The notes under the pieces were generated by a model. That model searched no databases. It was not told where the DNA came from and saw only the letters and a list, made by a program, of their open reading frames with translations. From Bordetella genomosp. 9 (GTDB lineage Bacteria > Pseudomonadota > Gammaproteobacteria > Burkholderiales > Burkholderiaceae_B), in assembly GCF_002261425.1 (NCBI RefSeq), contig NZ_NEVJ01000003.1, forward strand, positions 2,666,001-2,730,000: a stretch of 64,000 nucleotides of DNA, given 5' to 3'. Below, piece by piece: positions 1-64,000 of the stretch (the stretch's first letter is position 1; every line of letters begins with the position of its first letter). A program made the translations under genes and the position numbers.

Positions 1-241
1 CCCGATCGCGATCGGCGAAGGTGTACAGCTGTTCGACATAGCCGAGCGGATGATGGGTCTGCGCTTCCACCCACGCTCGCAGGCCGGCCTGCAGGGACCG
101 GTGGGCGGACTGGAAGGGCCCGGCGGGCAGCGCGTGCGCATCGCCGGTGGTCAACACGCGAGGCTGGCCGTCGGTCACGGCGACCAGTACGGCGACGAGT
201 TCGGCGGAAACGCGGCTTTCGATGGGATCGGTCAAGGGCAC
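1..241 (-). CDS. NUDIX/NrtR-like protein, N-terminal part (runs off window)
   Basis: The reverse strand is open from the window edge to a possible GTG start at 241 and encodes about 80 residues. The N-terminal strand VLVAVTDGQPRVLTTG and the later segment ending GYVEQLYTFADRDR resemble the start of NUDIX-like NAD-metabolism regulators (NrtR-type, known from alphaproteobacteria). That family assignment is from memory of the motif, not a search. The NUDIX box itself would lie outside the window, so hydrolase activity cannot be judged. No good ribosome-binding site precedes 241, and the frame stays open further upstream, so the true start could be somewhat farther right. The next gene is read away from it, so the two are divergent. 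Confidence 0.5.
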   Translation of the reverse strand, partial: MPLTDPIESRVSAELVAVLVAVTDGQPRVLTTGDAHALPAGPFQSAHRSLQAGLRAWVEAQTHHPLGYVEQLYTFADRDR

Positions 242-535
242 GCAGGATAAGGCGACATTGCCGCGGAGAGCGGCGGATAGCCGCGCGGCCCCGCATTATA
301 CGAAGGGATTGCCACCGGATGGACGGCCGGATGCGATGGCGGATGGATTGCTGAATGGATGGCCGGAGGGCTCGCCGGCCGGGCGCTCGCGCTCGCATTC
401 TTGACCCGGACGTACAAGTGTTTCGCGGCGGCCGGGGTTTTTCCCGGCCCGCGGCCGCGGCAGTATGCTGGTTTGCCAGCGCGCCGCTTATCCAGCGCGC
501 GCGCCCCGTCCATACTTTTACACAGAGGCCACACA
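242..535. other. Intergenic region with GGATGG-rich stretch
   Basis: There is no convincing gene between the two divergent reading frames. Positions about 317-372 hold an imperfect run of GGATGG/GGCCGG-type hexamers. I see no clear promoter or operator. ORFs that cross this stretch lack ribosome-binding sites and are extensions or shadows. Confidence 0.4.
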
Positions 536-1561
536 ATGGAATATCGACATCTGGGTGCATCGGGATTCAAAGTCCCCGTCCTGAGCTTTGGAACCGGCAC
601 ATTCGGCGGCAAGGGCGAGCTGTTCGAAGCCTGGGGCAAGACCGACGTCGCCGAAGCGCGCCGGCTGATCGACATCTGTCTGGACGAAGGCGTGACGATG
701 TTCGACACCGCCGACATCTATTCGCGCGGCGCTTCCGAATCCATCCTGGGCGAAGCCATCAAGGGACGGCGCGACAAGGTCATCCTGTCCACCAAGGCCA
801 CCTTCCGCTTCGATGACGAACCCAACAACGTCGGCTCGTCGCGCTTTCACCTGATCCGCGCCGTCGACGATGCGCTCAAGCGCCTGGGCACCGACCATAT
901 CGACCTGTTCCAGCTGCACGGCTTCGACGCCCGCACGCCGGTGGAAGAAGTCCTGTCCACCCTGGACACGCTGGTGCGGGCGGGCAAGATCCGCTACACG
1001 GGCGTATCGAATTTCTCGGGCTGGCACCTGATGAAATCCCAGGCCGCCGCCGACCGCTACGGCTATCCGCGCTACGTGGCCAACCAGACCTACTACTCGC
1101 TGATCGGCCGGGATTACGAATGGGAGCTGATGCCGCTGGGCCTGGACCAGGGCGTGGGCGCCGTCGTCTGGAGTCCGCTGGGTTGGGGCCGGCTGACCGG
1201 CAAGATCCGCCGCGGCCAGCCGCTGCCGCAGACCAGCCGGCTGCACAAGACCGCCGACTACGGTCCGCCCGTGCCGGACGAATATCTGTACCGCGTCGTC
1301 GACGCGCTGGACGACGTGGCGGCCGAAACCGGCAAGACCATTCCGCAGATCGCGCTGAACTGGCTGCTGCAGCGCCCCACCGTCAGCACCGTGCTGATCG
1401 GCGCGCGCGACGAAAACCAGTTGCGCCAGAACCTGGGCGCCGTGGGTTGGAACCTGACCGCCGACCAGATCGCGAAGCTGGACGCCGCCAGCGCCGTCGA
1501 TCGCGCCTACCCGTACTGGCACCAGGTCGGCTTCGCGGAACGCAATCCTTCCCCGGTCTGA
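536..1561 (+). CDS. Aldo/keto reductase
   Basis: A 341-residue NADPH-dependent oxidoreductase of the aldo/keto reductase superfamily (beta-subunit / YdbC-like group), expected to act in the cytoplasm on aldehydes or ketones. The catalytic tetrad is visible: Asp57 and Tyr62 in FDTADIY, Lys87 in ILSTK, His128 in LFQLHG. The C-terminal part carries the usual cofactor-binding IGARDENQL segment. The ATG at 536 is preferred over an in-frame GTG/ATG extension (from 359) because a GAGG ribosome-binding site lies just upstream, and the extension encodes low-complexity sequence. It stands alone and converges on the TetR gene. The substrate cannot be inferred. Confidence 0.9.
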   Translation: MEYRHLGASGFKVPVLSFGTGTFGGKGELFEAWGKTDVAEARRLIDICLDEGVTMFDTADIYSRGASESILGEAIKGRRDKVILSTKATFRFDDEPNNVGSSRFHLIRAVDDALKRLGTDHIDLFQLHGFDARTPVEEVLSTLDTLVRAGKIRYTGVSNFSGWHLMKSQAAADRYGYPRYVANQTYYSLIGRDYEWELMPLGLDQGVGAVVWSPLGWGRLTGKIRRGQPLPQTSRLHKTADYGPPVPDEYLYRVVDALDDVAAETGKTIPQIALNWLLQRPTVSTVLIGARDENQLRQNLGAVGWNLTADQIAKLDAASAVDRAYPYWHQVGFAERNPSPV

Positions 1562-1586
1562 GCGCCGCGCGCACCCGGCCGGCCAG

Positions 1587-1618
1587 GCGCCCGCCTAGGC
1601 ACTCCAGACGGCGGGCGC
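1587..1618. terminator. GC-rich hairpin between convergent genes
   Basis: A perfect 9-bp inverted repeat (1587-1595 with 1610-1618, 14-nt loop) overlaps the TetR stop codon and sits 25 bp after the aldo/keto reductase. It has no T-run, so termination is only suggested by its placement between convergent genes. Confidence 0.3.
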
Positions 1619-2302
1619 GCCGATGCCCAGCATGGCGGTCCCCAGCAGTTCGCGCAGGATCAGTTCGTCGTCGCCGAGATCGATCATGCCGCCCTTGCCG
1701 GCCAGCACCTGGAACTTGCGTGACAGCGGATCGCAGTTGGCCAGCAGATGCATGGCCGAGCCGCGCACGAATTCATAGCGCCAGATGATTTCGGAGCGGC
1801 TGTAGCGCGGCAATGTCTGCGCCAGCGCATCGATGAACAGCTGCGCATACCCGTCCAGGTGCTGCGCGACGAACAGCGTGTAATCGCTGTCCGGCATGGC
1901 GCGCAGGTGATGCTCCATGCGCACGAACAGGCGGCCGCCATCCTCGTCCCGCTCGCAGACGACCAGCGGGCGCAGCAGGCTTTCGAGTATCACGGGAATG
2001 GGCAGCGGCCCGTGCCCGTAACGCTGGCGTGCATCTTCCAGCCGCATGCGCCGTTCAATGTTGACCGGCTCCATGACGGACAGCAGCACCGACTTCACCA
2101 GTGCGTCCTTGGACCCGTAGTAGTAGTGGATGGACGCCACGTTGACGCCGGAAGCGTCGCAGATATCGCGCACGGTGGTATTGAAAGGCCCCGTGCGCGC
2201 GATCAGGTCCTTCGCCACCCGCAGGATACGCTCCGGCACCGGCATGTCCGCGGCATCGTCGCCGCGGATTTCTCCTTCCGCGGGGACCGGCATTTCCCTC
2301 AT
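1595..2302 (-). CDS. TetR/AcrR-family transcriptional regulator
   Basis: A 235-residue one-component repressor. The N-terminal helix-turn-helix is clear: TTVRDICDASGVNVASIHYYYGSK, the canonical TetR recognition region ending in a YYYGSK segment (about residues 40-65). The rest is a helical ligand-binding domain without recognisable specificity. The ATG at 2302 is chosen over one at 2323 because AGAGGAGG lies 5 nt ahead of it. It is divergent from the amidase/ABC-transporter operon that starts at 2616, so it probably controls that operon and itself. Two similar AT-rich sites in the shared intergenic region (2321-2339 and 2513-2533) are candidate operators. The ligand is unknown; a transported amide is the natural guess. 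Confidence 0.88.
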   Translation of the reverse strand: MREMPVPAEGEIRGDDAADMPVPERILRVAKDLIARTGPFNTTVRDICDASGVNVASIHYYYGSKDALVKSVLLSVMEPVNIERRMRLEDARQRYGHGPLPIPVILESLLRPLVVCERDEDGGRLFVRMEHHLRAMPDSDYTLFVAQHLDGYAQLFIDALAQTLPRYSRSEIIWRYEFVRGSAMHLLANCDPLSRKFQVLAGKGGMIDLGDDELILRELLGTAMLGIGAPAVWSA

Positions 2303-2615
2303 GGCGCCTCCTCTGACGACCAATCAATTGTTTTAATTTGCTTCACAGCTTCGTGGCGGCCCGCACCTGGCGGCTGCATTCAAGCCGTTGATTTTAATCC
2401 AGGAATCACGATTTTCCCAATTTGGCCGCATGACGCACGGTTATGCTGCAACGCACTAGGATTTACCACTACCCGGCCGATTTTGCCTTGACGCTCCCTG
2501 GCGGCGTTCCTAGAATTAAACAACTGTTTTATCTGCACGACATGCGCTAAGGTATTGAAAAATATATGGAATATCCGGCTGTCCGGGTATATCCATGGTT
2601 CCAAGGGGCTTTTCC
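2303..2615. promoter_or_regulatory. Divergent control region with two putative TetR operators
   Basis: This 313-bp non-coding region separates the TetR gene from the amidase operon. Two AT-rich sites stand out from the GC-rich background. Site 1 at 2321-2339, read on the minus strand, is AATTAAAACAATTGATT. Site 2 at 2513-2533 reads AATTAAACAACTGTTTT. They align with a single gap and share the core AAACAAYTGWTT. Site 2 also contains the inverted repeat AAACA-N2-TGTTT. Site 1 lies about 20 bp before the TetR start, as expected for autoregulation. No decisive -10/-35 pair was found. Confidence 0.45.
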
Positions 2616-2852
2616 ATGTCAGAAACAGCGGTGCAAACCGAGGCGTTCGCGCGCCCCGACGATTTACGGATCCTGGCGGCCCACGCCGGGCTGTCGCTCA
2701 CTCCCGAGCACCTTGCCGAACTGGCCGACGCCTGGCGCTATATCGCGCCCATGCTGGCCCGCATCCCGCGCGACAGGCCTTATGCCGACGAAGCCGCGCA
2801 CGCCTTCGTGCCGGCCACCTTCGTGGCCGCCGGCAAGGGGATGGCGCGATGA
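2616..2852 (+). CDS. AtzG-like amidase small subunit (DUF4089-like)
   Basis: A 78-residue helical protein immediately before an amidase gene. It overlaps that gene by the ATGA stop/start sequence, which implies translational coupling. Length, helical character and the C-terminal pattern (ADEAAHAF followed by a proline-containing tail) match AtzG-type small subunits, which form a complex with the amidase AtzE in 1-carboxybiuret degradation. The ATG at 2616 is preferred to 2595 because AAGGGG lies at proper spacing. The homology call rests on size, position and a short motif only, so a partner role for the amidase is an inference. Confidence 0.6.
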   Translation: MSETAVQTEAFARPDDLRILAAHAGLSLTPEHLAELADAWRYIAPMLARIPRDRPYADEAAHAFVPATFVAAGKGMAR

Positions 2853-4324
2853 ACGGCGACCCGACATTCCTGACCATCGCGCAGGCCAGCCGCATGATCG
2901 CCGACAGGACGCTGTCGCCGGTGGAGCTGACGCAGGCCTGCCTGGCCCGCATGGAAGCGGTGGACGCCGCCCTGTGCAGCTTCATCACCCCCACGCCGGA
3001 GCTCGCCCTGGCGCAGGCGCGGGCCGCCGAAGCGGAAATCGCGCGTGACGGCCCGCGCGGCCCCTTGCACGGCATCCCCTACTCCTTGAAGGACATCTAC
3101 GAGACGGCCGGCATCCGCACCACCGGGCAATCCCGCGTGCTGGCCGAGTATGTTCCGGTGCGGGACGGCCCGGCGCAACAGGCCCTGCAAGACGCGGGCG
3201 GCGTGCTGCTGGGCAAGACCACCACCTGGGAATTCGCCCACGGCGGCCCGTCCTGGGACGTGGTGGCGCCCCCCGCCCACAATCCCTGGAACACCGGCCG
3301 CCACCCGGCCGGTTCGTCATCCGGCTCCGGCGCGGCCATCGCCGCGGGGCTGTGTCCGGCCAGCATGGGATCCGACACCGGCGGCTCCATCCGCATGCCG
3401 GCGGCGGCATGCGGCATCGCCGGCATCAAGCCCACGTACGGCCGCGTCAGCCGGCGCGGCGTGCTGCCGAATTCCTTCAGCCACGATCACACGGGTCCGA
3501 TGGCCTGGACCTCGGAGGACCTGGCCATCCTGCTGGGCGTCGTCGCCGGCCACGATCCGCTCGATCCGGGTAGCGCGGACCAGCCCGTGCCGGACTATCG
3601 CGCCGCGCTGAACGGCGATCTGCGCGGCCTGAAGATAGGCGTGCCATGGGCCTGGATGGAACAGGAAGCACCGATCTCGGCGGGCTCGCGCCAGGCGCTG
3701 GACAACGCCCTGGACGTCCTGCGCGGCCTGGGCGCCATCGTGCAGCCTGTCACCTTGCCCTCGCTGCTGGCCTACAACGATTGCAAGCGCGTGATCGCCA
3801 TGGCCGAGCTCTTCTCGATCCACCAGCACACGCTGCGCAACGCGCCGGAACTGCTGGGCGCCAGCCTGCGCTACCGCATCATCGGCGGCGCCCTGCTGCG
3901 CGCCGAAGACTATGTACAGGCAATGCGGATGCGCGCGGAACTGGCGGCCGCCATGCAGGCGGCATTCGAGCAAGTGGACCTGATCGTCACGCACTGCGCC
4001 GAGCCGGCCGGCAAGCTGGAGCCCACGTCGCCGCACTGGATGTTCAGCCAGCCGAACTACACGACACCGTTCAATTCCGCCGGCAATCCGGCCCTGTCGG
4101 TGTGCAACGGCTTCGATGCCGACGGCATGCCGTATTCGCTGCAGATCGCCGGCCGGCTGTTCGATGAAGCCACCGTGCTGCGCGCCGGCGATGCCTACGA
4201 AAGGGCCACCGCCTGGCGCGCGCGGCGGCCGGACATCGCGGCGCTGGCCGCCGAAGCCGCGGCCCGCCGGCGCGACGCCGCTCCAGGCGCGCACGCCGTC
4301 GCGGCCAGTCCCGCGACGGCCTAG
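2849..4324 (+). CDS. Amidase-signature enzyme (AtzE-like)
   Basis: A 491-residue amidase-signature hydrolase. The Ser-cisSer-Lys triad is complete: Lys81 in YSLKDIY, the cis-Ser in PAGSSSGSG (about Ser157) and nucleophile Ser180 in SDTGGSIRMP. This family cleaves amides, carbamates or ureas in the cytoplasm. Architecture and the small upstream partner resemble AtzE (1-carboxybiuret hydrolase) more than GatA, since no gatB or gatC is nearby. The C-terminus carries an Ala/Arg-rich tail of about 30 residues. It is followed by a hairpin (4364-4379) and an oligopeptide-type ABC transporter, suggesting that the substrate is imported by that system. The exact substrate is unknown. Confidence 0.88.
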   Translation: MNGDPTFLTIAQASRMIADRTLSPVELTQACLARMEAVDAALCSFITPTPELALAQARAAEAEIARDGPRGPLHGIPYSLKDIYETAGIRTTGQSRVLAEYVPVRDGPAQQALQDAGGVLLGKTTTWEFAHGGPSWDVVAPPAHNPWNTGRHPAGSSSGSGAAIAAGLCPASMGSDTGGSIRMPAAACGIAGIKPTYGRVSRRGVLPNSFSHDHTGPMAWTSEDLAILLGVVAGHDPLDPGSADQPVPDYRAALNGDLRGLKIGVPWAWMEQEAPISAGSRQALDNALDVLRGLGAIVQPVTLPSLLAYNDCKRVIAMAELFSIHQHTLRNAPELLGASLRYRIIGGALLRAEDYVQAMRMRAELAAAMQAAFEQVDLIVTHCAEPAGKLEPTSPHWMFSQPNYTTPFNSAGNPALSVCNGFDADGMPYSLQIAGRLFDEATVLRAGDAYERATAWRARRPDIAALAAEAAARRRDAAPGAHAVAASPATA

Positions 4325-4363
4325 GGCCCACGGTTTCTTACGCGCTGTATCGCTTCCATGCCG

Positions 4364-4379
4364 GCCGCCCACGGGCGGC
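4364..4379 (+). other. Intercistronic hairpin before substrate-binding-protein gene
   Basis: A 6-bp GC stem (GCCGCC at 4364-4369, GGCGGC at 4374-4379) with a 4-nt loop lies in the 83-bp gap between the amidase and the solute-binding protein. Such hairpins often protect or separate transcripts and raise binding-protein expression; that role is an inference. Confidence 0.3.
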
Positions 4380-4407
4380 GGTGCGAATCACCCCTCGGAG
4401 ATACGCC

Positions 4408-6012
4408 TTGGTACTGAAGAAGTTCGCGGCCCCGCTCATCGCCGCCTCGCTCGCCCTTTCCGCCATCGCCACGGCACGCGCCGAAATGGTGCTGCGCGTC
4501 GCCACCACCATGTCCGACATCCCGCTGACCACGGGCCAGCCCAGCCAGGGCGGCGAGGGCATGCGCTTCATCGGCTTCACGCTGTACGACGCGCTGATCC
4601 GCTGGGATTTGTCCAAGGCCGACCAGCCCGCCAAGCTCGTGCCGGGCCTGGCGACGTCCTGGTCCGTCGACGACGCGACCCACACCAAGTGGACCTTCAA
4701 GCTCAGGCCCAACGTCAAGTTCCATGACGGTTCCGCCTTCGACGCGGAAGCGGTGGTCTGGAACCTGGACAAGCTGCTCAAGCGCGACGCGCCGCAGTTC
4801 GACCAGGCGCAGGCCACGCAGGCCAGCCAGTACGTGTCGGGTGTCGCTTCCTACCGCGTCATCGATCCCATGACGGTGGAAATCACGACCAAGTATGCCG
4901 ACGCGGTATTCCCCTACCTGATCGCGGACGTGATGATCTCCAGCCCCGCGCGCTACAAGGAAATGGGCGGCGATTGGACCAAGGTGGCGCAGCGTCCGTC
5001 CGGCACCGGGCCGTGGATGCTGGACAAGCTGGTGCCGCGCGAACGCGCGGAGCTGATACGCAACCCGAACTATTGGGATCCGCAGCGCGTGCCCAAATCC
5101 GACCGCATGGTGCTGCTGACCATGCCGGATCCCAATACGCGTGTCGCCGCGCTTCTTTCGCGCCAGGTGGATTGGGTGGAAGCGCCGCCGCCCGACACGA
5201 TCCCGCGCCTGAAGCAGGCGGGCATGCAGATCGTCACCAACATCTACCCCCACAACTGGCCGTACCAACTCAGTTATTCGGAGGGCTCGCCGTTCCGCGA
5301 CATCCGCATCCGCAAGGCCGCCAACCTGGCGATCGACCGCCAGGGCCTGGTGGAATTCCTCGGCGGCACCGCCATCCCGTCCGAGGGCATGGTCGATCCC
5401 AAGCACCCCTGGTTCGGCCAGCCGCACTTCAAGATCCGCTACGACCCCGACGAGGCGCGGCGCCTGATGAAGGAAGCCGGCTATAGCCCGCAACATCCCC
5501 TGCACGTGAAGTTCGCGATCTCGACGTCGGGGTCCGGCCAGATGCAGCCGCTGCCCATGAACGAGTTCGTGCAGGAGAACCTGAAAGCCGTGGGCTTCGA
5601 CGTCGAACTCGAAGTCATGGAGTGGGAAGCCCTGCGCGCGCGCCGCCGCGCCGGTTCCGACGCTCCGGAAAACAAGGGCGTGGACGGCATCAACAACAGC
5701 TTCGGCTACTGGGATCCCGACATCGGCCTGATCGGCACGTCCTGGTCGAAGATGAAGCCGCCAGCCGGCTACAACTGGGGCGGTTTCAGCGACAAGGAAG
5801 CCGACGAGCTCGCCGCGAAAGCCAAGGTGGAATTCGACCCCAGGAAGCAGGACGCGATCCTGGCCCAGCTGCATACCCGCATCGTCGACCAGGCGATGTG
5901 GATATGGGTGGTCCACGATCTGAATCCGCGCGCGCTGGCGCCCAATGTGAAGGGCTTCGTGCAGGCCCAGAGCTGGTTCCAGGACCTGACGCCGGTCTAC
6001 CTGCAACAGTGA
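4408..6012 (+). CDS. ABC transporter substrate-binding protein, family 5 (oligopeptide type)
   Basis: A 534-residue periplasmic solute receptor of the DppA/OppA family (SBP_bac_5). A Sec signal peptide is evident: basic MVLKKF, a hydrophobic core and an ATARA cleavage region near residue 27. The mature protein has the family's FTLYDALIRWD and WTFKLRPNVKFHDGSAF motifs and the late DIGLIGTSW segment. The start is placed at TTG 4408, seven bases after CGGAG. A GTG at 4381 would add nine residues. It is the first gene of the transporter block and should set substrate specificity. Given the amidases around it, an amide or small peptide is likely. Confidence 0.9.
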   Translation: MVLKKFAAPLIAASLALSAIATARAEMVLRVATTMSDIPLTTGQPSQGGEGMRFIGFTLYDALIRWDLSKADQPAKLVPGLATSWSVDDATHTKWTFKLRPNVKFHDGSAFDAEAVVWNLDKLLKRDAPQFDQAQATQASQYVSGVASYRVIDPMTVEITTKYADAVFPYLIADVMISSPARYKEMGGDWTKVAQRPSGTGPWMLDKLVPRERAELIRNPNYWDPQRVPKSDRMVLLTMPDPNTRVAALLSRQVDWVEAPPPDTIPRLKQAGMQIVTNIYPHNWPYQLSYSEGSPFRDIRIRKAANLAIDRQGLVEFLGGTAIPSEGMVDPKHPWFGQPHFKIRYDPDEARRLMKEAGYSPQHPLHVKFAISTSGSGQMQPLPMNEFVQENLKAVGFDVELEVMEWEALRARRRAGSDAPENKGVDGINNSFGYWDPDIGLIGTSWSKMKPPAGYNWGGFSDKEADELAAKAKVEFDPRKQDAILAQLHTRIVDQAMWIWVVHDLNPRALAPNVKGFVQAQSWFQDLTPVYLQQ

Positions 6013-6052
6013 ATTCCGCGGCGTCCCGCGCCGCGCACAGGAGGATCGCGCC

Positions 6053-6976
6053 ATGCTGCGTTACCTGCTTCGCCGCCTGCTCTATACCCTGCCCATCGCC
6101 ATCGGCGTCTCGCTGGTCTGCTTCGCGCTCGTGCATCTTGCCCCGGGCGACCCGATCAGCGCGGTGCTGCCGGAAAACGCCTCGCCGGCGGTGATCCAGG
6201 AGGTCCGGGCAGCCTATGGCTTCGACAAGCCGCTGCCCGCGCAGTATTTCATCTGGCTCAAGCGGGTGGTCACCGGCGACCTGGGCACGTCGATCAAGAC
6301 GGGGCGGCCCGTGCTGTGGGAGATCGCGCCGGCCATCCGCAACTCCATGCTGCTGGCGGCGGCGGCCATCGTCCTGGCCTTTGCCGGCGGCTGCCTGCTC
6401 GGCACGCTGGCCGGCTATACGCGACGCCCTACGGTGGATCGCGCGGTGACGGCGCTGGCGGTGACCGGCGTATCGCTGCCGCACTACTGGCTGGGCATGG
6501 TGCTGATCGTGCTGTTCTCCGTGCAGCTGCGGCTGCTGCCGGCCACCGGCATGGGCGCGCCGGATATCGCCCACCTGATCCTGCCGGCGGTCACGCTGGC
6601 CGTCATCCCCATGGGCATCCTGGCCCGGTCGGTGCGGGCGTCGGTGGGCGAGATACGCAGGCAGGAATTCGTGCAGACGCTGTACGCCAAGGGCCTGGGC
6701 GGCCGGCAGGTGCTGGCGCACGTCGCCAAGAATGCCGCGCCCGCGGTGATGGCCGTCATGGGCCTGCAGTTCGCGCAGATGCTGGGCGGCTCCATCCTGG
6801 TGGAGACCGTCTTCGCCTGGCCCGGCACGGGCTTCCTGCTGAACGCCGCGATCTTCACGCGCGACCTCCCCATCCTGCAGGGAACCATCCTGGTGCTGGC
6901 CATGCTGTTCGTCTTCACCAACCTGATCGTGGACATGCTGCAGATGCTGGTCGATCCGCGCGTCAAGCGCGCTTGA
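6053..6976 (+). CDS. ABC transporter permease, DppB type
   Basis: A 307-residue inner-membrane permease of the BPD_transp_1 family. It has about six membrane segments, the N-terminal LRRLLYTLPIAIGVS start typical of DppB/GsiC proteins, and the EAA-like loop EIRRQEFVQTLYAKGLG that contacts the ATPases. The late FAWPGTGFLL motif is diagnostic for the family. It forms a heterodimer with the next permease. An AGGAGG-like site precedes the ATG. Confidence 0.93.
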   Translation: MLRYLLRRLLYTLPIAIGVSLVCFALVHLAPGDPISAVLPENASPAVIQEVRAAYGFDKPLPAQYFIWLKRVVTGDLGTSIKTGRPVLWEIAPAIRNSMLLAAAAIVLAFAGGCLLGTLAGYTRRPTVDRAVTALAVTGVSLPHYWLGMVLIVLFSVQLRLLPATGMGAPDIAHLILPAVTLAVIPMGILARSVRASVGEIRRQEFVQTLYAKGLGGRQVLAHVAKNAAPAVMAVMGLQFAQMLGGSILVETVFAWPGTGFLLNAAIFTRDLPILQGTILVLAMLFVFTNLIVDMLQMLVDPRVKRA

Positions 6977-6989
6977 AAGAGGCCCCGCG

Positions 6990-7901
6990 ATGAGCCAGAA
7001 CATAGCTTCCCTGCCCAACGTTCCCGCCGCCATGGCGGCGCGGCCCGCTTTCCGGCGCACCAGCCGGGGCTACTGGCACGGCGTGGCGCGGCGCCTGTCG
7101 CGCGATCCCGTCGCCATCGGCTGTGCCCTGATCCTGCTGGCCATCGTCGCGCTGGCGATCGCCGCGCCCTGGCTGGGGCTGGACGATCCCTACAAAATGA
7201 GCATGATCCGCCGCCTGAAGCCGCCCGGCTACCAGGGCCACCTGCTGGGCACCGACGAACTGGGGCGCGACATGCTGGCCCGCCTGGTCTACGGCGGCAG
7301 GCTTTCCCTGTTCAGCGGCTTCGTGCCCGTCCTGCTGGCCACCTTCGTGGGCGGCACGCTGGGCATCGCGGCGGGCTACGCGGGCGGCAGATGGAACATG
7401 GTGATCATGCGGCTGATCGACGTGTTCTACGCCTTCCCGTCCGTGCTGCTGGCGGTGGCGATATCCGGCGCGCTGGGCGCCGGGCTGGCCAACAGCATCG
7501 TGTCGCTGACGCTGGTATTCATCCCGCCCATCGCACGCATCGCGGAAAGCGTGACGACGCAGGTCCGCGAACAGGACTTCGTCGACGCGGCGCGCGCCAC
7601 GGGCGCATCCGGACTGCGCATCGTGCGCGCCCACGTGCTGGCCAACGTGATCGGTCCCATCCTGGTCTATGCGTCCAGCCTGATCAGCGTCAGCATCGTC
7701 ATCGCATCGGGGCTGAGCTTCCTGGGCCTGGGCGTGAGCCCGCCCAACGCCGAGTGGGGGCTGATGCTGAACACGTTGCGGCAAGCCATCTACGTCAGCC
7801 CGATGATCGCCATCCTGCCCGGCATCATGATCTTCCTGACCTCCATGTGCTTCAACCTGATGAGCGACGGCCTGCGCAGCGCCATGGACGTCAAGGCCTG
7901 A
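6990..7901 (+). CDS. ABC transporter permease, DppC type
   Basis: A 303-residue inner-membrane permease, partner of the DppB-like protein. The cytoplasmic N-terminus is followed by a first membrane segment (about residues 40-60), the HLLGTDELGRDMLARLVYGG motif characteristic of DppC/OppC proteins, five further membrane segments, and the EAA loop around QDFVDAARATGASG. It starts 13 bp after the upstream permease stop, in the same operon. Nothing unusual was seen in its composition. Confidence 0.93.
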   Translation: MSQNIASLPNVPAAMAARPAFRRTSRGYWHGVARRLSRDPVAIGCALILLAIVALAIAAPWLGLDDPYKMSMIRRLKPPGYQGHLLGTDELGRDMLARLVYGGRLSLFSGFVPVLLATFVGGTLGIAAGYAGGRWNMVIMRLIDVFYAFPSVLLAVAISGALGAGLANSIVSLTLVFIPPIARIAESVTTQVREQDFVDAARATGASGLRIVRAHVLANVIGPILVYASSLISVSIVIASGLSFLGLGVSPPNAEWGLMLNTLRQAIYVSPMIAILPGIMIFLTSMCFNLMSDGLRSAMDVKA

Positions 7902-7913
7902 GGAGGAACCGTC

Positions 7914-9050
7914 ATGTTCGCACGCCTGAAAACCCCTGCCCGCCCCGCCGCCCAGCCCGGCGACGCCCTGCGCCTGCTGGACCGGCATCCCGACAGCCGC
8001 GATCGCGGCGGGCCCGCCCAGCCCATGCTGATCGTCGAGGACCTGAAAAAGCACTTCGACGCGGGCCGGCCGGCCCTGGGCGCGCCGCGCACGGTCGTGC
8101 GCGCCGTCGACGGCGTCAGCTTCCAGGTCGCCAAGGGCGAAACGGTCGGCATCGTCGGCGAATCGGGCTGCGGCAAATCCACGACGGCGCGCCTGCTGAT
8201 GCACCTGCTGAAGCCGGATGCCGGCCGTGTGATCTTCGATGGCGAAGAGGTCTCGACCGTGGACGGCATCAGCGTGCGCGAACTGCGCACGCACATGCAG
8301 ATGGTGTTCCAGGACAGCTATGCTTCCTTGAACCCGCGCCTGACCGTCGAGGACACCATCGCGTTCGGGCCGACGGTGGTCGGCATGCCGGCCGCGCAGG
8401 CGCGCGCCCGCGCCGCCAGCCTGCTGCGCATGGTCGGCATGGAGCCGGAAAGCTATGCGCGCCGCTATCCGCACGAGCTGTCCGGCGGGCAGCGGCAACG
8501 CGTCAATATCGCGCGCGCCCTGGCCATGGGACCGCGGGTGCTGATCCTGGACGAATCGGTGTCGGCGCTGGACAAGTCGGTCGAGGCCCAGGTGCTGAAC
8601 CTGCTGCGCGAACTCAAGCGCGAACTCGGCCTGACCTATCTGTTCATCTCGCACGACCTCAACGTGGTGCAGTACATCAGCGATCGCGTCCTGGTGATGT
8701 ACCTGGGCCAGGTCGTGGAATCGGGGCCGGTGGGGCGCATCTATACGGCGACGCGGCATCCCTACACCGCGGCGCTGCTGGCCTCGCGTCCGTCGATGGA
8801 CCCGCGCAGGCGGGTAGCCAGGCCGCCGCTGTCGGGCGACCCGCCCAATCCCATCAATCCGCCGACGGGCTGCCGCTTCCGCACGCGCTGCCCGCGCGCC
8901 CGCGAGCGCTGCGCCGAAGAAGCGCCCGTACTGGCGCTGGCGCCGGACGACGGCGGCCATCTTGCCGCCTGCCACTACCCGCTGCAACCGGGAGAAGCCC
9001 AGGCCGATCCCGCCGGCGCCATGGCGGACGCGTCGCGCTTGCGCGCTTGA
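7914..9050 (+). CDS. ABC transporter ATP-binding protein, DppF/OppF type
   Basis: A 378-residue cytoplasmic ATPase of the peptide importer. Walker A is GESGCGKST, the signature is LSGGQRQR and Walker B is [12 protein letters not shown], where Ser replaces the usual Pro-Thr of DEPTSALD. The oligopeptide-type C-terminal extension is present, with a Cys-rich motif ([15 protein letters not shown]) that in relatives binds an iron-sulfur cluster. An N-terminal extension of about 35 residues precedes the ATPase fold. The ATG at 7914 follows GAGGAACC. It should pair with the second ATPase downstream. Confidence 0.92.
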
Positions 9051-9066
9051 ACAGGAGACCGCGACC

Positions 9067-10137
9067 ATGAACACGATTCCGGCCCGCGCGGACGAACCGT
9101 TGGTGCAAGTCCGCGACCTGACGGTGCGCTTCGTCAATCGCGATATGAATGTGCCGGTGGTCAACGGCGTGTCCTTCTCTCTGCGCGAAGGGGAGGTCCT
9201 GTGCCTGCTGGGCGAATCCGGCTCCGGCAAGAGCGTCACCATGCGCGCCCTGATGCGACTGCTGCCCGACAGCGCGCAACTGGATGGCCAGGTATCGATC
9301 GGCGGCCGCGACATCCTTGCCTTGCCGCGCCGCAAGCTGCCGGATATCCGTGGCTCGCTCATCTCGATGATCTTCCAGGAACCGTTGACCGCCCTGGATC
9401 CCGTCTACACCATAGGCCAGCAGATCGCCGAAGCCGTGCGCCGGCACGATCGGGTGGACCGTCGCGCCGCGATGCGCCGCGCGCTGGAATTGCTGGAGCT
9501 GGTGCAGATCCCGTCGGCGGCGCGCCGCCTGGCCGCCTATCCGCACGAACTGTCCGGCGGCCTGCGGCAGCGCGCCATGATCGCGCTGGCCTTGTCATGC
9601 CGCCCGCGCCTGCTGCTGGCCGACGAACCGACGACCGCGTTGGACGCCACCGTTCAGATCCAGGTGCTGCTGCTGTTGCGTGAGTTACAGCGCGAACTGG
9701 GCATGGCCACCATCTTTGTCACGCATGACCTGGGCGTGGCGTGCGAGGTGGCCGACAAGGTCGCGGTGATGTATGCCGGGCGTTTCGTCGAAACCGGCGC
9801 CATCGCGGATGTCATGGACCGGCCCGTCCATCCCTATACGCAAGGCCTCCTGCGTTCCACCGTGCATGGCGGCATGCGCGAAAGCGACCTGGTGCCGATC
9901 CCCGGCGCGCCGCCCGACCTGGCCGCCCTGCCGCCCGGCTGCTGTTTCGCCCCGCGCTGCGCGCTGCATCAACCCGAATGCGATGCCGGCGTGCCGGCGC
10001 TGCGCGAGCCGGTCGGCCTGGACGGCGGACTGCTGGCGATGCCGGGCAGCGGCCACGCCGCCCGCTGCATCCGCGCCGCCCCCTACACAGCGCCGCGCAT
10101 GTCCCGATCCATTCCCTGCAGGAGTATCCCCGCATGA
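9067..10137 (+). CDS. ABC transporter ATP-binding protein, DppD/OppD type
   Basis: A 356-residue ATPase and second motor subunit of the importer. Walker A is GESGSGKSV, the signature is LSGGLRQR and Walker B is LLLADEPTTALD. The C-terminal Cys motif (CCFAPRCALHQPEC) matches the oligopeptide/dipeptide family. The ATG at 9067 is chosen because the longer frame overlaps the upstream gene. Its stop overlaps the start of the next amidase by ATGA, which directly ties transporter and amidase expression together. Confidence 0.92.
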   Translation: MNTIPARADEPLVQVRDLTVRFVNRDMNVPVVNGVSFSLREGEVLCLLGESGSGKSVTMRALMRLLPDSAQLDGQVSIGGRDILALPRRKLPDIRGSLISMIFQEPLTALDPVYTIGQQIAEAVRRHDRVDRRAAMRRALELLELVQIPSAARRLAAYPHELSGGLRQRAMIALALSCRPRLLLADEPTTALDATVQIQVLLLLRELQRELGMATIFVTHDLGVACEVADKVAVMYAGRFVETGAIADVMDRPVHPYTQGLLRSTVHGGMRESDLVPIPGAPPDLAALPPGCCFAPRCALHQPECDAGVPALREPVGLDGGLLAMPGSGHAARCIRAAPYTAPRMSRSIPCRSIPA

Positions 10138-11537
10138 GCGCCGAACTGTGTTTCCTTTCCGTGGGCGAGGCATCCCGCCTGCTGCAATCGCGCAAGCTGT
10201 CGCCGGTGGAACTGGTCGATGCCTTCCTGGCGCGCATCGACGAGGTGGACGACCGCGTGCACAGCTATCTGCTGGTCATGGCCGACGAAGCGCGCGCGGC
10301 CGCGCGCGTCGCCGAGCAGGACATCATGGCGGGCCGTTGGCGCGGTCCGCTGCATGGCATTCCCTACGCGGTCAAGGACAACTACTACACGCGCGGCGTG
10401 CGCACCTGCGCCGGGTCGCGCCTGCTGCTGGACCATGTGCCGGACTACGATGCCGCCGCCATCGAACGGCTGGGCGAGGCCGGCGCGATCCTGCTGGGCA
10501 AGCTGAACACCTGGGAATACGGCACCGGCACCGGCGCGGTCCATTTCGACCTGCCCTTCGAGCCGGCCCGCAACCCCTGGAACACCGCGCACTTCACGGG
10601 CGGCTCCTCGACGGGCGCGGGCGCCGCGGTCGCGGCGGGGACCGCGATGGCCGCGCTGGGATCGGACACGGGCGGATCCGTGCGGCTGCCCGCCGCCGCC
10701 TGCGGGCTGCAGGGCATGAAGGCGACCTATGGCCGCATCAGTCGGCACGGCATCCTGCCCAACTGCTATAGCCTCGACGTGCCCGGCCCCCTGACCTGGA
10801 CCGTCGAAGACAGCGCGCTGCTCATGCGGGCCATGGCGGGCCACGATGCCCGCGACCCCGCCAGCGCGCGCCGGCCCGTGCCGGACTACATGGCCGGCCT
10901 GCAGGCCGGCGTCAACGGCATGACGATAGGCATCGTTCGCGACCTCGGCCGGGAAGGCGAGCGCATCGACGCGGCCAACCGCGACGCGCTGGAGGACATG
11001 GCCCGCGTCCTGGCCGACGAGGGCGCGCACATCGTCGACGTCGTGCTGCCGGCTTCGGTGACCGACTATCGCCGCGCATGCAGCGTGATCAACTGGACGG
11101 AGTCGCTCTCCATCCACGAGAACGACTTCATGACGCGCGCCACGGAAATGGGCCAGGGCCTGCGGGACAAGATGATGAGCGGTTTCATGACGCGCGCCGT
11201 CGACTACGTCGCCGCGCAGCGCCGGCGCCGTGAACTGGCTGCCGCCACCGACGCGCTGATCTGCAGCGTCGACGCGCTGATCCTGCCATGCGCCTTCCAC
11301 ACGGCCCCGGCGATCGAGGACTTCAACCGCGTCAGGGACTTCACCGTCGACACCGCGTGCACGCCGTTCAACATGTCCGGCCATCCCGCCATGGCGGTGT
11401 GCACCGGCTTCGACGAACTGGGCCTGCCGACCAATGCGCAGATCGCCGGCCGCTATTTCGACGAAGCCACGGTATTGCGCGTCGCCTGCGCCTACGAGCG
11501 CGCCACGCCCTGGCGCGCGCGCCGCCCCTCGCTCTGA
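10134..11537 (+). CDS. Amidase-signature enzyme (second in operon)
   Basis: A 467-residue amidase-signature hydrolase with an intact triad: Lys81 in YAVKDNYY, cis-Ser159 in GGSSTGAG and Ser182 in SDTGGSVRLP. It resembles the first amidase of the operon in layout (NPWNT before the Ser loop, a similar C-terminal YERATPWRARRP ending), so the two look like divergent paralogues. It is translationally coupled to the upstream ATPase (ATGA), with GGAG ahead of the start. It should act on the imported compound or on a product made from it. No finer assignment is possible. Confidence 0.87.
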   Translation: MSAELCFLSVGEASRLLQSRKLSPVELVDAFLARIDEVDDRVHSYLLVMADEARAAARVAEQDIMAGRWRGPLHGIPYAVKDNYYTRGVRTCAGSRLLLDHVPDYDAAAIERLGEAGAILLGKLNTWEYGTGTGAVHFDLPFEPARNPWNTAHFTGGSSTGAGAAVAAGTAMAALGSDTGGSVRLPAAACGLQGMKATYGRISRHGILPNCYSLDVPGPLTWTVEDSALLMRAMAGHDARDPASARRPVPDYMAGLQAGVNGMTIGIVRDLGREGERIDAANRDALEDMARVLADEGAHIVDVVLPASVTDYRRACSVINWTESLSIHENDFMTRATEMGQGLRDKMMSGFMTRAVDYVAAQRRRRELAAATDALICSVDALILPCAFHTAPAIEDFNRVRDFTVDTACTPFNMSGHPAMAVCTGFDELGLPTNAQIAGRYFDEATVLRVACAYERATPWRARRPSL

Positions 11538-11553
11538 TCCCAGGAAGACCGCC

Positions 11554-11769
11554 ATGAATCCGACCCCCCTATGGAACGCCGCCGACATCCAGGCCCACTG
11601 CCAGCGCTACGGCCTGCAGCTGCCGGAACCAATGATGCGGCGCATGCAGGAACTATCCACCGACGTATCGCTGGCCGGCATGGGAATCCCCCGCATGCCG
11701 GCGAAAGACCGCGAGCCGGCGCTGATCTTCGATTTCCCCGCCGCGGCCATCCACCGTGAGGAACCCTGA
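11554..11769 (+). CDS. Second AtzG-like small protein (DUF4089-like)
   Basis: A 71-residue protein between two amidase genes. Its C-terminal REPALIFDFPA matches the E-P-A-x-I-F ending of AtzG-type small subunits better than the first small protein does. The remainder is predicted helical. The stop overlaps the ATG of the next amidase (TGATG), implying coupled translation and probably complex formation with one of the flanking amidases. AGGAAGA lies upstream of the start. The assignment is by size, motif and position. Confidence 0.6.
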   Translation: MNPTPLWNAADIQAHCQRYGLQLPEPMMRRMQELSTDVSLAGMGIPRMPAKDREPALIFDFPAAAIHREEP

Positions 11770-13100
11770 TGGAACCGTATGAACTGACCGCCACCGAAGC
11801 CTCCGCCCTGATCGCGGCGCGCGAACTGTCCTGCGAGGAACTGGCCCGCTCCACCGTGGCCCGGATCCGCGCCCGCGATCCGGACGTACGCGCCTGGAGC
11901 TGGTACGACGAGGACATGATCATCCGCAACGCGCGCGAGCTGGACAAATGCCCGCCGCGCAGCCCGCTGCACGGCCTGACCTTCGGGGTCAAGGACGTGA
12001 TCGACACGGCCGACATGCCCACGCAGCACAATTCCCCGATCCACGTGAATCATCAGCCGGGACAGGATGCGGCCTGCGTCGCGGTGGTCCGGCATAGCGG
12101 CTCGCTCATCGTCGGCAAGACCGATACCGTGGAGTTCGCGTCCGGCGGACGCCGCGCCGTCACACGCAATCCGCACAATCCCGCGCACAGCCCGGGCGGA
12201 TCATCATCCGGCTCCGGCGCGGCCGTGGGCGACAAGCAGGTGCAACTGGCATTCGGCACGCAGACGGGCGGATCCCATATCCGTCCCGCCGCCTTCAACG
12301 GTATCTATGGCATCAAGCCCACGCACGGCATCGTCAGCCGCGAAGGCGCGAAGATGTATTCCCATACCCTGGACACCATCGGCTGGTACGGGCGCTGCGT
12401 GGAAGACCTGCAGCTGGTGGGCCGCGCCTTCCAGCTGCCGGCGGATGACCGCCCGGCGCCGACGGGCGCAAAGGGCCTGCGCATCGGGCTGTGCCGCACG
12501 CCCGTCTGGTCGGCGGCCGACGCCTATGCCCGCGCCGCGTTGATGGAAGCCGCGCGCCGCCTCGACGCCGCCGGCGCCATCGTCGAGGAGCTGACGCTGC
12601 CCGCCAGCTTCGACGGCATGGACGCCGCCCAGCAGACCGTCATGCGGGGAGAAGGCCGCGCCGCCTTCCTGCCCGCCTATCTGGGCAGCCACCATCTGCT
12701 GCACGAGGACTTCCGCGAAATGGTGGAGAACAGCAGGCGCATCACGCCGGCGCAACTGGTGCAGGCCTACGACCTGGCCGCCGCCTGCCGGCGAGCCTTC
12801 GACGGCCTGTTCGGCGACACGCTGGACGCGGTGCTGACGCCCGCTTCGCCGGGCGAAGCGCCCGAAGGCCTGCAGGACACGGGCAATCCCGCCTTCAATT
12901 CCATGTGGACGCTGCTGCATGTGCCATGCGTCGGCATGCCCGTGGGGAAAAGCGCGCGCGACTTGCCCCTGGGCATCCAGCTGGTGGGACCGCGATTCGG
13001 CGATACCCGCCTGCTTGACATCGCCCGCGCCTGCGCGCCGGCGATCCATGAGGCCGGCCCGTTGGCGCGGATCGACGCGGAGGTAGCGGTGGCCGCCTGA
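11769..13100 (+). CDS. Amidase-signature enzyme (third in operon)
   Basis: A 443-residue amidase with Lys75 (FGVKDVID), cis-Ser146 (PGGSSSGSG) and Ser169 (TQTGGSHIRP), so it should be catalytically competent. The TQTGGS form of the motif and the shorter C-terminus set it apart from the first two amidases and resemble AtzF/allophanate-type and other cytoplasmic amide hydrolases. No allophanate-hydrolase C-terminal domain is present. It is the last gene of the operon and converges on the molybdenum-enzyme genes 24 bp later. Confidence 0.86.
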   Translation: MEPYELTATEASALIAARELSCEELARSTVARIRARDPDVRAWSWYDEDMIIRNARELDKCPPRSPLHGLTFGVKDVIDTADMPTQHNSPIHVNHQPGQDAACVAVVRHSGSLIVGKTDTVEFASGGRRAVTRNPHNPAHSPGGSSSGSGAAVGDKQVQLAFGTQTGGSHIRPAAFNGIYGIKPTHGIVSREGAKMYSHTLDTIGWYGRCVEDLQLVGRAFQLPADDRPAPTGAKGLRIGLCRTPVWSAADAYARAALMEAARRLDAAGAIVEELTLPASFDGMDAAQQTVMRGEGRAAFLPAYLGSHHLLHEDFREMVENSRRITPAQLVQAYDLAAACRRAFDGLFGDTLDAVLTPASPGEAPEGLQDTGNPAFNSMWTLLHVPCVGMPVGKSARDLPLGIQLVGPRFGDTRLLDIARACAPAIHEAGPLARIDAEVAVAA

Positions 13101-13124
13101 CCCGCCGGACAGGCGGCCCGCCCG

Positions 13125-15356
13125 TCATGCCTGCATCAGGTCCTCGATCATGGCGGGCAGTTCGCGCACCCGTACGCCGGTCGCGTGGTAGATGGCGTTG
13201 GTGATCGCCGCCGCCGTCCCGGCCAGCCCGATCTCGCCCACGCCGCGCGCGCCCAGCTCGTTCAGCACGGGATCCGGATAGTCCAGGAAGGTCACATCGA
13301 TCTCCGGGGTATCCGCGTTCGACGCCACGATGTAGTCGGCCAGGTTGCTGTTGGCCGGCTTGCCGCTGCGCTCGTCGTAGGTCGTGTGCTCGAACAGCGC
13401 CATGCCCACGCCCATCACCACCGCGCCTTCGATCTGGTTGCGCGCCGGTCGCGGGTTCAGGATGCGGCCGGCGTCGATCACCGTGACGACACGGCTGACG
13501 CGCAGCCGGGCGATCTCCGGTTGCCACTCGACCTCGACGAAATGCACGCCATAGGAATTGATGGAGTACTTGCGCTTCAAGGGGTCGTCGCCGAAATTGC
13601 CTTCCGTCTCGCTCCCGTCGCCCGCGATGGCGCGCAGGTCGGCGCCCGTGACGATCTCGGCGAAAGGCTTGCCGCTTTCCGGCGGCTGGTCCTTCAGGTG
13701 CACGTAGCCGCGCGTGAAGGCCAGGTCGTCGGGCTTGCGGCCGGCGAAAGCAGCCTTGTCGCCATCGCAGGCGGTCTTCAGCACGGACTTCACCGCCGCG
13801 CGAGTGGCCTTGAAGACCGCAGGAATCACCGATGACGTGACGGTGGACCCGCCGGAGACCGGGCCCGGCGGCAAGGCCGTATCGCCGAGCGACACGTCGA
13901 TGCGTTCGAGCGCGATGCCGGTTTCCTCGCCGACCAGCTGCGCCATGATGGTGTAGGTGCCGGTGCCGATGTCCTGCGTGCCGCAGGCCACGTGCGCGGA
14001 TCCGTCGGCGCGTAGCTCCACCCGGGCATGCGTGGGCTGGCGCGCCCCCAGCCACGAGCAGCACGCCATGCCCCAGCCCAGTATCTTGCCGTCGCGCTGC
14101 ATGGAGCCCACCGCGGGCGTGCGGCGGGCCCAACCGAACTTTTCGGCGCCGCGCTGTATGCACTCGGTCAGGTGGCGCGAAGAGAACGGCAGGCCGTTGC
14201 CTTCGTCGTGGTCCGGTTCGTTCTTCAGCCGCAGCTGCACGGGGTCCATGTTCAGCGCCACCGCCAGTTCGTCCATGGCAGATTCCAGGGCGAACAGGCC
14301 GGGCACGGCGCCAGGGCCGCGCATGGCCGTGGGCGTGCCCATGGTGCGCCGGCTCAGGGCCGAGGTCACGCGCAGGTTCGGCGTGCTGTACATGTGCGGC
14401 GTGGCCTCCGCGCAGTCTTCCTCGTAGTCGTCCAGCATCGACGTCTGGTTGAGGTAGTCCTGCTGCAGGGATTGCAGCTTGCCGTCCTGCGTGGCGCCCA
14501 GCCGTATGCGCTGCTGGGTGATGGGACGGTGGCCGACGTTCTGGAACATCATCTGGCGGGTCACCACCAGCTTGACGGGCCGGCCGAGCTGGCGCGCCGC
14601 CACCGCGGCGACCATGCAATGCGGCCAGGGCCACAGCTTGCCGCCGAAGCCGGACCCCAGGAATTGCGAGATCACGCGCACCTTTTCCGGCGTCGTGCCC
14701 AGCGCCTGCACCATGACCGCCTTGTGGTTGTCCACGGCCTGCGAGGTCTCGTACAGCGTGTACTTCTCGCCGTCCCACAGCGCCACGGTCGCGTGCAGTT
14801 CGATGGGGTTGTGCGTTTCCACCGGCGTCACGTACGTGTGGTCGACCTTGACGGCCGCGCTGTCGTACGCCGCCGGCGCCTGGCCGCGCTCGCTGCCCAC
14901 CTTGACCTTGGTATCCGCCGACAACTGCGTGGCGACGACCGGCTTGTCCTGCTTGTAGCTGACCTTGACGGCCGCCGCGGCCGCCGTGGCCTGTTCGAAG
15001 GTGTCGGCGATGACCGCCGCGACGTACTGCCCGTAGTAGCGGATCTCGTCGTCGTGGAAAGGCGGCCGCCCTTCGTCCACCTTGGCGCCCTGCACGCGGT
15101 AGAGCTTGCCCGCATTCTCGCGATGCAGGACCAGCCGCACGCCCGGCATGGCCTGCGCCGCGGCGACATCCAGCGATTCGATACGCCCGTTGGCGATGGT
15201 GCTGCATACCGGCACGGCGTAAAGCATGCCGGGGAAATTGAAATCGGAGGTGTACATCGCCTGGCCGCTGACCTTCAGCGGCCCGTCCACGCGCGGCGTG
15301 GCGCGACCGATGACGTCGCCGGCGCGCGTGGCGGGGCTTGCTTCAACTGTGCTCAT
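13125..15356 (-). CDS. Xanthine-oxidase-family molybdopterin subunit (PaoC-like)
   Basis: A 743-residue large subunit of a periplasmic aldehyde oxidoreductase. It carries the CoxL/XdhA-type fold; the C-terminal GVGEIGLAG gives catalytic Glu708 (compare Glu692 of E. coli PaoC), and GSGFGGKLW and RGPGAVPG contact the molybdenum cofactor. Size and the partner subunits match PaoABC (YagTSR), which oxidises aromatic and other aldehydes. The protein has no signal of its own and would be exported with the Tat-targeted iron-sulfur subunit. It is the last gene of a three-gene operon, 16 bp after the FAD subunit. A PaoD-type chaperone was not found nearby. Confidence 0.9.
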   Translation of the reverse strand: MSTVEASPATRAGDVIGRATPRVDGPLKVSGQAMYTSDFNFPGMLYAVPVCSTIANGRIESLDVAAAQAMPGVRLVLHRENAGKLYRVQGAKVDEGRPPFHDDEIRYYGQYVAAVIADTFEQATAAAAAVKVSYKQDKPVVATQLSADTKVKVGSERGQAPAAYDSAAVKVDHTYVTPVETHNPIELHATVALWDGEKYTLYETSQAVDNHKAVMVQALGTTPEKVRVISQFLGSGFGGKLWPWPHCMVAAVAARQLGRPVKLVVTRQMMFQNVGHRPITQQRIRLGATQDGKLQSLQQDYLNQTSMLDDYEEDCAEATPHMYSTPNLRVTSALSRRTMGTPTAMRGPGAVPGLFALESAMDELAVALNMDPVQLRLKNEPDHDEGNGLPFSSRHLTECIQRGAEKFGWARRTPAVGSMQRDGKILGWGMACCSWLGARQPTHARVELRADGSAHVACGTQDIGTGTYTIMAQLVGEETGIALERIDVSLGDTALPPGPVSGGSTVTSSVIPAVFKATRAAVKSVLKTACDGDKAAFAGRKPDDLAFTRGYVHLKDQPPESGKPFAEIVTGADLRAIAGDGSETEGNFGDDPLKRKYSINSYGVHFVEVEWQPEIARLRVSRVVTVIDAGRILNPRPARNQIEGAVVMGVGMALFEHTTYDERSGKPANSNLADYIVASNADTPEIDVTFLDYPDPVLNELGARGVGEIGLAGTAAAITNAIYHATGVRVRELPAMIEDLMQA

Positions 15357-15372
15357 GACTGTGACTCCTGTT

Positions 15373-16377
15373 CTACGCGGCCTGGGTGGCCTGCTTCAGG
15401 GTGTAAACCAGGCAACGCCGCGCCAGCTCGATCTTGAAGGCGTTTTCGGATTGCGGCCGCGCGTCCTTCAAGGCCGCGTCCGCGGCTGCCTTGAACACCT
15501 GCTCGCCGGGCGCCTGGCCCTGCAACGCCGCTTCGGCCTCCGGCGATCGCCACGGGCGTGTGCCGACACCGCCCAGCGCCACGCGGACATGCGAGATCCT
15601 GCCCTGGCTGACCGTCGCCACCACCGCCGCGGACGCCAACGCGAACTCGTAGGACGCGCGGTCGCGCAGCTTCAGGTAGACCGAACGGTTGCCCGGCGCG
15701 GGCGCCGGCAGCGTCACGTGGGTGATCAGGTCGCCGGGCTGCAGCACGGTCTCGCGATCGGGCGTGTTGCCCGGCAAGGTGTAGAAGTCGCCGATGGGCA
15801 CCGCGCGCGTGCCCTGCACGCCCTGGATATGCACCGTCGCTTCCAGCGCCATCAAGGCGACGTTCATGTCCGACGGATTGCTGGCGATGCACTGCTCGCT
15901 GGTGCCCAGTACGGCCAGGTTGCGGTTGTATCCGCCTATCGCCGAACAGCCGCTGCCCGGCTCGCGCTTGTTGCACGCCGCGGCGGTATCGCGGAAATAC
16001 ACGCAGCGCGTACGTTGCAGCAGGTTGCCTCCCGTGGTCGCCATATTGCGCAGCTGCGCCGACGCGCCCGCCAGCAATGCCTGCGACAGCACCGCGTAGT
16101 CGCGCTTGATGGTGGCGTCGTTGGCCAGGTCGGCGTTGCGCACCATGGCGCCGATGCGCACACCGCCGCCATCCTGCGGTTCTATCCGGTCCAGGGCCAG
16201 GCGGCTGATGTCGATAACGCGAGCTGGCCGCTCCACGTCCAGCTTCATCAGGTCGATCAGCGTGGTGCCGCCCGCCAGGAACCGCACATCCGCGCCTTGT
16301 TGCGCCGTGCGCGCGGCAGCGCCCGCCCGCACCGCGTCCTGGACGTCATTGGCGCGTGTCAACTGGAACATTTCCAT
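15373..16377 (-). CDS. FAD-binding aldehyde oxidoreductase subunit (PaoB-like)
   Basis: A 334-residue FAD_binding_5 / CO-dehydrogenase-M type protein. FLAGGTTLIDLMK and ATTGGNLLQRTRC bind FAD. Four cysteines (125, 135, 144, 163) form the insertion that in E. coli PaoB carries an extra 4Fe-4S cluster, which is what separates the Pao group from ordinary xanthine dehydrogenases. AGGAGGA precedes the ATG at 16377. It passes electrons from the molybdenum centre to an unknown acceptor. Confidence 0.9.
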   Translation of the reverse strand: MEMFQLTRANDVQDAVRAGAAARTAQQGADVRFLAGGTTLIDLMKLDVERPARVIDISRLALDRIEPQDGGGVRIGAMVRNADLANDATIKRDYAVLSQALLAGASAQLRNMATTGGNLLQRTRCVYFRDTAAACNKREPGSGCSAIGGYNRNLAVLGTSEQCIASNPSDMNVALMALEATVHIQGVQGTRAVPIGDFYTLPGNTPDRETVLQPGDLITHVTLPAPAPGNRSVYLKLRDRASYEFALASAAVVATVSQGRISHVRVALGGVGTRPWRSPEAEAALQGQAPGEQVFKAAADAALKDARPQSENAFKIELARRCLVYTLKQATQAA

Positions 16378-16386
16378 GCTGTCCTC

Positions 16387-17055
16387 CTAGGCCTTGCGGC
16401 GGACGTCCTGGACGGCCGCGACGATGTTGGGATAGGCGCCGCAGCGGCAGATGTTGCCGCTCATGGCTTCGCGCACATCGGCGTCGGCGGTGCCCCAGGG
16501 CTCGCGCAACAGCGCGACGGCGGACATGATCTGGCCGGACGTGCAGTAGCCGCACTGGTAGCCGTCGTGCTCGACGAACGCCGCCTGCATCGGATGCAGT
16601 TGGCCCGGCTGACCGAGGCCTTCGATGGTGGTGATCGCGTCGCCCTCGTGGGTCGCGGCGAAGCTCAGACAGGAATTCACGCGGCGCCCGTTGACGTGGA
16701 CCGTGCATGCCCCGCACTGGCCGTGGTCGCAGCCCTTCTTGGTACCTGTCAGATGCAGATGCTCGCGCAACGCATCCAGCAGAGTGGTGCGCGGATCGAG
16801 GTTCACGTCATGGGTTTGGCCATTCACTGAAAGACGCATGGGTATCGTTCCTTCCGGCGCCTTGGCAGCCGGTTGATCGGTGGAAGTGGCAGGGGGCGTA
16901 GCCTTGGGCGCGGCGTCCGCGACCAGGTGCGCCGCAGCGCTTGCCGACAGCCCGGCGGCGCCGACGCCGGCCAGGAAGCTCCGCCGTGCCGGGCGGTTCA
17001 GGCTCTTGTCGGGATCGGCGGACGCGCGCGCAGGCTTGGGGGGAGAAGCAGGCAT
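16387..17055 (-). CDS. Tat-exported 2Fe-2S subunit (PaoA-like)
   Basis: A 222-residue iron-sulfur subunit. The N-terminus has a twin-arginine signal (ARRSFLAGVGAAG, RR at 24-25), followed by a Pro/Ala linker, the plant-type 2Fe-2S motif (CDHGQCGAC) and the second domain cysteines (CGYC and CRC). The ATG at 17055 follows CGGAGA. An in-frame start at 17157 would bury the Tat signal, so the shorter form is preferred. It is the first gene of the paoABC-like operon, so the promoter should lie in 17056-17400. Confidence 0.9.
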   Translation of the reverse strand: MPASPPKPARASADPDKSLNRPARRSFLAGVGAAGLSASAAAHLVADAAPKATPPATSTDQPAAKAPEGTIPMRLSVNGQTHDVNLDPRTTLLDALREHLHLTGTKKGCDHGQCGACTVHVNGRRVNSCLSFAATHEGDAITTIEGLGQPGQLHPMQAAFVEHDGYQCGYCTSGQIMSAVALLREPWGTADADVREAMSGNICRCGAYPNIVAAVQDVRRKA

Positions 17056-17400
17056 GAGTATCTCCGTAGGACGCAGCCCGCGGGACAGGCTGCCGAGCAA
17101 AACCCCGGCCATCGGCAAGATGCGTACCCAGTCCGATATTTCCACGACCGCCGCCATCGCGCCGATACGAATCGTGACACCCCACGGGACCGCGCTGGCG
17201 GACGCTCACATATCAATTTCTTGCGGTTCTATACGAAGCACATCGCATCTGATAGGGCTGTTATGGCTCAACATCTTCTGGCGCCCCGCAGGCTTTTATT
17301 GCAGTATTGGCTGATGGTCGTGTCGTCCTGGTGACCTAGTTCGAATGGACGCGACACCGCCTGCATTTCGTACCGAGTCTTCCCGGGACCTACAACAAAG
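17056..17400. promoter_or_regulatory. Divergent region between PaoABC-like operon and histidine kinase
   Basis: This 345-bp region has no gene. It must hold promoters for both the molybdenum-enzyme operon (leftward) and the kinase (rightward). One notable element is CAGTCCGATATTTCCA at 17129-17144, repeated exactly at 19845-19860 ahead of the biosynthetic cluster. I could not define a -35/-10 pair with confidence. Confidence 0.35.
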
Positions 17401-19770
17401 ATGCAGGCGCTGAGAACCTATGCACTCGTATCGATTCTGTTTCTGGCGCTCCTGCCTGGTAGTTGGACGCCGGCAAGCGCCGCCGTCCCCAGAACCTTTT
17501 TTCTGCCGGATGAAACCGAATTCGCGGTTTCGCTGAAGCCTTTCATTACCGCCTACGCCGACCCCGGCGGCCAACTCGATTTCGAACAGATACGCCAATT
17601 GGCCGAGCGGAATCCCGATATTTTCCAGCCGGCGGAAATAAGAGGCCGGGCCGCCACCGGCCCCGAGACGGCGTGGTGGCTGCAACTGGTCATCACCAAT
17701 ACCAGGGATCACGCCAACCGGCTCACGCTGGTGGCGGGCCCGAGCAACCTCGAGCACGTCGATTTCTTCGTCGAAACGAAGGACGCGCAGTGGCACACCC
17801 GTGCCGGCACCCAGGTTCCCATCCTGCAGCAGCAGGATCTGACGCGCTTTCCCACGCTGGGCCTGGACCTGAACGGCGACGAAACTGTACGCGTGTGGGT
17901 AAAAATCAAAAGTCACACGCCCTACACGCTCAATCCGGTGCTGTATACGCGCCGCGTATTCCAGACGGCGGACAGCGTGACGACAAGTTCCGACAGCATA
18001 TTCGTCGGGGCGGGAGGCGCGCTGGTCGCGTGCATGGTATTGGCCGCGATCGTGGCCCGGCGCGCGCCCTTCCTGTGGCTGGCGGCGATCGGCGCCGGCG
18101 CGGTGGTGCGTGAAGCCGCCGGCCGCGACTATCTGCAGCGGCTGCTCTGGCCGCTGGATGCCACCTGGGGCTATCGGCTGGAATTGACACTCGACATCCT
18201 TTACCTGGCCTTGTGCGCCATGTTCGTCCGGCGCGCGGCCAGCAGCGATCCGCTGACCATCCCGGGCACGCGGGTCTATCCCGCGGCCATCGCGTGCCTC
18301 TGTACCTGCCTGCTCGCGGCCATGCTGTTGCCGGTGCCGTTCGCGCTTCCGGTTCCCATCTCGCTCTGGCTGTACCAGGGCCTTACCGCCCTGCTGGCCG
18401 CCTGCATGCTGGCATCGGCCGCCATGCTGGCCAGCCGTGCGACCGCCGCGCCTTCCGCGCCGGCCGCGCGCCGGGCCCGCACCGTCGCGGCCCTGTTGGC
18501 CTTGTCCGCGATCTTCATCATCGTGGACGCCGGCGTCAGGACCATGGGGCCGTTCCTGCCCTCTCCGCTGATCTCCAACGCGATGCTGCTGGACTCCGGT
18601 TCGCCGCCGCTGGCCCTGCTCGCCGTGATCGGCAACCTGACGGTCATGACACTGTGGGCGGCGGGCCAGTTCGCCCTGTCCAGGCCCATGCCGCCGGCGA
18701 CCTCCCCGGCCAGGCCGCGCCGCGCGCCGCCGCCGCTGACGACGCAGGAGCCTGAACATGCGCCCGCGCCGCCGGCCTTCCTGCCCGTGGCGGTGCCCGC
18801 GGGCGTCGGGGCGCAGGCGTCCGTCGCCACCCAAGCCATGATCCTGGGCTATGTCGGACACGACCTGCGCGCGCCGCTGGCCATCATCAGCGGCTACGTC
18901 CGCCTGTTGCGGCAGGCCGCCGCGCCCACCCAGCACGACTATCTGGATGTCATCGAACGCAGCGTCGGCCATCAATTCGGCCTGATCGAAGAACTGCTCA
19001 CCTACAGCAAGCTGGAGCTCGAACCCTTCGCCATCCATCCGGAAGAAGTCGAGCTGCCGCTGCTGCTGGACGAACTGGCCCGCTTCGGCATCGCGCTGTG
19101 CACCCATCAGCGCAACAGCTTCGAGTACCTGCCCGCACCGACCTTGCCGGCGGTCGTACGGGTGGACGCCAAGCGCGTGCGGCAGACCGTATTGAACCTG
19201 CTCGGCAACGCGGCCAAATTCACTACGGACGGCACGGTGAAATTCGAAGCCCGGGTGCAGGGCCAGGATGCGGCGCGAGCGGAATTGCATATCGCCGTCT
19301 TCAACGACGGCCCGCACATCTCGGTGGAGGACCAGCGCGAGATCTTCCTGGCGTTCCGGCAATTGCATCGCCGCGAATCCGGCCTGGGCCTGGGTCTTTT
19401 CATCGTCGAACGGATCGCGCGCGCCATGGGCGGCAACGTCCGCGTGGACAGCGCCCCCGAACGGGGCAGCCGCTTTCACCTGACCATCCCGATCGAATTG
19501 GTGGACGCTTCCGCCGTCGATACACGGCCGCTGGGACAGAGCCACGCGCGCGACCTTCAAGGACCGCCGCTGGCGGCGCCCCCGCTGGCCCTGCGCCTGG
19601 CGCTATCGCGGCTGGCGCAGGATGGCGAGCTATCCGAGATCGAAAACTGGATCCACGAAACACGCGCGGTCTACCCGCAATACCAGGCCTTCTATGACGA
19701 AGTCGCCAAACGGGTGGAAACCTTCGACATGGAGCGGCTGCAAAGGCTGGCCCTGCAAGGCACGATGTAG
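17401..19770 (+). CDS. Membrane histidine kinase with 7TM sensor (7TMR-DISM type)
   Basis: A 789-residue sensor kinase. A Sec-type signal (residues 1-28) is followed by an extracytoplasmic beta-rich domain (about 30-195) that looks like 7TMR-DISMED2, a block of about seven membrane segments (about 200-430) and a Pro-rich linker. Then come HisKA with phospho-acceptor His487 in GHDLRAPLA and a HATPase with N-box LLGNAAKF and G-box ESGLGLGLF. A C-terminal helical extension of about 75 residues follows the kinase core. No response regulator lies beside it, so it is an orphan here. Position suggests sensing for the PaoABC-like operon or the biosynthetic cluster, but this is unproven. Confidence 0.87.
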   Translation: MQALRTYALVSILFLALLPGSWTPASAAVPRTFFLPDETEFAVSLKPFITAYADPGGQLDFEQIRQLAERNPDIFQPAEIRGRAATGPETAWWLQLVITNTRDHANRLTLVAGPSNLEHVDFFVETKDAQWHTRAGTQVPILQQQDLTRFPTLGLDLNGDETVRVWVKIKSHTPYTLNPVLYTRRVFQTADSVTTSSDSIFVGAGGALVACMVLAAIVARRAPFLWLAAIGAGAVVREAAGRDYLQRLLWPLDATWGYRLELTLDILYLALCAMFVRRAASSDPLTIPGTRVYPAAIACLCTCLLAAMLLPVPFALPVPISLWLYQGLTALLAACMLASAAMLASRATAAPSAPAARRARTVAALLALSAIFIIVDAGVRTMGPFLPSPLISNAMLLDSGSPPLALLAVIGNLTVMTLWAAGQFALSRPMPPATSPARPRRAPPPLTTQEPEHAPAPPAFLPVAVPAGVGAQASVATQAMILGYVGHDLRAPLAIISGYVRLLRQAAAPTQHDYLDVIERSVGHQFGLIEELLTYSKLELEPFAIHPEEVELPLLLDELARFGIALCTHQRNSFEYLPAPTLPAVVRVDAKRVRQTVLNLLGNAAKFTTDGTVKFEARVQGQDAARAELHIAVFNDGPHISVEDQREIFLAFRQLHRRESGLGLGLFIVERIARAMGGNVRVDSAPERGSRFHLTIPIELVDASAVDTRPLGQSHARDLQGPPLAAPPLALRLALSRLAQDGELSEIENWIHETRAVYPQYQAFYDEVAKRVETFDMERLQRLALQGTM

Positions 19771-19949
19771 CCAGGCCAGATGGCCAGGTGTCGGGACATG
19801 TGTCAGGCCAGATGTCAGGCCAATTGACATACTAGACGTCAGGCCAGTCCGATATTTCCATCAGCCTCATGTGCATCCTCCGGCGCTCCCCTAGTCTGCG
19901 CCCGCCAACCGGATATACCCATCCGGTCTTCTGCCGCACGAGGTTTCCC
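19771..19949 (+). promoter_or_regulatory. Control region of the biosynthetic cluster with short repeats
   Basis: The 179-bp gap after the kinase holds three copies of GTCAGGCCA (19802-19810, 19814-19822, 19838-19846), a perfect TTGACA at 19824-19829 and the 16-bp element at 19845-19860 shared with 17129-17144. A GATATT within that element could be a -10, but its 21-bp spacing from TTGACA is too long for an ordinary sigma-70 promoter. Confidence 0.35.
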
Positions 19950-20951
19950 ATGATGGAATTAACCGTCGACTTTATTTTCACCCCCCAGGACGCGACAGCG
20001 CTGCAGCGCATCCTGACGGACATCGACGTCAATCCCTACGCCAACTATGGCGCTTTCGAAGAGCGGGTAGACGCCGTCATCCGCAGCGGCCAGGTACCCA
20101 CCGCCTTCCTGGATTGCTGCGAAATGCGCCGGCATGCCGACAGCTACGAAAGCCCCTACGTCGTCCTGCGCAACTGCCCCATCGATGCCGAGCTGCCCTA
20201 CCTGGACTTCGACAACCCTGTGCACGACAAGCGCGAACGCAAGGGCACTCACGTCGCCGAGGCTTTCCTGCTGCTGTACGCCAAGCTGATGGGCCAGGAG
20301 CCCATCGGCTACGCCAATGTCAACGACGGCGACATCTTCCAGGACATCCATCCGCAGAAGAGCCTGGCGCAAAGCCAGTCCCAGAAGGCCATGAAGCCCA
20401 TCTATTTCCACAAGGACCTGGCGAATCATTTCGTCCGCCCCGACTGGGTCAACATCCTGGGCTTGCGCGCATCGCCACGCAACCAGATCTACACCTGCTA
20501 CGTGCGCAACAAGGACCTGCTGCCCTTCCTGGGCGCGGATCTCTGCGCCGACCTGCGCCAGCATGAATTCCACACGCCCTATGACGACCTCACCCTGCAT
20601 AACAGCAAGGTGCGCCTGGGCGAGGCGGACGTGCATCCGGTGCTGGGCGGCGCAACGGCGACCGACCTGCGCTTCTTCGAAAACCGCACGCGCGGCCTGA
20701 CCCAGCGCGCCAGCCGTGCCGTGGAAATGCTGATCTCCGCGCTGCACAAGCTGAAGAAGCGGGTGCAGATCCTGCCGGGCGACCTGGTCGGCGCCGCCAA
20801 CAACGATTGCCTGCACAGCAAGGACGTGGGGCTGGTCCTCGATCCGGAGGCGTTGCGCAACCGCTGGCTGATGAAGACGGTCAACGTCCGCTCCCTGGCG
20901 CAACACGCGCAGTACTTCTCCGACGACCGGCCGCGCGTCGTCAACGGCTAA
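19950..20951 (+). CDS. AsnO/VioC-like Fe(II)/2-oxoglutarate amino-acid hydroxylase
   Basis: A 333-residue oxygenase of the TauD/clavaminate-synthase-like superfamily. Iron ligands are read as His154 and Asp156 (FHKD) and His289 (NDCLHSKD). Arg303, 14 residues after the distal His, would bind 2-oxoglutarate. Spacing is close to AsnO and VioC, which beta-hydroxylate free Asn and Arg in peptide-antibiotic pathways, although those use His-X-Glu while this protein has His-X-Asp. CGAGG lies ahead of the ATG at 19950. It is 11 bp from the A-T-TE synthetase, so it probably makes or tailors its amino-acid substrate, predicted as Gln-like. Substrate and stereochemistry are unknown. Confidence 0.8.
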   Translation: MMELTVDFIFTPQDATALQRILTDIDVNPYANYGAFEERVDAVIRSGQVPTAFLDCCEMRRHADSYESPYVVLRNCPIDAELPYLDFDNPVHDKRERKGTHVAEAFLLLYAKLMGQEPIGYANVNDGDIFQDIHPQKSLAQSQSQKAMKPIYFHKDLANHFVRPDWVNILGLRASPRNQIYTCYVRNKDLLPFLGADLCADLRQHEFHTPYDDLTLHNSKVRLGEADVHPVLGGATATDLRFFENRTRGLTQRASRAVEMLISALHKLKKRVQILPGDLVGAANNDCLHSKDVGLVLDPEALRNRWLMKTVNVRSLAQHAQYFSDDRPRVVNG

Positions 20952-20962
20952 GGGGAAAGCAC

Positions 20963-23674
20963 ATGCGCACGCCTTTCCCTGTGGACCATTTCGATCTGGT
21001 GTCCCGGACCCTGCCCACGCAGGTCGCGATCCGTCACGGCGGACGCGACTGCAGCTACGCCGACCTGCGGGCCGCCGCGGATCGTGTGGCGAACTGCCTG
21101 CGCGCCCTGGGCGTGGGACGCGGGGTCGTCATCGGCATCGCCCTGGAGCGCTCGGTCGAATGGGTCGCGGCGATGCTGGGTGTCCTGAAGGTCGGGGCGG
21201 CCTACCTGCCGCTGGACCCGGCCTATCCCAGGGACCGGCTTGCGCTGTGCATCGCGGATAGCGGCGCCCGCTACGTCATCAGCGACGCGGCGAACCGCCA
21301 CATCAGCCCGGACAACGTTCTACTGATCGAAGCCCTGGTCGCGGACGCGCGCGGGGCGGACAAGGCCGCGTGCGAGGTGGATGGGCCGGGCGTCGATACG
21401 CCGGGCGTCGATACGCCGGGCGTCGATACGCCGGGCGTCGATACGCCGGGCGTCGCCGCGCCGGGCGTCGCCACGCCGGGCGTCGCCACGCCGGGCGTAT
21501 CCACGCTGGGCATCGAGGCACTTGGCGTAGATACGCCCCCGGTGGCGGCGGACGCGGATCCCGCCTATCTGCTGTACACCTCGGGATCGACGGGCCGTCC
21601 CAAGGGCGTCGTCGTGCCACGCGCCGCCCTCGCCTACCAGATGCAATGGTTCGTGCGCGAGTTCGCCTGCGGCCAGCACGACGTCTTCCTGCAGAAGACG
21701 TCCACGGCCTTCGACGCTTCCGTATGGGAATACCTGGCGCCCCTGATGGTGGGCGCCACCATGGTCATCGCCGACCACACCCCCGCCGCCATCGCGCAGG
21801 CGGCGCGCGAACACCGCGTCACCCTGCTGCAGCTCGTGCCCGCCATGCTGCAGGCCCTGGCCGATTCCGACACACTGCGCGATCTCTCTAGCCTGCGCCT
21901 GCTGTTCTGCGGCGGTGAACCTCTGCCGCGCCGGCTGGTCACGCGCGTGCAGGCCTGCCTGCCCATCCCCGTCGTCAACCTGTACGGCCCCACGGAAGCC
22001 ACGGTGCAGTGCGCCTTCCACCTATGCCTGCCGTCGGACGGCGACACGCGCGACCCGGTTCCGCTGGGACGTCCGTTGCCAGGCACCCTGTTCCATATCC
22101 GGCAGGAAGCGCCGGACGGCGCCGGCGAGCTGACGATCGAAGGCCCGGGCGTCGCCAGCGGCTATCACGGACAGGCCGCCCTGACGGCGGAGCGCTTCGG
22201 CACGTCGCCCGCCGGCGGACGCACCTATCGAACCGGCGACAGGGTCGCGCTCGACCGGCACGGCGACCATATCTTCCTGGGACGCGCCGACAACCAGGTC
22301 AAGCTGCGGGGACTGCGCATCGAGCTCGAAGAAATCGAACACGCGGTCGCGCGCTGCGCGCCAACGGTGCGCGGCGCCGTGGCCATCGTCAACGCGGCCG
22401 AGCAGATCGAAGTATTCGTCGATGCCGGCCCGGCCGACTGGAACGAGGCCAGCGTCCGTATCGCCCTGGCCGCCGCGCTGCCGGCCCATATGCAGCCGGC
22501 CATCTATACGCCATTGGATCATCTGCCCCTGCTGCCCAACGGCAAGCGCGACCGCGGCGCCCTGCGCCAGTTGAGCACGCGGAGCACGGCAGGCGTACCG
22601 AACGACACAGCGCCCGCCCGCGGCGGTCTCGATGTCGCCGCGCGCGTACGGGCCGCCTGGTCCAGGGTGCTGCCGCACAGCACCGCCGACGATAGCCATT
22701 TTTTCCAGGCGGGCGGCCATTCGCTGATGGCCATGCAACTGGTGGCCGCGCTGAACCAGGACTTCGGCCTGCAGCTTTCCGCCAGCACGCTGTTCGCCCA
22801 GCCCACGCTCGCCGCCTTGACGCGCCTGGTGGAAACCACCGCCCGCGACCGCGCCAAACGCCGTCTGCCGACCGGCTTCGCCAGGCTGGGCGGCCCCGCG
22901 CACGCGCCCAAGGCATGGTTCGTCCACCCGGCGGGCGGCGGCATCTGGTGCTATCGCGATATCGCGGAATCGGCGCAAGACATGGCGTCCTATGGCATCG
23001 CCTGCGAGCCGCACGCGGACGGCGCCTACGAGACCGACCTGCGTCGCATGGCACGGCGCTACGCCGACCAGGTCCTGGCGCAGGATCCCGACAGTCCGCC
23101 CATCCTGTGCGGCTACAGCTTCGGCGGCAACGTCGCCTACGAAATGGCGGTACACCTGCAATCGCAAGGCGTCGAACCGGCGCTGCTGGTGCTGCTGGAC
23201 ACCTACATCAGCCGGCCCACCGGCGAAGACACCCTGGACTTCATCGCCAGCTATGCGCGCAAACTGATGGACGGCGACGCACAGGCGCCTTCCCGGGACG
23301 ACCTGGCCGTGATGCCCGTCGACGCGCGCAACCGGATGCTGCTGGAGATGGGCATCAAGGGCGGGCACCTGCCCGCCGATGCCACGCCGCGCGACGTGGA
23401 ACAGGGCCTGGCGATATGGATCGCCAACAACCATGCGGCCAGCACGCATGCGCCGCGCGACGTTTTCGAAGGCCCCACGCTGTTCATCCGCGGTACCGGA
23501 AACGCGCGCGACAGCCTGCAGGGATGGCCGCCCTTGTTGAAGTGGCTGCACGTGCAGGACGTGCCCGCCGACCACTACTCGCTGTACCGGCAACCCGTCG
23601 CCGGCTATATCGCCTCCTTGATCGAAGCGGCCATCCAGCGCTCGCTGCGCGGGAGAACCCATGCCGTGGCGTAG
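20963..23674 (+). CDS. Mono-modular NRPS-like synthetase, A-T-TE, predicted glutamine specificity
   Basis: A 903-residue synthetase with no condensation domain. Adenylation domain (about 10-535): A3 YTSGSTGRPKG, A5 NLYGPTEAT, A7 YRTGD, A8 GRADNQVKLRG, A10 Lys528 in PNGKRD. Carrier domain: phosphopantetheine Ser587 in GGHSL. Thioesterase: Ser719 in GYSFGG and His871 in ADHYS. Aligning A4-A5 to GrsA gives the specificity residues D-A-W-Q-F-G-L-V-Q-K, close to the glutamine code DAWQFGLIDK. Ten pentapeptide repeats (residues 142-191) interrupt the A domain before A3. No oxidase domain lies between A8 and A10, so it is not an indigoidine synthetase. It should load Gln or hydroxy-Gln and release it by TE-driven hydrolysis, cyclisation or transfer. 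Confidence 0.88.
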   Translation: MRTPFPVDHFDLVSRTLPTQVAIRHGGRDCSYADLRAAADRVANCLRALGVGRGVVIGIALERSVEWVAAMLGVLKVGAAYLPLDPAYPRDRLALCIADSGARYVISDAANRHISPDNVLLIEALVADARGADKAACEVDGPGVDTPGVDTPGVDTPGVDTPGVAAPGVATPGVATPGVSTLGIEALGVDTPPVAADADPAYLLYTSGSTGRPKGVVVPRAALAYQMQWFVREFACGQHDVFLQKTSTAFDASVWEYLAPLMVGATMVIADHTPAAIAQAAREHRVTLLQLVPAMLQALADSDTLRDLSSLRLLFCGGEPLPRRLVTRVQACLPIPVVNLYGPTEATVQCAFHLCLPSDGDTRDPVPLGRPLPGTLFHIRQEAPDGAGELTIEGPGVASGYHGQAALTAERFGTSPAGGRTYRTGDRVALDRHGDHIFLGRADNQVKLRGLRIELEEIEHAVARCAPTVRGAVAIVNAAEQIEVFVDAGPADWNEASVRIALAAALPAHMQPAIYTPLDHLPLLPNGKRDRGALRQLSTRSTAGVPNDTAPARGGLDVAARVRAAWSRVLPHSTADDSHFFQAGGHSLMAMQLVAALNQDFGLQLSASTLFAQPTLAALTRLVETTARDRAKRRLPTGFARLGGPAHAPKAWFVHPAGGGIWCYRDIAESAQDMASYGIACEPHADGAYETDLRRMARRYADQVLAQDPDSPPILCGYSFGGNVAYEMAVHLQSQGVEPALLVLLDTYISRPTGEDTLDFIASYARKLMDGDAQAPSRDDLAVMPVDARNRMLLEMGIKGGHLPADATPRDVEQGLAIWIANNHAASTHAPRDVFEGPTLFIRGTGNARDSLQGWPPLLKWLHVQDVPADHYSLYRQPVAGYIASLIEAAIQRSLRGRTHAVA
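21386..21535 (+). repeat. 15-bp tandem repeat encoding PGVDT-type pentapeptides
   Basis: Ten in-frame 15-bp units: four identical PGVDT, then PGVAA, two PGVAT, PGVST, LGIEA and LGVDT. The first four are identical in DNA, which indicates recent expansion. The later ones have drifted. The repeat lies inside the adenylation domain between the A2 and A3 motifs, where most homologues have only a short loop. Confidence 0.95.
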
Positions 23675-24872
23675 CGGGGGCGCGCGGAACATTCCAGGCC
23701 CTGCTCCGCGCCACCTGCCCCTGCTGATCGCATTGACGTCCGTGTGCGGCTTCGTCGCCACGGACATTTTTCTGCCCGCCGTCCCGGCGCTGGCGCACGT
23801 CTACGACCGCGACGCCACGGATATCCAGGCCATGTTCAGCATGTTCCTGTACGCCCTGGCCGCCAGCCACCTGATCCATGGCCCCTTGTCGGATGCCTAC
23901 GGCCGGCGCATACCCCTGCTGATGTCGCTGGCCACCTATTCCGCCGCATCGCTGGCCATCCCCTACACCGACTGCTACGACCTCGTGCTGGCATGGCGCG
24001 CCCTGCAGGCCGTCGGCGCCTGCGGCGCGATCGTCGTGGGCCGCGCCGTCGCGGCGGACTTCCACCACGGCGAAAGCCTCAGGGATTTCTTCCTCGGCAT
24101 CTCCATCGTCGTCGGCATGTCGCCCGCCCTGGCGCCCGTGCTGGGACAGCAGCTCTACGCAGCGCTGGGCTGGCAGGCCTGCTTCCTGTTCACCGCCGCC
24201 TTCGGCGCGCTGCTGGGATTGCTCGTGTATGCGAAGCTGCCGGAAAGCCTGGCGGCGCCCGCCCCGCGCGATGCCTGCGCGCGCCAGGCCTGGAGCGCCT
24301 ATGGCGCGGTGCTGCGGTCGCGCGATTTCCGTCTGAACGCCGCGATCATCGCGGTATCGCAGGCGGCGTATTTCGCCTACCTGTCGGAGTCGGCCTTTCT
24401 GCTGCTCGGACAGGGACTGGCGCCCGGCGCGTTGGGCTACACCTACATCAGCCTCTCGGTCGCCTACGTGGCCGGCAATGGCGTGGCGCGCGCGCTGGCG
24501 CCCCGCGTCGGCGGCCCCGCCTTGTACCGCCTGGGCTGCCAGCTGTTTCTTTGCGCCGGGCTCGCACTGGGCATGGGCCTGCCCCTGCTGCCCGCTTCCA
24601 CGGGCCTGCTGTTGGCGGGGGTATCCCTGCTGACCTTCGCCAACGGCTTCCTGCTGCCTCTGGGCACCGCCGCGGCGATCGGCGCGGCGCCGGCCAACGC
24701 CGCCAGCGCCTCCGGACTGGCGGGCTTCCTGCAGCTTTCCTGCGCGGCGCTCGCGGCGCAGACGATAGGCCCCCTGACCGCGCATCGGCCGGGCGCATTC
24801 GGACTCGTCATGCTGGGCTTCGGCATGGCGAACTTCGCGCTCTATCTGGTGCTGCGCCGACGCCAGCCATGA
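23661..24872 (+). CDS. MFS drug/metabolite exporter, Bcr/CflA type
   Basis: A 403-residue inner-membrane transporter with about 12 membrane segments. The Bcr/CflA-type signature is visible: LPAVPALA early, then the loop 2-3 motif HGPLSDAYGRRIPLL and the WRALQAVGACGA segment. Relatives export sulfonamide, bicyclomycin or small peptides. The ATG lies 14 bp inside the synthetase gene, so the two are translationally coupled. The natural role is export of, or self-protection against, the product of the A-T-TE enzyme. Confidence 0.88.
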   Translation: MPWRSGGARNIPGPAPRHLPLLIALTSVCGFVATDIFLPAVPALAHVYDRDATDIQAMFSMFLYALAASHLIHGPLSDAYGRRIPLLMSLATYSAASLAIPYTDCYDLVLAWRALQAVGACGAIVVGRAVAADFHHGESLRDFFLGISIVVGMSPALAPVLGQQLYAALGWQACFLFTAAFGALLGLLVYAKLPESLAAPAPRDACARQAWSAYGAVLRSRDFRLNAAIIAVSQAAYFAYLSESAFLLLGQGLAPGALGYTYISLSVAYVAGNGVARALAPRVGGPALYRLGCQLFLCAGLALGMGLPLLPASTGLLLAGVSLLTFANGFLLPLGTAAAIGAAPANAASASGLAGFLQLSCAALAAQTIGPLTAHRPGAFGLVMLGFGMANFALYLVLRRRQP

Positions 24873-24884
24873 AGGAAACATACC

Positions 24885-26345
24885 GTGCTACTGCCCTTCC
24901 GCACCGCGGCGCTGCCCGCCGACATCGCCGACTTCACGCTCACCCAGGCGATCGCCGCCTTGCGACGCGGGGCCATCCACAGCCATGAGCTGATCGACGC
25001 CACCCAGGCCCGGCATGCCCGGCACGGCCAATTCGGCGCCTTCATTTCCACCGCGTTTGAACACGCGGTGCACCAGGAGCCGGAATACGCCGGCGCGATC
25101 CACATACCGGGGCCGGTTTCGTTGCTGGGTGTCCCCATCGCGGTCAAGGACAACGTGCACGTGACCGGCTTTTCCTGCACCGCCGGCACGCCGGCGCTGG
25201 CGCGATTCCGGCCCGCACGGGACGCCACCGTCATCCGACGCCTGCGCGACGCCGGCGCCTTCTTCGTCGGCAAGACGAACATGCATGAGCTGTCGCTGGG
25301 AGTGACTTCCCACAACGCCTATTTCGGCGACGTGCGCAATGCACGCGATCCGGCGCGGCTGGCCGGCGGCTCCAGCGGCGGCAGCGCGGTGGCGGTGGCG
25401 CTGGGCCTGGCCTACGGCGCGATCGGCACCGATACGGCGGGCTCGATCCGCATCCCGGCGGCATTGAACGGCATCGTGGGCCTGCGGCCCACCGTGGGCC
25501 GTTATCCGGGCGACGGCGTCGCGCCGGTCAGCCCCACCCGCGACACCCCGGGGCCGATGGCCAGGACCGTCGCCGACGTCGCCTTGCTGGACCAGGTCAT
25601 CACCGGCACGCAACGCCCGGCCATGGCGGCCCGGCCCGAGTGCATCCGCCTGGGCGTGGTGCCGCGGCTCTTCTTCGACGGGCTGGATGCGCAGGTGCAC
25701 GCGCTCGCGCAGCAGGCGCTGCGGCGCCTGGAAGACAGCGGCGTACGCCTGATCGAACTGCACATGCCGGAGCTGGGACAGTTGAACGACAGCACCAGCA
25801 CGGCGATCGGCTACGCCGAGTTCTGGCCCGCCATGGAACGTTACCTGCGCACCCACGGCACGGGCCTGTCCATGGAAGACCTGGCACGCGGCGCCGCCGG
25901 CGATGACGTGCGCGCGCTGATCGAGAATTTCCTTGCGCCCTCTTCACCGCATCGCGTGCCGTCCGAGCTGTACGAAGCGGCCATCCGCACGCATCGGCCC
26001 GCCCTGCGCCGCTTGTTCCTGGAACAATTCTGCCGCCACAAGCTCGACGGCATCATCCTGCCGACGACGATCGCCGTGGCCGGCAGGCTGGCGTCCATGG
26101 CGGGCATCGTCGCGCTGAACGGCGAGCCGATATCCGCCAACTACGCCTATCTGCGCAATACGCTGCCGGCCAGCAACGCGGGCCTGCCGGGGCTGGCCCT
26201 GCCGGCCGGCTACACGCCACAAGGGCAGGCCGTCGGCATCGAGATCGACGGCCCGCCGCATGGCGACCGCCGCCTGCTGGAAATCGGCTTGACGCTGGAA
26301 GCCATACTCTCGGTACCCATCGCGCGCGCGACGCCAGCCCACTGA
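24885..26345 (+). CDS. Amidase-signature enzyme linked to the NRPS-like cluster
   Basis: A 486-residue amidase with Lys88 (IAVKDNVH), cis-Ser164 (GGSSGGS) and nucleophile Ser187 (GTDTAGSIRIP). The sequence is of the mandelamide/indoleacetamide hydrolase kind rather than GatA. The GTG start at 24885 follows GAAGGAAA and is 12 bp after the exporter, so it belongs to the cluster. It could hydrolyse a carboxamide of the product (for example a Gln side-chain amide), open a cyclic imide, or detoxify the compound. These are inferences from context. Confidence 0.85.
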   Translation: MLLPFRTAALPADIADFTLTQAIAALRRGAIHSHELIDATQARHARHGQFGAFISTAFEHAVHQEPEYAGAIHIPGPVSLLGVPIAVKDNVHVTGFSCTAGTPALARFRPARDATVIRRLRDAGAFFVGKTNMHELSLGVTSHNAYFGDVRNARDPARLAGGSSGGSAVAVALGLAYGAIGTDTAGSIRIPAALNGIVGLRPTVGRYPGDGVAPVSPTRDTPGPMARTVADVALLDQVITGTQRPAMAARPECIRLGVVPRLFFDGLDAQVHALAQQALRRLEDSGVRLIELHMPELGQLNDSTSTAIGYAEFWPAMERYLRTHGTGLSMEDLARGAAGDDVRALIENFLAPSSPHRVPSELYEAAIRTHRPALRRLFLEQFCRHKLDGIILPTTIAVAGRLASMAGIVALNGEPISANYAYLRNTLPASNAGLPGLALPAGYTPQGQAVGIEIDGPPHGDRRLLEIGLTLEAILSVPIARATPAH

Positions 26346-26393
26346 CAGGTCCGCTTGGATAGAATTGAGGCCCAATCAAAAGAAGAGGCCATC

Positions 26394-28019
26394 ATGAGAC
26401 AACACGCCGCACGACGGTACGCTCCCACCTGCCTGGCCGTCGCGCTCGCCTGCTGCGCCGCCATCGCCACCGCGCAACCCGCGCCCACCACCACGGCGGC
26501 GCCGGACAGCGCCACCGCGCCCGCACCGGCCGGCGCCGCGCCTCAAGCGTCCCCCGCCGCGAAGCCGGCCGCCAAGCCGCATGGCCGCGACGAATTCTTC
26601 TGGCTGGGCGAAATCAACAAGGCCACCGCGGTCATCAACACCGACGAAGGCCTGCTCGACAAATCCATGGCGCCGCGCCTGGCCGCCGCCGTCGCCAAGG
26701 TCATCCAGGACGGCGATCAGCCCGGCGGCAAGCGTCCGTCCACGGTCATCACCTTCGAACCGCTGCTGATCAAGGCCGGCGGCCTTGACGTCACGCTGCT
26801 GCATGCGGGCCGTTCCAGCCAGGACATGCACGCGACGTATCGCGCGGCCATCCTGCGCGACAAGCTGCTGGAGCTCGCCGACCAGCTGAACGCCACGTCG
26901 ACCACGCTGGTGAACCTGGCGGCCAAGCACGTCGACACCATCGTGCCCAACTACACCAACGGCGTGGCGGCCCAGCCCAACAGCTATGGACACTATCTGC
27001 TGGGCCACGCGGCGGGGCTGGACCGCGATGCCCAGCGCATCCGCGAGACCTATGCCCGCGTGGACCGTTCGCCCATGGGCACCACGGTGCTGAACGGCAC
27101 CAGCTGGCCGCTGGACCGCAAGCGCATGGCCGACTATCTGGGCTTCAGCCAACTGGTCGACAACGCCTATGACGCGTCGCAGATTTCCTCGATGGACGAG
27201 CCCGTCGAAGTTTCCTCCATCGTCACCAGCATCGCATTGCACACGGGCAACTTCATCGAAGACATCATGACGCAGTACGCCGAATCGCGTCCCTGGATCC
27301 TGCTGCAGGAAGGCGGCGGCAATACCTACGTGTCCAGCGCGATGCCGCAGAAGCGCAATCCCGGCCTGCTGAACTCCACGCGCAGCGACGCATCCACCGC
27401 CATCACGCTGGCGATGGGACCCATCATCCAGACCCACAACATCACCCCGGGCATGCCCGATCCCAAGGACGTCGAACAGAATTCCGCCATGGTCGACAGC
27501 GCCATCAAGGCGCTGAAGAAATGGGATCGCGTGCTGAAGGCCCTGGTGATCAGCCCGGACCGCGCGCTGGAGGAATTGAACAGCGACTGGACGGCATCGC
27601 AGGAACTGGCCGATCTGCTGATGCGCAAGTACAAGCTGCCCTTCCGCGAAGGACATCATTTCGCGTCCGAAGTCGTGGAGTACGCTCGCCAGAACAACAT
27701 CAAGCCGCTGGATTTCCAGTACGCGGACGCCAAGCGCATCTACGCCGAAGTCGTGAAGGGCAGCAAGTATCCGCAGGAATTGCCCATGACGGAAGCCGAG
27801 TTCCGTGCGTCGCTGGACCCCGTGGCCATCGTCAGGAACCGCGCGACGTCGGGCGGACCGCAGCCGGCGGAAATGGAACGCATGCTGAAGGAAGCCCGCG
27901 CGAAACTGTCCGCCCAGGCCGACTGGATCAAGCAGCGCCGCGCCCATATCGATGACTCGCTGGGACGGCTGGACAAGGACTTCAACCAGCTTGTCGCCAG
28001 CGCCGCGCCGGCCAAATAA
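26394..28019 (+). CDS. Secreted fumarase/argininosuccinate-lyase superfamily protein
   Basis: A 541-residue protein with a clear signal peptide (MRQHAARRYAP, hydrophobic core, ATA-Q near residue 28), a Pro/Ala-rich linker of about 45 residues and a full lyase-superfamily body. The superfamily signature is present as SSAMPQKRNPG, and the early NSYGHYLLGHA segment fits the His-containing substrate loop. Members normally act in the cytoplasm on argininosuccinate, adenylosuccinate, fumarate or aspartate. Export to the periplasm is unusual. The ATG at 26394 follows AAGAAGAGG. It lies 48 bp after the amidase on the same strand and may be co-transcribed. The substrate is unknown. Confidence 0.82.
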   Translation: MRQHAARRYAPTCLAVALACCAAIATAQPAPTTTAAPDSATAPAPAGAAPQASPAAKPAAKPHGRDEFFWLGEINKATAVINTDEGLLDKSMAPRLAAAVAKVIQDGDQPGGKRPSTVITFEPLLIKAGGLDVTLLHAGRSSQDMHATYRAAILRDKLLELADQLNATSTTLVNLAAKHVDTIVPNYTNGVAAQPNSYGHYLLGHAAGLDRDAQRIRETYARVDRSPMGTTVLNGTSWPLDRKRMADYLGFSQLVDNAYDASQISSMDEPVEVSSIVTSIALHTGNFIEDIMTQYAESRPWILLQEGGGNTYVSSAMPQKRNPGLLNSTRSDASTAITLAMGPIIQTHNITPGMPDPKDVEQNSAMVDSAIKALKKWDRVLKALVISPDRALEELNSDWTASQELADLLMRKYKLPFREGHHFASEVVEYARQNNIKPLDFQYADAKRIYAEVVKGSKYPQELPMTEAEFRASLDPVAIVRNRATSGGPQPAEMERMLKEARAKLSAQADWIKQRRAHIDDSLGRLDKDFNQLVASAAPAK

Positions 28020-28030
28020 CCGCCCCGATC

Positions 28031-29173
28031 TTGAGCAAATCTTCCTATGCCGTGCCGCCCGCGCAAGCGCGGGCGATCTGGCTGCGCGCGCAGTGCCTGG
28101 ATCGGCCGGCGCCCTTCGGCGCCGGGCCGCAAGCCACGCGCACGGCCGTCGAGCACCTGGGCTACGTGCAGATCGACACCATCAACGTGATCGAGCGCAG
28201 CCATCATCACATCCTGCACACCCGTATTCCCGCCTACGCGCGCACGGACCTGGAGCGCGCGCAGTCCGTGGACAAGACGGTGTTCGAATACTGGACCCAC
28301 GCGCTATCCTATGTGCCGACGGCGGACTACCGCTACTTCATGCCGGCCATGGCGCGCTACCGCACGGCGGCGCCCGACGTCTTCACCACGGTGGCCGCCG
28401 AAGACTATGCGGCGCTGATCAAGCGCATCCGCAAGGAAGGCGCGCTATCGATCCGCGATATCGACGAAGAACTCGTGGAAAAGACCCATCCCTGGGGCAG
28501 CCGCAAGCCATCGAAGCGCGCGCTGCGCCTGGGTTTCCTGACGGGGGACCTGACGATCAGCCGGCGCGTCGGCATGCTCAAGACGTATGAACTGGCGCAA
28601 CGCCATTTCGCGTGGCCGCGGCGTCCGCGCCCGGCCACGCCGGGGCAGTTCGCCGACTACCTGCTGGACCGCGCCATCCGCGCGCAGGGCATGGCCAGCC
28701 TGGACTCCATCTGCTACGGCAACCTCTCGATGAAGGCACTGGTCGGCGAACGCATCGCCGCGCGCGTGCGGCGCAAGGGACTGGTGCCGGTCCACATCGA
28801 CGGGCACACGGTCCAGCATTGGGCAGCCCCCATGACGCTGGATGCGCCGCCGGCCGGCGATGGCCGGCCGCTGGTGCATCTGCTGTCGCCCTTCGATCCG
28901 CTGGTCATCCAGCGCAAGCGCCTGCAGCTCTTCTTCGGCTATACGCATCGCTTCGAAGCCTATGTGCCGCCGGCCAGGCGCGTGCTAGGGTATTTTGCAT
29001 TGCCGGTCCTGGTGGGTGACGAGATCGTCGCCGCGATCGACCTGAAAACGGACAGGCAGGCGCGCAAGCTCATCGTCAAGCAATGGACCTGGCTGGCGAA
29101 GAAGCGTGCCGGCATGAAGCCGGCGATCGAAGACGCCCTGCATGCCTTCGAACGCTTCCAGCTGGGCGGCTGA
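28031..29173 (+). CDS. YcaQ/AlkX-type winged-helix DNA glycosylase
   Basis: A 380-residue protein of the HTH_42 (formerly DUF1006) family. E. coli YcaQ/AlkX unhooks DNA interstrand crosslinks. The catalytic QxD motif is present in LGYVQIDTINVIERSHHHIL, followed by the family's HTR and the C-terminal LLSPFDPLVIQRKRLQLFF block. The start is a TTG at 28031, 11 bp after the lyase, without a strong ribosome-binding site; no better start exists. Such glycosylases can be self-resistance factors next to DNA-damaging natural-product genes, but here it may just be a housekeeping neighbour. Confidence 0.85.
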   Translation: MSKSSYAVPPAQARAIWLRAQCLDRPAPFGAGPQATRTAVEHLGYVQIDTINVIERSHHHILHTRIPAYARTDLERAQSVDKTVFEYWTHALSYVPTADYRYFMPAMARYRTAAPDVFTTVAAEDYAALIKRIRKEGALSIRDIDEELVEKTHPWGSRKPSKRALRLGFLTGDLTISRRVGMLKTYELAQRHFAWPRRPRPATPGQFADYLLDRAIRAQGMASLDSICYGNLSMKALVGERIAARVRRKGLVPVHIDGHTVQHWAAPMTLDAPPAGDGRPLVHLLSPFDPLVIQRKRLQLFFGYTHRFEAYVPPARRVLGYFALPVLVGDEIVAAIDLKTDRQARKLIVKQWTWLAKKRAGMKPAIEDALHAFERFQLGG

Positions 29174-29190
29174 CGCGCCGCCGTCGGGCG

Positions 29191-29457
29191 TCAGTCTTTC
29201 AGCGCATCTTCCAGCAGCGTGTTGATGAGGTCATTGGTGCCCACGCCATCCGCCTGCGCGCGTGCGCGCAGCGCATCGATCAACGGCTGCTTGAGCTTGA
29301 CCGGAAAGGATACCAGTCCGGCCGCCTGGTCCAGCTTGCGCTGCTCCCGCCGGTCGACGGCCGGCGCGGCGCCGCCATAGCGGCCGGGAGGCACGGCGGC
29401 GTTCAGCTTGCCCATCAGTTTCAAGGCTTTGTTCTTTTCGAGATCGGTTTTTTTCAT
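29191..29457 (-). CDS. Small protein with possible ribbon-helix-helix C-terminus
   Basis: An 88-residue protein, Lys-rich at the N-terminus. The C-terminal half (LVSFPVKLKQPLIDALRARA and on to TLLEDAL) has the strand-helix-helix look of a ribbon-helix-helix DNA-binding domain, or of short conserved proteobacterial proteins of unknown function. AGGAAT precedes the ATG. It is convergent with the glycosylase gene. No toxin partner is visible beside it, so an antitoxin role has no support. Confidence 0.6.
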   Translation of the reverse strand: MKKTDLEKNKALKLMGKLNAAVPPGRYGGAAPAVDRREQRKLDQAAGLVSFPVKLKQPLIDALRARAQADGVGTNDLINTLLEDALKD

Positions 29458-29644
29458 GAGGATTCCTGCGTAGGCAGCGCGGCGGGCATACCGCGCTGGC
29501 GGCTATGCTTGTACCACGTTGCACACAAAGCGGCGCCGCGCGCATGCAGGCACAGGCCCTGTACGCCACGCGGATGTCCGGATATGCGATGCCGCAAGCT
29601 TAGCCTGGGCAGGCGCAATGCACGATGGAATTCTCGAGGGGGCG

Positions 29645-29667
29645 CGACCACACAGGACGCGTGGTCG
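29645..29667 (+). promoter_or_regulatory. Alternative (anti-terminator-like) hairpin
   Basis: CGACCAC at 29645-29651 pairs perfectly with GTGGTCG at 29661-29667 (7 bp, 9-nt loop). Its right arm overlaps the left arm of the terminator stem (29660-29671), so the two structures are mutually exclusive. Confidence 0.5.
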
Positions 29668-29697
29668 GACCGGCTGGTCTGGCCACGCTTTTTTTTT
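29660..29697 (+). terminator. Strong intrinsic terminator
   Basis: A 12-bp stem (29660-29671 with 29676-29687, including two G-U pairs, GGCT loop) is followed at once by T9 (29689-29697). It reads rightward and lies 45 bp upstream of the start of the 29743 gene. The nearest upstream gene on this strand ends at 29173, with an opposite-strand gene between. Confidence 0.85.
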
Positions 29698-29742
29698 GGC
29701 CTTTTACAGGCCATCTCGCCCCCTTGGCTCAATGGAGAAACG

Positions 29743-30105
29743 ATGCCGAGCATCCAATCTTGTAACGCCCATTCCCCGTGCTACGCCCCGAAAGACATGT
29801 CCTCCGCCGGCGGCGGCAAGAACGCGGCCGTATCGGGCCGCCGCCAAGCCGCCGCCTCGGGCTCCTCGACGCAAACCGCCGCGTTCGACATGGCCGCCAT
29901 GCTGGAAGCAGTCGTCCGGCAGCCGGAAAGCCTGCGGCAGGTCGTCGCACGCCTGGACGACGATCATTCCCCGCTGACCCGGCAGGAAATCGCGGCTGCC
30001 CGGCTCAGTCACAACGGCCCGCCCAGCCTGGGCCGCGGGCGAACGCAGTCCCCATCCGCCCGGAGCGCCGCGCCGTCCGCGTCCGGCGCCAAGCCGGGGG
30101 CCTGA
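29743..30105 (+). CDS. Hypothetical protein
   Basis: A 120-residue protein of unknown function. Residues about 48-85 form a helical segment (MAAMLEAVVRQPESLRQVVA) and the remainder is Ser/Ala/Gly-rich and probably disordered. The ATG at 29743 follows TGGAGAAA at good spacing. It lies directly behind an intrinsic terminator with an alternative hairpin, so it may be controlled by attenuation. No signal peptide or membrane segment was seen. Confidence 0.5.
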   Translation: MPSIQSCNAHSPCYAPKDMSSAGGGKNAAVSGRRQAAASGSSTQTAAFDMAAMLEAVVRQPESLRQVVARLDDDHSPLTRQEIAAARLSHNGPPSLGRGRTQSPSARSAAPSASGAKPGA

Positions 30106-30246
30106 GCGCCGCCCGGTCTCCCCCGCAAGTTTTCGGCCATGGATGCGTTTTCAGGAACGACGATTGCGCTTGCGCGACGGTGTCGCCGATCCATTTCGGC
30201 CACCCACGCCGTGGGCGTACCCCACGATCATTTCAGCGGCGGAACA

Positions 30247-30891
30247 GTGAAACTGAACAGTCTTTCATTCATGGATGGAGAGGCCATGCCGGACCGGTAT
30301 GCCCTGCGCCGCAATGCCGGTCCCACCACGCTGGTGCCGGCGGAAAACCTCAACCCGCACCTCGCCTGGAACGACGTGCCGGACGGCACGGCGTCCTTCG
30401 TCCTGCTTTGCGCGGACCTGGACGCTCCCACCGACAAGTCGGGCATCAACAAGCCGGGCGTGACGTTCGACGACGACAGCGAACGCGCGCTGTTCTACCA
30501 CTGGGTGGTGGCCGATCTGCCGGCGAGCGTGCGCGACGTCGACGAAGGCGCGTACACGCCGCTGCATGGCGAAGGCGCATCGACGTCGATACCCGCGTCG
30601 GCGGGCCAGGTCGGGCACAACGACTACGCCGGCATGCCGGGGATGGAAGACGCCGCCGGCCATTGCTATGGCGGCCCCGCGCCGCCGTGGAACGACAGGC
30701 GCCCGCACCGCTATCGCTTCACGGTGTATGCCCTGTCGGTGCCCAGCCTGGGCCTGCCGGACGGCTTCAAGGCGGCCGACGTGCTCCAGGCCATGAAGGA
30801 CGCCGTGCTCGCGGAGTCCTCGTTGACGGCGGTCTACACGCTGAATACCTCGCTATCCGCGACGCAGGTCGGCTCGCCTTCGGTGAGCTGA
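30247..30891 (+). CDS. PEBP/YbhB-family protein
   Basis: A 214-residue phosphatidylethanolamine-binding-protein-family member (YbhB/Raf-kinase-inhibitor-like). Diagnostic motifs are in order: SFMDGEAMPDRYA, NPHLAWNDVPDGTASFVLLCADLDAP, HWVVADLP and GGPAPPWNDRRPHRYRFTVYALS. The bacterial function is unsettled. Start GTG 30247 gives the family's usual length. An ATG at 30139 would add 36 unrelated residues. It is convergent with the next gene. Confidence 0.85.
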   Translation: MKLNSLSFMDGEAMPDRYALRRNAGPTTLVPAENLNPHLAWNDVPDGTASFVLLCADLDAPTDKSGINKPGVTFDDDSERALFYHWVVADLPASVRDVDEGAYTPLHGEGASTSIPASAGQVGHNDYAGMPGMEDAAGHCYGGPAPPWNDRRPHRYRFTVYALSVPSLGLPDGFKAADVLQAMKDAVLAESSLTAVYTLNTSLSATQVGSPSVS

Positions 30892-30924
30892 GGCCTGCCG
30901 GGCCGGCCGGTCTTGTGGGCTTGG

Positions 30925-31572
30925 CTAGCGGGACCAGCAGGCGAACAGCGATGGGAAAAAGCGCGCCGGCGTGTCCGCGTGTTCATGGGCAGGATGATAA
31001 GCGGCCCATAGGCGCGCGCCTTCGCCCTCCCATGGCGGCAGGATCGGCGCGCCCGCGCGCCAGAACTGGATGGCCTGCCGGACCGCCGGGTCGTGCCGGT
31101 TCCGGTACACCCATCGCAGTTCGCAGCCCGTATAAGACTTGGCCTCCCTGTCGCGCGGATGGGCCTTGCTCACGACCTGGACCATGTCCAGTTGGTCCAG
31201 CACGAAGTGCACGGTCATGCCCGCTCCCGCCGCCCACGCCAGGCCCGCCTTGCACTTACGGGCCACGGCCTGCACCGTGGCCTGCTTCGCAGACAAGGCC
31301 TTGCGGTACTTGGGATGCCGTCCGATGCTGGCCAGGAAGTCCGCCTGATTGGCGGGCGCGGCTTTGTTGAAATACTGCTGCTCCCGACGTTCGGCGGCGA
31401 TCGCGGCATACTGGTCGATGCGGCTGAAATTCGGTTCGCCGGTCTCCGCCACGAAGTCCTGCGCATCGCGGAACTGCGGATAGTCGTAGGCGTAACGGCT
31501 GCGTTGCCGCGCCAGGCCGTAGACCAGGTCGCCCCGTTCGTAGCGTTGCTTGAATGGCGGATGGAATGGCAT
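30925..31572 (-). CDS. Conserved-looking protein of unknown function
   Basis: A 215-residue soluble protein that I do not recognise. The N-terminus is rich in aromatic and charged residues (KQRYERGDLVYGLARQRSRY), the middle is helical, and the C-terminal third has a distinctive HFVLDQLDMVQVV segment, a TGCELRWVYRNR segment and an IQFWRAG segment that look like a folded enzyme or effector domain. AAGGAG precedes the ATG at 31572. There is no signal peptide. It lies downstream of the PAS-LuxR gene on the same strand (136-bp gap). Confidence 0.7.
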   Translation of the reverse strand: MPFHPPFKQRYERGDLVYGLARQRSRYAYDYPQFRDAQDFVAETGEPNFSRIDQYAAIAAERREQQYFNKAAPANQADFLASIGRHPKYRKALSAKQATVQAVARKCKAGLAWAAGAGMTVHFVLDQLDMVQVVSKAHPRDREAKSYTGCELRWVYRNRHDPAVRQAIQFWRAGAPILPPWEGEGARLWAAYHPAHEHADTPARFFPSLFACWSR

Positions 31573-31708
31573 GCGGAAATCTCCTTCTGCCAGGGACCAT
31601 ACGTCGCGGCGCGGCGCGCGGGAATGCGGAATTTCCGAGATGGCCGAACGGCGCGCGATCCCATCCGACGCGGGGACGGCGCGGCAAGGCAAGCGATCGA
31701 CGCAATCG

Positions 31709-32269
31709 CTACGCCGCCGAAAAACTCATCAGCTTGTGGACCAGCCCGGCCGAGGTCTTGGCGGCGAACTTGGTCATGAGCCTGGCCCGGTACATTTCGA
31801 CGGTGCGCGGGCTCAGATCGAGCTGGCGGGCGATGACCTTGCTGGTCTTGCCCTCGGCGATGAGCGCGGCGATTTCCCGTTCGCGCGCGGTCAGCCCGGA
31901 CGCCACGGGGCGTTTCGCGCTCAGGTCCTCGAAGACCCAGATGACCGCGGCAAGAGGTTGCCGCGATATCAGGGAACGGCCGGCGGTGTGGCACCAGAAC
32001 AGCTCGCCCTGCCGGCGCTTCATGATGCGTTCGTCGGAATAGGCGTCGGTCTCGCCCAACACGCCCAGCAGCCTGCGGCCGGTGCGGGTGAACTCCGCGG
32101 CGGACGGATAGAGCAGTTCGAAGGAAACGCCGTCCAGCGCGCCGGCGTCGTAGCCGAACATGCCTTCCAGCGCGGTGTTGGCGAACTGGATGACCCGGTC
32201 GCGCGACACGCACATGCCCACCGGCGCGCGCATCAGGACTTCCTTGTAGTCTATGTCGGACGGGCTCAT
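31709..32269 (-). CDS. PAS-LuxR-type transcriptional regulator
   Basis: A 186-residue one-component regulator. A PAS fold spans residues about 8-115 (VIQFANTALEGMFGY and the GELFWCHTAGRSL strand), and a GerE/LuxR helix-turn-helix spans about 120-180 (LTAREREIAALIAEGKTSKV to SPRTVEMYRARLMTKF). It lacks a receiver domain. GGAGAT lies ahead of the ATG at 32269. It is divergent from the cupin gene, its likely target. A CGTA-N4-TACG site sits between them. Confidence 0.88.
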   Translation of the reverse strand: MSPSDIDYKEVLMRAPVGMCVSRDRVIQFANTALEGMFGYDAGALDGVSFELLYPSAAEFTRTGRRLLGVLGETDAYSDERIMKRRQGELFWCHTAGRSLISRQPLAAVIWVFEDLSAKRPVASGLTAREREIAALIAEGKTSKVIARQLDLSPRTVEMYRARLMTKFAAKTSAGLVHKLMSFSAA

Positions 32270-32331
32270 CGTTCGATCTCCAGAACAGCAACAGGGCCCA
32301 CGCGCGGGCCGGGCCATCACATCCGCGCCAA

Positions 32332-32343
32332 CGTAGTTTTACG
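32332..32343. promoter_or_regulatory. CGTA-N4-TACG candidate operator
   Basis: The inverted repeat CGTAGTTTTACG lies between the PAS-LuxR gene and the cupin gene, about 60 bp from the former and 80 bp from the latter. FixJ/NarL-type HTH domains commonly bind such TACG-containing half-sites. Assignment to the adjacent regulator is an inference. Confidence 0.35.
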
Positions 32344-32424
32344 GTATTGCCGCTGCCCTTGCCCGCTCCTACAGTGGCCTGGAGCATGATCGCTCGGGTC
32401 TTTTCTTCCCAATGGAGACAGGCA

Positions 32425-32862
32425 ATGGAAAACCAAAAGGCAGGCGGGGATTTTCCTACATTTTTTTCGCACGTGCGGCCGGCGGATACGGCGTTCCGCT
32501 CGGGCGGCCTGCGCGATTTCTTCGTATACCGGGACCTGGGCATTGCCGAGGCCACGGGCGGCAAGGTGATCGCGCAGCTGGTCAGGGCCAATGAAGCGCC
32601 CGAGGCCGGCACCGGATGGCATATCCACGGCGCCGACTTCCATATCGTCTACATGCTGAAGGGCTGGGCGCGCTTCATGTACGAAGACCAGGAAACCCTG
32701 GTCAGCGCCGGCGATTGCGTGCACCAGCGGCCCGGGATCCGGCATTTCCTGTTCGACTACTCGCCCGACATGGAGTACCTGGAAGTCGTCGGCCCGGCGG
32801 ACTTCACCAGCGTCCCGGTCACCGGCCCGTGTGAAGTCCCGCGCCCCGGCGCCTGGTCATAG
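32425..32862 (+). CDS. Cupin-domain protein
   Basis: A 145-residue single-domain cupin. Metal ligands are likely in GWHIHGADFH and the late His of IRHFLFDYS, around a compact beta-barrel. It may be a small dioxygenase/isomerase or a ligand-binding sensor. TGGAGACAGG precedes the ATG at 32425. It is divergent from the PAS-LuxR regulator and lies just upstream of the catabolic operon, but a strong promoter at 32895 separates the two. Confidence 0.82.
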   Translation: MENQKAGGDFPTFFSHVRPADTAFRSGGLRDFFVYRDLGIAEATGGKVIAQLVRANEAPEAGTGWHIHGADFHIVYMLKGWARFMYEDQETLVSAGDCVHQRPGIRHFLFDYSPDMEYLEVVGPADFTSVPVTGPCEVPRPGAWS

Positions 32863-32894
32863 CGCGCGCGAAGCCGCCGCTTTCCTCGCCCCTA

Positions 32895-32924
32895 TTGACA
32901 CGCAATATGTCCAGTACTTAATAT
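32895..32924 (+). promoter_or_regulatory. Near-consensus sigma-70 promoter of the SDR-lyase operon
   Basis: TTGACA (32895-32900) is a perfect -35. TAATAT (32919-32924) is a good -10 with an 18-bp spacer. Transcription would begin near 32931, about 60 bp before the SDR start. Such an AT-rich promoter stands out in this GC-rich DNA. Confidence 0.75.
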
Positions 32925-32938
32925 TATGTATATACATA
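32925..32938. promoter_or_regulatory. Perfect 14-bp palindromic operator
   Basis: TATGTATATACATA is fully self-complementary and abuts the -10 of the promoter, covering the predicted start point. This is an ideal repressor position. The TGTATATACA core resembles operators of GntR-family repressors. No GntR gene lies in this window. Confidence 0.6.
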
Positions 32939-32993
32939 TATAGGGGCGAGACACTGCGATAGCCGCCGTGCCGCTCCAGGTGGACGGGGCGAC

Positions 32994-33896
32994 ATGAAAG
33001 ACAAGGTGGTGGTGCTGACGGGCGCCGGCGGCGGTATCGGCCGCGGGATCGCGCACGCGCTGGCGCGGGCCGGCGCAAGCGTAGTGGTGAACGACGTCGG
33101 CGTATCGCTGTCCGGCCAGGGCGGCGACGCCGGCGTGGCGGAAAGCCTGGCCGCCGAACTCCGCGCGGCCGGCGGTGCCGCCGTCGCCTGCGGCGACAGC
33201 GTATCCGACTGGAACAGCGCGCAGCGCATCGTCGCCTGCGCCCTGGACACCTATGGCCGCATCGACGCGGTCATCAACAACGCCGGCAACCTGCGCGACC
33301 GCTTCTTCCACAACATGGAAGAAGACGAGTGGCGTTCGGTCATCGACGTCCACCTGCACGGCACGTTCTTCGTCAGCCGGGCCGCCGCGCCGCATTTCCG
33401 TGCGCAGAACGGCGGCGCCTATGTACACATGACGTCCACGTCCGGACTGATCGGCAACTTCGGCCAGGCCAACTATTCGGCCGCCAAGCTGGGCATCGTC
33501 GCGCTATCCAAATCGATCGCGCTGGACATGCGAAAGTACGGCGTGCGCTCCAACTGCATCGCGCCTTTCGCATGGAGCCGCATGACCGACTCCATCCCGG
33601 CCAATACGCCCGAAGAAGCCGCCCGCGTCGAAAAGCTCAAGAAGATGGAAGCGGACAAGATCGCGCCCATGGCGGTCTACCTGGCCAGCGACGCCGCCGC
33701 CGAGGTGACCGGACAGGTCTTCGGCGTGCGCGCCAACGAAATCCTGTTGTTCAGCCAGCCGCGCCCGATACGGTCGGTGCATATGAGCGACGGCTGGACC
33801 CCGCAGAGCATCGCCGACATCGCCATCCCCGCCATGCGTTCCAGCTTCTTCGCGCTGGAGCGCTCCCCCGACGTGGTGAGCTGGGACCCTATCTGA
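32994..33896 (+). CDS. Short-chain dehydrogenase/reductase (MFE-type hydroxyacyl-CoA dehydrogenase-like)
   Basis: A 300-residue NAD(P)-dependent dehydrogenase. The cofactor loop is TGAGGGIG (9-16), NNAG is at 95-98, and the catalytic triad is Ser148, Tyr161, Lys165. The NDVG segment after the third strand and the C-terminal extension resemble the SDR domain of peroxisomal multifunctional enzyme type 2, so a 3-hydroxyacyl-CoA substrate is likely. It is the first gene of the operon, under the promoter at 32895. Confidence 0.88.
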   Translation: MKDKVVVLTGAGGGIGRGIAHALARAGASVVVNDVGVSLSGQGGDAGVAESLAAELRAAGGAAVACGDSVSDWNSAQRIVACALDTYGRIDAVINNAGNLRDRFFHNMEEDEWRSVIDVHLHGTFFVSRAAAPHFRAQNGGAYVHMTSTSGLIGNFGQANYSAAKLGIVALSKSIALDMRKYGVRSNCIAPFAWSRMTDSIPANTPEEAARVEKLKKMEADKIAPMAVYLASDAAAEVTGQVFGVRANEILLFSQPRPIRSVHMSDGWTPQSIADIAIPAMRSSFFALERSPDVVSWDPI

Positions 33897-33918
33897 TTCT
33901 TCAAGCCTAGGAATTCGC

Positions 33919-34338
33919 ATGGCCATCGACACCAAGGCGCGCGACAGCAACGCGCCCACGGGCCCGCTCGGGCCCGAACAAACCTACTTCCGCTTCCTGC
34001 AAGAGGGCGACTGGCGTATCCAGCGCTGCCGCGGCTGCGGCAAGGCGGTGTTCTATCCCCGCATCGCCTGCCCCGGCTGCGATGGCCAGGACTTCGACTG
34101 GGTCGCGCCTTCCGGCAACGGCACGGTGTACTCCACCACGGTCATGCGCCGCCCCGCGCAGGCCGGCGGCGACCGCAACCTGTGCCTGGTGGACCTGGAC
34201 GAAGGCGTGCGCATGATGAGCCGCATCGAAGACGTCGACCCGGCGGCGCCGCGCATCGGCGACCGCGTGCGCGCCCGGCTGCGGCGCGAAGGCGAGCAGA
34301 ACCTGGTGGTATTCACGCTGTTGGAGCAGACACGATGA
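33919..34338 (+). CDS. DUF35 / OB-fold zinc-ribbon protein
   Basis: A 139-residue protein with a rubredoxin-like zinc ribbon (Cys37, Cys40, Cys51, Cys54: CRGCG and CPGC) followed by an OB-fold. DUF35 proteins bind acyl-CoA and work as partners of thiolase-like proteins. The stop overlaps the next gene's start (ATGA), supporting a complex with the thiolase-like subunit. TAGGAA precedes the ATG. Confidence 0.88.
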   Translation: MAIDTKARDSNAPTGPLGPEQTYFRFLQEGDWRIQRCRGCGKAVFYPRIACPGCDGQDFDWVAPSGNGTVYSTTVMRRPAQAGGDRNLCLVDLDEGVRMMSRIEDVDPAAPRIGDRVRARLRREGEQNLVVFTLLEQTR

Positions 34339-35504
34339 GCGCGAACGCATTGCGCGGCGCCGCCGCCGTGGTCGGCGTGGGCCAGGCCGGCATGGGCTCG
34401 GCCGCCGGCTACACCGAAATGGAAATCCTGGCGCAGGCAGCTGCCCGCGCGGTCGCCGACGCGGGCCTGCGCATGTCGGACATCGACGGCCTGTGCACCT
34501 GCAGCGCGTCGGCCACCATGTGGGCCATGCCGGTCGCCGAGTACCTGGGCATCCGCCCGGCGTTCATCGACAGTACCATGCTGGGCGGCAGCAGCTTCGT
34601 GGCCCATCTGCTGCCCGCCATCCAGGCGCTGGCTGCGGGCGTATGCAACGCCGTGCTGGTCTGCTACGGCAGCACGCAGCGCACCGGCAACGTCAACCGC
34701 GCCGCCGTCGGCAAGATGCGCCAGGTGCTGGATCCGCAGCCCTACGAAACACCCTATGAACCCATGCAGCCTATCAGCGCCTACGCGCTGGCCGCCGCGC
34801 GCCACATGTCCCAGTACGGCACCACGCGCGAACAGCTGGCGGAAGTGGCGGTGGCGGCGCGCGCCTGGGCGCGGCTGAATCCCGAGGCGTATTCGCGCGA
34901 TCCGCTGTCCATCCAGGACGTGCTGGATGCCCGCATGGTCTGCGATCCCCTGACGGTGCGCGATTGCTGCCTGCTGACCGACGGCGCCGGCGCTTTCGTG
35001 CTGGTGCGCGCCGACCGCGCCCGCGACCTGCCGCAACCGCCGGCCTACGTACTGGGCAATGCCACGGCCGTCTGGCACCGGCAGATCTCCAGCATGGAAG
35101 ACCTGACCGTCACGGCAGCGGCGGAATCTGGATCGCGCGCGCTGCGCATGGCCGGCATGTCGCCCGGCGACGTCGACCTCGCCTGCCTGTACGACGCCTT
35201 CACCATCAACACCATCCTGTTCCTGGAAGACCTGGGCTTCTGCCCCAAGGGCGAAGGCGGGCGCTTCGTCGCCGACGGCGCCATCGCGCCGGGCGGACGG
35301 CTGCCGGTCAACACCAACGGCGGCGGGCTGTCGTTCGGCCATCCGGGCATGTATGGCGTGTTCCTGGTGATCGAGGCGGTGCGGCAGCTGCGCGGCCAGG
35401 CGGGCGAGCGCCAGCAGCGCTGCGACGTGGCGCTGGTGCACGGCAACGGCGCCACGCTGTCGAGCCAGTCCACCGCCATCCTGGGCAGCGCGGCGGCGCT
35501 GTGA
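34335..35504 (+). CDS. SCP-x thiolase-like protein lacking the catalytic cysteine
   Basis: A 389-residue thiolase-fold protein. Where thiolases have the acyl-binding Cys (about residues 85-90) this protein has LGGSSF (Ser86/Ser87). The second thiolase Cys near the C-terminus is also absent (HGNGATLSSQ). The YDAFT motif and the SFGHPG His loop are kept. This pattern, with a coupled DUF35 partner, matches steroid side-chain aldolases of the Ltp2 kind, which perform retro-aldol cleavage of acyl-CoAs. I therefore read it as a putative lyase rather than a thiolase. Substrate unknown. Confidence 0.82.
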   Translation: MSANALRGAAAVVGVGQAGMGSAAGYTEMEILAQAAARAVADAGLRMSDIDGLCTCSASATMWAMPVAEYLGIRPAFIDSTMLGGSSFVAHLLPAIQALAAGVCNAVLVCYGSTQRTGNVNRAAVGKMRQVLDPQPYETPYEPMQPISAYALAAARHMSQYGTTREQLAEVAVAARAWARLNPEAYSRDPLSIQDVLDARMVCDPLTVRDCCLLTDGAGAFVLVRADRARDLPQPPAYVLGNATAVWHRQISSMEDLTVTAAAESGSRALRMAGMSPGDVDLACLYDAFTINTILFLEDLGFCPKGEGGRFVADGAIAPGGRLPVNTNGGGLSFGHPGMYGVFLVIEAVRQLRGQAGERQQRCDVALVHGNGATLSSQSTAILGSAAAL

Positions 35505-35526
35505 AGCCTTCCTGCACGAGACCGAC

Positions 35527-36195
35527 ATGATCAACAAGATATTCCCCACCTTGCCCGACGCGGTGTCGTGCATAGTCGACGGCGCGTCCGTCATGGTGAC
35601 CGGCTTCGGCGATTCGGGGCTGCCGCGCGAACTGCTGCACGCGCTGATCGACCACGGCGCCCGGGACCTGACCATCATCAGCAATAACGCCGGCACCGGC
35701 ACCACCGGCCTGGCCGCGCTGCTGGCCGCCGGACGCGTGCGCAAGATGATCTGCACCTACCCGAAGTCGTCGGGCGCCGACGTGTTCACCGCCCTGTACC
35801 GGGAAAAGAAGATCGAACTGGAGCTGGTGCCGCAGGGCACGCTGCTGGAGCGCATGCGCGCGGCGGGCGCCGGCCTGGGCCCCTTCTTTACGCCGACGGG
35901 CTACGGCACGCCGATCGCCGAAGGCAAGCCGCAGTGCATCTACCAGGGCAAGGGCTATGTGCAGGAAGAGCCGCTGCGCGCCGACTTCGCGCTGGTCAAG
36001 GCCTATCACGCCGATCGCTGGGGCAACCTGACCTACCGCCTGGCCGGACGCGGCTTCGGCCCCGTCATGTGCATGGCCGCCGAAACCGCGATCGTGCAGG
36101 TGGACGACATCCTGCCGCTGGGCCTGATCCATCCCGAAACCATCGTCACGCCGGGCATCTTCGTCGGGCGTGTCGTGCGCAAGGACAGCAAATGA
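35527..36195 (+). CDS. 3-oxoacid CoA-transferase subunit A
   Basis: A 222-residue alpha subunit of a family I CoA transferase (PcaI/ScoA type). The oxyanion/CoA motif MVTGFGDSGLPREL is near the start, with the SNNAGTG loop and the GKGYVQEEPLRADFALVKA segment later. It makes a heterotetramer with the beta subunit, with which it overlaps by ATGA. It moves CoA from a donor such as succinyl-CoA to a carboxylic acid substrate. Confidence 0.9.
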   Translation: MINKIFPTLPDAVSCIVDGASVMVTGFGDSGLPRELLHALIDHGARDLTIISNNAGTGTTGLAALLAAGRVRKMICTYPKSSGADVFTALYREKKIELELVPQGTLLERMRAAGAGLGPFFTPTGYGTPIAEGKPQCIYQGKGYVQEEPLRADFALVKAYHADRWGNLTYRLAGRGFGPVMCMAAETAIVQVDDILPLGLIHPETIVTPGIFVGRVVRKDSK

Positions 36196-36863
36196 CCCAT
36201 ACCGTGAACAAGCTCAGCCGCGACCGCGTCGCGCAGCAGGTCGCCGCCGATATCCCGCCGGGCAGCTACGTGAACATCGGCCTGGGCATGCCGACGCTGG
36301 TGGCCAAATACCTGGATCCCGCCAAGGAAATCATCCTGCACAGCGAAAACGGCATCCTCGGCATCGAGGACGTGACGCAAGGCGATCCTGGCGACGAAGA
36401 CCTGATCAACGCCAGCAAGGCGCGCCTGCAATTGATTCCCGGCGCATCGATCTGCGACCAGTCGCTGTCCTTCGCCATGATGCGCGGCGGCCACCTGGAC
36501 GCCACCATCCTGGGCGCGTTCCAGGTGAACCCCGAAGGCGACATCGCCAGCTGGGCCACCGATGACGCCGACGCCGTCCCCGGCATCGGCGGCGCGATGG
36601 ACCTGGTGGCCGGCGCACGGAAAGTCATCGTGGTCATGGAGCACACCACGCGCGATGGCCGCCCCAAGCTGCTGCGTTCCTGCAGCTTCCCGCTGACGGG
36701 CAAGGGCGTGGTGGACGTGGTCTACACCGACATGGCGGTCATCGACGTCGACCCGGCGCGCGGCTTCGTGGTGCGCGCGATGGCCGCGGGCCTGACGCGC
36801 GAATCGCTGCAGGCGGCCACGGAAGCGCCGCTGGGCTACGCGGACGATCTGTTCTTCATTTGA
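36192..36863 (+). CDS. 3-oxoacid CoA-transferase subunit B
   Basis: A 223-residue beta subunit with the catalytic Glu52 in SENGILG, the glutamate that forms the covalent CoA thioester. NIGLGMPTLVA and the GGHLDATILGAFQV block are typical for PcaJ/ScoB. It is translationally coupled to subunit A. With the SDR, the thiolase-like lyase and the PcaB-like enzyme it points to a ring-cleavage or dicarboxylate catabolic pathway. Confidence 0.9.
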   Translation: MTHTVNKLSRDRVAQQVAADIPPGSYVNIGLGMPTLVAKYLDPAKEIILHSENGILGIEDVTQGDPGDEDLINASKARLQLIPGASICDQSLSFAMMRGGHLDATILGAFQVNPEGDIASWATDDADAVPGIGGAMDLVAGARKVIVVMEHTTRDGRPKLLRSCSFPLTGKGVVDVVYTDMAVIDVDPARGFVVRAMAAGLTRESLQAATEAPLGYADDLFFI

Positions 36864-36942
36864 CCCAATTCAGCAGCCGCAGCACCAATTACCCGAGCAC
36901 GAATACCAAAACGATCAACGATACCAATCGGAGACAAGCACG

Positions 36943-37917
36943 ATGAAACACCTGACGAAGCACCTGTTCAAGCATGCGCTCGGCGCCGCCGCGCTGGCAC
37001 TGGCCACGGCGGCGCACGCCGGACCCTTCCCCGACCACGCGGTGGAGATGATCGTTCCCTATCCGCCCGGCGGCACCGCCGACGCGGTGGCGCGCCCGCT
37101 GGCGGCCGTGCTGCAGGAAAAGCTGGGCGTGCCCATCGTCGTGTCGTACAAGGCGGGCGCGGGCAGCGTCATCGGCACGCAGTACGTCGCGCGCGCCAAG
37201 CCGGACGGCTACACCCTGGTCATGGTGCTGGCCGCCCACGCGATCAATCCCAGCCTGTATCCCAACCTGCCCTACGACTCCGTCAAGGATTTCAGCTCCA
37301 TCGGGATGGTGGCCAAGCTGCCGCTGGTGCTCTACACCAACCCCAAGTTCGAGGCCAAGACGGTGCCTGAACTGATCCAGTACGCCAAGGAACATCCGGG
37401 ACGCCTGTCGGTGGCGTCCGCCGGCAACGGCAACACCAGCCACCTGGCGACCGAGCTGTTCGCCACCACGGCCGGCGTGAAACTGCTGCACGTCCCGTAC
37501 AAGGGCGGCGGTCCGTCGGTAACGGCCGCGATGGGCGGGGAAGTGAACGCCGTGTTCGCCGGGCCGGACTCGCTGCACCTGGCCAAGGCCGGCAGGCTGC
37601 ATACGGTGGCCGTCACCAGCACGGAACGGCTGGCCTTGATGCCGGACGTGCCGACCGTGCAGGAAGCCGGCCTGAAAGGCTTCGAGGTACAGGGCTGGTA
37701 CGGCGTGCTCGCGCCCGCCGGCACGCCGGCCGACGTGGTCGCCAAGCTGAACAAGGCCCTGACCGATTCCGTCAAGGATCCCAAGTTCTCCAAGACGGTC
37801 GAGGAACTGGGCTACATCCCGTCGGCATCCACGCCGGACGGCTTCATGGATTACATCAAGCAGGAGACGGCGCGCTGGGCCAAGGTGGTCAAGGACGCCG
37901 ACATCAAGCTGCAATGA
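36943..37917 (+). CDS. Bug/TctC-family periplasmic solute receptor
   Basis: A 324-residue extracytoplasmic binding protein. Its signal peptide ends near residue 26 (AAHA-GPFPD). Bug hallmarks: MIVPYPPGGTADAVAR (carboxylate loop), ARAKPDGYTL and the HVPYKGGGPSVTAAMGG segment. Bug proteins bind carboxylates such as dicarboxylates or aromatic acids. TctA/TctB membrane subunits are absent nearby, as is common in Bordetella-type genomes. GGAGA lies ahead of the ATG. Confidence 0.93.
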   Translation: MKHLTKHLFKHALGAAALALATAAHAGPFPDHAVEMIVPYPPGGTADAVARPLAAVLQEKLGVPIVVSYKAGAGSVIGTQYVARAKPDGYTLVMVLAAHAINPSLYPNLPYDSVKDFSSIGMVAKLPLVLYTNPKFEAKTVPELIQYAKEHPGRLSVASAGNGNTSHLATELFATTAGVKLLHVPYKGGGPSVTAAMGGEVNAVFAGPDSLHLAKAGRLHTVAVTSTERLALMPDVPTVQEAGLKGFEVQGWYGVLAPAGTPADVVAKLNKALTDSVKDPKFSKTVEELGYIPSASTPDGFMDYIKQETARWAKVVKDADIKLQ

Positions 37918-37987
37918 CGACGCGGCCCGGCTCCGCCCGTAGCGGCCGCGCCGGGCCATACACGACAACCCCCGCATCACATCCACC

Positions 37988-39334
37988 ATGCCTATATCCG
38001 TAATCGAATCCGCCGTATTCAAAGACATGTTCGGCACCGCCGCGATGCGCGCGGTGTTCGACGACGCCGCCACGCTGCGCCGCTACGTCGAAACGGAAGT
38101 CGCGCTGGCCCGCGTGCAGGCGCGCCTGGGCATCATCCCGCAGGCCGCCGCGGACGCCATCACCGCGCGCGCCGATGCCGCGCGGCTGGACGTGGACGTT
38201 CTGAAGCACGAAACCGAGATCGTCGGCTATCCCATCCTGCCGCTGGTGCACCAGCTGGCGCGCATGTGCGGACCCGAAGGCGAATACCTGCACTGGGGCG
38301 CCACCACGCAGGACATCATGGATACCGCCACCGTCCTGCAGGTGCGCGAGGCGCTCGACCTGATCGACGCCGATCTCGCCGAACTGGACGGCATACTCGA
38401 CGCCCTGGCGCTGCGCTACCGCGACACGCCGATGGCCGGCCGCACCCACCTGCAGCACGCACTGCCGGTGACCTTCGGCTACAAGGCCGCCGTGTGGCTG
38501 CTCATGATACGGCGCCATCGCGAACGGCTGGCGCAGTTGCGTCCGCGCGCGCTGGTCGGCCAGTTCGGCGGCGCGGCCGGCACGCTGGCGTCGCTGGGCG
38601 AACAGGGCATCGCGGTCCAGGAAGCCCTGATGCAGGAACTCGGCCTGCAGGCGGCGCCGGTGACCTGGCACGTGGCGCGCGATGGCCTGGCGGAAACCGT
38701 CCAGTTCCTGGGCCTGGTGACGGGGTCGCTGGGCAAGATCGCCCTGGACGTCATGCTGATGATGACCAACGAGCTCGCCGAGGCCTTCGAGCCCTTCGTC
38801 AAGAGCCGTGGCGCATCCAGCACGATGCCGCAGAAGCGCAATCCGATTTCCTGCGAGCTCATGCTGAGCGCCTCCAAGGTGGTGCGCCAACATGCCGGCC
38901 TGGCGCTCGACGCCATGGTGCAGGATTTCGAACGCGCCACCGGTCCCTGGCATATCGAATGGTCGGCCATCCCGGAATCGTTCGTCGTGACCGCCGGCGC
39001 GCTGCGCCAGGCCAGGTTCATGCTGGGCGGGCTGGAAGTCGACACGCAGCGCATGCGGCGCAACCTGGACCTGACCGGCGGCTTGATCGTTTCCGAAGCG
39101 GTGATGATGGGCCTGGCGCCTTACCTCGGCCGCCAGACCGCGCATGACGTGGTCTATGACGCCTGCCGCATCGCCCTGGCGGAGCAATGCCTGCTGGCCG
39201 ACGTGCTGGCGCGGGAGAACCGGGTGACCGAACACCTCGATCGCGCGGCGATCGATCGCCTCTGCGATCCGGCGAATTACCTGGGGGCCGCGCCGCAGAT
39301 GGTGGATCGGATGCGGCGCTTCGGCGCGGCATAG
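37988..39334 (+). CDS. Fumarase/ASL-superfamily lyase, PcaB/adenylosuccinate-lyase-like
   Basis: A 448-residue cytoplasmic lyase of the superfamily that includes 3-carboxymuconate cycloisomerase and adenylosuccinate lyase. Motifs: EYLHWGATTQDIMDT (substrate loop), AGRTHLQHALP, and the signature SSTMPQKRNP. Context with a PcaIJ-like CoA transferase favours a cycloisomerase or an amine/carboxylate lyase in catabolism, since a purine-pathway enzyme would not be expected here. It is the last gene of the operon, followed by a strong hairpin. Exact reaction unknown. Confidence 0.85.
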   Translation: MPISVIESAVFKDMFGTAAMRAVFDDAATLRRYVETEVALARVQARLGIIPQAAADAITARADAARLDVDVLKHETEIVGYPILPLVHQLARMCGPEGEYLHWGATTQDIMDTATVLQVREALDLIDADLAELDGILDALALRYRDTPMAGRTHLQHALPVTFGYKAAVWLLMIRRHRERLAQLRPRALVGQFGGAAGTLASLGEQGIAVQEALMQELGLQAAPVTWHVARDGLAETVQFLGLVTGSLGKIALDVMLMMTNELAEAFEPFVKSRGASSTMPQKRNPISCELMLSASKVVRQHAGLALDAMVQDFERATGPWHIEWSAIPESFVVTAGALRQARFMLGGLEVDTQRMRRNLDLTGGLIVSEAVMMGLAPYLGRQTAHDVVYDACRIALAEQCLLADVLARENRVTEHLDRAAIDRLCDPANYLGAAPQMVDRMRRFGAA

Positions 39335-39343
39335 CCGTGGCTG

Positions 39344-39366
39344 GCGTGCGCCCGCGCGGCGCACGC
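39344..39366 (+). terminator. Perfect GC hairpin at operon end
   Basis: A 9-bp perfect stem (39344-39352 with 39358-39366, 5-nt loop) begins 10 bp after the lyase stop. It has no T-run, so termination may need Rho or be partial. Confidence 0.45.
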
Positions 39367-39517
39367 GCTCCCGCGATGGCCGGCTGAAGTGTTGCGTCGG
39401 TACAAATCGCAGAAGACTCAGTAACCAGATACGCGGATTCGCGACATAATCGTTCCCCGAGCGGCGCTGCGCCTGACAGCGCCCATGACGGCGATACATC
39501 GACGAACTTCGCGTGAC

Positions 39518-39748
39518 ATGAACCCGCACAAGATCCTGACCGCAGTCGGTGTCGCCGGCATGGCCTACATGGCGGTCGCCATGTCATACGGGCCTTCCAC
39601 GGGGCCTGCCGCCCCAGCGGTGATCGCGCAGGCGGCCGTCGTCTCGCCCGGCGATGCCGCCGACTCAACCATGGCCGAGCAGCACGGGCCGATGCCGAAA
39701 TGGGTGCGCGACATGATCGTGGTGGCGATCCGGGGCACCGGCCTCTAG
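39518..39748 (+). CDS. Small membrane or secreted hypothetical protein
   Basis: A 76-residue protein with one N-terminal hydrophobic helix (residues about 5-24) that could be a signal or membrane anchor, then a polar tail ending in WVRDMIVVAIRGTG. Codon use is GC-rich at third positions, as in the neighbouring genes. The ribosome-binding site is weak. Another ATG at 39485 would add 11 residues. Function unknown. Confidence 0.45.
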   Translation: MNPHKILTAVGVAGMAYMAVAMSYGPSTGPAAPAVIAQAAVVSPGDAADSTMAEQHGPMPKWVRDMIVVAIRGTGL

Positions 39749-39877
39749 GCGCCACGCCCGCTGCCCAAACAGCTCGGATATAGGTACGATGGACGGCCAG
39801 GGACGCCCCGGCCTGCCGCGCCGCCGCGTCCGCTTTCCAGGCGCCGCCCGAGGTCGCGGGAGGCCGCAGGAGATCGC

Positions 39878-40414
39878 ATGAGGCTGCTACGCGACGACAT
39901 CCAGGAACTGCTGTCCGCCGCCCCGCCGGCGGATGCGGCCCGTCGCGTGTCCGCCGGCAGGCCGCGCGGGCCGCGCAGTTGGCGGCTCAAGCGCAATTGC
40001 GCCCTGCGCCCCGCGCAATACCTGGCGGCAATCGGCGTGCTTATGGGCATGTCCGCGCTGGTGGCGGTGGGTTGCTGGATCCGCGGCCTCTGGCTGGTAC
40101 CCGTCTTCTGCGGCGCGGAATTGCTGGGCATCACGGTCGCGGCGCTGGCCTACGCCCATCACGCCATCGACGGCGAAATCGTGCGCGTGGATAAGGATGG
40201 GCAGGTCCACGTCGACGTGGACCGCGGACGGCGGCACGACCGCTACGTGTTTCCGTCCAGCCAGACCCGCCTGGTCAAGCCGGCGGATGCGCCGGGCACG
40301 CTGTGGCTGCATCATGGCGCCACCCGCATCGAACTGGCCCGCTACGTGTCCACCGACACGCGCGAGGCCTTCGAAGGCCAGTTGCGCCAGGCGCTGCGGG
40401 AAACCTGGTCGTAG
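39878..40414 (+). CDS. DUF2244 membrane protein
   Basis: A 178-residue protein with two membrane helices (about 50-72 and 77-95) and a cytoplasmic beta-rich tail. The RNCALRPAQYLA start, the GLWLVPVFCGAELLG stretch and the YAHHAIDGEIVRV continuation are typical of DUF2244, often found near cytochrome oxidase genes. GCAGGAGATCGC precedes the ATG. It converges on the DUF2243 gene with only 4 bp between. Function unknown. Confidence 0.82.
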   Translation: MRLLRDDIQELLSAAPPADAARRVSAGRPRGPRSWRLKRNCALRPAQYLAAIGVLMGMSALVAVGCWIRGLWLVPVFCGAELLGITVAALAYAHHAIDGEIVRVDKDGQVHVDVDRGRRHDRYVFPSSQTRLVKPADAPGTLWLHHGATRIELARYVSTDTREAFEGQLRQALRETWS

Positions 40415-40418
40415 ACGT

Positions 40419-41240
40419 TCAGAGCGAACGATCGGCCCGGGTGCCCAGCCATGCCGCGCAGCCGGCGAGCGCACCCTGCCCACCGACGTACATCGCGCCG
40501 TGGCGATAGAAACGCCACGGATCCAGGCCGGCGTGGCCGCGCAACACCCAGACGGCGCCGGACGGATCGGCCCAGGCCACGCGCGCCTGCGTGCCTTCCA
40601 CCGCCGCCAGCAGGCCGGCGCCCGTCGCACCGGGACGCAGCACGACCGTCAGGGTGTCGCCCGCGCCGCGCAGCGGCATCAGGTTGACGCCGCCCGCGAG
40701 CAGGCATGCGCCCACCAGGCTCGCGACCACGCCCATGCCGGCGCCCGGGGTATCCCCGGGGCGCCGGCGCATCCACCATCCCACGGCCAGCGGAACCAGG
40801 CCGAACACCGCGAGCCATGCCAGGTCCCATGCCAGCGGATACGCGCTATCCATGCGGATGCGGTGGATCCGGGTGACCCAATGCGAGAGCACGGCATCGA
40901 CGACGTGCCACATGCCGAATCCCAGCCAGAAATTGGCCAGCAGGCGCCGGCCCGCGCGCGGCAGCGCAAGATCGGCACGCGAGCGATACAGCAGATAGAA
41001 CCCCGCCAGCGCGATCAGGTACATCACGGCATGGAACAGTCCATCGGCCATGATCTGCACGCGCAGGTCGGCGAAGCGGGCGGATTGCAGTCCGGACAGC
41101 AGATGATGCCACTGCAGGATCTGATGCAGCAGTATGCCGTCGAAGAACCCGCTCATCGCGAAGCCCAGGGCGTACCCCGCCCACATGTAGATCGAAGAGT
41201 ATCGGGTCACCGCGGGGGACGTCGTGCGTATCTGGTCCAT
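40419..41240 (-). CDS. DUF2243 membrane protein with C-terminal soluble extension
   Basis: A 273-residue protein. Residues 1-190 form the DUF2243 core with about four membrane helices and the diagnostic GFFDGILLHQILQWHH. The His pairs could bind metal or heme. About 80 further residues (from VVLRPGATGAGLL) make a soluble domain not typical of the family. The ATG at 41240 is preferred to an upstream start. It is divergent from the hemerythrin gene. Confidence 0.8.
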   Translation of the reverse strand: MDQIRTTSPAVTRYSSIYMWAGYALGFAMSGFFDGILLHQILQWHHLLSGLQSARFADLRVQIMADGLFHAVMYLIALAGFYLLYRSRADLALPRAGRRLLANFWLGFGMWHVVDAVLSHWVTRIHRIRMDSAYPLAWDLAWLAVFGLVPLAVGWWMRRRPGDTPGAGMGVVASLVGACLLAGGVNLMPLRGAGDTLTVVLRPGATGAGLLAAVEGTQARVAWADPSGAVWVLRGHAGLDPWRFYRHGAMYVGGQGALAGCAAWLGTRADRSL

Positions 41241-41401
41241 GCTCTGCCCATGCCGATATACGTTTGCGCGCCGCCAGCATCTTCCGGTCCCGCGATCCGC
41301 GCGGGCGGAGACGGGCCATCGGTGCACGAATCGGACAGGAATAGCTCTTGCTCGCCCGCTCCCATCGGCCGACTCCCGGCCGCCCTGAACGAGAGGCCGC
41401 C

Positions 41402-42019
41402 ATGAACGCCACCGACCTGCCCTACGACGCCGCCCATTCCGCCGAGCAAGGCCAGCCCTTGTATCGGCGCCTGATTCCCCGCGCGACGAACATGATCCGC
41501 CTGGATCACACCCACGTCCTCACCACCTTCCACCGTTATCACGAAGACCTGCCGGCCTCGCGCAAGGCCGGCCTGGTGGGCGTGATCTGTACGGCGCTGG
41601 AAATCCACGCCACGCTGGAAGAGGAAATCTTCTATCCCGCCGTGCAGGCCGTCACGAGCAACGACGTGCTCAGCAAGAGCGTACCGGAGCATATGGAAAT
41701 GCGCCGGCTGATCGCCGACCTGCGCGCCATGACGCCATCCGATCCGCGCTACGACGATACCCTGATGGCCTTGATGCGCGACGTGATCCACCATGTCGCC
41801 GACGAGGAAACCGTCGTGCTGCCGGAAGCCGAGCGGCTGTTTTCCGAGACGCGCCTGCAGGAACTGGGCGCGCGGATGACCAAGCGCCGGCTGCAACTGG
41901 CCGCCCCGCGCACGCCGCAGATCGCCCGCGACATGGCGCGCGGCATGCCGATGACCACCTTCACCGTGGGCGCCCTGGCCATGCTGGCGGTCGGCTGTAT
42001 CATGCGCGCCGTTCGCTGA
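41402..42019 (+). CDS. Hemerythrin-like domain protein with C-terminal membrane anchor
   Basis: A 205-residue protein. The HHE/hemerythrin four-helix bundle is shown by IRLDHTHVLTTFHRYH, EIHATLEEEIFYPA, PEHMEMRRLI and VIHHVADEETVVLP, which supply the di-iron His/Glu ligands. A hydrophobic C-terminal helix (about 185-203) may anchor it in the membrane. A role in O2/NO/iron sensing or storage is likely. GAGAGG precedes the ATG at 41402. A hairpin follows the stop. Confidence 0.87.
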   Translation: MNATDLPYDAAHSAEQGQPLYRRLIPRATNMIRLDHTHVLTTFHRYHEDLPASRKAGLVGVICTALEIHATLEEEIFYPAVQAVTSNDVLSKSVPEHMEMRRLIADLRAMTPSDPRYDDTLMALMRDVIHHVADEETVVLPEAERLFSETRLQELGARMTKRRLQLAAPRTPQIARDMARGMPMTTFTVGALAMLAVGCIMRAVR

Positions 42020-42035
42020 GCGGCGCGCCAGCATC

Positions 42036-42057
42036 CCGGGCGCCGAATGGCGCCCGG
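42036..42057 (+). terminator. 9-bp hairpin after hemerythrin gene
   Basis: CCGGGCGCC (42036-42044) pairs perfectly with GGCGCCCGG (42049-42057) around a GAAT loop, 16 bp after the stop. There is no adjacent T-run; a short T5 lies near 42093. Confidence 0.5.
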
Positions 42058-42116
42058 CGCAGGATCGACGAAGCAAGCAAGATCGGGCTTACCTTTTTCC
42101 ACTGGCGGGGAAGCGT

Positions 42117-42130
42117 TTGCGCTAGATCAA
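42117..42130. promoter_or_regulatory. FNR/ANR box
   Basis: TTGCGCTAGATCAA matches the FNR/ANR consensus TTGAT-N4-ATCAA with a perfect right half-site and a three-of-five left half-site. It lies 131 bp before the PRPP synthetase start, so anaerobic or low-oxygen activation of the following three genes is likely. Confidence 0.65.
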
Positions 42131-42260
42131 GATCCCGTCACCCGCGGACACCGCCCAGTTCTTCCCTGGCCCATAATCGGATCGCCGTACCCGTCGGGAC
42201 GGCGCGACCGCCACGGCGGCCGCTCACGCCCGCTACGCAGCCCGGACGGATCGGGCATCC

Positions 42261-43142
42261 ATGGAAAGACTGATCCTTCCTCTGCCAGGGAACGAAGCAT
42301 TCGCGACGCGGCTGGCCGCGCTGTGCCGCGCCGAACTCGGCGCGGTGGAAACACGGCGTTTTCCTGACGGCGAAAGCTATGTTCGCCTGCACGGCGACCC
42401 GCGCGGACGCGCCGTGGACATTGTCTGCACGCTGGCGCGGCCGGACCCGGGCTTCCTGAGCCTGGTCTTCGCCGCCGATGCGGCCCGCGAACTCGGCGCG
42501 GTCGAGGTGAATCTCGTCGCGCCGTATCTCGCCTACATGCGGCAGGACAAGCGTTTCCAGCCGGGTGAAAGCGTCAGCTCGCTGTCTTTCGCGCGGCTGG
42601 TGTCTTCCACCTTCGACCGCCTGCTGACCGTCGATCCGCATCTGCATCGCCACCCCGCCCTGTCGGCGCTGTACACCATTCCCACCTCGACACTGCACGC
42701 CGCGCCACGCCTGGCCGACTGGATCGCCGCCAACGTACCGACCCCGCTGATCATCGGTCCCGATGAAGAAAGCGAGCAATGGGCTGGCTCCATCGCCGCG
42801 CGTATCGGCGCGCCGCACGCCGTCCTGCGCAAGGTCCGCCACGGCGATCGCGAGGTCGACGTGGAAGCGCCCGATCTCTCGCGCTGGCGCGACCATACGC
42901 CCGTGCTGGTCGACGACATCGCCTCGTCCGGCCGGACGCTGGTGGCCGCGGCGGCGAAGCTTTCAGGCATGAAGCCGCCGCAATGCGTCGTCGTGCACGC
43001 GCTATTCGCCGAAGACGCATGGGCACAGGTATCGCGCTGCTTCGAACGCGTCGTGTCGACCGACACCGTCCCCCATCCCAGCAATCGCATCGAAATCGGT
43101 CCGCTACTGGCCGACGCACTCTTGCGCGACCTGCGCGATTGA
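42261..43142 (+). CDS. Ribose-phosphate pyrophosphokinase-like (PRPP synthetase family)
   Basis: A 293-residue phosphoribosyl-diphosphate synthetase-family protein, shorter than the housekeeping Prs (about 315). FPDGESYVRL, APYLAYMRQDKRFQPGE, DPHLHRH and the PRPP loop VLVDDIASSGRTL are conserved. It resembles the divergent PRPP synthetases found beside AMP/thymidine phosphorylases in many proteobacteria. It lies downstream of an FNR-type box and likely forms an operon with the next two genes. Confidence 0.87.
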   Translation: MERLILPLPGNEAFATRLAALCRAELGAVETRRFPDGESYVRLHGDPRGRAVDIVCTLARPDPGFLSLVFAADAARELGAVEVNLVAPYLAYMRQDKRFQPGESVSSLSFARLVSSTFDRLLTVDPHLHRHPALSALYTIPTSTLHAAPRLADWIAANVPTPLIIGPDEESEQWAGSIAARIGAPHAVLRKVRHGDREVDVEAPDLSRWRDHTPVLVDDIASSGRTLVAAAAKLSGMKPPQCVVVHALFAEDAWAQVSRCFERVVSTDTVPHPSNRIEIGPLLADALLRDLRD

Positions 43143-43188
43143 CCCATGTTTGCCAGTTCTTCCATTCCGACGATCTGAACAGGAAACC

Positions 43189-44547
43189 ATGCTCTCATTG
43201 ACCTGCCTGGGCGGCGCCGGCACCGTCACCGGCTCCAAGCATCTGCTAAGCCACGACGATACCCACCTGCTGATCGACTGCGGCCTGTTCCAAGGCCTGA
43301 AGAACCTGCGCGAACTCAACTGGCAGTCCTTGCCGATCTCGCCTGCCGAGATCGACGCGGTCGTGCTGACCCATGCGCATCTCGATCACTGCGGCTACCT
43401 GCCGCGGCTGATGCTCGACGGTTTCAAGGGCAGGATCCATGCCACCCCGGCGACCCGCGACGTCGCCGAACTGATCCTGCTGGACAGCGCCAACCTGCAG
43501 GAGAAGGATGCCGACTTCGCCAACCGCAAGGGGTTCTCCAAGCATCAACCGGCCCTGCCGCTCTACCGGGTCGTCGACGCGCAACGCACCATGGCCCGCT
43601 TCTCGGACGTCGCGCCGCATCAAGCCTTCGCCTTGCCTGGGGGCGCGCAACTTACCTTCCGCCGCGCGGGCCACATACTGGGCGCCGCGACCGCGCAGAT
43701 CGATATCGCCGGCATACATGTCGCCTTCTCCGGCGACCTGGGCCGCTATGGCGACCCGGTCATGCATGATCCCGAACCCGTGCCGCGGGCCGACTACATC
43801 GTGATCGAATCCACCTACGGCAACCGGCGCCACGATACCGCCGATCCACTGGCAGCCTTGGGCAAGATCATCGACCGGACGGTACAGCGGGGCGGCACCG
43901 TGGTCATCCCCGCGTTCGCGGTGGGCCGCGCGCAAACCCTGATTTATCTGTTGTGGAAACTGCGCCAGGCCGGCGAACTGGCCAACGTGCCGGTCTATCT
44001 GGACAGCCCCATGGCCACCAGCGCCACCGAGCTGCTGGACCGCCATGCCGACGAACACAGACTGTCGCCGCGCGACTACGAGGCCGCCAGCTCGGCCGTC
44101 ACGTATGTGCGCGACGTCGAGGAATCCAAGGCCTTGTCCGCCAACCGCTATCCCAAGGTGATCATTTCGGCCAGCGGCATGGCCACCGGCGGCCGGGTCC
44201 TGCATCACATTGCCGCCTTCGGTTCGGACCACCGCAATACCCTGCTGTTCTCGGGCTTCCAGGCGGCGGGCACGCGCGGCCGCAAACTGCTCGAAGGCGC
44301 CACGGAAACCAAGATCTTCGGGGACTGGCTGCCGATCAATGCCGAAGTCGCCGAACTTCCCATGCTGTCCGCGCACGCCGACAGCGACGAACTCATGCGG
44401 TGGCTGCGCGGCTTCCAGGAAGCGCCGCGACAGGTGTTCATCGTCCATGGCGAGCCGGAAGCCTCGGACGCGCTGCGCGTGCGTATCCAACGGGAACTCA
44501 ACTGGCACGCCACCGTGCCGCTGCAGGGGCAGAGGTACGAACTGTGA
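43189..44547 (+). CDS. MBL-fold beta-CASP hydrolase (RNA metallo-hydrolase type)
   Basis: A 452-residue metallo-beta-lactamase-fold protein with beta-CASP and RMMBL domains, like YSH1/CPSF-type proteins. Zinc motif THAHLDHCGYLP, later HILGAA and SGDLGRYG, beta-CASP region IPAFAVGRAQTLIYLLW, and C-terminal LSAHADSDELMRWL followed by IVHGEPEA. It may be a nuclease, though some relatives act on small phosphodiesters. The ATG at 43189 follows AGGAAA. It overlaps the next gene by GTGA. Confidence 0.88.
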   Translation: MLSLTCLGGAGTVTGSKHLLSHDDTHLLIDCGLFQGLKNLRELNWQSLPISPAEIDAVVLTHAHLDHCGYLPRLMLDGFKGRIHATPATRDVAELILLDSANLQEKDADFANRKGFSKHQPALPLYRVVDAQRTMARFSDVAPHQAFALPGGAQLTFRRAGHILGAATAQIDIAGIHVAFSGDLGRYGDPVMHDPEPVPRADYIVIESTYGNRRHDTADPLAALGKIIDRTVQRGGTVVIPAFAVGRAQTLIYLLWKLRQAGELANVPVYLDSPMATSATELLDRHADEHRLSPRDYEAASSAVTYVRDVEESKALSANRYPKVIISASGMATGGRVLHHIAAFGSDHRNTLLFSGFQAAGTRGRKLLEGATETKIFGDWLPINAEVAELPMLSAHADSDELMRWLRGFQEAPRQVFIVHGEPEASDALRVRIQRELNWHATVPLQGQRYEL

Positions 44548-46061
44548 GCAGTATCCCGGCACTGCCGACACCCGCCCTGCGCGCCACCCGCATGCATCTG
44601 CATGCGCAGCACCAACCCATCGCCGTCATGCGCGCCGACTGCCACGTCTGCCGCGCGGAAGGCCTGTCGTCCCGTTCCCAGGTGCTGATCACATCGGACG
44701 GCCGCGCGGTGCAGGCGATGCTGTATCAGATCGATAGCGACCTGCTGGCGCTCGACGAGGTCGCGCTGTCCGAGGACGCCTGGGACGCGCTCGGCATCCG
44801 CGACGGCGACGGCGTACGGGTCAGCCATGCGCCCGTGGTCGAATCCCTGGCGGGCGTCCGCCAACGCATCTACGGCCGCCGCTTGAGCGCGGCGGATCTT
44901 TCCGCCATCGTGCGGGACGTCGCGCACGGCCGCTATACGGACGTACAGCTGGCCGCCTTTCTGACGGCAACGGCCACGCTGCCCATGAGCATCGACGAAA
45001 CGATCTTCCTGACACGCGCCATGGTGGACGTCGGCGACCGCATGCAGTGGCGCGCCCCGATTGTCGTGGACAAGCATTGCGTGGGCGGCCTCCCGGGCAA
45101 CCGCACTACGCCGTTGGTGGTGGCCATCGCCGCCGCCAATGGTTTGGTCATGCCCAAGACGTCCTCGCGGGCGATCACGTCGCCCGCCGGCACGGCGGAC
45201 ACCATGGAAACGCTGGCGCCCGTCGAGCTCAGCCTCGCGCAGCTGCAGAAGGTCGTGGAAACCGAAGGGGGATGCATCGCCTGGGGCGGCGCGGTGCGCC
45301 TGAGCCCCGCCGACGACGTCTTCGTGCGCGTGGAGCGCGAACTCGACATCGATACGGAGGGGCAGTTGATCGCCTCGGTGCTGTCGAAGAAAATCGCCGC
45401 GGGCGCGACGCACGTGGTAATCGATATCCCGATAGGACCGACCGCCAAGATCCGCAGCCGCGAAGCCGCCGAACGCCTGGCCGCCCACCTCGGCCAGACC
45501 GCGGCCCACTTCGGCCTGACGCTGCACTGCCTGTACACCGACGGCAGCCAACCCGTCGGCCGCGGCATCGGTCCGGCACTGGAAGCGCGCGACGTGCTGG
45601 CCGTGCTGCGCAACGACGCGGACCAGCCGCGCGACCTTCGCGAACGCGCGGCGATGGTCGCCGGCGCCGTACTGGAAATGGGCGGCGCCGCGCAGCCTGG
45701 GCTAGGCGTCGCGCTGGCCTCGCAGACGCTGGACAGCGGCCGGGCCTGGGAGAAATTCCAGCGCATCTGCGCGGCCCAGGGCGGGCTGCGCGAACCGCCG
45801 CGCGCCGCGCACGTACAGCCCCTGCTTGCCCTGCAGGCGGGGCGCGTCACCCACATCGACAACCGCAAACTGTCACGGCTGGCCAAGCTCGCGGGCGCGC
45901 CGGAGCGCGCTGCCGCGGGCGTCTCCCTGCAAGTGCGGCTGGGCGACGAGGTCGCGCGCGGGCAGCCGCTGCTTTTCCTGCATGCCGAGTCGCCCGGCGA
46001 ACTGGCCTATGCGCTGGAGTACGCGCGCCACGCGGGCGATATCCTGTCTATCGAAGCCTGA
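44544..46061 (+). CDS. Thymidine/AMP phosphorylase family protein
   Basis: A 505-residue protein of the long archaeal-type thymidine phosphorylase family, whose members include AMP phosphorylase. The N-terminal domain (1-90) is the extra one of that group. The phosphate-binding KHCVGGLPGNRTTPLVVAI, the TSPAGTADTME loop and the C-terminal pyrimidine-phosphorylase domain follow. GTG start at 44544 overlaps the upstream stop; an ATG at 44592 is possible. With PRPP synthetase it suggests nucleotide scavenging through ribose 1-phosphate or 1,5-bisphosphate under oxygen limitation. Confidence 0.87.
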   Translation: MSSIPALPTPALRATRMHLHAQHQPIAVMRADCHVCRAEGLSSRSQVLITSDGRAVQAMLYQIDSDLLALDEVALSEDAWDALGIRDGDGVRVSHAPVVESLAGVRQRIYGRRLSAADLSAIVRDVAHGRYTDVQLAAFLTATATLPMSIDETIFLTRAMVDVGDRMQWRAPIVVDKHCVGGLPGNRTTPLVVAIAAANGLVMPKTSSRAITSPAGTADTMETLAPVELSLAQLQKVVETEGGCIAWGGAVRLSPADDVFVRVERELDIDTEGQLIASVLSKKIAAGATHVVIDIPIGPTAKIRSREAAERLAAHLGQTAAHFGLTLHCLYTDGSQPVGRGIGPALEARDVLAVLRNDADQPRDLRERAAMVAGAVLEMGGAAQPGLGVALASQTLDSGRAWEKFQRICAAQGGLREPPRAAHVQPLLALQAGRVTHIDNRKLSRLAKLAGAPERAAAGVSLQVRLGDEVARGQPLLFLHAESPGELAYALEYARHAGDILSIEA

Positions 46062-46104
46062 GCGCGCGCGTTGAAGCGTGGCGTCCGGATCCCGACGCGG
46101 ACTA

Positions 46105-48090
46105 TCAGGCCGCCAGACCCAGGGGCCGCAGCCGCGCCGGATCCGTCAGCGGCAGGACAATCCACGACGGATGCTCCGGCGACAGATGCAGCGTATTCAC
46201 CGCCACCCGCGTCACCCGCCCATCGGCGGCGGTCTCGCCGGTATTGGGGTTGACGTCGTACTTCGGGAAATTGCTGCTGGCGATATCCAGCCGGATACGG
46301 TGCCCCTGCCTGAACAGATTGCAGGTGGCGAACGGCTCGATGGTGATCGCATACACCTTGCCCGGAAGCAGCGGCGTCGCCTTTTCCCAGGTTGCGTGAA
46401 AGCGGCAGCGGAAGATCCCGTCGGTGATGTTCAACGCATACCCTTCCGGGTAATCCGCGCTGGGCGGGTATACGTCGACCAGCTTGGCGGTGAAATCCGT
46501 GTCCGGCGCATCGGATGAAATCGCCAGCCGCACGACGATGGGGCCGATGACCGCGCAATCGCGTTCCAGCGGCGCCGTCTGGAATACCACCATGTCGTCG
46601 CGCGCGGCCAGGGGCATGCCGGGCTGCGCGCAACCGAAGAATCGCGCGTCCTCGCGCTGGTCGAATCCTCCACCCGAAAATACCGGTTCGCCGGAGGTCA
46701 GCGAGCCGCCGATGGTCGGCACCGGCCGCCGCGGATCGGCGGCATAGGAAACCCGCGCGCCGGGCGCGGTGGGCGCTTCCGTCGACAGCCCGCCATCCGC
46801 GTGCAGATAGAAGGTCGTGTCGGCGACTTCAGGCACCGGCCAGCCCGTGGCGGCGATCCAGCGGCCGCCGTGGTCGAAGCGGCCGGAATCCAGGCGCTGC
46901 CCGCTGCCGCCGCCCATCAGGAACAGGCGTGCGACGGGATCGGCGGCGGTGGCCGTCGCATTTGCCGTTGAAGTCGCCGTTGAAGTCGCCGTTGAAGTCG
47001 CCGCCGCAGTCGCCGCCAGCCTGGTCGGCGCCGTGGACGCGGTGTCGGCCTGCCCCGGCGCCGACTTCAGCCAGCGATCGAACCACGCCAGACGGAACGC
47101 CAGCCAGTGCTCGGCGATGTGGCCATCCAGCGTCGCGGCCTCGCCGAAGTCGGCATCGCCGGAATAAGGCGTGTTGCGATCGCCGTGCAGCCAGGGCCCC
47201 ATGATCAGCCGCACCGGCGCGTGGCGGCCCCGCGTCAGCCCCTCGTAGTTCTCCATGGTGGTACGCACATACGCGTCGTACCAGCTGGACATCAGCACGA
47301 TGGGGATGTCGGGAACGGCGTCGTAGTAACCCTGGGCGTAAATGCCCACGCGCCGCCACGACTCGTCGAAGGTATCGGCGCGCCATTGCTCGAACAGGTA
47401 ATCCTCGTACTCGGGCACGAACTTGATCGGCGAGTGGCCCGGCCGCCATGGCATGCGCGTGAACCATGTGCGGATATCCTGGCGGTCCAGCGCCGCCGCG
47501 ATCAGCGGATCGCGCTGCGCGGCCGGGCTGAGCCTGGCCTGCTTGAACGCCCAGGTGGCTTGCTTCAGCTCGAACGCCCCCGACTGGCGGATGCCGCATT
47601 GATAGCCATTCGAAAAGCCGCCCGAATCCATCACCATGCAGGCCAGGCCGGGCGGGTTCAGGCAGGCAGCGGCCATCTGCGTATGGGCGGCATACGACAG
47701 TCCCATCGTGCCGATCCTGCCGTCGCACCAGGGCTGGCGCACGATCCAGCCGAAGGTGTCGTAGCCATCCTCGCCATCCGACAGGTATTTGACGAAATGG
47801 CCTTCCGAACCGTAGCGGCCACGGCAGTCCTGGAACACCACGGCGTAGCCCTGCGCGGCGAAATAACGCGCGACTTCGACGCGGGGCACGCCCTGGCGTC
47901 CGTCGATGCGTTCGGACCGCGAGACTTCCGCCTTGCCGTAAGGCGTGCGCTCCAGGATGACGGGCAGCGGCGCATCCACGCCGACCCGGTAGCCTGGCGG
48001 CAGATGGATATCGGTCGCCAGCCGCACGCCGTCGCGCATCGCCACCATCACGTCGCGCAGGATCTCGGGGGCCCCGGTGTGCGTGGTCAT
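46105..48090 (-). CDS. CocE/NonD (S15-type) alpha/beta hydrolase
   Basis: A 661-residue hydrolase of the X-Pro dipeptidyl-peptidase S15/cocaine esterase family. N-terminal alpha/beta domain with nucleophile Ser132 in GTMGLSYAAHT and a later His in PWLHGDRN; C-terminal jelly-roll domain (PEPX_C) including HRIRLDIASSNFPKYDVNPN. It hydrolyses esters or amides/peptides. A Thr/Ala/Ser-rich linker built from a 12-bp repeat interrupts the middle (about residues 360-385). GAGGAGG precedes the ATG, which overlaps the stop of the upstream binding-protein gene. No signal peptide. Confidence 0.88.
   Translation of the reverse strand: MTTHTGAPEILRDVMVAMRDGVRLATDIHLPPGYRVGVDAPLPVILERTPYGKAEVSRSERIDGRQGVPRVEVARYFAAQGYAVVFQDCRGRYGSEGHFVKYLSDGEDGYDTFGWIVRQPWCDGRIGTMGLSYAAHTQMAAACLNPPGLACMVMDSGGFSNGYQCGIRQSGAFELKQATWAFKQARLSPAAQRDPLIAAALDRQDIRTWFTRMPWRPGHSPIKFVPEYEDYLFEQWRADTFDESWRRVGIYAQGYYDAVPDIPIVLMSSWYDAYVRTTMENYEGLTRGRHAPVRLIMGPWLHGDRNTPYSGDADFGEAATLDGHIAEHWLAFRLAWFDRWLKSAPGQADTASTAPTRLAATAAATSTATSTATSTANATATAADPVARLFLMGGGSGQRLDSGRFDHGGRWIAATGWPVPEVADTTFYLHADGGLSTEAPTAPGARVSYAADPRRPVPTIGGSLTSGEPVFSGGGFDQREDARFFGCAQPGMPLAARDDMVVFQTAPLERDCAVIGPIVVRLAISSDAPDTDFTAKLVDVYPPSADYPEGYALNITDGIFRCRFHATWEKATPLLPGKVYAITIEPFATCNLFRQGHRIRLDIASSNFPKYDVNPNTGETAADGRVTRVAVNTLHLSPEHPSWIVLPLTDPARLRPLGLAA
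46964..47011 (-). repeat. 12-bp in-frame tandem repeat in the S15 hydrolase gene
   Basis: Three exact copies of a 12-bp unit (plus-strand GCCGTTGAAGTC at 46964, 46976, 46988) and one degenerate copy encode an ATST-type low-complexity linker between hydrolase regions. Confidence 0.9.
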
Positions 48091-49748
48091 TGTTTGGCCT
48101 CCTCGATATATTGCGCCGACGTGCGTTCCAGCTTGTTGGCATGGAAAGCGATGCCCTTGCGCGCGGCCCATTGCACCACCGGAAAATACAAGGGCACGAT
48201 GGCCACGTCGTTGAAGGCGGTTTCGGCGGCCTGCCGCAACAGCGCATTGCGCTGCGCGGGATCGAACTGCGACGATGCCTGATCCAGCAGGCGGTCGAAG
48301 GCGGGATTGGAATAGCGAGAGCGGTTGAAGGCGCCCGTGCCCTTGGCCGCGTCGTAGGTCGCCAGCACATTGGTCAGGCCATTCGCGGAATCGCTCGTGC
48401 TGTTGCCGTAGGAGAAGATGAAGGCGCTGTAGCTCTGCTTGGCGGCGGCGCCCGCGTAGACGTTATAGGGCTGGGTGACCACGCCGTTGATGCGCAGTCC
48501 GCCACGCGCCAGCATCTGTCCCACGGCCTGGCCGATTTCGCTGTCGCCGAAGAACCGGTCGTTCGACGTATGGATCGTCAAACCGAACCCCTGCGGATAG
48601 CCCGCCGCGGCCAGCAGCGCCTTGGCGGCCGCCGGGTCGTACCTCGGCGCGGGCAACTTGGGGCTGTAGCCGCCCAGTCCCTCCGGCACCATCTGCCCGG
48701 CCGGCACGCCCGCCCCGCTCAGCAGGCGCGCCGTGATCGGCTCGCGCATGATCAAGGCGGAAATCGCCTGGCGCACGCGCACGTCCTTCAGCGGATTGGC
48801 GTCCATGGGCTTGCCGGCGCTGTCGGTGACGAAGGGGCTGCGGTCCCGCGCGGAATCCAGGGCCAGATAGATCAGGCGAGCCGACGGAGAAGAAAAAACC
48901 TTGATCGCGGGGTTGGCGCCCAACTTGGCCGCATCGTTCGGCGGCACGCTGTCGATCAGGTCGACGGTCCCGGCCAGCAGGGCGGCCACCCGGCTGGCGC
49001 CGTTGTTGATATAACGGATCGTCAGATGCTCGAAGTCCGGCTTCCTGCCCCAGTAATGGTCGTTGCGCTCCAGCTCCAGGCGATCGCCCGGCTGCCATGA
49101 GCGGAACTTGTACGGGCCGGTGCCGACGGCGGCCGGCCCCTTGTTGAAGTCGTCGCTACTGCGGCCTTGGGCCACATGCCTGGCCAGGATGTACACCAGC
49201 CCGATCTGCTCCATGAAATCCGGCACCGGGCCCTTGGTGTGGAAGCGGATCGTGGAGTCGTCGACGATCTCCATGCGCGCGATGCTGCGCACCGCGCCCG
49301 TGAACGGCGCGGGGCTATTGGGAATATCGCCGGCACGCTGCATGGAGAAGACCACGTCTTCCGGCGTAAGCGGCGTGCCATCATGGAACGTCACGCCCTG
49401 CCGCAGCTTGACCTCCCAGACATCCGGCGCCGTGGCCTTCCAGGACACGGCCAGGCCCGGCTGCAGCTGCATGTTCTCGTCGGTGGAGACCAGGCGTTCA
49501 TAGACGTTCTCGGCCGCCTGCTGGTTGTTGCCCGTGCGGGAAAACAGCGGGTCCATGGACGACGGCTCGGCCGCCTCCGCGATGGTCAACGGGCGGGCCG
49601 ATGCCGGCGCCATGACGACCAGCAGGCCCGCGGCGCAGCATCCCAAGGCCAGGACGATTTCGGCGCCGCGCCTGGCGCCGGGGTGCGTCGGGCGATGATG
49701 CGGTTCGACGCGGACACCTGGCCGCGGCAGCGGACTCGATATGGGCAT
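48087..49748 (-). CDS. ABC transporter substrate-binding protein, family 5
   Basis: A 553-residue periplasmic oligopeptide-type receptor. A long N-terminal leader (about 52 residues, hydrophobic core VLALGCCAAGLLVVM) ends before RPLTIAEAAEPSSMDPLF. LRQGVTFHDGTPLTPEDVVFS and LKDVRVRQAISALI are family motifs. Its membrane and ATPase subunits are not in the window, so it may use another transporter. It is coupled (ATGA) to the S15 hydrolase, implying uptake of a peptide or ester that the hydrolase then cleaves. GGGAGAG precedes the ATG. Confidence 0.88.
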   Translation of the reverse strand: MPISSPLPRPGVRVEPHHRPTHPGARRGAEIVLALGCCAAGLLVVMAPASARPLTIAEAAEPSSMDPLFSRTGNNQQAAENVYERLVSTDENMQLQPGLAVSWKATAPDVWEVKLRQGVTFHDGTPLTPEDVVFSMQRAGDIPNSPAPFTGAVRSIARMEIVDDSTIRFHTKGPVPDFMEQIGLVYILARHVAQGRSSDDFNKGPAAVGTGPYKFRSWQPGDRLELERNDHYWGRKPDFEHLTIRYINNGASRVAALLAGTVDLIDSVPPNDAAKLGANPAIKVFSSPSARLIYLALDSARDRSPFVTDSAGKPMDANPLKDVRVRQAISALIMREPITARLLSGAGVPAGQMVPEGLGGYSPKLPAPRYDPAAAKALLAAAGYPQGFGLTIHTSNDRFFGDSEIGQAVGQMLARGGLRINGVVTQPYNVYAGAAAKQSYSAFIFSYGNSTSDSANGLTNVLATYDAAKGTGAFNRSRYSNPAFDRLLDQASSQFDPAQRNALLRQAAETAFNDVAIVPLYFPVVQWAARKGIAFHANKLERTSAQYIEEAKQ

Positions 49749-49941
49749 TTGGCGATCTCTCCCTGTGCGACGTCACGGCGTCGAGCGCCCGTCCCGCGGC
49801 ACGCGCCGACGGTTTGCGCATCTTGCGTTCATCCCGAGGCAGCGGCAACGCTATGCTTACAAGGCATGCGGCTATGCGGTTTCCGGGAAATTAAGTATTT
49901 ACCCTGACCCGGCCACACCGGACATTACGCCTTCCCACGCC

Positions 49942-50892
49942 ATGACGATGAACTACAAGCAGCTGGAAGCCTTCCGCGCCTTCATGGCCGCGGGCTCGAC
50001 CATCGAGGCCGCCGATCGGCTGGGCCTGTCGCAATCCGCGGTGAGCCGTCTCCTCAGCCAGTTCGAGGCCGATCTCGGCATCGCGCTGTTCGTGCGCCGC
50101 AAGGGCCGCCTGCATCCGACCACCGAAGCCGAGTCCCTGCTGCCGGACGTCGAGCAGATGCTAGCCGGCGCTGCGGGATTCCAGCGCCATGTGAACCAAC
50201 TGCGGCTGGGCGGTACGCGCCGCACGCTGCTCCGCGTCCAACTGCCGACGACGGTCGCTCACCTGATCATGCCGCAGGTGGCGCGCCGCTTCATGGCGAA
50301 CCATCCGGATGCCGTACTGGAGGTCTTTTCCGGCGCCTACGAGCATGGCGAGATTTCCGTGCTGGGACGCGAGGCGGATATGTCGCTCCTGCGCATGCCC
50401 ACGCAGCACAGCGGCCTGAACACGGTGCCGCTGATCTCGAGCCAGGCGGTATGCATACTGCCGCGCGGGCATCATCTGCTGGCCCTGCCCGAGATTACCG
50501 CCGCGGACCTGGATGACGTGGATGTGGTCCTGCTGGGACGCCAGCGCCCCCTGCGCGACGACATCGACCACGTCTTCCGGCAGGCGCGCGCGCGCCCACG
50601 CGTGCGTGCCGAGGTGCATTCCGTCGAGATGGCCTGCAAGTTCGTGGCGCAGGGACTGGGCGTCTCCATCGTCAACGGCCTGCTCGCCAGCCTGGATCAC
50701 AACCCCGACATCGAGCGCCGGCCCTTTCGCCCCGTCATGGAATACCGGCTCGGCATCGCCACTTTACAAGGCCAGGAGCCGCATCCCCTGGTACGGGCAT
50801 TGACCGCGCACATCGTCGACGCACTCAGGGAAGCGGCGGCGCCGGACGTGTATCAGCTACTGGAAGCAGGCACGCCAGCACGGATAACATAG
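49942..50892 (+). CDS. LysR-family transcriptional regulator
   Basis: A 316-residue LTTR. N-terminal wHTH: YKQLEAFRAFMAAGSTIEAA and SQSAVSRLLSQFEADLG, then the linker helix and the periplasmic-binding-like effector domain. It is divergent from the binding-protein/hydrolase operon, its likely target. The shared gap is 193 bp. The start is taken as ATG 49942; an ATG at 49948 is equally possible and neither has a strong ribosome-binding site. The inducer is unknown. Confidence 0.9.
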   Translation: MTMNYKQLEAFRAFMAAGSTIEAADRLGLSQSAVSRLLSQFEADLGIALFVRRKGRLHPTTEAESLLPDVEQMLAGAAGFQRHVNQLRLGGTRRTLLRVQLPTTVAHLIMPQVARRFMANHPDAVLEVFSGAYEHGEISVLGREADMSLLRMPTQHSGLNTVPLISSQAVCILPRGHHLLALPEITAADLDDVDVVLLGRQRPLRDDIDHVFRQARARPRVRAEVHSVEMACKFVAQGLGVSIVNGLLASLDHNPDIERRPFRPVMEYRLGIATLQGQEPHPLVRALTAHIVDALREAAAPDVYQLLEAGTPARIT

Positions 50893-50930
50893 CTCCGAAG
50901 CGATGACCGCGAACCCGCACGGAGACCACC

Positions 50931-51638
50931 ATGCTTGCGCTCTATTCCTACCCCGGGCTGTTCGGCGTCGCCGACAACAATCCGTTTGGACTGAAAGTAT
51001 TCGCCTTCCTACGCCTTGCCGGCCTGCCCTTCAGCCACCACCACATCTTCGACAGCCGCCAGGCGCCGCACGGCCAGCTACCCTACATCGACGACGACGG
51101 CACGCTCGTTGGCGACAGCAGCGCCATCGTCGCGCATCTGGTCGGCCGGCATCGCCTTTCCATCGATAGCGGCCTGAGCGCGCCGCAGCGTATCCAGGCA
51201 TTCTGTATCAACCGCGTCCTGGACGACCTCTACTGGAGCATGTCGTATTCGCGCTGGAAAGACGACCGCTACTGGCCCGCGTTCCGGGACGCGGTGCTGC
51301 GCACCCACCCCACCGTAAGCGCCGAAGAAATGGACGCCGCCCGCGCCTACAACTTCGAACGCTATCGTTATCAAGGCATAGGACGCTATGCGCCTGAAGA
51401 AGCCTACAAGCGTGGCCTGGACGACTTGCGCGCCGTCGCGGGAATGCTCGAGAACGGCCCGTTCTTCTTCGGCGCCTCGCCGACCAGCATCGATGCAAGC
51501 ATCTATGGCTTCGTCGCCAACATCCTCTTCTACCCCATCGACACGCCGCTGCGGGAATATGTCGTCTCTCAGCCCGGGCTCGCCCTGCACTGCCAGGCTG
51601 TCCATGACCATGTCATGGGCGCCGCCGCGCCCGGATAG
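50931..51638 (+). CDS. Glutathione S-transferase-fold protein (metaxin/Tom37-like)
   Basis: A 235-residue protein with a thioredoxin-like N-terminal domain (LALYSYPGLFGVADNNPFGLK, then LPYIDDDGTLVGDSSAI, the glutathione-contact SNAIL-like region) and a helical C-terminal domain (FFFGASPTSIDASIYGF). The pattern fits the proteobacterial metaxin-like GST group, whose catalytic role is uncertain. The NPFG at the active position lacks the usual Cys or Ser. GGAG precedes the ATG. Confidence 0.85.
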   Translation: MLALYSYPGLFGVADNNPFGLKVFAFLRLAGLPFSHHHIFDSRQAPHGQLPYIDDDGTLVGDSSAIVAHLVGRHRLSIDSGLSAPQRIQAFCINRVLDDLYWSMSYSRWKDDRYWPAFRDAVLRTHPTVSAEEMDAARAYNFERYRYQGIGRYAPEEAYKRGLDDLRAVAGMLENGPFFFGASPTSIDASIYGFVANILFYPIDTPLREYVVSQPGLALHCQAVHDHVMGAAAPG

Positions 51639-51640
51639 CT

Positions 51641-52633
51641 CTACCGCCGCGTCGCGAGCCCCGTGCGCTGATCGAGCGCGGCCGGCAGCGGCGAGCGCTG
51701 CTCCATGAACAACTCGGCGATGACGCCGCGCAGCCAGCGCGTGCCGTCGTCCTGATGGCTGCGTTCATGCCAGAACTGCTTCACCTCAAAACTGGGCGGC
51801 GTCTCCAGGGGTAGCGGAAGAATCTTGATACGCCGCTGCGGCGCCATGATGCGCGCCACCGTGCTGGGGATGACGGCCAGCAGGTCACTGGTCTCGATGA
51901 TCTCGGGCACTACCGTGAAATGCGGCACGCGCAATGCGACGTGGCGCCGCAGCCCCTGCTTTTCCAGGTACTGCTCGATCAGCGTCGTGGTGGAAGACTG
52001 CGGCGAGACGCGGCTGTACCGCGAGCCCGCCGGCTCTATCATCACATGCGATTCCGCCGCGAATTGCTGAATGTCCAGGCGCTGGCCGATGCGTGGATGG
52101 CCGGCCCGCAACAGGCAGACATAGTGATCGCCGAACAGGCGCTGTTGATAGAAGCCCGCGGACAGCGCCGGCAGGAAACCGATGGCCAGGTCGGCCTCTT
52201 CGGCCTCCAGCGCGTCGCGATACCCTTCGCGCGGCCGTTGCAGTACGCGCAGGCTGATGCCCGGCGCCACCTCGGTCAGATGCTTCATCAGGCGTGGCAG
52301 GAAGACCACCTCGCCAAGGTCGCTCAGCAGCACCTCGAAGGTACGGCCGGATTGCGCGGGGTCGAACGGTACGGCATTCTGCAGCCCCGCTTGCAGGACC
52401 GAGAGGCCGGCGCGCACGCTGGGCGCGATGCGCAGCGCGAAGGGCGTGGGCTCCATACCCGTCTTGACCCTGACGAACAGCGGGTCGCCGCACAACTGCC
52501 TGAGCCGCACCAGCGCATGGCTCATCGAAGGCTGCGACAGCCCCACCCGCACGCCCGCGCGCGTCACGTTGCGCTCCTGCATCATTGCGTCGAATGCCAC
52601 CAGCAGATTCAGATCGATGTTCTCGATATTCAT
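51641..52633 (-). CDS. LysR-family transcriptional regulator
   Basis: A 330-residue LTTR of the NodD/PcpR-like type: NIENIDLNLLVAFDAMMQER, then SQPSMSHALVRLRQL (recognition helix), then an effector-binding domain. It lies 46 bp downstream of the acyl-CoA dehydrogenase on the same strand, at the distal end of the large catabolic operon, and may be co-transcribed with it. Targets and inducer are unknown. It ends 2 bp from the convergent GST-like gene. Confidence 0.9.
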   Translation of the reverse strand: MNIENIDLNLLVAFDAMMQERNVTRAGVRVGLSQPSMSHALVRLRQLCGDPLFVRVKTGMEPTPFALRIAPSVRAGLSVLQAGLQNAVPFDPAQSGRTFEVLLSDLGEVVFLPRLMKHLTEVAPGISLRVLQRPREGYRDALEAEEADLAIGFLPALSAGFYQQRLFGDHYVCLLRAGHPRIGQRLDIQQFAAESHVMIEPAGSRYSRVSPQSSTTTLIEQYLEKQGLRRHVALRVPHFTVVPEIIETSDLLAVIPSTVARIMAPQRRIKILPLPLETPPSFEVKQFWHERSHQDDGTRWLRGVIAELFMEQRSPLPAALDQRTGLATRR

Positions 52634-52679
52634 CGTTGTGTCCGTAGCGCGACTCCATTCGCGGTGGCGGCGCGACGCG

Positions 52680-53852
52680 TCAGGTATCGAAGCGGTTCAC
52701 CCCCTGCCGGCCGGACAGCACGCCTGTGGAAATGATCATCCGCTGCATCTCGGACGACCCTTCGGTGATCGTCCGGCTGCGCGCGTCGCGGAACATAAGC
52801 TCCAGCGGCAGTTCACGCGACAGCCCCATGCCGCCGTGTATCTGGATCGCCCGGTCGACGACCCTGACCAGCATCTCGTCCGCGTAGAGCTTCACCGCGG
52901 AAGCTTCCAGATGATAGTTCAGTCCCTGTTCGGCTTTCCAGGCCGCATGGTAGACCATGGCGCGCGCCGCATGCAGTTCCACCGTCGAATCCGCGATCAT
53001 CCATTGGATGGCCTGGCGCTGGGCGAGCGGCTGGCCGAAGGTCTGGCGCGAGTTGGCGTAGTCGATGGCGAGGTCCAGCGCCCGCTGCGCCCGCCCAACC
53101 GCCTTGGGGCCATGGACCAGGCGGCCCATATCGAGGAACTCGCGCGCCAGCGCCCATCCTTTGCCCACGCCGCCGACGACCTGCGTCGCCGGCACCCGGA
53201 CGTCATCGAGCAGCAGCTCCCACGGCCGATCCGGCGACATCAGCTCGAAACTCTGCCCCAGCCGCAGGCCGGGCGTACCGCGGTCTACCAGGAAGCACGA
53301 CACGCCCGCGTCCTTGCCCTGCACGATCGTGCGGGCAAACAGCTGCACGAAGTCCGCCTTGTCCGCGCCCGTGATGAATATCTTGGCGCCGTTGATGAGG
53401 AAGTCCCCGCCATCGGCCACCGCCGTGGTCTTCATGCCAGCCGGGTCCGAGCCCGCGCCGGCTTCCGTCAGGGCGAAACAGGTGCGCCGGGTCCCTTGCA
53501 CCACCGGCATCAGGTACCGCGCCTTCTGCCGTTCATCGCAATGAAACAACACCGGCCCGAGGTACGGCGTGAAAACCGTCGGGGCGCGGAACGAAGGCAC
53601 GTTGCAGCGCGCCAATTCCTCAAGGACGACGCACATGCCGACGACGCCGACACCGCCGCCACCCACCGTTTCCGGCAGGTCGAAGGCCCAGAAGCCGAGC
53701 TGCCTGGCCTTGTCCTGCAGCGCCTGCCTGACGTCGTCCGGGATGTCCGGCTCGTTCGCGTAGCGGGCTTCCAGCGGCAGCAGTTCCTCGGCCACGAAGC
53801 GGCGGGCGGAGTCGCGCAACAGGCGGAGCTCGGGGGACAATTCGAAATCCAT
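52680..53852 (-). CDS. Acyl-CoA dehydrogenase
   Basis: A 390-residue FAD-dependent acyl-CoA dehydrogenase. N-terminal helical domain, CFALTEAGAGSDPAGMKTTA in the beta domain, and the C-terminal YANSRQTFGQPLAQRQAIQ and DARSRTITEGSSEMQRMII segments, the last holding the usual catalytic-base region. It introduces a double bond into an acyl-CoA and passes electrons to ETF. It is the most distal enzyme of the leftward catabolic operon. GGAG precedes the ATG. Confidence 0.92.
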   Translation of the reverse strand: MDFELSPELRLLRDSARRFVAEELLPLEARYANEPDIPDDVRQALQDKARQLGFWAFDLPETVGGGGVGVVGMCVVLEELARCNVPSFRAPTVFTPYLGPVLFHCDERQKARYLMPVVQGTRRTCFALTEAGAGSDPAGMKTTAVADGGDFLINGAKIFITGADKADFVQLFARTIVQGKDAGVSCFLVDRGTPGLRLGQSFELMSPDRPWELLLDDVRVPATQVVGGVGKGWALAREFLDMGRLVHGPKAVGRAQRALDLAIDYANSRQTFGQPLAQRQAIQWMIADSTVELHAARAMVYHAAWKAEQGLNYHLEASAVKLYADEMLVRVVDRAIQIHGGMGLSRELPLELMFRDARSRTITEGSSEMQRMIISTGVLSGRQGVNRFDT

Positions 53853-53867
53853 GGGCGGCTCCGTCGC

Positions 53868-54845
53868 TCAGTCCAGCGTGACCTTCAGGCCGCGGATGAT
53901 GTGTTCGTACTCCTGGCGGTCCTTTGCCAGGAAGCGCCCGAAGGCTTCCGGTCCCTGGCCCAGGGGCTCCAGGCCCACGCTGGTGATGAACTTCTCCTGG
54001 AATGCGGGCTGCGCCACCGCTCGCCGCACGTCATCGGCGATCTTGCGGACCACGGCGGGCGGCGTGCCCGCCGGCGCGATCAGGCCGAACCACGACTGCG
54101 CCACCATCGGGGGAAAACCCAGTTCCGCGAATGTGGGTGTGTCCGGGAACGCCGCGATGCGTTGCGGCGCGGCCACCGCCAGCAGACGCACCTTGTCGGC
54201 GCGCACCATGGGAATCGACGGCGGCACGCCCACCATCGCCATGTTGATCTGCCCGCCCACCAGGGCCGTCATGACGTCGGCCACGCCCTTGTACGGCACA
54301 TGCGTCAGTTCGATGCCGGCCTGCTCGGAAAGCGTGGCCGCATCCAGATGCGCCTTGCTGCCCGGCCCGTACGATCCATAGGTGACCTGGCCCGGCCGCG
54401 CCTTGGCCTGCGCGACCAGTTCCTGCACGCTGCGTGCGGGAAAGTCCTTGCTGACCAACAGGACCTCGCGTGTCTGCGCCACACTGGCCACCGGCGTGAA
54501 ATCTTTGACCGGGTCGTAGGGCAGCTTGCGGTACAGGTATTGGTTGGCCGATACGGTGGGATCGTTGGCCATCAGCAGCGTGTAGCCATCCGGCTGCGAA
54601 CGCGCCACGTACTCGGCGGCGATGATGGTGTTGGCGCCGGGGCGGTTCTCCACCACGACGGGCTGCGACCAGCGCGCGCCCAGTTCCTGCGCCAGGCCGC
54701 GGGCCAGGACGTCGGCCAGCCCGCCCGCCGTGAAGGGCACCACGATGCGCACCATCTTCACGGGAAACGCCTGGTCCGGCGCCGCCTGTGCCGCGCCCAG
54801 CAACAGCGCGGCGGCGCCCGCCGCCAGCATCCTGGACATGTTCAT
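53868..54845 (-). CDS. Bug/TctC-family periplasmic solute receptor
   Basis: A 325-residue receptor with a signal peptide ending near AAQA (residue 21). Bug motifs: MVRIVVPFTAGGLADVLAR, the ARSQPDGYTLL segment and HVPYKGVADVMTALVGG. The binding loop has TAGGLAD in place of the common PPGG(T/G)(A/T)D. GAGGAGAT precedes the ATG. It is one of three Bug genes in this operon and is probably specific for the acid the operon degrades or for a relative. Confidence 0.93.
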   Translation of the reverse strand: MNMSRMLAAGAAALLLGAAQAAPDQAFPVKMVRIVVPFTAGGLADVLARGLAQELGARWSQPVVVENRPGANTIIAAEYVARSQPDGYTLLMANDPTVSANQYLYRKLPYDPVKDFTPVASVAQTREVLLVSKDFPARSVQELVAQAKARPGQVTYGSYGPGSKAHLDAATLSEQAGIELTHVPYKGVADVMTALVGGQINMAMVGVPPSIPMVRADKVRLLAVAAPQRIAAFPDTPTFAELGFPPMVAQSWFGLIAPAGTPPAVVRKIADDVRRAVAQPAFQEKFITSVGLEPLGQGPEAFGRFLAKDRQEYEHIIRGLKVTLD

Positions 54846-54874
54846 GCGTATCTCCTCTTCTCGTTATGGGTACG

Positions 54875-56425
54875 TCAGGCGACCTGGCGGCCGCCCTGCC
54901 AGTACGGCGCCCGCAAGGCCTTCTTGTCGATCTTGTTGGTGCTGGGCAGGCGCGGCAGCGCTTCCATGAACTCGATGCTGCGCGGCTTCTTGTAGCTGGC
55001 GATGAGGCCGCGGCAGTGTTCGACCAGCGCCGCTTCGTCCGTGCGCGCGCCGGGCTGCAAGGCCACGAAGGCCTTGACCGACTCGCCCCATTTGTCGTCG
55101 GGCACGCCGACCACCGCGGCTTCCCTGACCGCCGGGTGCAGCAGCAGGGCTTCCTCGACCTCGCGCGAGTAGATGTTCTCGCCGCCGGAGATGATCATGT
55201 CCTTCTTGCGATCGACGATGAACAGATAGCCGTCCGCATCGAAATGGCCCAGGTCGCCGGTCTTCATCCAGCCGTCCGCCAGCGCCGCGGCCGTTTCCAG
55301 CGGCTTGCGCCAATATCCCTGCATGAGCGCGGCGGACCGCATCTGGATCTCGCCCACCTGTCCGTCCGGCAGCACGGCGCCGTCCTCGCCGACGATGCGG
55401 ATGTCCACGCCCAGGATGGGTTGGCCGGCCGAAGCCATGCGCGCCGCCTGCTCCGGCGTGCCGTCCGGCAGATGCTGGTGCTTCAACAGCACCGTTCCCG
55501 GCCCATGCTCGGTCATGCCATACGCCTGCATGAAGATCGGGCCGAAGGTCGCGCGCGCCCGCCGCGACAGCGCCACAGACATGGGCGCGGAGGCATAGCA
55601 GACCATCTTCAGGCTCGACACGTCGCAAGGCGTGGCGGCCTGCATGTCGACCATGGCCTGGATCATGATGGGCGCGAAGTGCGCCGCGGTGACGCGCTGC
55701 GCCTCGATGCTGGACAGGATCTCGCCGGGATCGAACCTGGCATGCAACACGATGGTCGCGCCGCAGATCAGATAGCTCAGGAGTTCGGTGGTACCGCCGA
55801 TGTGATACATCGGCATCACGACCAGCATGCGGTCGTCCTGCCCGGCCGAGTGGGTAAGCGCGAGCATGCGTGCCTGTTCGACCTGCGCGGCATTGCCCAG
55901 CATGACGCCCTTGGGCACGCCCGTGGTGCCGCTGGTGTAAATGAGAAACAGCGTGTCCTCGTCGCGGGCACGCAGGCCGGGGACCTCGGTGCCGGCGCGC
56001 GCCAGCGCCCGCTCATAGCCGTCGCCCGCCACATCGCTGTCCAGGCACAGCACCTGGACATCCGCCGGCAGGTCCCCGCGCAACGCCGCCACGCGCTCGG
56101 CATACGCGGACTCGTAGACCAGCAGGCTGGGTTCGCAATCGCGCAAGATGGCGGCCTGGTCGGCCTGCGCCAGCCGGTAGTTCAGGCCCACGGCGATGAA
56201 GCCGCACGTGCCCGCCGCGGCATACAGCTCCAGATACCGCGGACAGTTCTGCGCCAGGATGGCGATCCGGCTGCCGCGCCGCAGCCCCATGCCGATCAGG
56301 GCATTGCACAACCGCCGGACCCGGTCGGCGAATTCACCGTGGCTAATGCTGCGCCCTTCGAAAACGAAGGCAGGGTGGTCGCGGTAGCAGCGGGCGTTGC
56401 GCTCGATGATGTCGCCGAGAATCAT
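54875..56425 (-). CDS. AMP-forming acyl-CoA synthetase/ligase
   Basis: A 516-residue ANL-superfamily ligase. P-loop LIYTSGTTGVPKGVM, YGMTEHGPG, GDLGHFD, and the hinge/catalytic region SGGENIYSREVEEAL, ending with NKIDKKALR, the catalytic Lys segment. It activates a carboxylic acid to its CoA ester at the cost of ATP. The ATG at 56425 follows GGAGG and overlaps the MaoC stop (ATGA). An extension to 56746 would overlap the MaoC gene and is rejected. Confidence 0.92.
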   Translation of the reverse strand: MILGDIIERNARCYRDHPAFVFEGRSISHGEFADRVRRLCNALIGMGLRRGSRIAILAQNCPRYLELYAAAGTCGFIAVGLNYRLAQADQAAILRDCEPSLLVYESAYAERVAALRGDLPADVQVLCLDSDVAGDGYERALARAGTEVPGLRARDEDTLFLIYTSGTTGVPKGVMLGNAAQVEQARMLALTHSAGQDDRMLVVMPMYHIGGTTELLSYLICGATIVLHARFDPGEILSSIEAQRVTAAHFAPIMIQAMVDMQAATPCDVSSLKMVCYASAPMSVALSRRARATFGPIFMQAYGMTEHGPGTVLLKHQHLPDGTPEQAARMASAGQPILGVDIRIVGEDGAVLPDGQVGEIQMRSAALMQGYWRKPLETAAALADGWMKTGDLGHFDADGYLFIVDRKKDMIISGGENIYSREVEEALLLHPAVREAAVVGVPDDKWGESVKAFVALQPGARTDEAALVEHCRGLIASYKKPRSIEFMEALPRLPSTNKIDKKALRAPYWQGGRQVA

Positions 56426-56883
56426 GTCGTTTGTACCTCCGGATCCAGCAGGAGCAGGGTGCTGGCATAACCCTCCTGGACGACGCGCGACTGGGTGTCC
56501 ACCAGCGCGAAATGCCGTTCCACAATGGCGCGCCGGCCGCTCGAGGCGATCCGCTTCGCATGGATGGCCGTACGCACGTGCACGGTGTCGCCTGGGACCA
56601 AGGGACGCCGGTACTGCCATTCCTTCAGGCCCAGCGCGCCGATCACCGGCTCGGCGAACTCGGGCAGCCGTGTCGACATGCCCATCGCCAGCAGGATCCC
56701 GTAGGGGCCATGGAACATAGGTCCCGGCACGCCGTGTTCGCGGCAATAGGCCTCGTCCGCGTGGATCGGATGCCAGTCACCGCTGAGCATGCACGACAAG
56801 GACATGTCGGCTTGCGTCAACGTCCGCCCCGTGCTGCGATAGCTCGCGCCGACGACCAGGTCGTGATACGAAACGGGGTTCAT
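56422..56883 (-). CDS. MaoC-like (R)-specific enoyl-CoA hydratase
   Basis: A 153-residue hot-dog-fold protein. The hydratase 2 motif is seen as MLSGDWHPIHADEAYCREHG (Asp/His catalytic pair), followed by FHGPYGILLAMG. MaoC enzymes add water to trans-enoyl-CoA or dehydrate hydroxyacyl-CoA. The ATG overlaps the upstream stop (ATGA), and its stop overlaps the ligase start, so all three are tightly coupled. It fits with the acyl-CoA dehydrogenases of the operon. Confidence 0.88.
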   Translation of the reverse strand: MNPVSYHDLVVGASYRSTGRTLTQADMSLSCMLSGDWHPIHADEAYCREHGVPGPMFHGPYGILLAMGMSTRLPEFAEPVIGALGLKEWQYRRPLVPGDTVHVRTAIHAKRIASSGRRAIVERHFALVDTQSRVVQEGYASTLLLLDPEVQTT

Positions 56884-57995
56884 GCGGCCACCTCGAAGCC
56901 GGCCATCGCCGCCCAGTCGATGCATTCACACACGGAAGCCCACTCCGGCATGGCGACCGTACCGTCGACGATGCGCGGCGTGTCCGCGACGAACTGCTCG
57001 CGCATCGCCAGGAACCAGGTCAGTTCGGCCGGCAGCAAGGGCCGCGGCATGGTCGAGGCGAACTGCAGCCCGGCCCAGGTGCCTAGCGCGCTCTCGCCCA
57101 TCAGGCCAGCCACAGCGGCCGCGCCCGCCGCCTGGGCAAGATGCTGCATCTGCCACGCCTGGGTCAGGCCGAAGCGGCCCGGCTTGATACTCAAGGCCCG
57201 CGCTCCGCGTTCCAGGAACAGGCGTGCATCGCGCACGTCCGTCATGCCGAAATCGACCAGCAGGGGCGTATCCAGCGCCTGCTGCAACAGCGAGAACTCA
57301 CGGTCCGGCGCGAAGGCGCAGGGATCCTCGACCGCCACCGCGCCGGCCTCGATCATGGCCCGCGCATAGGTGTCCGCCTGTTCCGTCGGATAGGCGCCAT
57401 TGGCGTCCACATACATCGCGACGCCATCGCCCACCGCATGCCGCACCGCGGCCATGCAGGCCAGGTCCACGTCGAGCCCCTGTCCGCCCTTGATCTTGAG
57501 CGTGCGGAATCCATGGCGCGCCACCATGTCGCCCGCCTCGCGCGCCATGGCGTCGGGCGGCTGGCGCGTCACGGCCCACGACACGGGCACCTTCGGCTGC
57601 CCATTCCGCTGCCGCCATGGCGGTACGCCCGAACGTGCGGCAAGCCAGTCCCAGCACGCGTTGTCGATCAGCGCCTTGGCCGGCGCATTGCCTGGGATGG
57701 TATCGAGCGCCGCGCGCGTCCGGCGCGGATCGGCCAGCCCCTGCCCGCGCACCAGCGGCTCGAAGATCTCGGCCAGCACGCTGCACAGGCTGGCCGCCGT
57801 GGCGCCGACCCAGGTCGGCTTGACGGCCACTTCGGCAGCGCCCGCGCAGCCGGATTCGGTCTCGATGCGCAATACCACGAAGGTGGCGCCGGTCTCCGTC
57901 ATGTCGCTCCACTGCACCGCACGGACATACGCCAGCTGCCGCACATACACGGTCCAGCGTGTGATCGGTTCAGCGTCGGGCATTGATACAGCCAT
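56880..57995 (-). CDS. Enolase-superfamily enzyme (muconate-cycloisomerase/racemase group)
   Basis: A 371-residue MLE-like enzyme. Catalytic Lys167 and Lys169 are in LKIKGG. Metal ligands are Asp197 (DANG), Glu223 (VEDP) and Asp248 (DFGMTD), and Lys271 in SIKPGR is the opposite base. Such enzymes are cycloisomerases, racemases, dehydratases or o-succinylbenzoate synthases. With two catalytic lysines a racemase/epimerase or cycloisomerase is likely. The start at 57995 overlaps the Bug stop (TGATG) after GGAGA. Confidence 0.88.
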   Translation of the reverse strand: MAVSMPDAEPITRWTVYVRQLAYVRAVQWSDMTETGATFVVLRIETESGCAGAAEVAVKPTWVGATAASLCSVLAEIFEPLVRGQGLADPRRTRAALDTIPGNAPAKALIDNACWDWLAARSGVPPWRQRNGQPKVPVSWAVTRQPPDAMAREAGDMVARHGFRTLKIKGGQGLDVDLACMAAVRHAVGDGVAMYVDANGAYPTEQADTYARAMIEAGAVAVEDPCAFAPDREFSLLQQALDTPLLVDFGMTDVRDARLFLERGARALSIKPGRFGLTQAWQMQHLAQAAGAAAVAGLMGESALGTWAGLQFASTMPRPLLPAELTWFLAMREQFVADTPRIVDGTVAMPEWASVCECIDWAAMAGFEVAA

Positions 57996-58966
57996 CACTC
58001 GGTCTCCGGGAGGGTATCGATCAGCGCCTTCCATTTGGGCGACTCCACCGCGACGAAGGCCTCCAGCTGGGCCGCGTCCAGATAGTGCGGCTCCGTGCCC
58101 AACTGGGTCAGCCTGGCCTGCATGTCGGGCTCCCGCACGATGCGCGCGACCTCGGCACCGAGCCGCGACACCACCTCCGGCGGGGTACCCCTGGGCGCAA
58201 ACAGGCCATACCAGGCCAGCGCTTCGAAATCGGGATAGCCCTCCTCCGCCACCGTGGGCACCGAGGGCGCCAGCGAGGTCCGTTCGCGCGAGGTCACCGC
58301 CAGCGCGCGCAGCTTGCCGGCCTGCACCTGCGGCAGCACCCCCGGCAGCGTGAAAAACGTCATCGAAACATTGCCCGCCAGGACCGCCGTGACCGCTTCG
58401 GGCCCGGTGTTATAGGGCACGTGCTTGATTCGGATATGCGCCATGCTTTGCAGCATGGCGCCCGCCAGATGCCCGGAGGTGCCCCGGCCCGCGGACGAGT
58501 ACGTCAATTCGCCGGGCCGCTGCCTGGCCAGGGCCACCAGCTCGCCTACGGACTTGACCGGCAGGTCGGCGTTCACCACCAGCATATTCGGCGCCACCGC
58601 CACCATGGCGACCGGCGGCACGTCGCTCATGGGGTCGTAGGTCAGGTTCTTGTACAGGTGCGGCCCGACCGAGTGCGTGGGGCTGCCGCTGACCAGGAAC
58701 ACATAGCCGTCGGGCTTCGCGCGAGCCACCTGCGACGCGCCCAGGTGGCCGCCCGCGCCGGGCTTGTTCTCCACGATGAAGGGCTGGCCCAGCGCGGCGC
58801 CCAGCTTCTCCGCCAGCGCGCGGGCCAATATGTCGGCGGTCCCGCCGGCCCCGGACGACACCACCAGCCGTACCGGCTTATCCGGCCAGGCGGCATGCGC
58901 CGCCGGACCGGCCAGGCCCACCGTCAGCGCAACCATGGCTCGCGCGATTCGCATCCGTATGTTCAT
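57995..58966 (-). CDS. Bug/TctC-family periplasmic solute receptor
   Basis: A 323-residue receptor. Its signal peptide ends near AAHA (residue 25). VRLVVSSGAGGTADILAR is the carboxylate loop, and KHVPYNTGPEAVTAVLAG and DFEALAWYGLFAPRGTP are typical late motifs. The ATG at 58966 is preceded by GAGAGGAG. Three in-frame 15-bp repeats, each with its own ATG and Shine-Dalgarno sequence, lie just upstream, so longer forms starting at 58981, 58996 or 59011 are possible. They would prepend MRG-type pentapeptides to the signal sequence. Confidence 0.9.
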   Translation of the reverse strand: MNIRMRIARAMVALTVGLAGPAAHAAWPDKPVRLVVSSGAGGTADILARALAEKLGAALGQPFIVENKPGAGGHLGASQVARAKPDGYVFLVSGSPTHSVGPHLYKNLTYDPMSDVPPVAMVAVAPNMLVVNADLPVKSVGELVALARQRPGELTYSSAGRGTSGHLAGAMLQSMAHIRIKHVPYNTGPEAVTAVLAGNVSMTFFTLPGVLPQVQAGKLRALAVTSRERTSLAPSVPTVAEEGYPDFEALAWYGLFAPRGTPPEVVSRLGAEVARIVREPDMQARLTQLGTEPHYLDAAQLEAFVAVESPKWKALIDTLPETE

Positions 58967-59011
58967 GCAGGCTCCTCTCATGTGGGGTCCTCTCATATGG
59001 GCTCCTCTCAT
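58967..59011 (-). repeat. Three tandem 15-bp units, each an ATG plus Shine-Dalgarno
   Basis: Read leftward, the units are ATGAGAGGAGCCCAT, ATGAGAGGACCCCAC and ATGAGAGGAGCCTGC, followed by the ATG of the Bug gene. Each unit holds a start codon and an AGAGGA-type ribosome-binding site positioned for the next ATG, and all are in the same frame. Confidence 0.9.
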
Positions 59012-59032
59012 GTCGCCTCCTCCGTCCGCATC

Positions 59033-60199
59033 TCAGACCACGCCGGATCGGCGCAGCGCGTGCAGCTCGTGTTCCGACAACCCGGCCTCGAGCAGGACCT
59101 GGTCGCTGTGTTCGCCCAGGTCGGGCGGCGGCAGGAAATCGCTGCGGTTCTCGCCGTCGTAGCGGATAGGCCTGTGCGCGGCATGCAAGACGCCGTGGCG
59201 CGGATGAACCTGTTCGTAGAACACGCCCTGGTGCCGCACTTGCGGGTCGTCTTGCAGTTCGTCCAGGCGGCGCTCCGGCGTGAAGGGCACGTCGTGCTGC
59301 TCCAGGCGCGGCGTCCAATAATCGCGGTCCTGCCGCGCGAAAACCTCGGCCAGCGTTCGCGCCAGCTCGGGATAGCGTTCGACGCGGTCCAGGCGCGACG
59401 GATACTCGGCCAGCAGGTCCGGGCGATCGATGGCCGCCGCCAGCCCGCGCCAGAACTTCTCCAGCGACGACAGATGCAGGCCGATGCGGCGCTGGTCGCG
59501 GCAGGTCAGGATGTAGGACTGCGACATCGCCGCCCGCCCGTACAGCGTAGGCGCCTGCCCGGTTGCCAGCATCGCGCCCAGCGGTTCGCACGCCAGCGCG
59601 ATCATGGCTTCCAGCATGCTGACCTCGACCACGCGTCCCTCTCCTGTACGCGCGCGCTCGACCAGAGCGCCCAGGATGCCGAGCGCAGCGTACAGGCCCG
59701 CGACCGCGTCGGCCACCGCCGGCCCGGCCACCTTGGGATCCGCGCCGGCATGGAACATCGACAGCCAACCGGACGCCGCCTGGCCCACGTTGTCGTAGGC
59801 CGGGCGGGACGCGTATGGTCCGCTGGATCCGAAGCCGGTGATCGCGCAATACACCAGGCGCGGATTGAGCGCCTGCAGCCGCCGTGCGCCCACGCCCAGC
59901 TTCTCTTCCACGCCAGGGCGCATGTTCAGGATCAGGGCGTCGGCCCCGGCGACGAGCCGGTCCAGCACGGCCAGGCCTTCCGGCCGCGCATAGTCCAGCG
60001 TCAGGCTGCGCTTGTTGCGGTTGTGCGCCTGGAATTGCGGGCTGTACAGGCCGCCCTTGAACGACCGGAACGGATCGCCGGCGCCGGGCCGCTCGATCTT
60101 GATCACGTCGGCGCCCAGCTCGCCCAGCAGCATGCCGGCCAGCGGCGCGGTGATGAAATTGCCCAGGTCGAGGACCCGCATGCCGTCCAGCACCCTCAT
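59033..60199 (-). CDS. Type III (CaiB/BaiF) CoA transferase
   Basis: A 388-residue family III CoA transferase. Catalytic Asp136 is in RPAYDNVGQA, the aspartate that forms the acyl-anhydride. VLDLGNFITAPLAG and LGADVIKIERPGAGDPFR are N-terminal hallmarks. It activates an acid using another acyl-CoA as donor. The ATG at 60199 overlaps the stop of the dienelactone hydrolase by ATGA. The long upstream extension to 60538 is rejected. Confidence 0.92.
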   Translation of the reverse strand: MRVLDGMRVLDLGNFITAPLAGMLLGELGADVIKIERPGAGDPFRSFKGGLYSPQFQAHNRNKRSLTLDYARPEGLAVLDRLVAGADALILNMRPGVEEKLGVGARRLQALNPRLVYCAITGFGSSGPYASRPAYDNVGQAASGWLSMFHAGADPKVAGPAVADAVAGLYAALGILGALVERARTGEGRVVEVSMLEAMIALACEPLGAMLATGQAPTLYGRAAMSQSYILTCRDQRRIGLHLSSLEKFWRGLAAAIDRPDLLAEYPSRLDRVERYPELARTLAEVFARQDRDYWTPRLEQHDVPFTPERRLDELQDDPQVRHQGVFYEQVHPRHGVLHAAHRPIRYDGENRSDFLPPPDLGEHSDQVLLEAGLSEHELHALRRSGVV

Positions 60200-60900
60200 C
60201 GCGCCGCTCCCAATTCGGCCTGCAGGAAGCGTCGCGTGCGCGCGTGCGCCGCATCGGCATCCTCGGCCGCGCCGCGCGTGTAGAAGCCGTGGTCGGCTTG
60301 CGGATAGCGGTGCAGCACGGCACGCGCGGCGGGCCCGGAGGAGAGCAGGGCCGCCTCGATCCGGTCGACAACTTCGGCCGGCGCGTAACGGTCGCGGCCG
60401 CCGTAGTGCAGCATCAGCGGGCATCGCAGCGCCGCGACCTCGTCCAGATGCTGCTCGATGCCCACGCCGTAGAAGGCGACCGCGGCATCGACATCCAGAC
60501 TGGCGGCCGCCCGGTACGCCAGCTTGCCGCCCAGGCACAACCCCAGCACCACCACGCGACCCGAGAAGCCGGGCATGGCGCGCACGTGCGCCACCGTTTG
60601 CCCGATGTCCTCGATACCGGCGGCCTCGTCGAAACGTTCCAAATACTCGAAGGCCCGCGCCACGCCGGCCTTGTCGTGAGCAAGCTCGACGCCGGGCTCC
60701 AGGCGCCAGAACAGGTCCGGCGCCAAGGCCAGGTAGCCCTCCTCCGCATAGCGGTCCGCCACCGCACGGATCGTATCGGTCACGCCGAAGATCTCCTGCA
60801 GGACGATCACCGCATGGCCATTGGGAACGGCGGGCACGCTCTTGTAGGCCTGGAAGGCGCGGCCATCCGCCGCGCGGATCGGTTCGATAGGGGAATGCAT
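60196..60900 (-). CDS. Dienelactone-hydrolase-family protein
   Basis: A 234-residue alpha/beta hydrolase. The nucleophile is Cys122 in GLCLGG, as in true dienelactone hydrolases. Glu36 in LQEIFGV, an Asp in YGGRDRYAP and a His in ADHGFY complete the expected set. It may open a lactone or hydrolyse an ester or thioester intermediate of the pathway. GAGGA precedes the ATG. It is coupled to the CoA transferase downstream. Confidence 0.9.
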   Translation of the reverse strand: MHSPIEPIRAADGRAFQAYKSVPAVPNGHAVIVLQEIFGVTDTIRAVADRYAEEGYLALAPDLFWRLEPGVELAHDKAGVARAFEYLERFDEAAGIEDIGQTVAHVRAMPGFSGRVVVLGLCLGGKLAYRAAASLDVDAAVAFYGVGIEQHLDEVAALRCPLMLHYGGRDRYAPAEVVDRIEAALLSSGPAARAVLHRYPQADHGFYTRGAAEDADAAHARTRRFLQAELGAAR

Positions 60901-60916
60901 GGAGTCCTCGTTGGCG

Positions 60917-62065
60917 TCAGGCCAGGTAATTGCCTTTCAGAATCTCGCGCGCGATGGAATTGCGATGGATCTCGGTGGTCCCGTAGCCGATCGACATGCC
61001 GCGCGCATCGCGGAAATAACGCTCGAACGGATATTCCTCGGACAGGCCATAGGCGCCGGCCAGCTGCATGGCCTGGTTCGTGACCCGCACCGCCATTTCG
61101 TTGGCGTAGGTCTTGGCGATGGATACCTGGGCCACGGAATGCCGGCCTTGGTCCAGGCTCACAGCGGCCTCGTAGACCAGGGCGCGCGCCGCCTCGATAT
61201 CGATCGCCATGTCGGCCAGCTTCCATTGCAGCCCCTGGTTGTCCGCCAGCGGCCGGCCGAACTGCACGCGGTCCTTCAGGTGCTGCACCGCCTGGGCCAA
61301 CGCGGCCTGCGCCAGTCCCAGGCAGATGGGGGGATTGCCGATGATGCGGTCGGCGTCGAGCACGTGCAGCAGGTCGCGCATGCGGCCCGCGGGCAGCAGC
61401 AGGTTCTCCGCCGGCACCTTGCAGTCCTGGAACACCAGCTCCGCCATGCCCGTGCCGCGCAGGCCCAGCAGGTCCAGGTGGCGGCCCACCGAGAACCCCG
61501 GCGTGGCGCGTTCGACCAGCACGGCCCCCACGCCCTTCATCCCCGGTTCGTCGGTCAGGCGGACCAGCACCAGGAACACGTCGGCGACCTGCGCACCGCT
61601 GCACCACAGCTTGCTGCCGTTGATCACGTAGTGGTTGCCCTGCCTGACGGCCCTGGCCTGCACATTGCCCACGTCCGAGCCCGCATTGGCCTCGGACATG
61701 CTCCAGGCCGCGTACCGCTCCGCCTTGGCGAACGAAGGCAGGTAGCGTTGCTTGATGTCTTCCGATCCGATGTGCAGGATGGCGCGCGGCGTGGCGCCGT
61801 CGGTGCAGGAAAACAGCATCGCCGTATTGGCGCACGAACGCGCCAGCTGCTCCACCACCAGCACCGTCTCCAGCAGGCCGAGCCCCGCGCCGCCATACGT
61901 CTCGGGCAGGAAGATGCCCGTGTAGCCGTGCTCGGCCAGCACCTTCAGATTCTCGGCCGGCGGCCGGTATTCCTTGTCGGCACCGGCCGCCGCCGGCGCG
62001 AACCGGTCCTGCGCCAAGGCGCGCACGGTGTCGCGGATAAGCCGCTGTTCTTCAGTCAGTTCCAC
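60917..62065 (-). CDS. Acyl-CoA dehydrogenase
   Basis: A 382-residue acyl-CoA dehydrogenase, second in the operon. WSMSEANAGSDVGNVQARA and the C-terminal LAGAYGLSEEYPFERYFRDA and GTTEIHRNSIAREIL segments are characteristic and retain the catalytic-base region (IGYGTTEI). GTG start at 62065 overlaps the TAG stop of the Bug gene (TAGTG). It differs clearly from the other acyl-CoA dehydrogenase, suggesting two separate oxidation steps or two substrates. Confidence 0.92.
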   Translation of the reverse strand: MELTEEQRLIRDTVRALAQDRFAPAAAGADKEYRPPAENLKVLAEHGYTGIFLPETYGGAGLGLLETVLVVEQLARSCANTAMLFSCTDGATPRAILHIGSEDIKQRYLPSFAKAERYAAWSMSEANAGSDVGNVQARAVRQGNHYVINGSKLWCSGAQVADVFLVLVRLTDEPGMKGVGAVLVERATPGFSVGRHLDLLGLRGTGMAELVFQDCKVPAENLLLPAGRMRDLLHVLDADRIIGNPPICLGLAQAALAQAVQHLKDRVQFGRPLADNQGLQWKLADMAIDIEAARALVYEAAVSLDQGRHSVAQVSIAKTYANEMAVRVTNQAMQLAGAYGLSEEYPFERYFRDARGMSIGYGTTEIHRNSIAREILKGNYLA

Positions 62066-63048
62066 TATTCGCCCTTTGCGCCCGTCAGTTTGATGATGCG
62101 GCCGTACTTCACCGATTCTTCTTCCATGAAACGCGCGAACGCCTCGGGACCGGACGGCGCCGCCTCGACGCCCAGCTCGGCCAGCTGCTTTTGCAGGTCA
62201 GGGCTTTGCAGCACGCGACGTATCTCCTCGCTGAGCCGCGCCACGAGTGCGGGCGGCGTCGACGCCGGCGCGACCACGCCGTACCAGGTCATGAATGCGA
62301 AATCGGGCAGGCCGGCCTCCGCCACGGTCGGGATGTCCGGCGCGATGGGCGAGCGCTTGGCGCCCGATACCGCCAGGCCGTTCAGGCGGCCGTTGCGCAC
62401 CTGCGGCAAGCCGGTCGACATGCCGGTGAACATCACATCGACCTGTCCGCCCATCACGTCGGCGAGCGCCGGCGCCACGCCCTTGTAGGGCACGTGCACC
62501 AGGTCGATATTCGCCAGCGCACGCAACCATTCCATGGCGAGGTAGTGCGGCGTGCCGTTGCCGATCGAGGCGTAGGTGATCTTGCCGGGCCGCGCGCGGG
62601 CAGCCTCGATAAGTCCCTTTACCGTGGATGGACCGGTCTTGGGATTGGCGACCAGGATGAAGGGAACGGAAACCAGCTGCGCCACCGGCGCGAAGTCCTT
62701 GCGCCAGTCGTAGGACAGCTTCTGTCCGAAGAAATAAGGATTGAGCACGTGCGAGTCGGTCACCAGCCCGATCGTGTAGCCATCGCCCGGCGCGCGGGCC
62801 ACCGCCTCGGTGCCGATGATGGTGCTGGCGCCGGGCCGGTTGTCGATGATGACGGGCTGTCCCAGGCTGTCGGACATCCGCTTGCCGACGGCGCGCGCGA
62901 CGATGTCCGTGCCGCCGCCGGCGGGATAGGGCACGATGAAGCGGATAGGCTTGTCAGGCCACCCGGCATGCGCGGGATGTGCCACGTGCGCGCCCAGCAG
63001 CAGTCCCAGGGCCACCGCGGCGCGGGCCCATTTTCTTGCGATCGACAT
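62065..63048 (-). CDS. Bug/TctC-family periplasmic solute receptor
   Basis: A 327-residue receptor. Its signal peptide ends near HPAHA (residue 28). IRFIVPYPAGGGTDIVAR is the ligand loop with the canonical PAGGGTD. HVPYKGVAPALADVMGG and the FMTWYGVVAPASTP segment follow. GGAGA precedes the ATG at 63048. It is the second gene of the operon and probably binds the primary substrate. Confidence 0.93.
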   Translation of the reverse strand: MSIARKWARAAVALGLLLGAHVAHPAHAGWPDKPIRFIVPYPAGGGTDIVARAVGKRMSDSLGQPVIIDNRPGASTIIGTEAVARAPGDGYTIGLVTDSHVLNPYFFGQKLSYDWRKDFAPVAQLVSVPFILVANPKTGPSTVKGLIEAARARPGKITYASIGNGTPHYLAMEWLRALANIDLVHVPYKGVAPALADVMGGQVDVMFTGMSTGLPQVRNGRLNGLAVSGAKRSPIAPDIPTVAEAGLPDFAFMTWYGVVAPASTPPALVARLSEEIRRVLQSPDLQKQLAELGVEAAPSGPEAFARFMEEESVKYGRIIKLTGAKGE

Positions 63049-63056
63049 GGCGTCTC

Positions 63057-63851
63057 CTAACGACCGGCGTCGGCCGGCGTCTGGTCCTGGCGGCTGGCTT
63101 CCTCTTCGGTGCGCAGCCATATCTCGCGGGCGATGGGATTGCCCTGCTCTTCGACCAGGTGTCCCACCAGGCCGACCGCGCGCCCGATCACGGCGATGCC
63201 GCGCGCCGCTTTCCAGGAAATGCCCAGCTCGCAGCACAGGGCGCCGATGGCGCCCGTCGCGTTCACGGGCAGTGGCTTGTCGTAGGCGGCCTGCGCATGG
63301 CGTCCGATAGCCTGCATCAGTTCGACGTAGCGCCCCGCATGGCCCTCCTGCGCGGCCACCTCGAACAGCCGCGCCGTGCGGGGGTCCTGCGGCTTGTGCA
63401 GGTTGTGTCCGACACCGGGGATGGAGCGGCCCTTCGCGCGGAAGTCGGCCACGATATCGCGGGCCAGCGAGTCGGCGTCCGCGCCATTGTGCTGTTCCCA
63501 GGCTTCGTGAAGCATGCGCGCGGCGCCCTCGGCGGTGCCGGCGAAGGTGGTGCCCATGCCGCACAGGCCGGCCGCGACCGCGGCCTGCAGGGATTCCGGC
63601 GCCCCCAGGTAGACCAGCCGTGTGGCGATGGCCATGGGCGTCATGCCATGTTCGACTAGTGTGACCAGAATGGCGTTGAAGACCCGCGATTGATGCGCGT
63701 CGGGCAGGCGCCCGGTCATCTCCAGGTACGCCATATCGCCCAGATTGAGCGTACCGATGACATCCTTAACCAGGTCCCGTCCCTGCACGAAGATGCGGTC
63801 GGGCGTGCTGCGGCCCATGCCGCTGCGGATAGGCTTATTGTGTTTATTCAT
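63057..63851 (-). CDS. Citryl-CoA lyase / citrate-synthase-like protein
   Basis: A 264-residue short citrate-synthase-family protein. Conserved active-site elements: SIPGVGHNLHKPQDPR (His and Asp) and an N-terminal DMAYLEMTGRLPDAHQ. At about two-thirds of the length of citrate synthase it matches stand-alone citryl-CoA-lyase-type domains, so it may cleave or form a citryl-, citramalyl- or related hydroxyacyl-CoA. AGGAGA precedes the ATG at 63851. It is the first gene of the leftward operon. Confidence 0.85.
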   Translation of the reverse strand: MNKHNKPIRSGMGRSTPDRIFVQGRDLVKDVIGTLNLGDMAYLEMTGRLPDAHQSRVFNAILVTLVEHGMTPMAIATRLVYLGAPESLQAAVAAGLCGMGTTFAGTAEGAARMLHEAWEQHNGADADSLARDIVADFRAKGRSIPGVGHNLHKPQDPRTARLFEVAAQEGHAGRYVELMQAIGRHAQAAYDKPLPVNATGAIGALCCELGISWKAARGIAVIGRAVGLVGHLVEEQGNPIAREIWLRTEEEASRQDQTPADAGR

Positions 63852-64000
63852 GTTGTCTCCTGCCCCCTTTTTATGAGGCTTGGCGGGTGACATCGGTCAC
63901 CTCTTGGAGACGAAAGATAGGCCAGGGCGTCAGACCCTGTCCAATAGACGGCCGTAATCCTCTGTATGCGGGAAACGCATAGTCCTCGCGGCGCGGCGAG
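63852..64000. promoter_or_regulatory. Upstream region of the right-hand operon with inverted repeat
   Basis: The last 149 bp hold no gene. TATGCG-N5-CGCATA at 63965-63981 is a perfect inverted repeat that contains a T-N11-A core, the pattern of LysR-type binding sites. A divergent regulator just beyond the window is plausible. Confidence 0.4.

Follow-up and report, generated by a model that had tools for sequence, protein, structure and literature searches.

A four-gene locus of Bordetella genomosp. 9 is probably a conserved, functional pathway, with its enzyme reactions and product predicted from sequence. In particular, within the window (the whole 64,000-nucleotide stretch of DNA that was analysed), positions 19950–26345 of the plus strand carry four co-directional genes, as read from the open reading frames and from searches of Pfam and NCBIfam. 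These genes encode an AsnO/KDO1/VioC-type Fe(II)/2-oxoglutarate oxygenase (HYD), a synthetase with adenylation (A), carrier (T) and thioesterase (TE) domains, an MFS exporter, and an amidase. We tentatively propose, with somewhat less than even confidence, that they specify a pathway which makes and exports a small glutamine derivative, one that would be released as a glutarimide after hydroxylation by HYD.

The HYD gene (19950–20951, plus strand) encodes 333 amino acids with putative ligands H154, D156 and H289, and is followed on the same strand by the genes for the A-T-TE synthetase (20963–23674; 903 amino acids), the exporter (23661–24872; 403 amino acids), and the amidase (24885–26345; 486 amino acids). 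The exporter gene overlaps the synthetase gene by 14 bp, and the amidase gene begins 12 bp after the exporter gene. These findings confirm a sequence-only reading of the window, which had described four tightly spaced genes with a Bcr/CflA-like exporter among them; the open reading frames, Pfam and NCBIfam agree with its gene calls and its spacing. The best NCBIfam match of the exporter (MFS_1 in Pfam) is TIGR00710 (Bcr/CflA), with 193.3 bits versus the curated 200.9 bits, and the amidase-signature enzyme (Amidase in Pfam) lies near indoleacetamide hydrolase, its 512.6 bits against NF005688 falling below the cut-off of 532 bits.

A motif scan found three copies of TGTCAGGCCA, one of them mismatched, whose starts are spaced by 12 and 24 bp (19801–19846, plus strand) in the 179-bp gap 5′ of the HYD gene. 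Allowing at most one mismatch, the motif has 9 matches in the window versus 4.05 expected, 3 of them within 46 bp, and the trio is a possible operator. A sigma-70 scan returned one site only, on the opposite strand and at chance level (0.9 expected); terminator-like sites numbered 9 versus 3.9 expected, and none was used as evidence for an operon. Note that the gene for a histidine kinase with a 7TMR-DISM sensor precedes HYD in the same direction (17401–19770), and that an argininosuccinate-lyase-like protein with a signal-peptide-like N-terminus by eye is encoded 48 bp past the amidase gene (26394–28019); it scores under the argH cut-off (194.1 versus 279.5).

Pfam and NCBIfam assign AMP-binding, PP-binding and Thioesterase domains to the synthetase. 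On the plus strand, the A-domain match spans 21008–22168 (residues 18–404 of the 905-residue query), the T-domain match 22643–22831 (residues 563–625 of that query), and the TE region, defined by Pfam and by alignment of relatives, 22877–23671. Pfam found neither a Condensation (C) domain nor the oxidase (Ox) domain PF00881 at 0.001, in accord with the earlier description of a condensation-less A-T-TE enzyme from which the oxidase domain is absent; PF00881 was likewise found in none of 120 relatives of the synthetase (the best 120 listed).

The ten positions of the substrate code were located by motif in the window protein and by pairwise alignment in the others, using what we take to be their equivalents in GrsA. 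The code so obtained, DAWQFGLVQK, is kept in 15 of 16 synthetase representatives (P0121–P0136), the other being DAWQLGLVQK in P0123, and it also occurs in two Serratia A-T proteins (P0221 and P0233). Similar codes are DAWQFGLIDK (P0137–P0140 and L029), DAWQFGLVDK (L035) and DAWQFGLIQK (P0143). The window code matches DAWQFGLIDK, the glutamine code from tyrocidine synthetase (PMC2866473), at 8 of 10 letters, and the glutamine-type A domain that had been claimed for this enzyme stands as a prediction from the code. All 16 representatives have Q at position 331, where D is usual. We dropped the idea that this residue marks a hydroxylated glutamine, as Q331 is also present in 6 of the 104 other listed proteins; three of the Q331 proteins outside the 16 (P0168, P0200 and P0217) have no known link to HYD. 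Q331 can do no more than hint at a modified glutamine. Note that an A-domain loop carries GV-x-TP units encoded by an in-frame 15-bp tandem repeat (21385–21537, plus strand), which is long in the window gene, shorter in P0122 and P0123, and not seen in the other displayed members (P0131 excluded).

A close comparison for such an enzyme is with the indigoidine synthetases (IdgS, A-Ox-T-TE), which, like the window enzyme, are single glutamine modules that have no C domain and end in T-TE (PMC10989907); the window enzyme differs in having no Ox domain and in being accompanied by a separate Fe/2OG oxygenase, an exporter and an amidase. The same source describes offloading and cyclisation of T-bound L-Gln by the TE of IdgS to give (S)-3-aminopiperidine-2,6-dione, accumulation of 3-aminopiperidine-2,6-dione by a mutant in the Ox domain, a similar cyclisation of glutamine for PadE-TE, though PadE-TE is 21.0% identical to the TE of IdgS, and no product from an excised T-TE didomain supplied with Gln-SNAC (PMC10989907). 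Because A, T and TE domains with a glutamine-type code but no Ox domain are what remains when the Ox domain is taken from IdgS, an aminoglutarimide would by analogy be the simplest product. The locus appears to have, instead of an internal oxidase, a free-standing amino-acid oxygenase next to a glutamine-type single-module synthetase, a known type in a new combination. The earlier statement that no pathway with this gene set has been described agrees with our searches of an open-access library, which found none; subscription journals and MIBiG were outside the scope of the search. What is new is that HYD is the shared core of a wider set of clusters and that the same TE clade ends A-T-C-T-TE enzymes in Bacilli and Serratia.

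Ser81, Asp108 and His233 of the TE segment (segment numbering) are invariant in all 21 aligned relatives. The window TE is 38–41% identical to the TEs of P0137–P0140 and P0143, with the next long TE matches among the other listed proteins at 28–29% (P0240 reaches 35%, but over just 102 residues). Among structures, AB3403 is the nearest to the window TE, with hydrolysing, cyclising and fatty-acid-synthase TEs ranking below. By Pfam, L029, P0143, P0137 and P0140 are A-T-C-T-TE, P0135 is A-T-TE, and P0221 is A-T; the A-T protein of Serratia fonticola has no TE of its own. The A-T-C-T-TE synthetases of Bacillus, Paenibacillus and Serratia share with the window enzyme a DAWQFGL-type code and a TE of the same clade, and differ from it in their extra C and T domains. 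HYD is encoded directly upstream of the A-T-C-T-TE enzyme in L029 and L035, as in the window, although these two loci, unlike the window locus, have no amidase match. The same arrangement holds for P0143 of S. fonticola by frame reading: its start, MADENGQCA, matches the end of HYD read in a shifted frame (LADEDGQRP is the window equivalent), so that the P0143 gene directly follows the end of a HYD gene.

The fact that one TE clade is common to A-T-TE enzymes (Bordetella) and A-T-C-T-TE enzymes (Bacillus, also Serratia), that is, to one-residue and two-carrier enzymes, suggests chemistry within the last residue, namely hydrolysis or formation of a glutarimide or a beta-lactone; we count it for the glutarimide, which it suits. 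An obafluorin-like release, in which the beta-hydroxyl closes a beta-lactone, would use the presumed hydroxyl from HYD and would also stay within the last residue. However, the obafluorin beta-lactone TE has a catalytic cysteine, whereas serine is present in 21 of 21 rows here, and we give such closure very little chance of being correct. The two carriers of the related A-T-C-T-TE enzymes, which can make dipeptides, and the linkage of the amidase to the set would suit a TE that uses an outside amine or alcohol as acceptor, or couples two residues, to yield an amide, an ester or a dimer that the amidase trims later. Such a product is nonetheless very doubtful, the window enzyme having no C domain and the four genes including no obvious one for making an acceptor.

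HYD had no Pfam match at 0.001, and its NCBIfam scores are far under the curated cut-offs for clavaminate synthase (62.6 versus 450 bits), GntD (53.5 versus 345) and VioC (34.9 versus 418.6), placing it outside these equivalogs. Structure comparison gives it the fold of the KDO1/AsnO/VioC amino-acid hydroxylases, which bears out the AsnO/VioC-type Fe/2OG assignment made earlier; the protein carries an HxD/E...H facial triad within the clavaminate-synthase-like superfamily fold. Compared with oxygenases of that superfamily (AsnO, KDO1, VioC, OrfP and NapI), HYD is approximately 20–24% identical and has an invariant residue set of its own. AsnO is its best match both by sequence and by Foldseek (identity 22–24%). 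The family comprises at least 288 database proteins. One of these, P0068 from the fungus Cercophora samala, is 53% identical to HYD with a weakly supported place in the tree, which suggests transfer from bacteria or contamination.

The rank of AsnO in both comparisons, and the fact that IMG labels some HYD homologues L-asparagine oxygenase, would fit a HYD that hydroxylates another amino acid (asparagine, an aminoadipate-like one, or other), with the A-T-TE enzyme using that product or a different partner and the glutamine code being misleading. At 9 loci the partners of HYD have the code DVRHFALLAK, which matches the published aminoadipate code DPRHLALLAK at 8 of 10 letters and the published asparagine code DPRHVSLLAK at 7 of 10 (PMC12283262); since these partners are nearer to aminoadipate and asparagine codes, HYD may not be a glutamine enzyme throughout. 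Against a substrate other than glutamine in the window, DAWQFGL codes are found in the window family and, independently on the HYD tree, in Bacillus. Moreover, HYD has an invariant Phe aligned to the aspartate of AsnO that presumably holds the asparagine side chain, the alignment being uncertain at this spot. We regard this alternative as unlikely. In the HYD tree (43 sequences, with 21 rows, including Serratia and Chromobacterium, in no group), six Bordetella/Paraburkholderia-type rows stand apart from two Bacillus rows, all with glutamine-code synthetases, and the starred branches force at least two changes, the Bacillus branch being long (1.58); the eight rows with DVRHFALLAK partners need two changes too. 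This distribution of partner codes indicates that HYD may make one product for several partners or may have substrates that differ by branch. Note that the fungal candidate glutamine hydroxylase GloE is described as inactive on glutamine and glutamate, and its homologue IboH as hydroxylating glutamate, not glutamine (PMC7778625).

The sequence-only reading had named conserved synteny as a check, and we compared the locations of three of the four genes, using equal-sized longest contigs of 13 HYD, 19 synthetase and 16 amidase rows, drawn from the best 120 listed for each. Equal size is read as the same contig, not as adjacency, and carries less weight where contigs are short; the lists contain 90% cluster representatives only, so that misses are not absences. 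In addition to the window's own contig (3706771), HYD, synthetase and amidase occur together on four further contigs: 5532470 (Bordetella sp. H567), 2282712, 162062 (Paraburkholderia phenoliruptrix) and 16635. Two of the three occur on 7 more, with HYD and synthetase on 5966919 (B. bronchialis), synthetase and amidase on 402957 (B. sputigena), 10906 and 6187, and HYD and amidase on 309715, 79215 and 58973 (Chromobacterium haemolyticum); in S. fonticola, contig 310554 carries an A-T protein together with an amidase. Eight of the 15 non-window synthetase representatives match HYD or amidase and 7, including those of B. genomosp. 8 and B. flabilis, match neither, and 9 of 13 other amidases at 59% or more have a match. 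Among the best 120 listed, the nearest named relatives are from Bordetella genomosp. 8 for the synthetase (83%) and Bordetella sp. H567 for HYD (84%). By the contig comparison, HYD, synthetase and amidase are linked in further Bordetella and in Paraburkholderia. Gene order outside the window is based on the equal-sized contigs, P0143 and P0016. The last of these (539 amino acids, HYD then AMP-binding) was rejected as a HYD-synthetase fusion, its later part being the out-of-frame end of HYD running into the start of the synthetase; it shows adjacency only.

A genome scan recovered 39 HYD loci in Actinomycetota, Pseudomonadota and Bacillota and in one Hormoscilla MAG. None of the 39 is from Bordetella. 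As both scan motifs are present in two Bordetella proteins, P0002 and P0004, the genomes that encode these were apparently outside the scanned set; the nearest genus in the scanned genomes had HYD in 0 of 1 genomes, and 398 genomes of the Trinickia genome's family gave 5 matches at 1e-30. Many small clusters have HYD as their constant part, often by an exporter and often with no nearby NRPS. It lies beside an A-T-C synthetase, an EamA gene and a PPTase in L001 (PPTase by eye) and likewise, by sequence cluster, in L006; it adjoins an APH-like kinase and an MFS gene in L003 and L004 (Pfam) and in L005 and L024 (cluster), one gene with no assignment and an MFS gene in L010, ATP-grasp ligases in L014 and L018, an EamA-like gene in L025 (by eye) and L027 (by cluster), and an MFS gene in L031 (Pfam) and L038 (cluster), HYD being truncated in the last two. 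The HYD gene was called in 37 of the 39 loci, and in 20 of these a protein with at least 8 predicted membrane segments is encoded within the first four or fewer co-directional downstream genes, versus 1 of 107 more distant genes, a background that looks low; as the gene calls are rough and the loci related, the downstream exporter-like gene is a trend and not a statistical test.

Several of these loci bear further mention. In Trinickia and Paraburkholderia oxyphila (L031:10001–10576 and L038:1602–2444) HYD is truncated, and in a Pseudomonas contig (L036:8453–9441) it is split, the neighbours looking intact in each case. In L024 (9992–14030), as well as in L012 and L007, HYD, the APH-like kinase and the MFS gene are joined by a weak nucleotidyltransferase-like gene (20.2 versus 21 bits in L024), a set that may be a further small-molecule cluster. 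Plasmid records contain HYD relatives at 26–36% identity in 7 cases, and two matches to the synthetase DNA, covering at most 5% of the query. Two of the distant HYD relatives, in L045 (Streptomyces sp. plasmid, 36%) and L046 (Staphylococcus epidermidis plasmid, 26%), have as neighbours leuCD, an aminotransferase, an isochorismatase-like hydrolase, a cupin and an FAD/NAD(P)-binding protein; these clusters look like one amino-acid-like pathway with a theme other than that of the window.

In 18 of the 39 loci neither an A-domain match nor an NRPS-cluster gene is present in the stretch covered (among these, HYD is truncated or split in L031, L036 and L038, and L032 is cut by a contig end), which favours a free substrate for HYD. 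Carrier-bound amino-acid tailoring of the SyrB1/2 and Cyt type combines A-T, a non-haem iron enzyme and a TE. The window locus shares these elements, while its HYD aligns with AsnO/VioC-type enzymes. The A-T-TE enzyme could accordingly be a mere handle of this kind: HYD would act on free or T-bound glutamine, the TE would hydrolyse the thioester, and hydroxyglutamine (or hydroxyglutamate, after the amidase) would be exported as an antimetabolite or signal. The placement of an Fe/2OG enzyme beside an A-T-TE enzyme with a Ser-type TE fits such hydrolytic release, as does an amidase near indoleacetamide hydrolase, which suits deamidation of a primary amide. Yet the 18 loci suggest that HYD is independent of a carrier, and AsnO, KDO1 and VioC, its relatives by fold, act on free amino acids, which would make a handle needless. 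We consider hydrolytic release possible but somewhat unlikely.

In the glutarimide pathway that we favour, HYD, judging from its fold and neighbours, would hydroxylate a free L-amino acid; L-glutamine is the most likely substrate and C-beta the most likely position. The A domain would then activate glutamine or hydroxyglutamine and load the T domain, and the TE, there being no C domain, would release a monomer. As a guess, the side-chain amide might attack to give the glutarimide 3-amino-4-hydroxypiperidine-2,6-dione, which the Bcr/CflA-like MFS protein would export; the amidase might, again as a guess, deamidate the product or open its ring, either to mature it or to protect the producer. What HYD, TE and amidase do, and what the product is, are predictions. 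We count for this model the glutamine-type code, the A-T-TE make-up with neither C nor Ox domain, the KDO1/AsnO/VioC fold of HYD, the NRPS-free loci, the glutamine-code partners on two branches, the cyclisation by the TE of IdgS, and the linkage of HYD, synthetase and amidase; against it stand the DVRHFALLAK partners, Q331, a window TE that did not prove close to any TE known to cyclise, the 7 of 15 synthetase representatives that match neither HYD nor amidase, and the S. fonticola A-T protein that has no TE.

An extension of the model, which we hold to be quite improbable, is a second, oxygenase-based route to the oxidation level of indigoidine, in which C-beta hydroxylation by HYD and glutarimide formation by the A-T-TE enzyme would be followed by loss of water to give C5H6N2O2; that loss of water from 3-amino-4-hydroxypiperidine-2,6-dione reaches the oxidation level of the indigoidine monomer is formula arithmetic only. 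If this route were correct, nature would make hydroxylated 3-aminoglutarimides, the thalidomide pharmacophore, by means of this cluster, and HYD would be the founding member of a family of glutamine beta-hydroxylases that feeds many small clusters. The pathway is small enough for testing with two purified enzymes. The result would assign a function to an oxygenase family whose genes, across widely different bacteria, neighbour those for kinases, NRPSs, ATP-grasp ligases and exporters. It could also open an enzymatic source of beta-hydroxyglutamine and of hydroxylated aminoglutarimides, and would reveal what is secreted by a group of Bordetella and Paraburkholderia.
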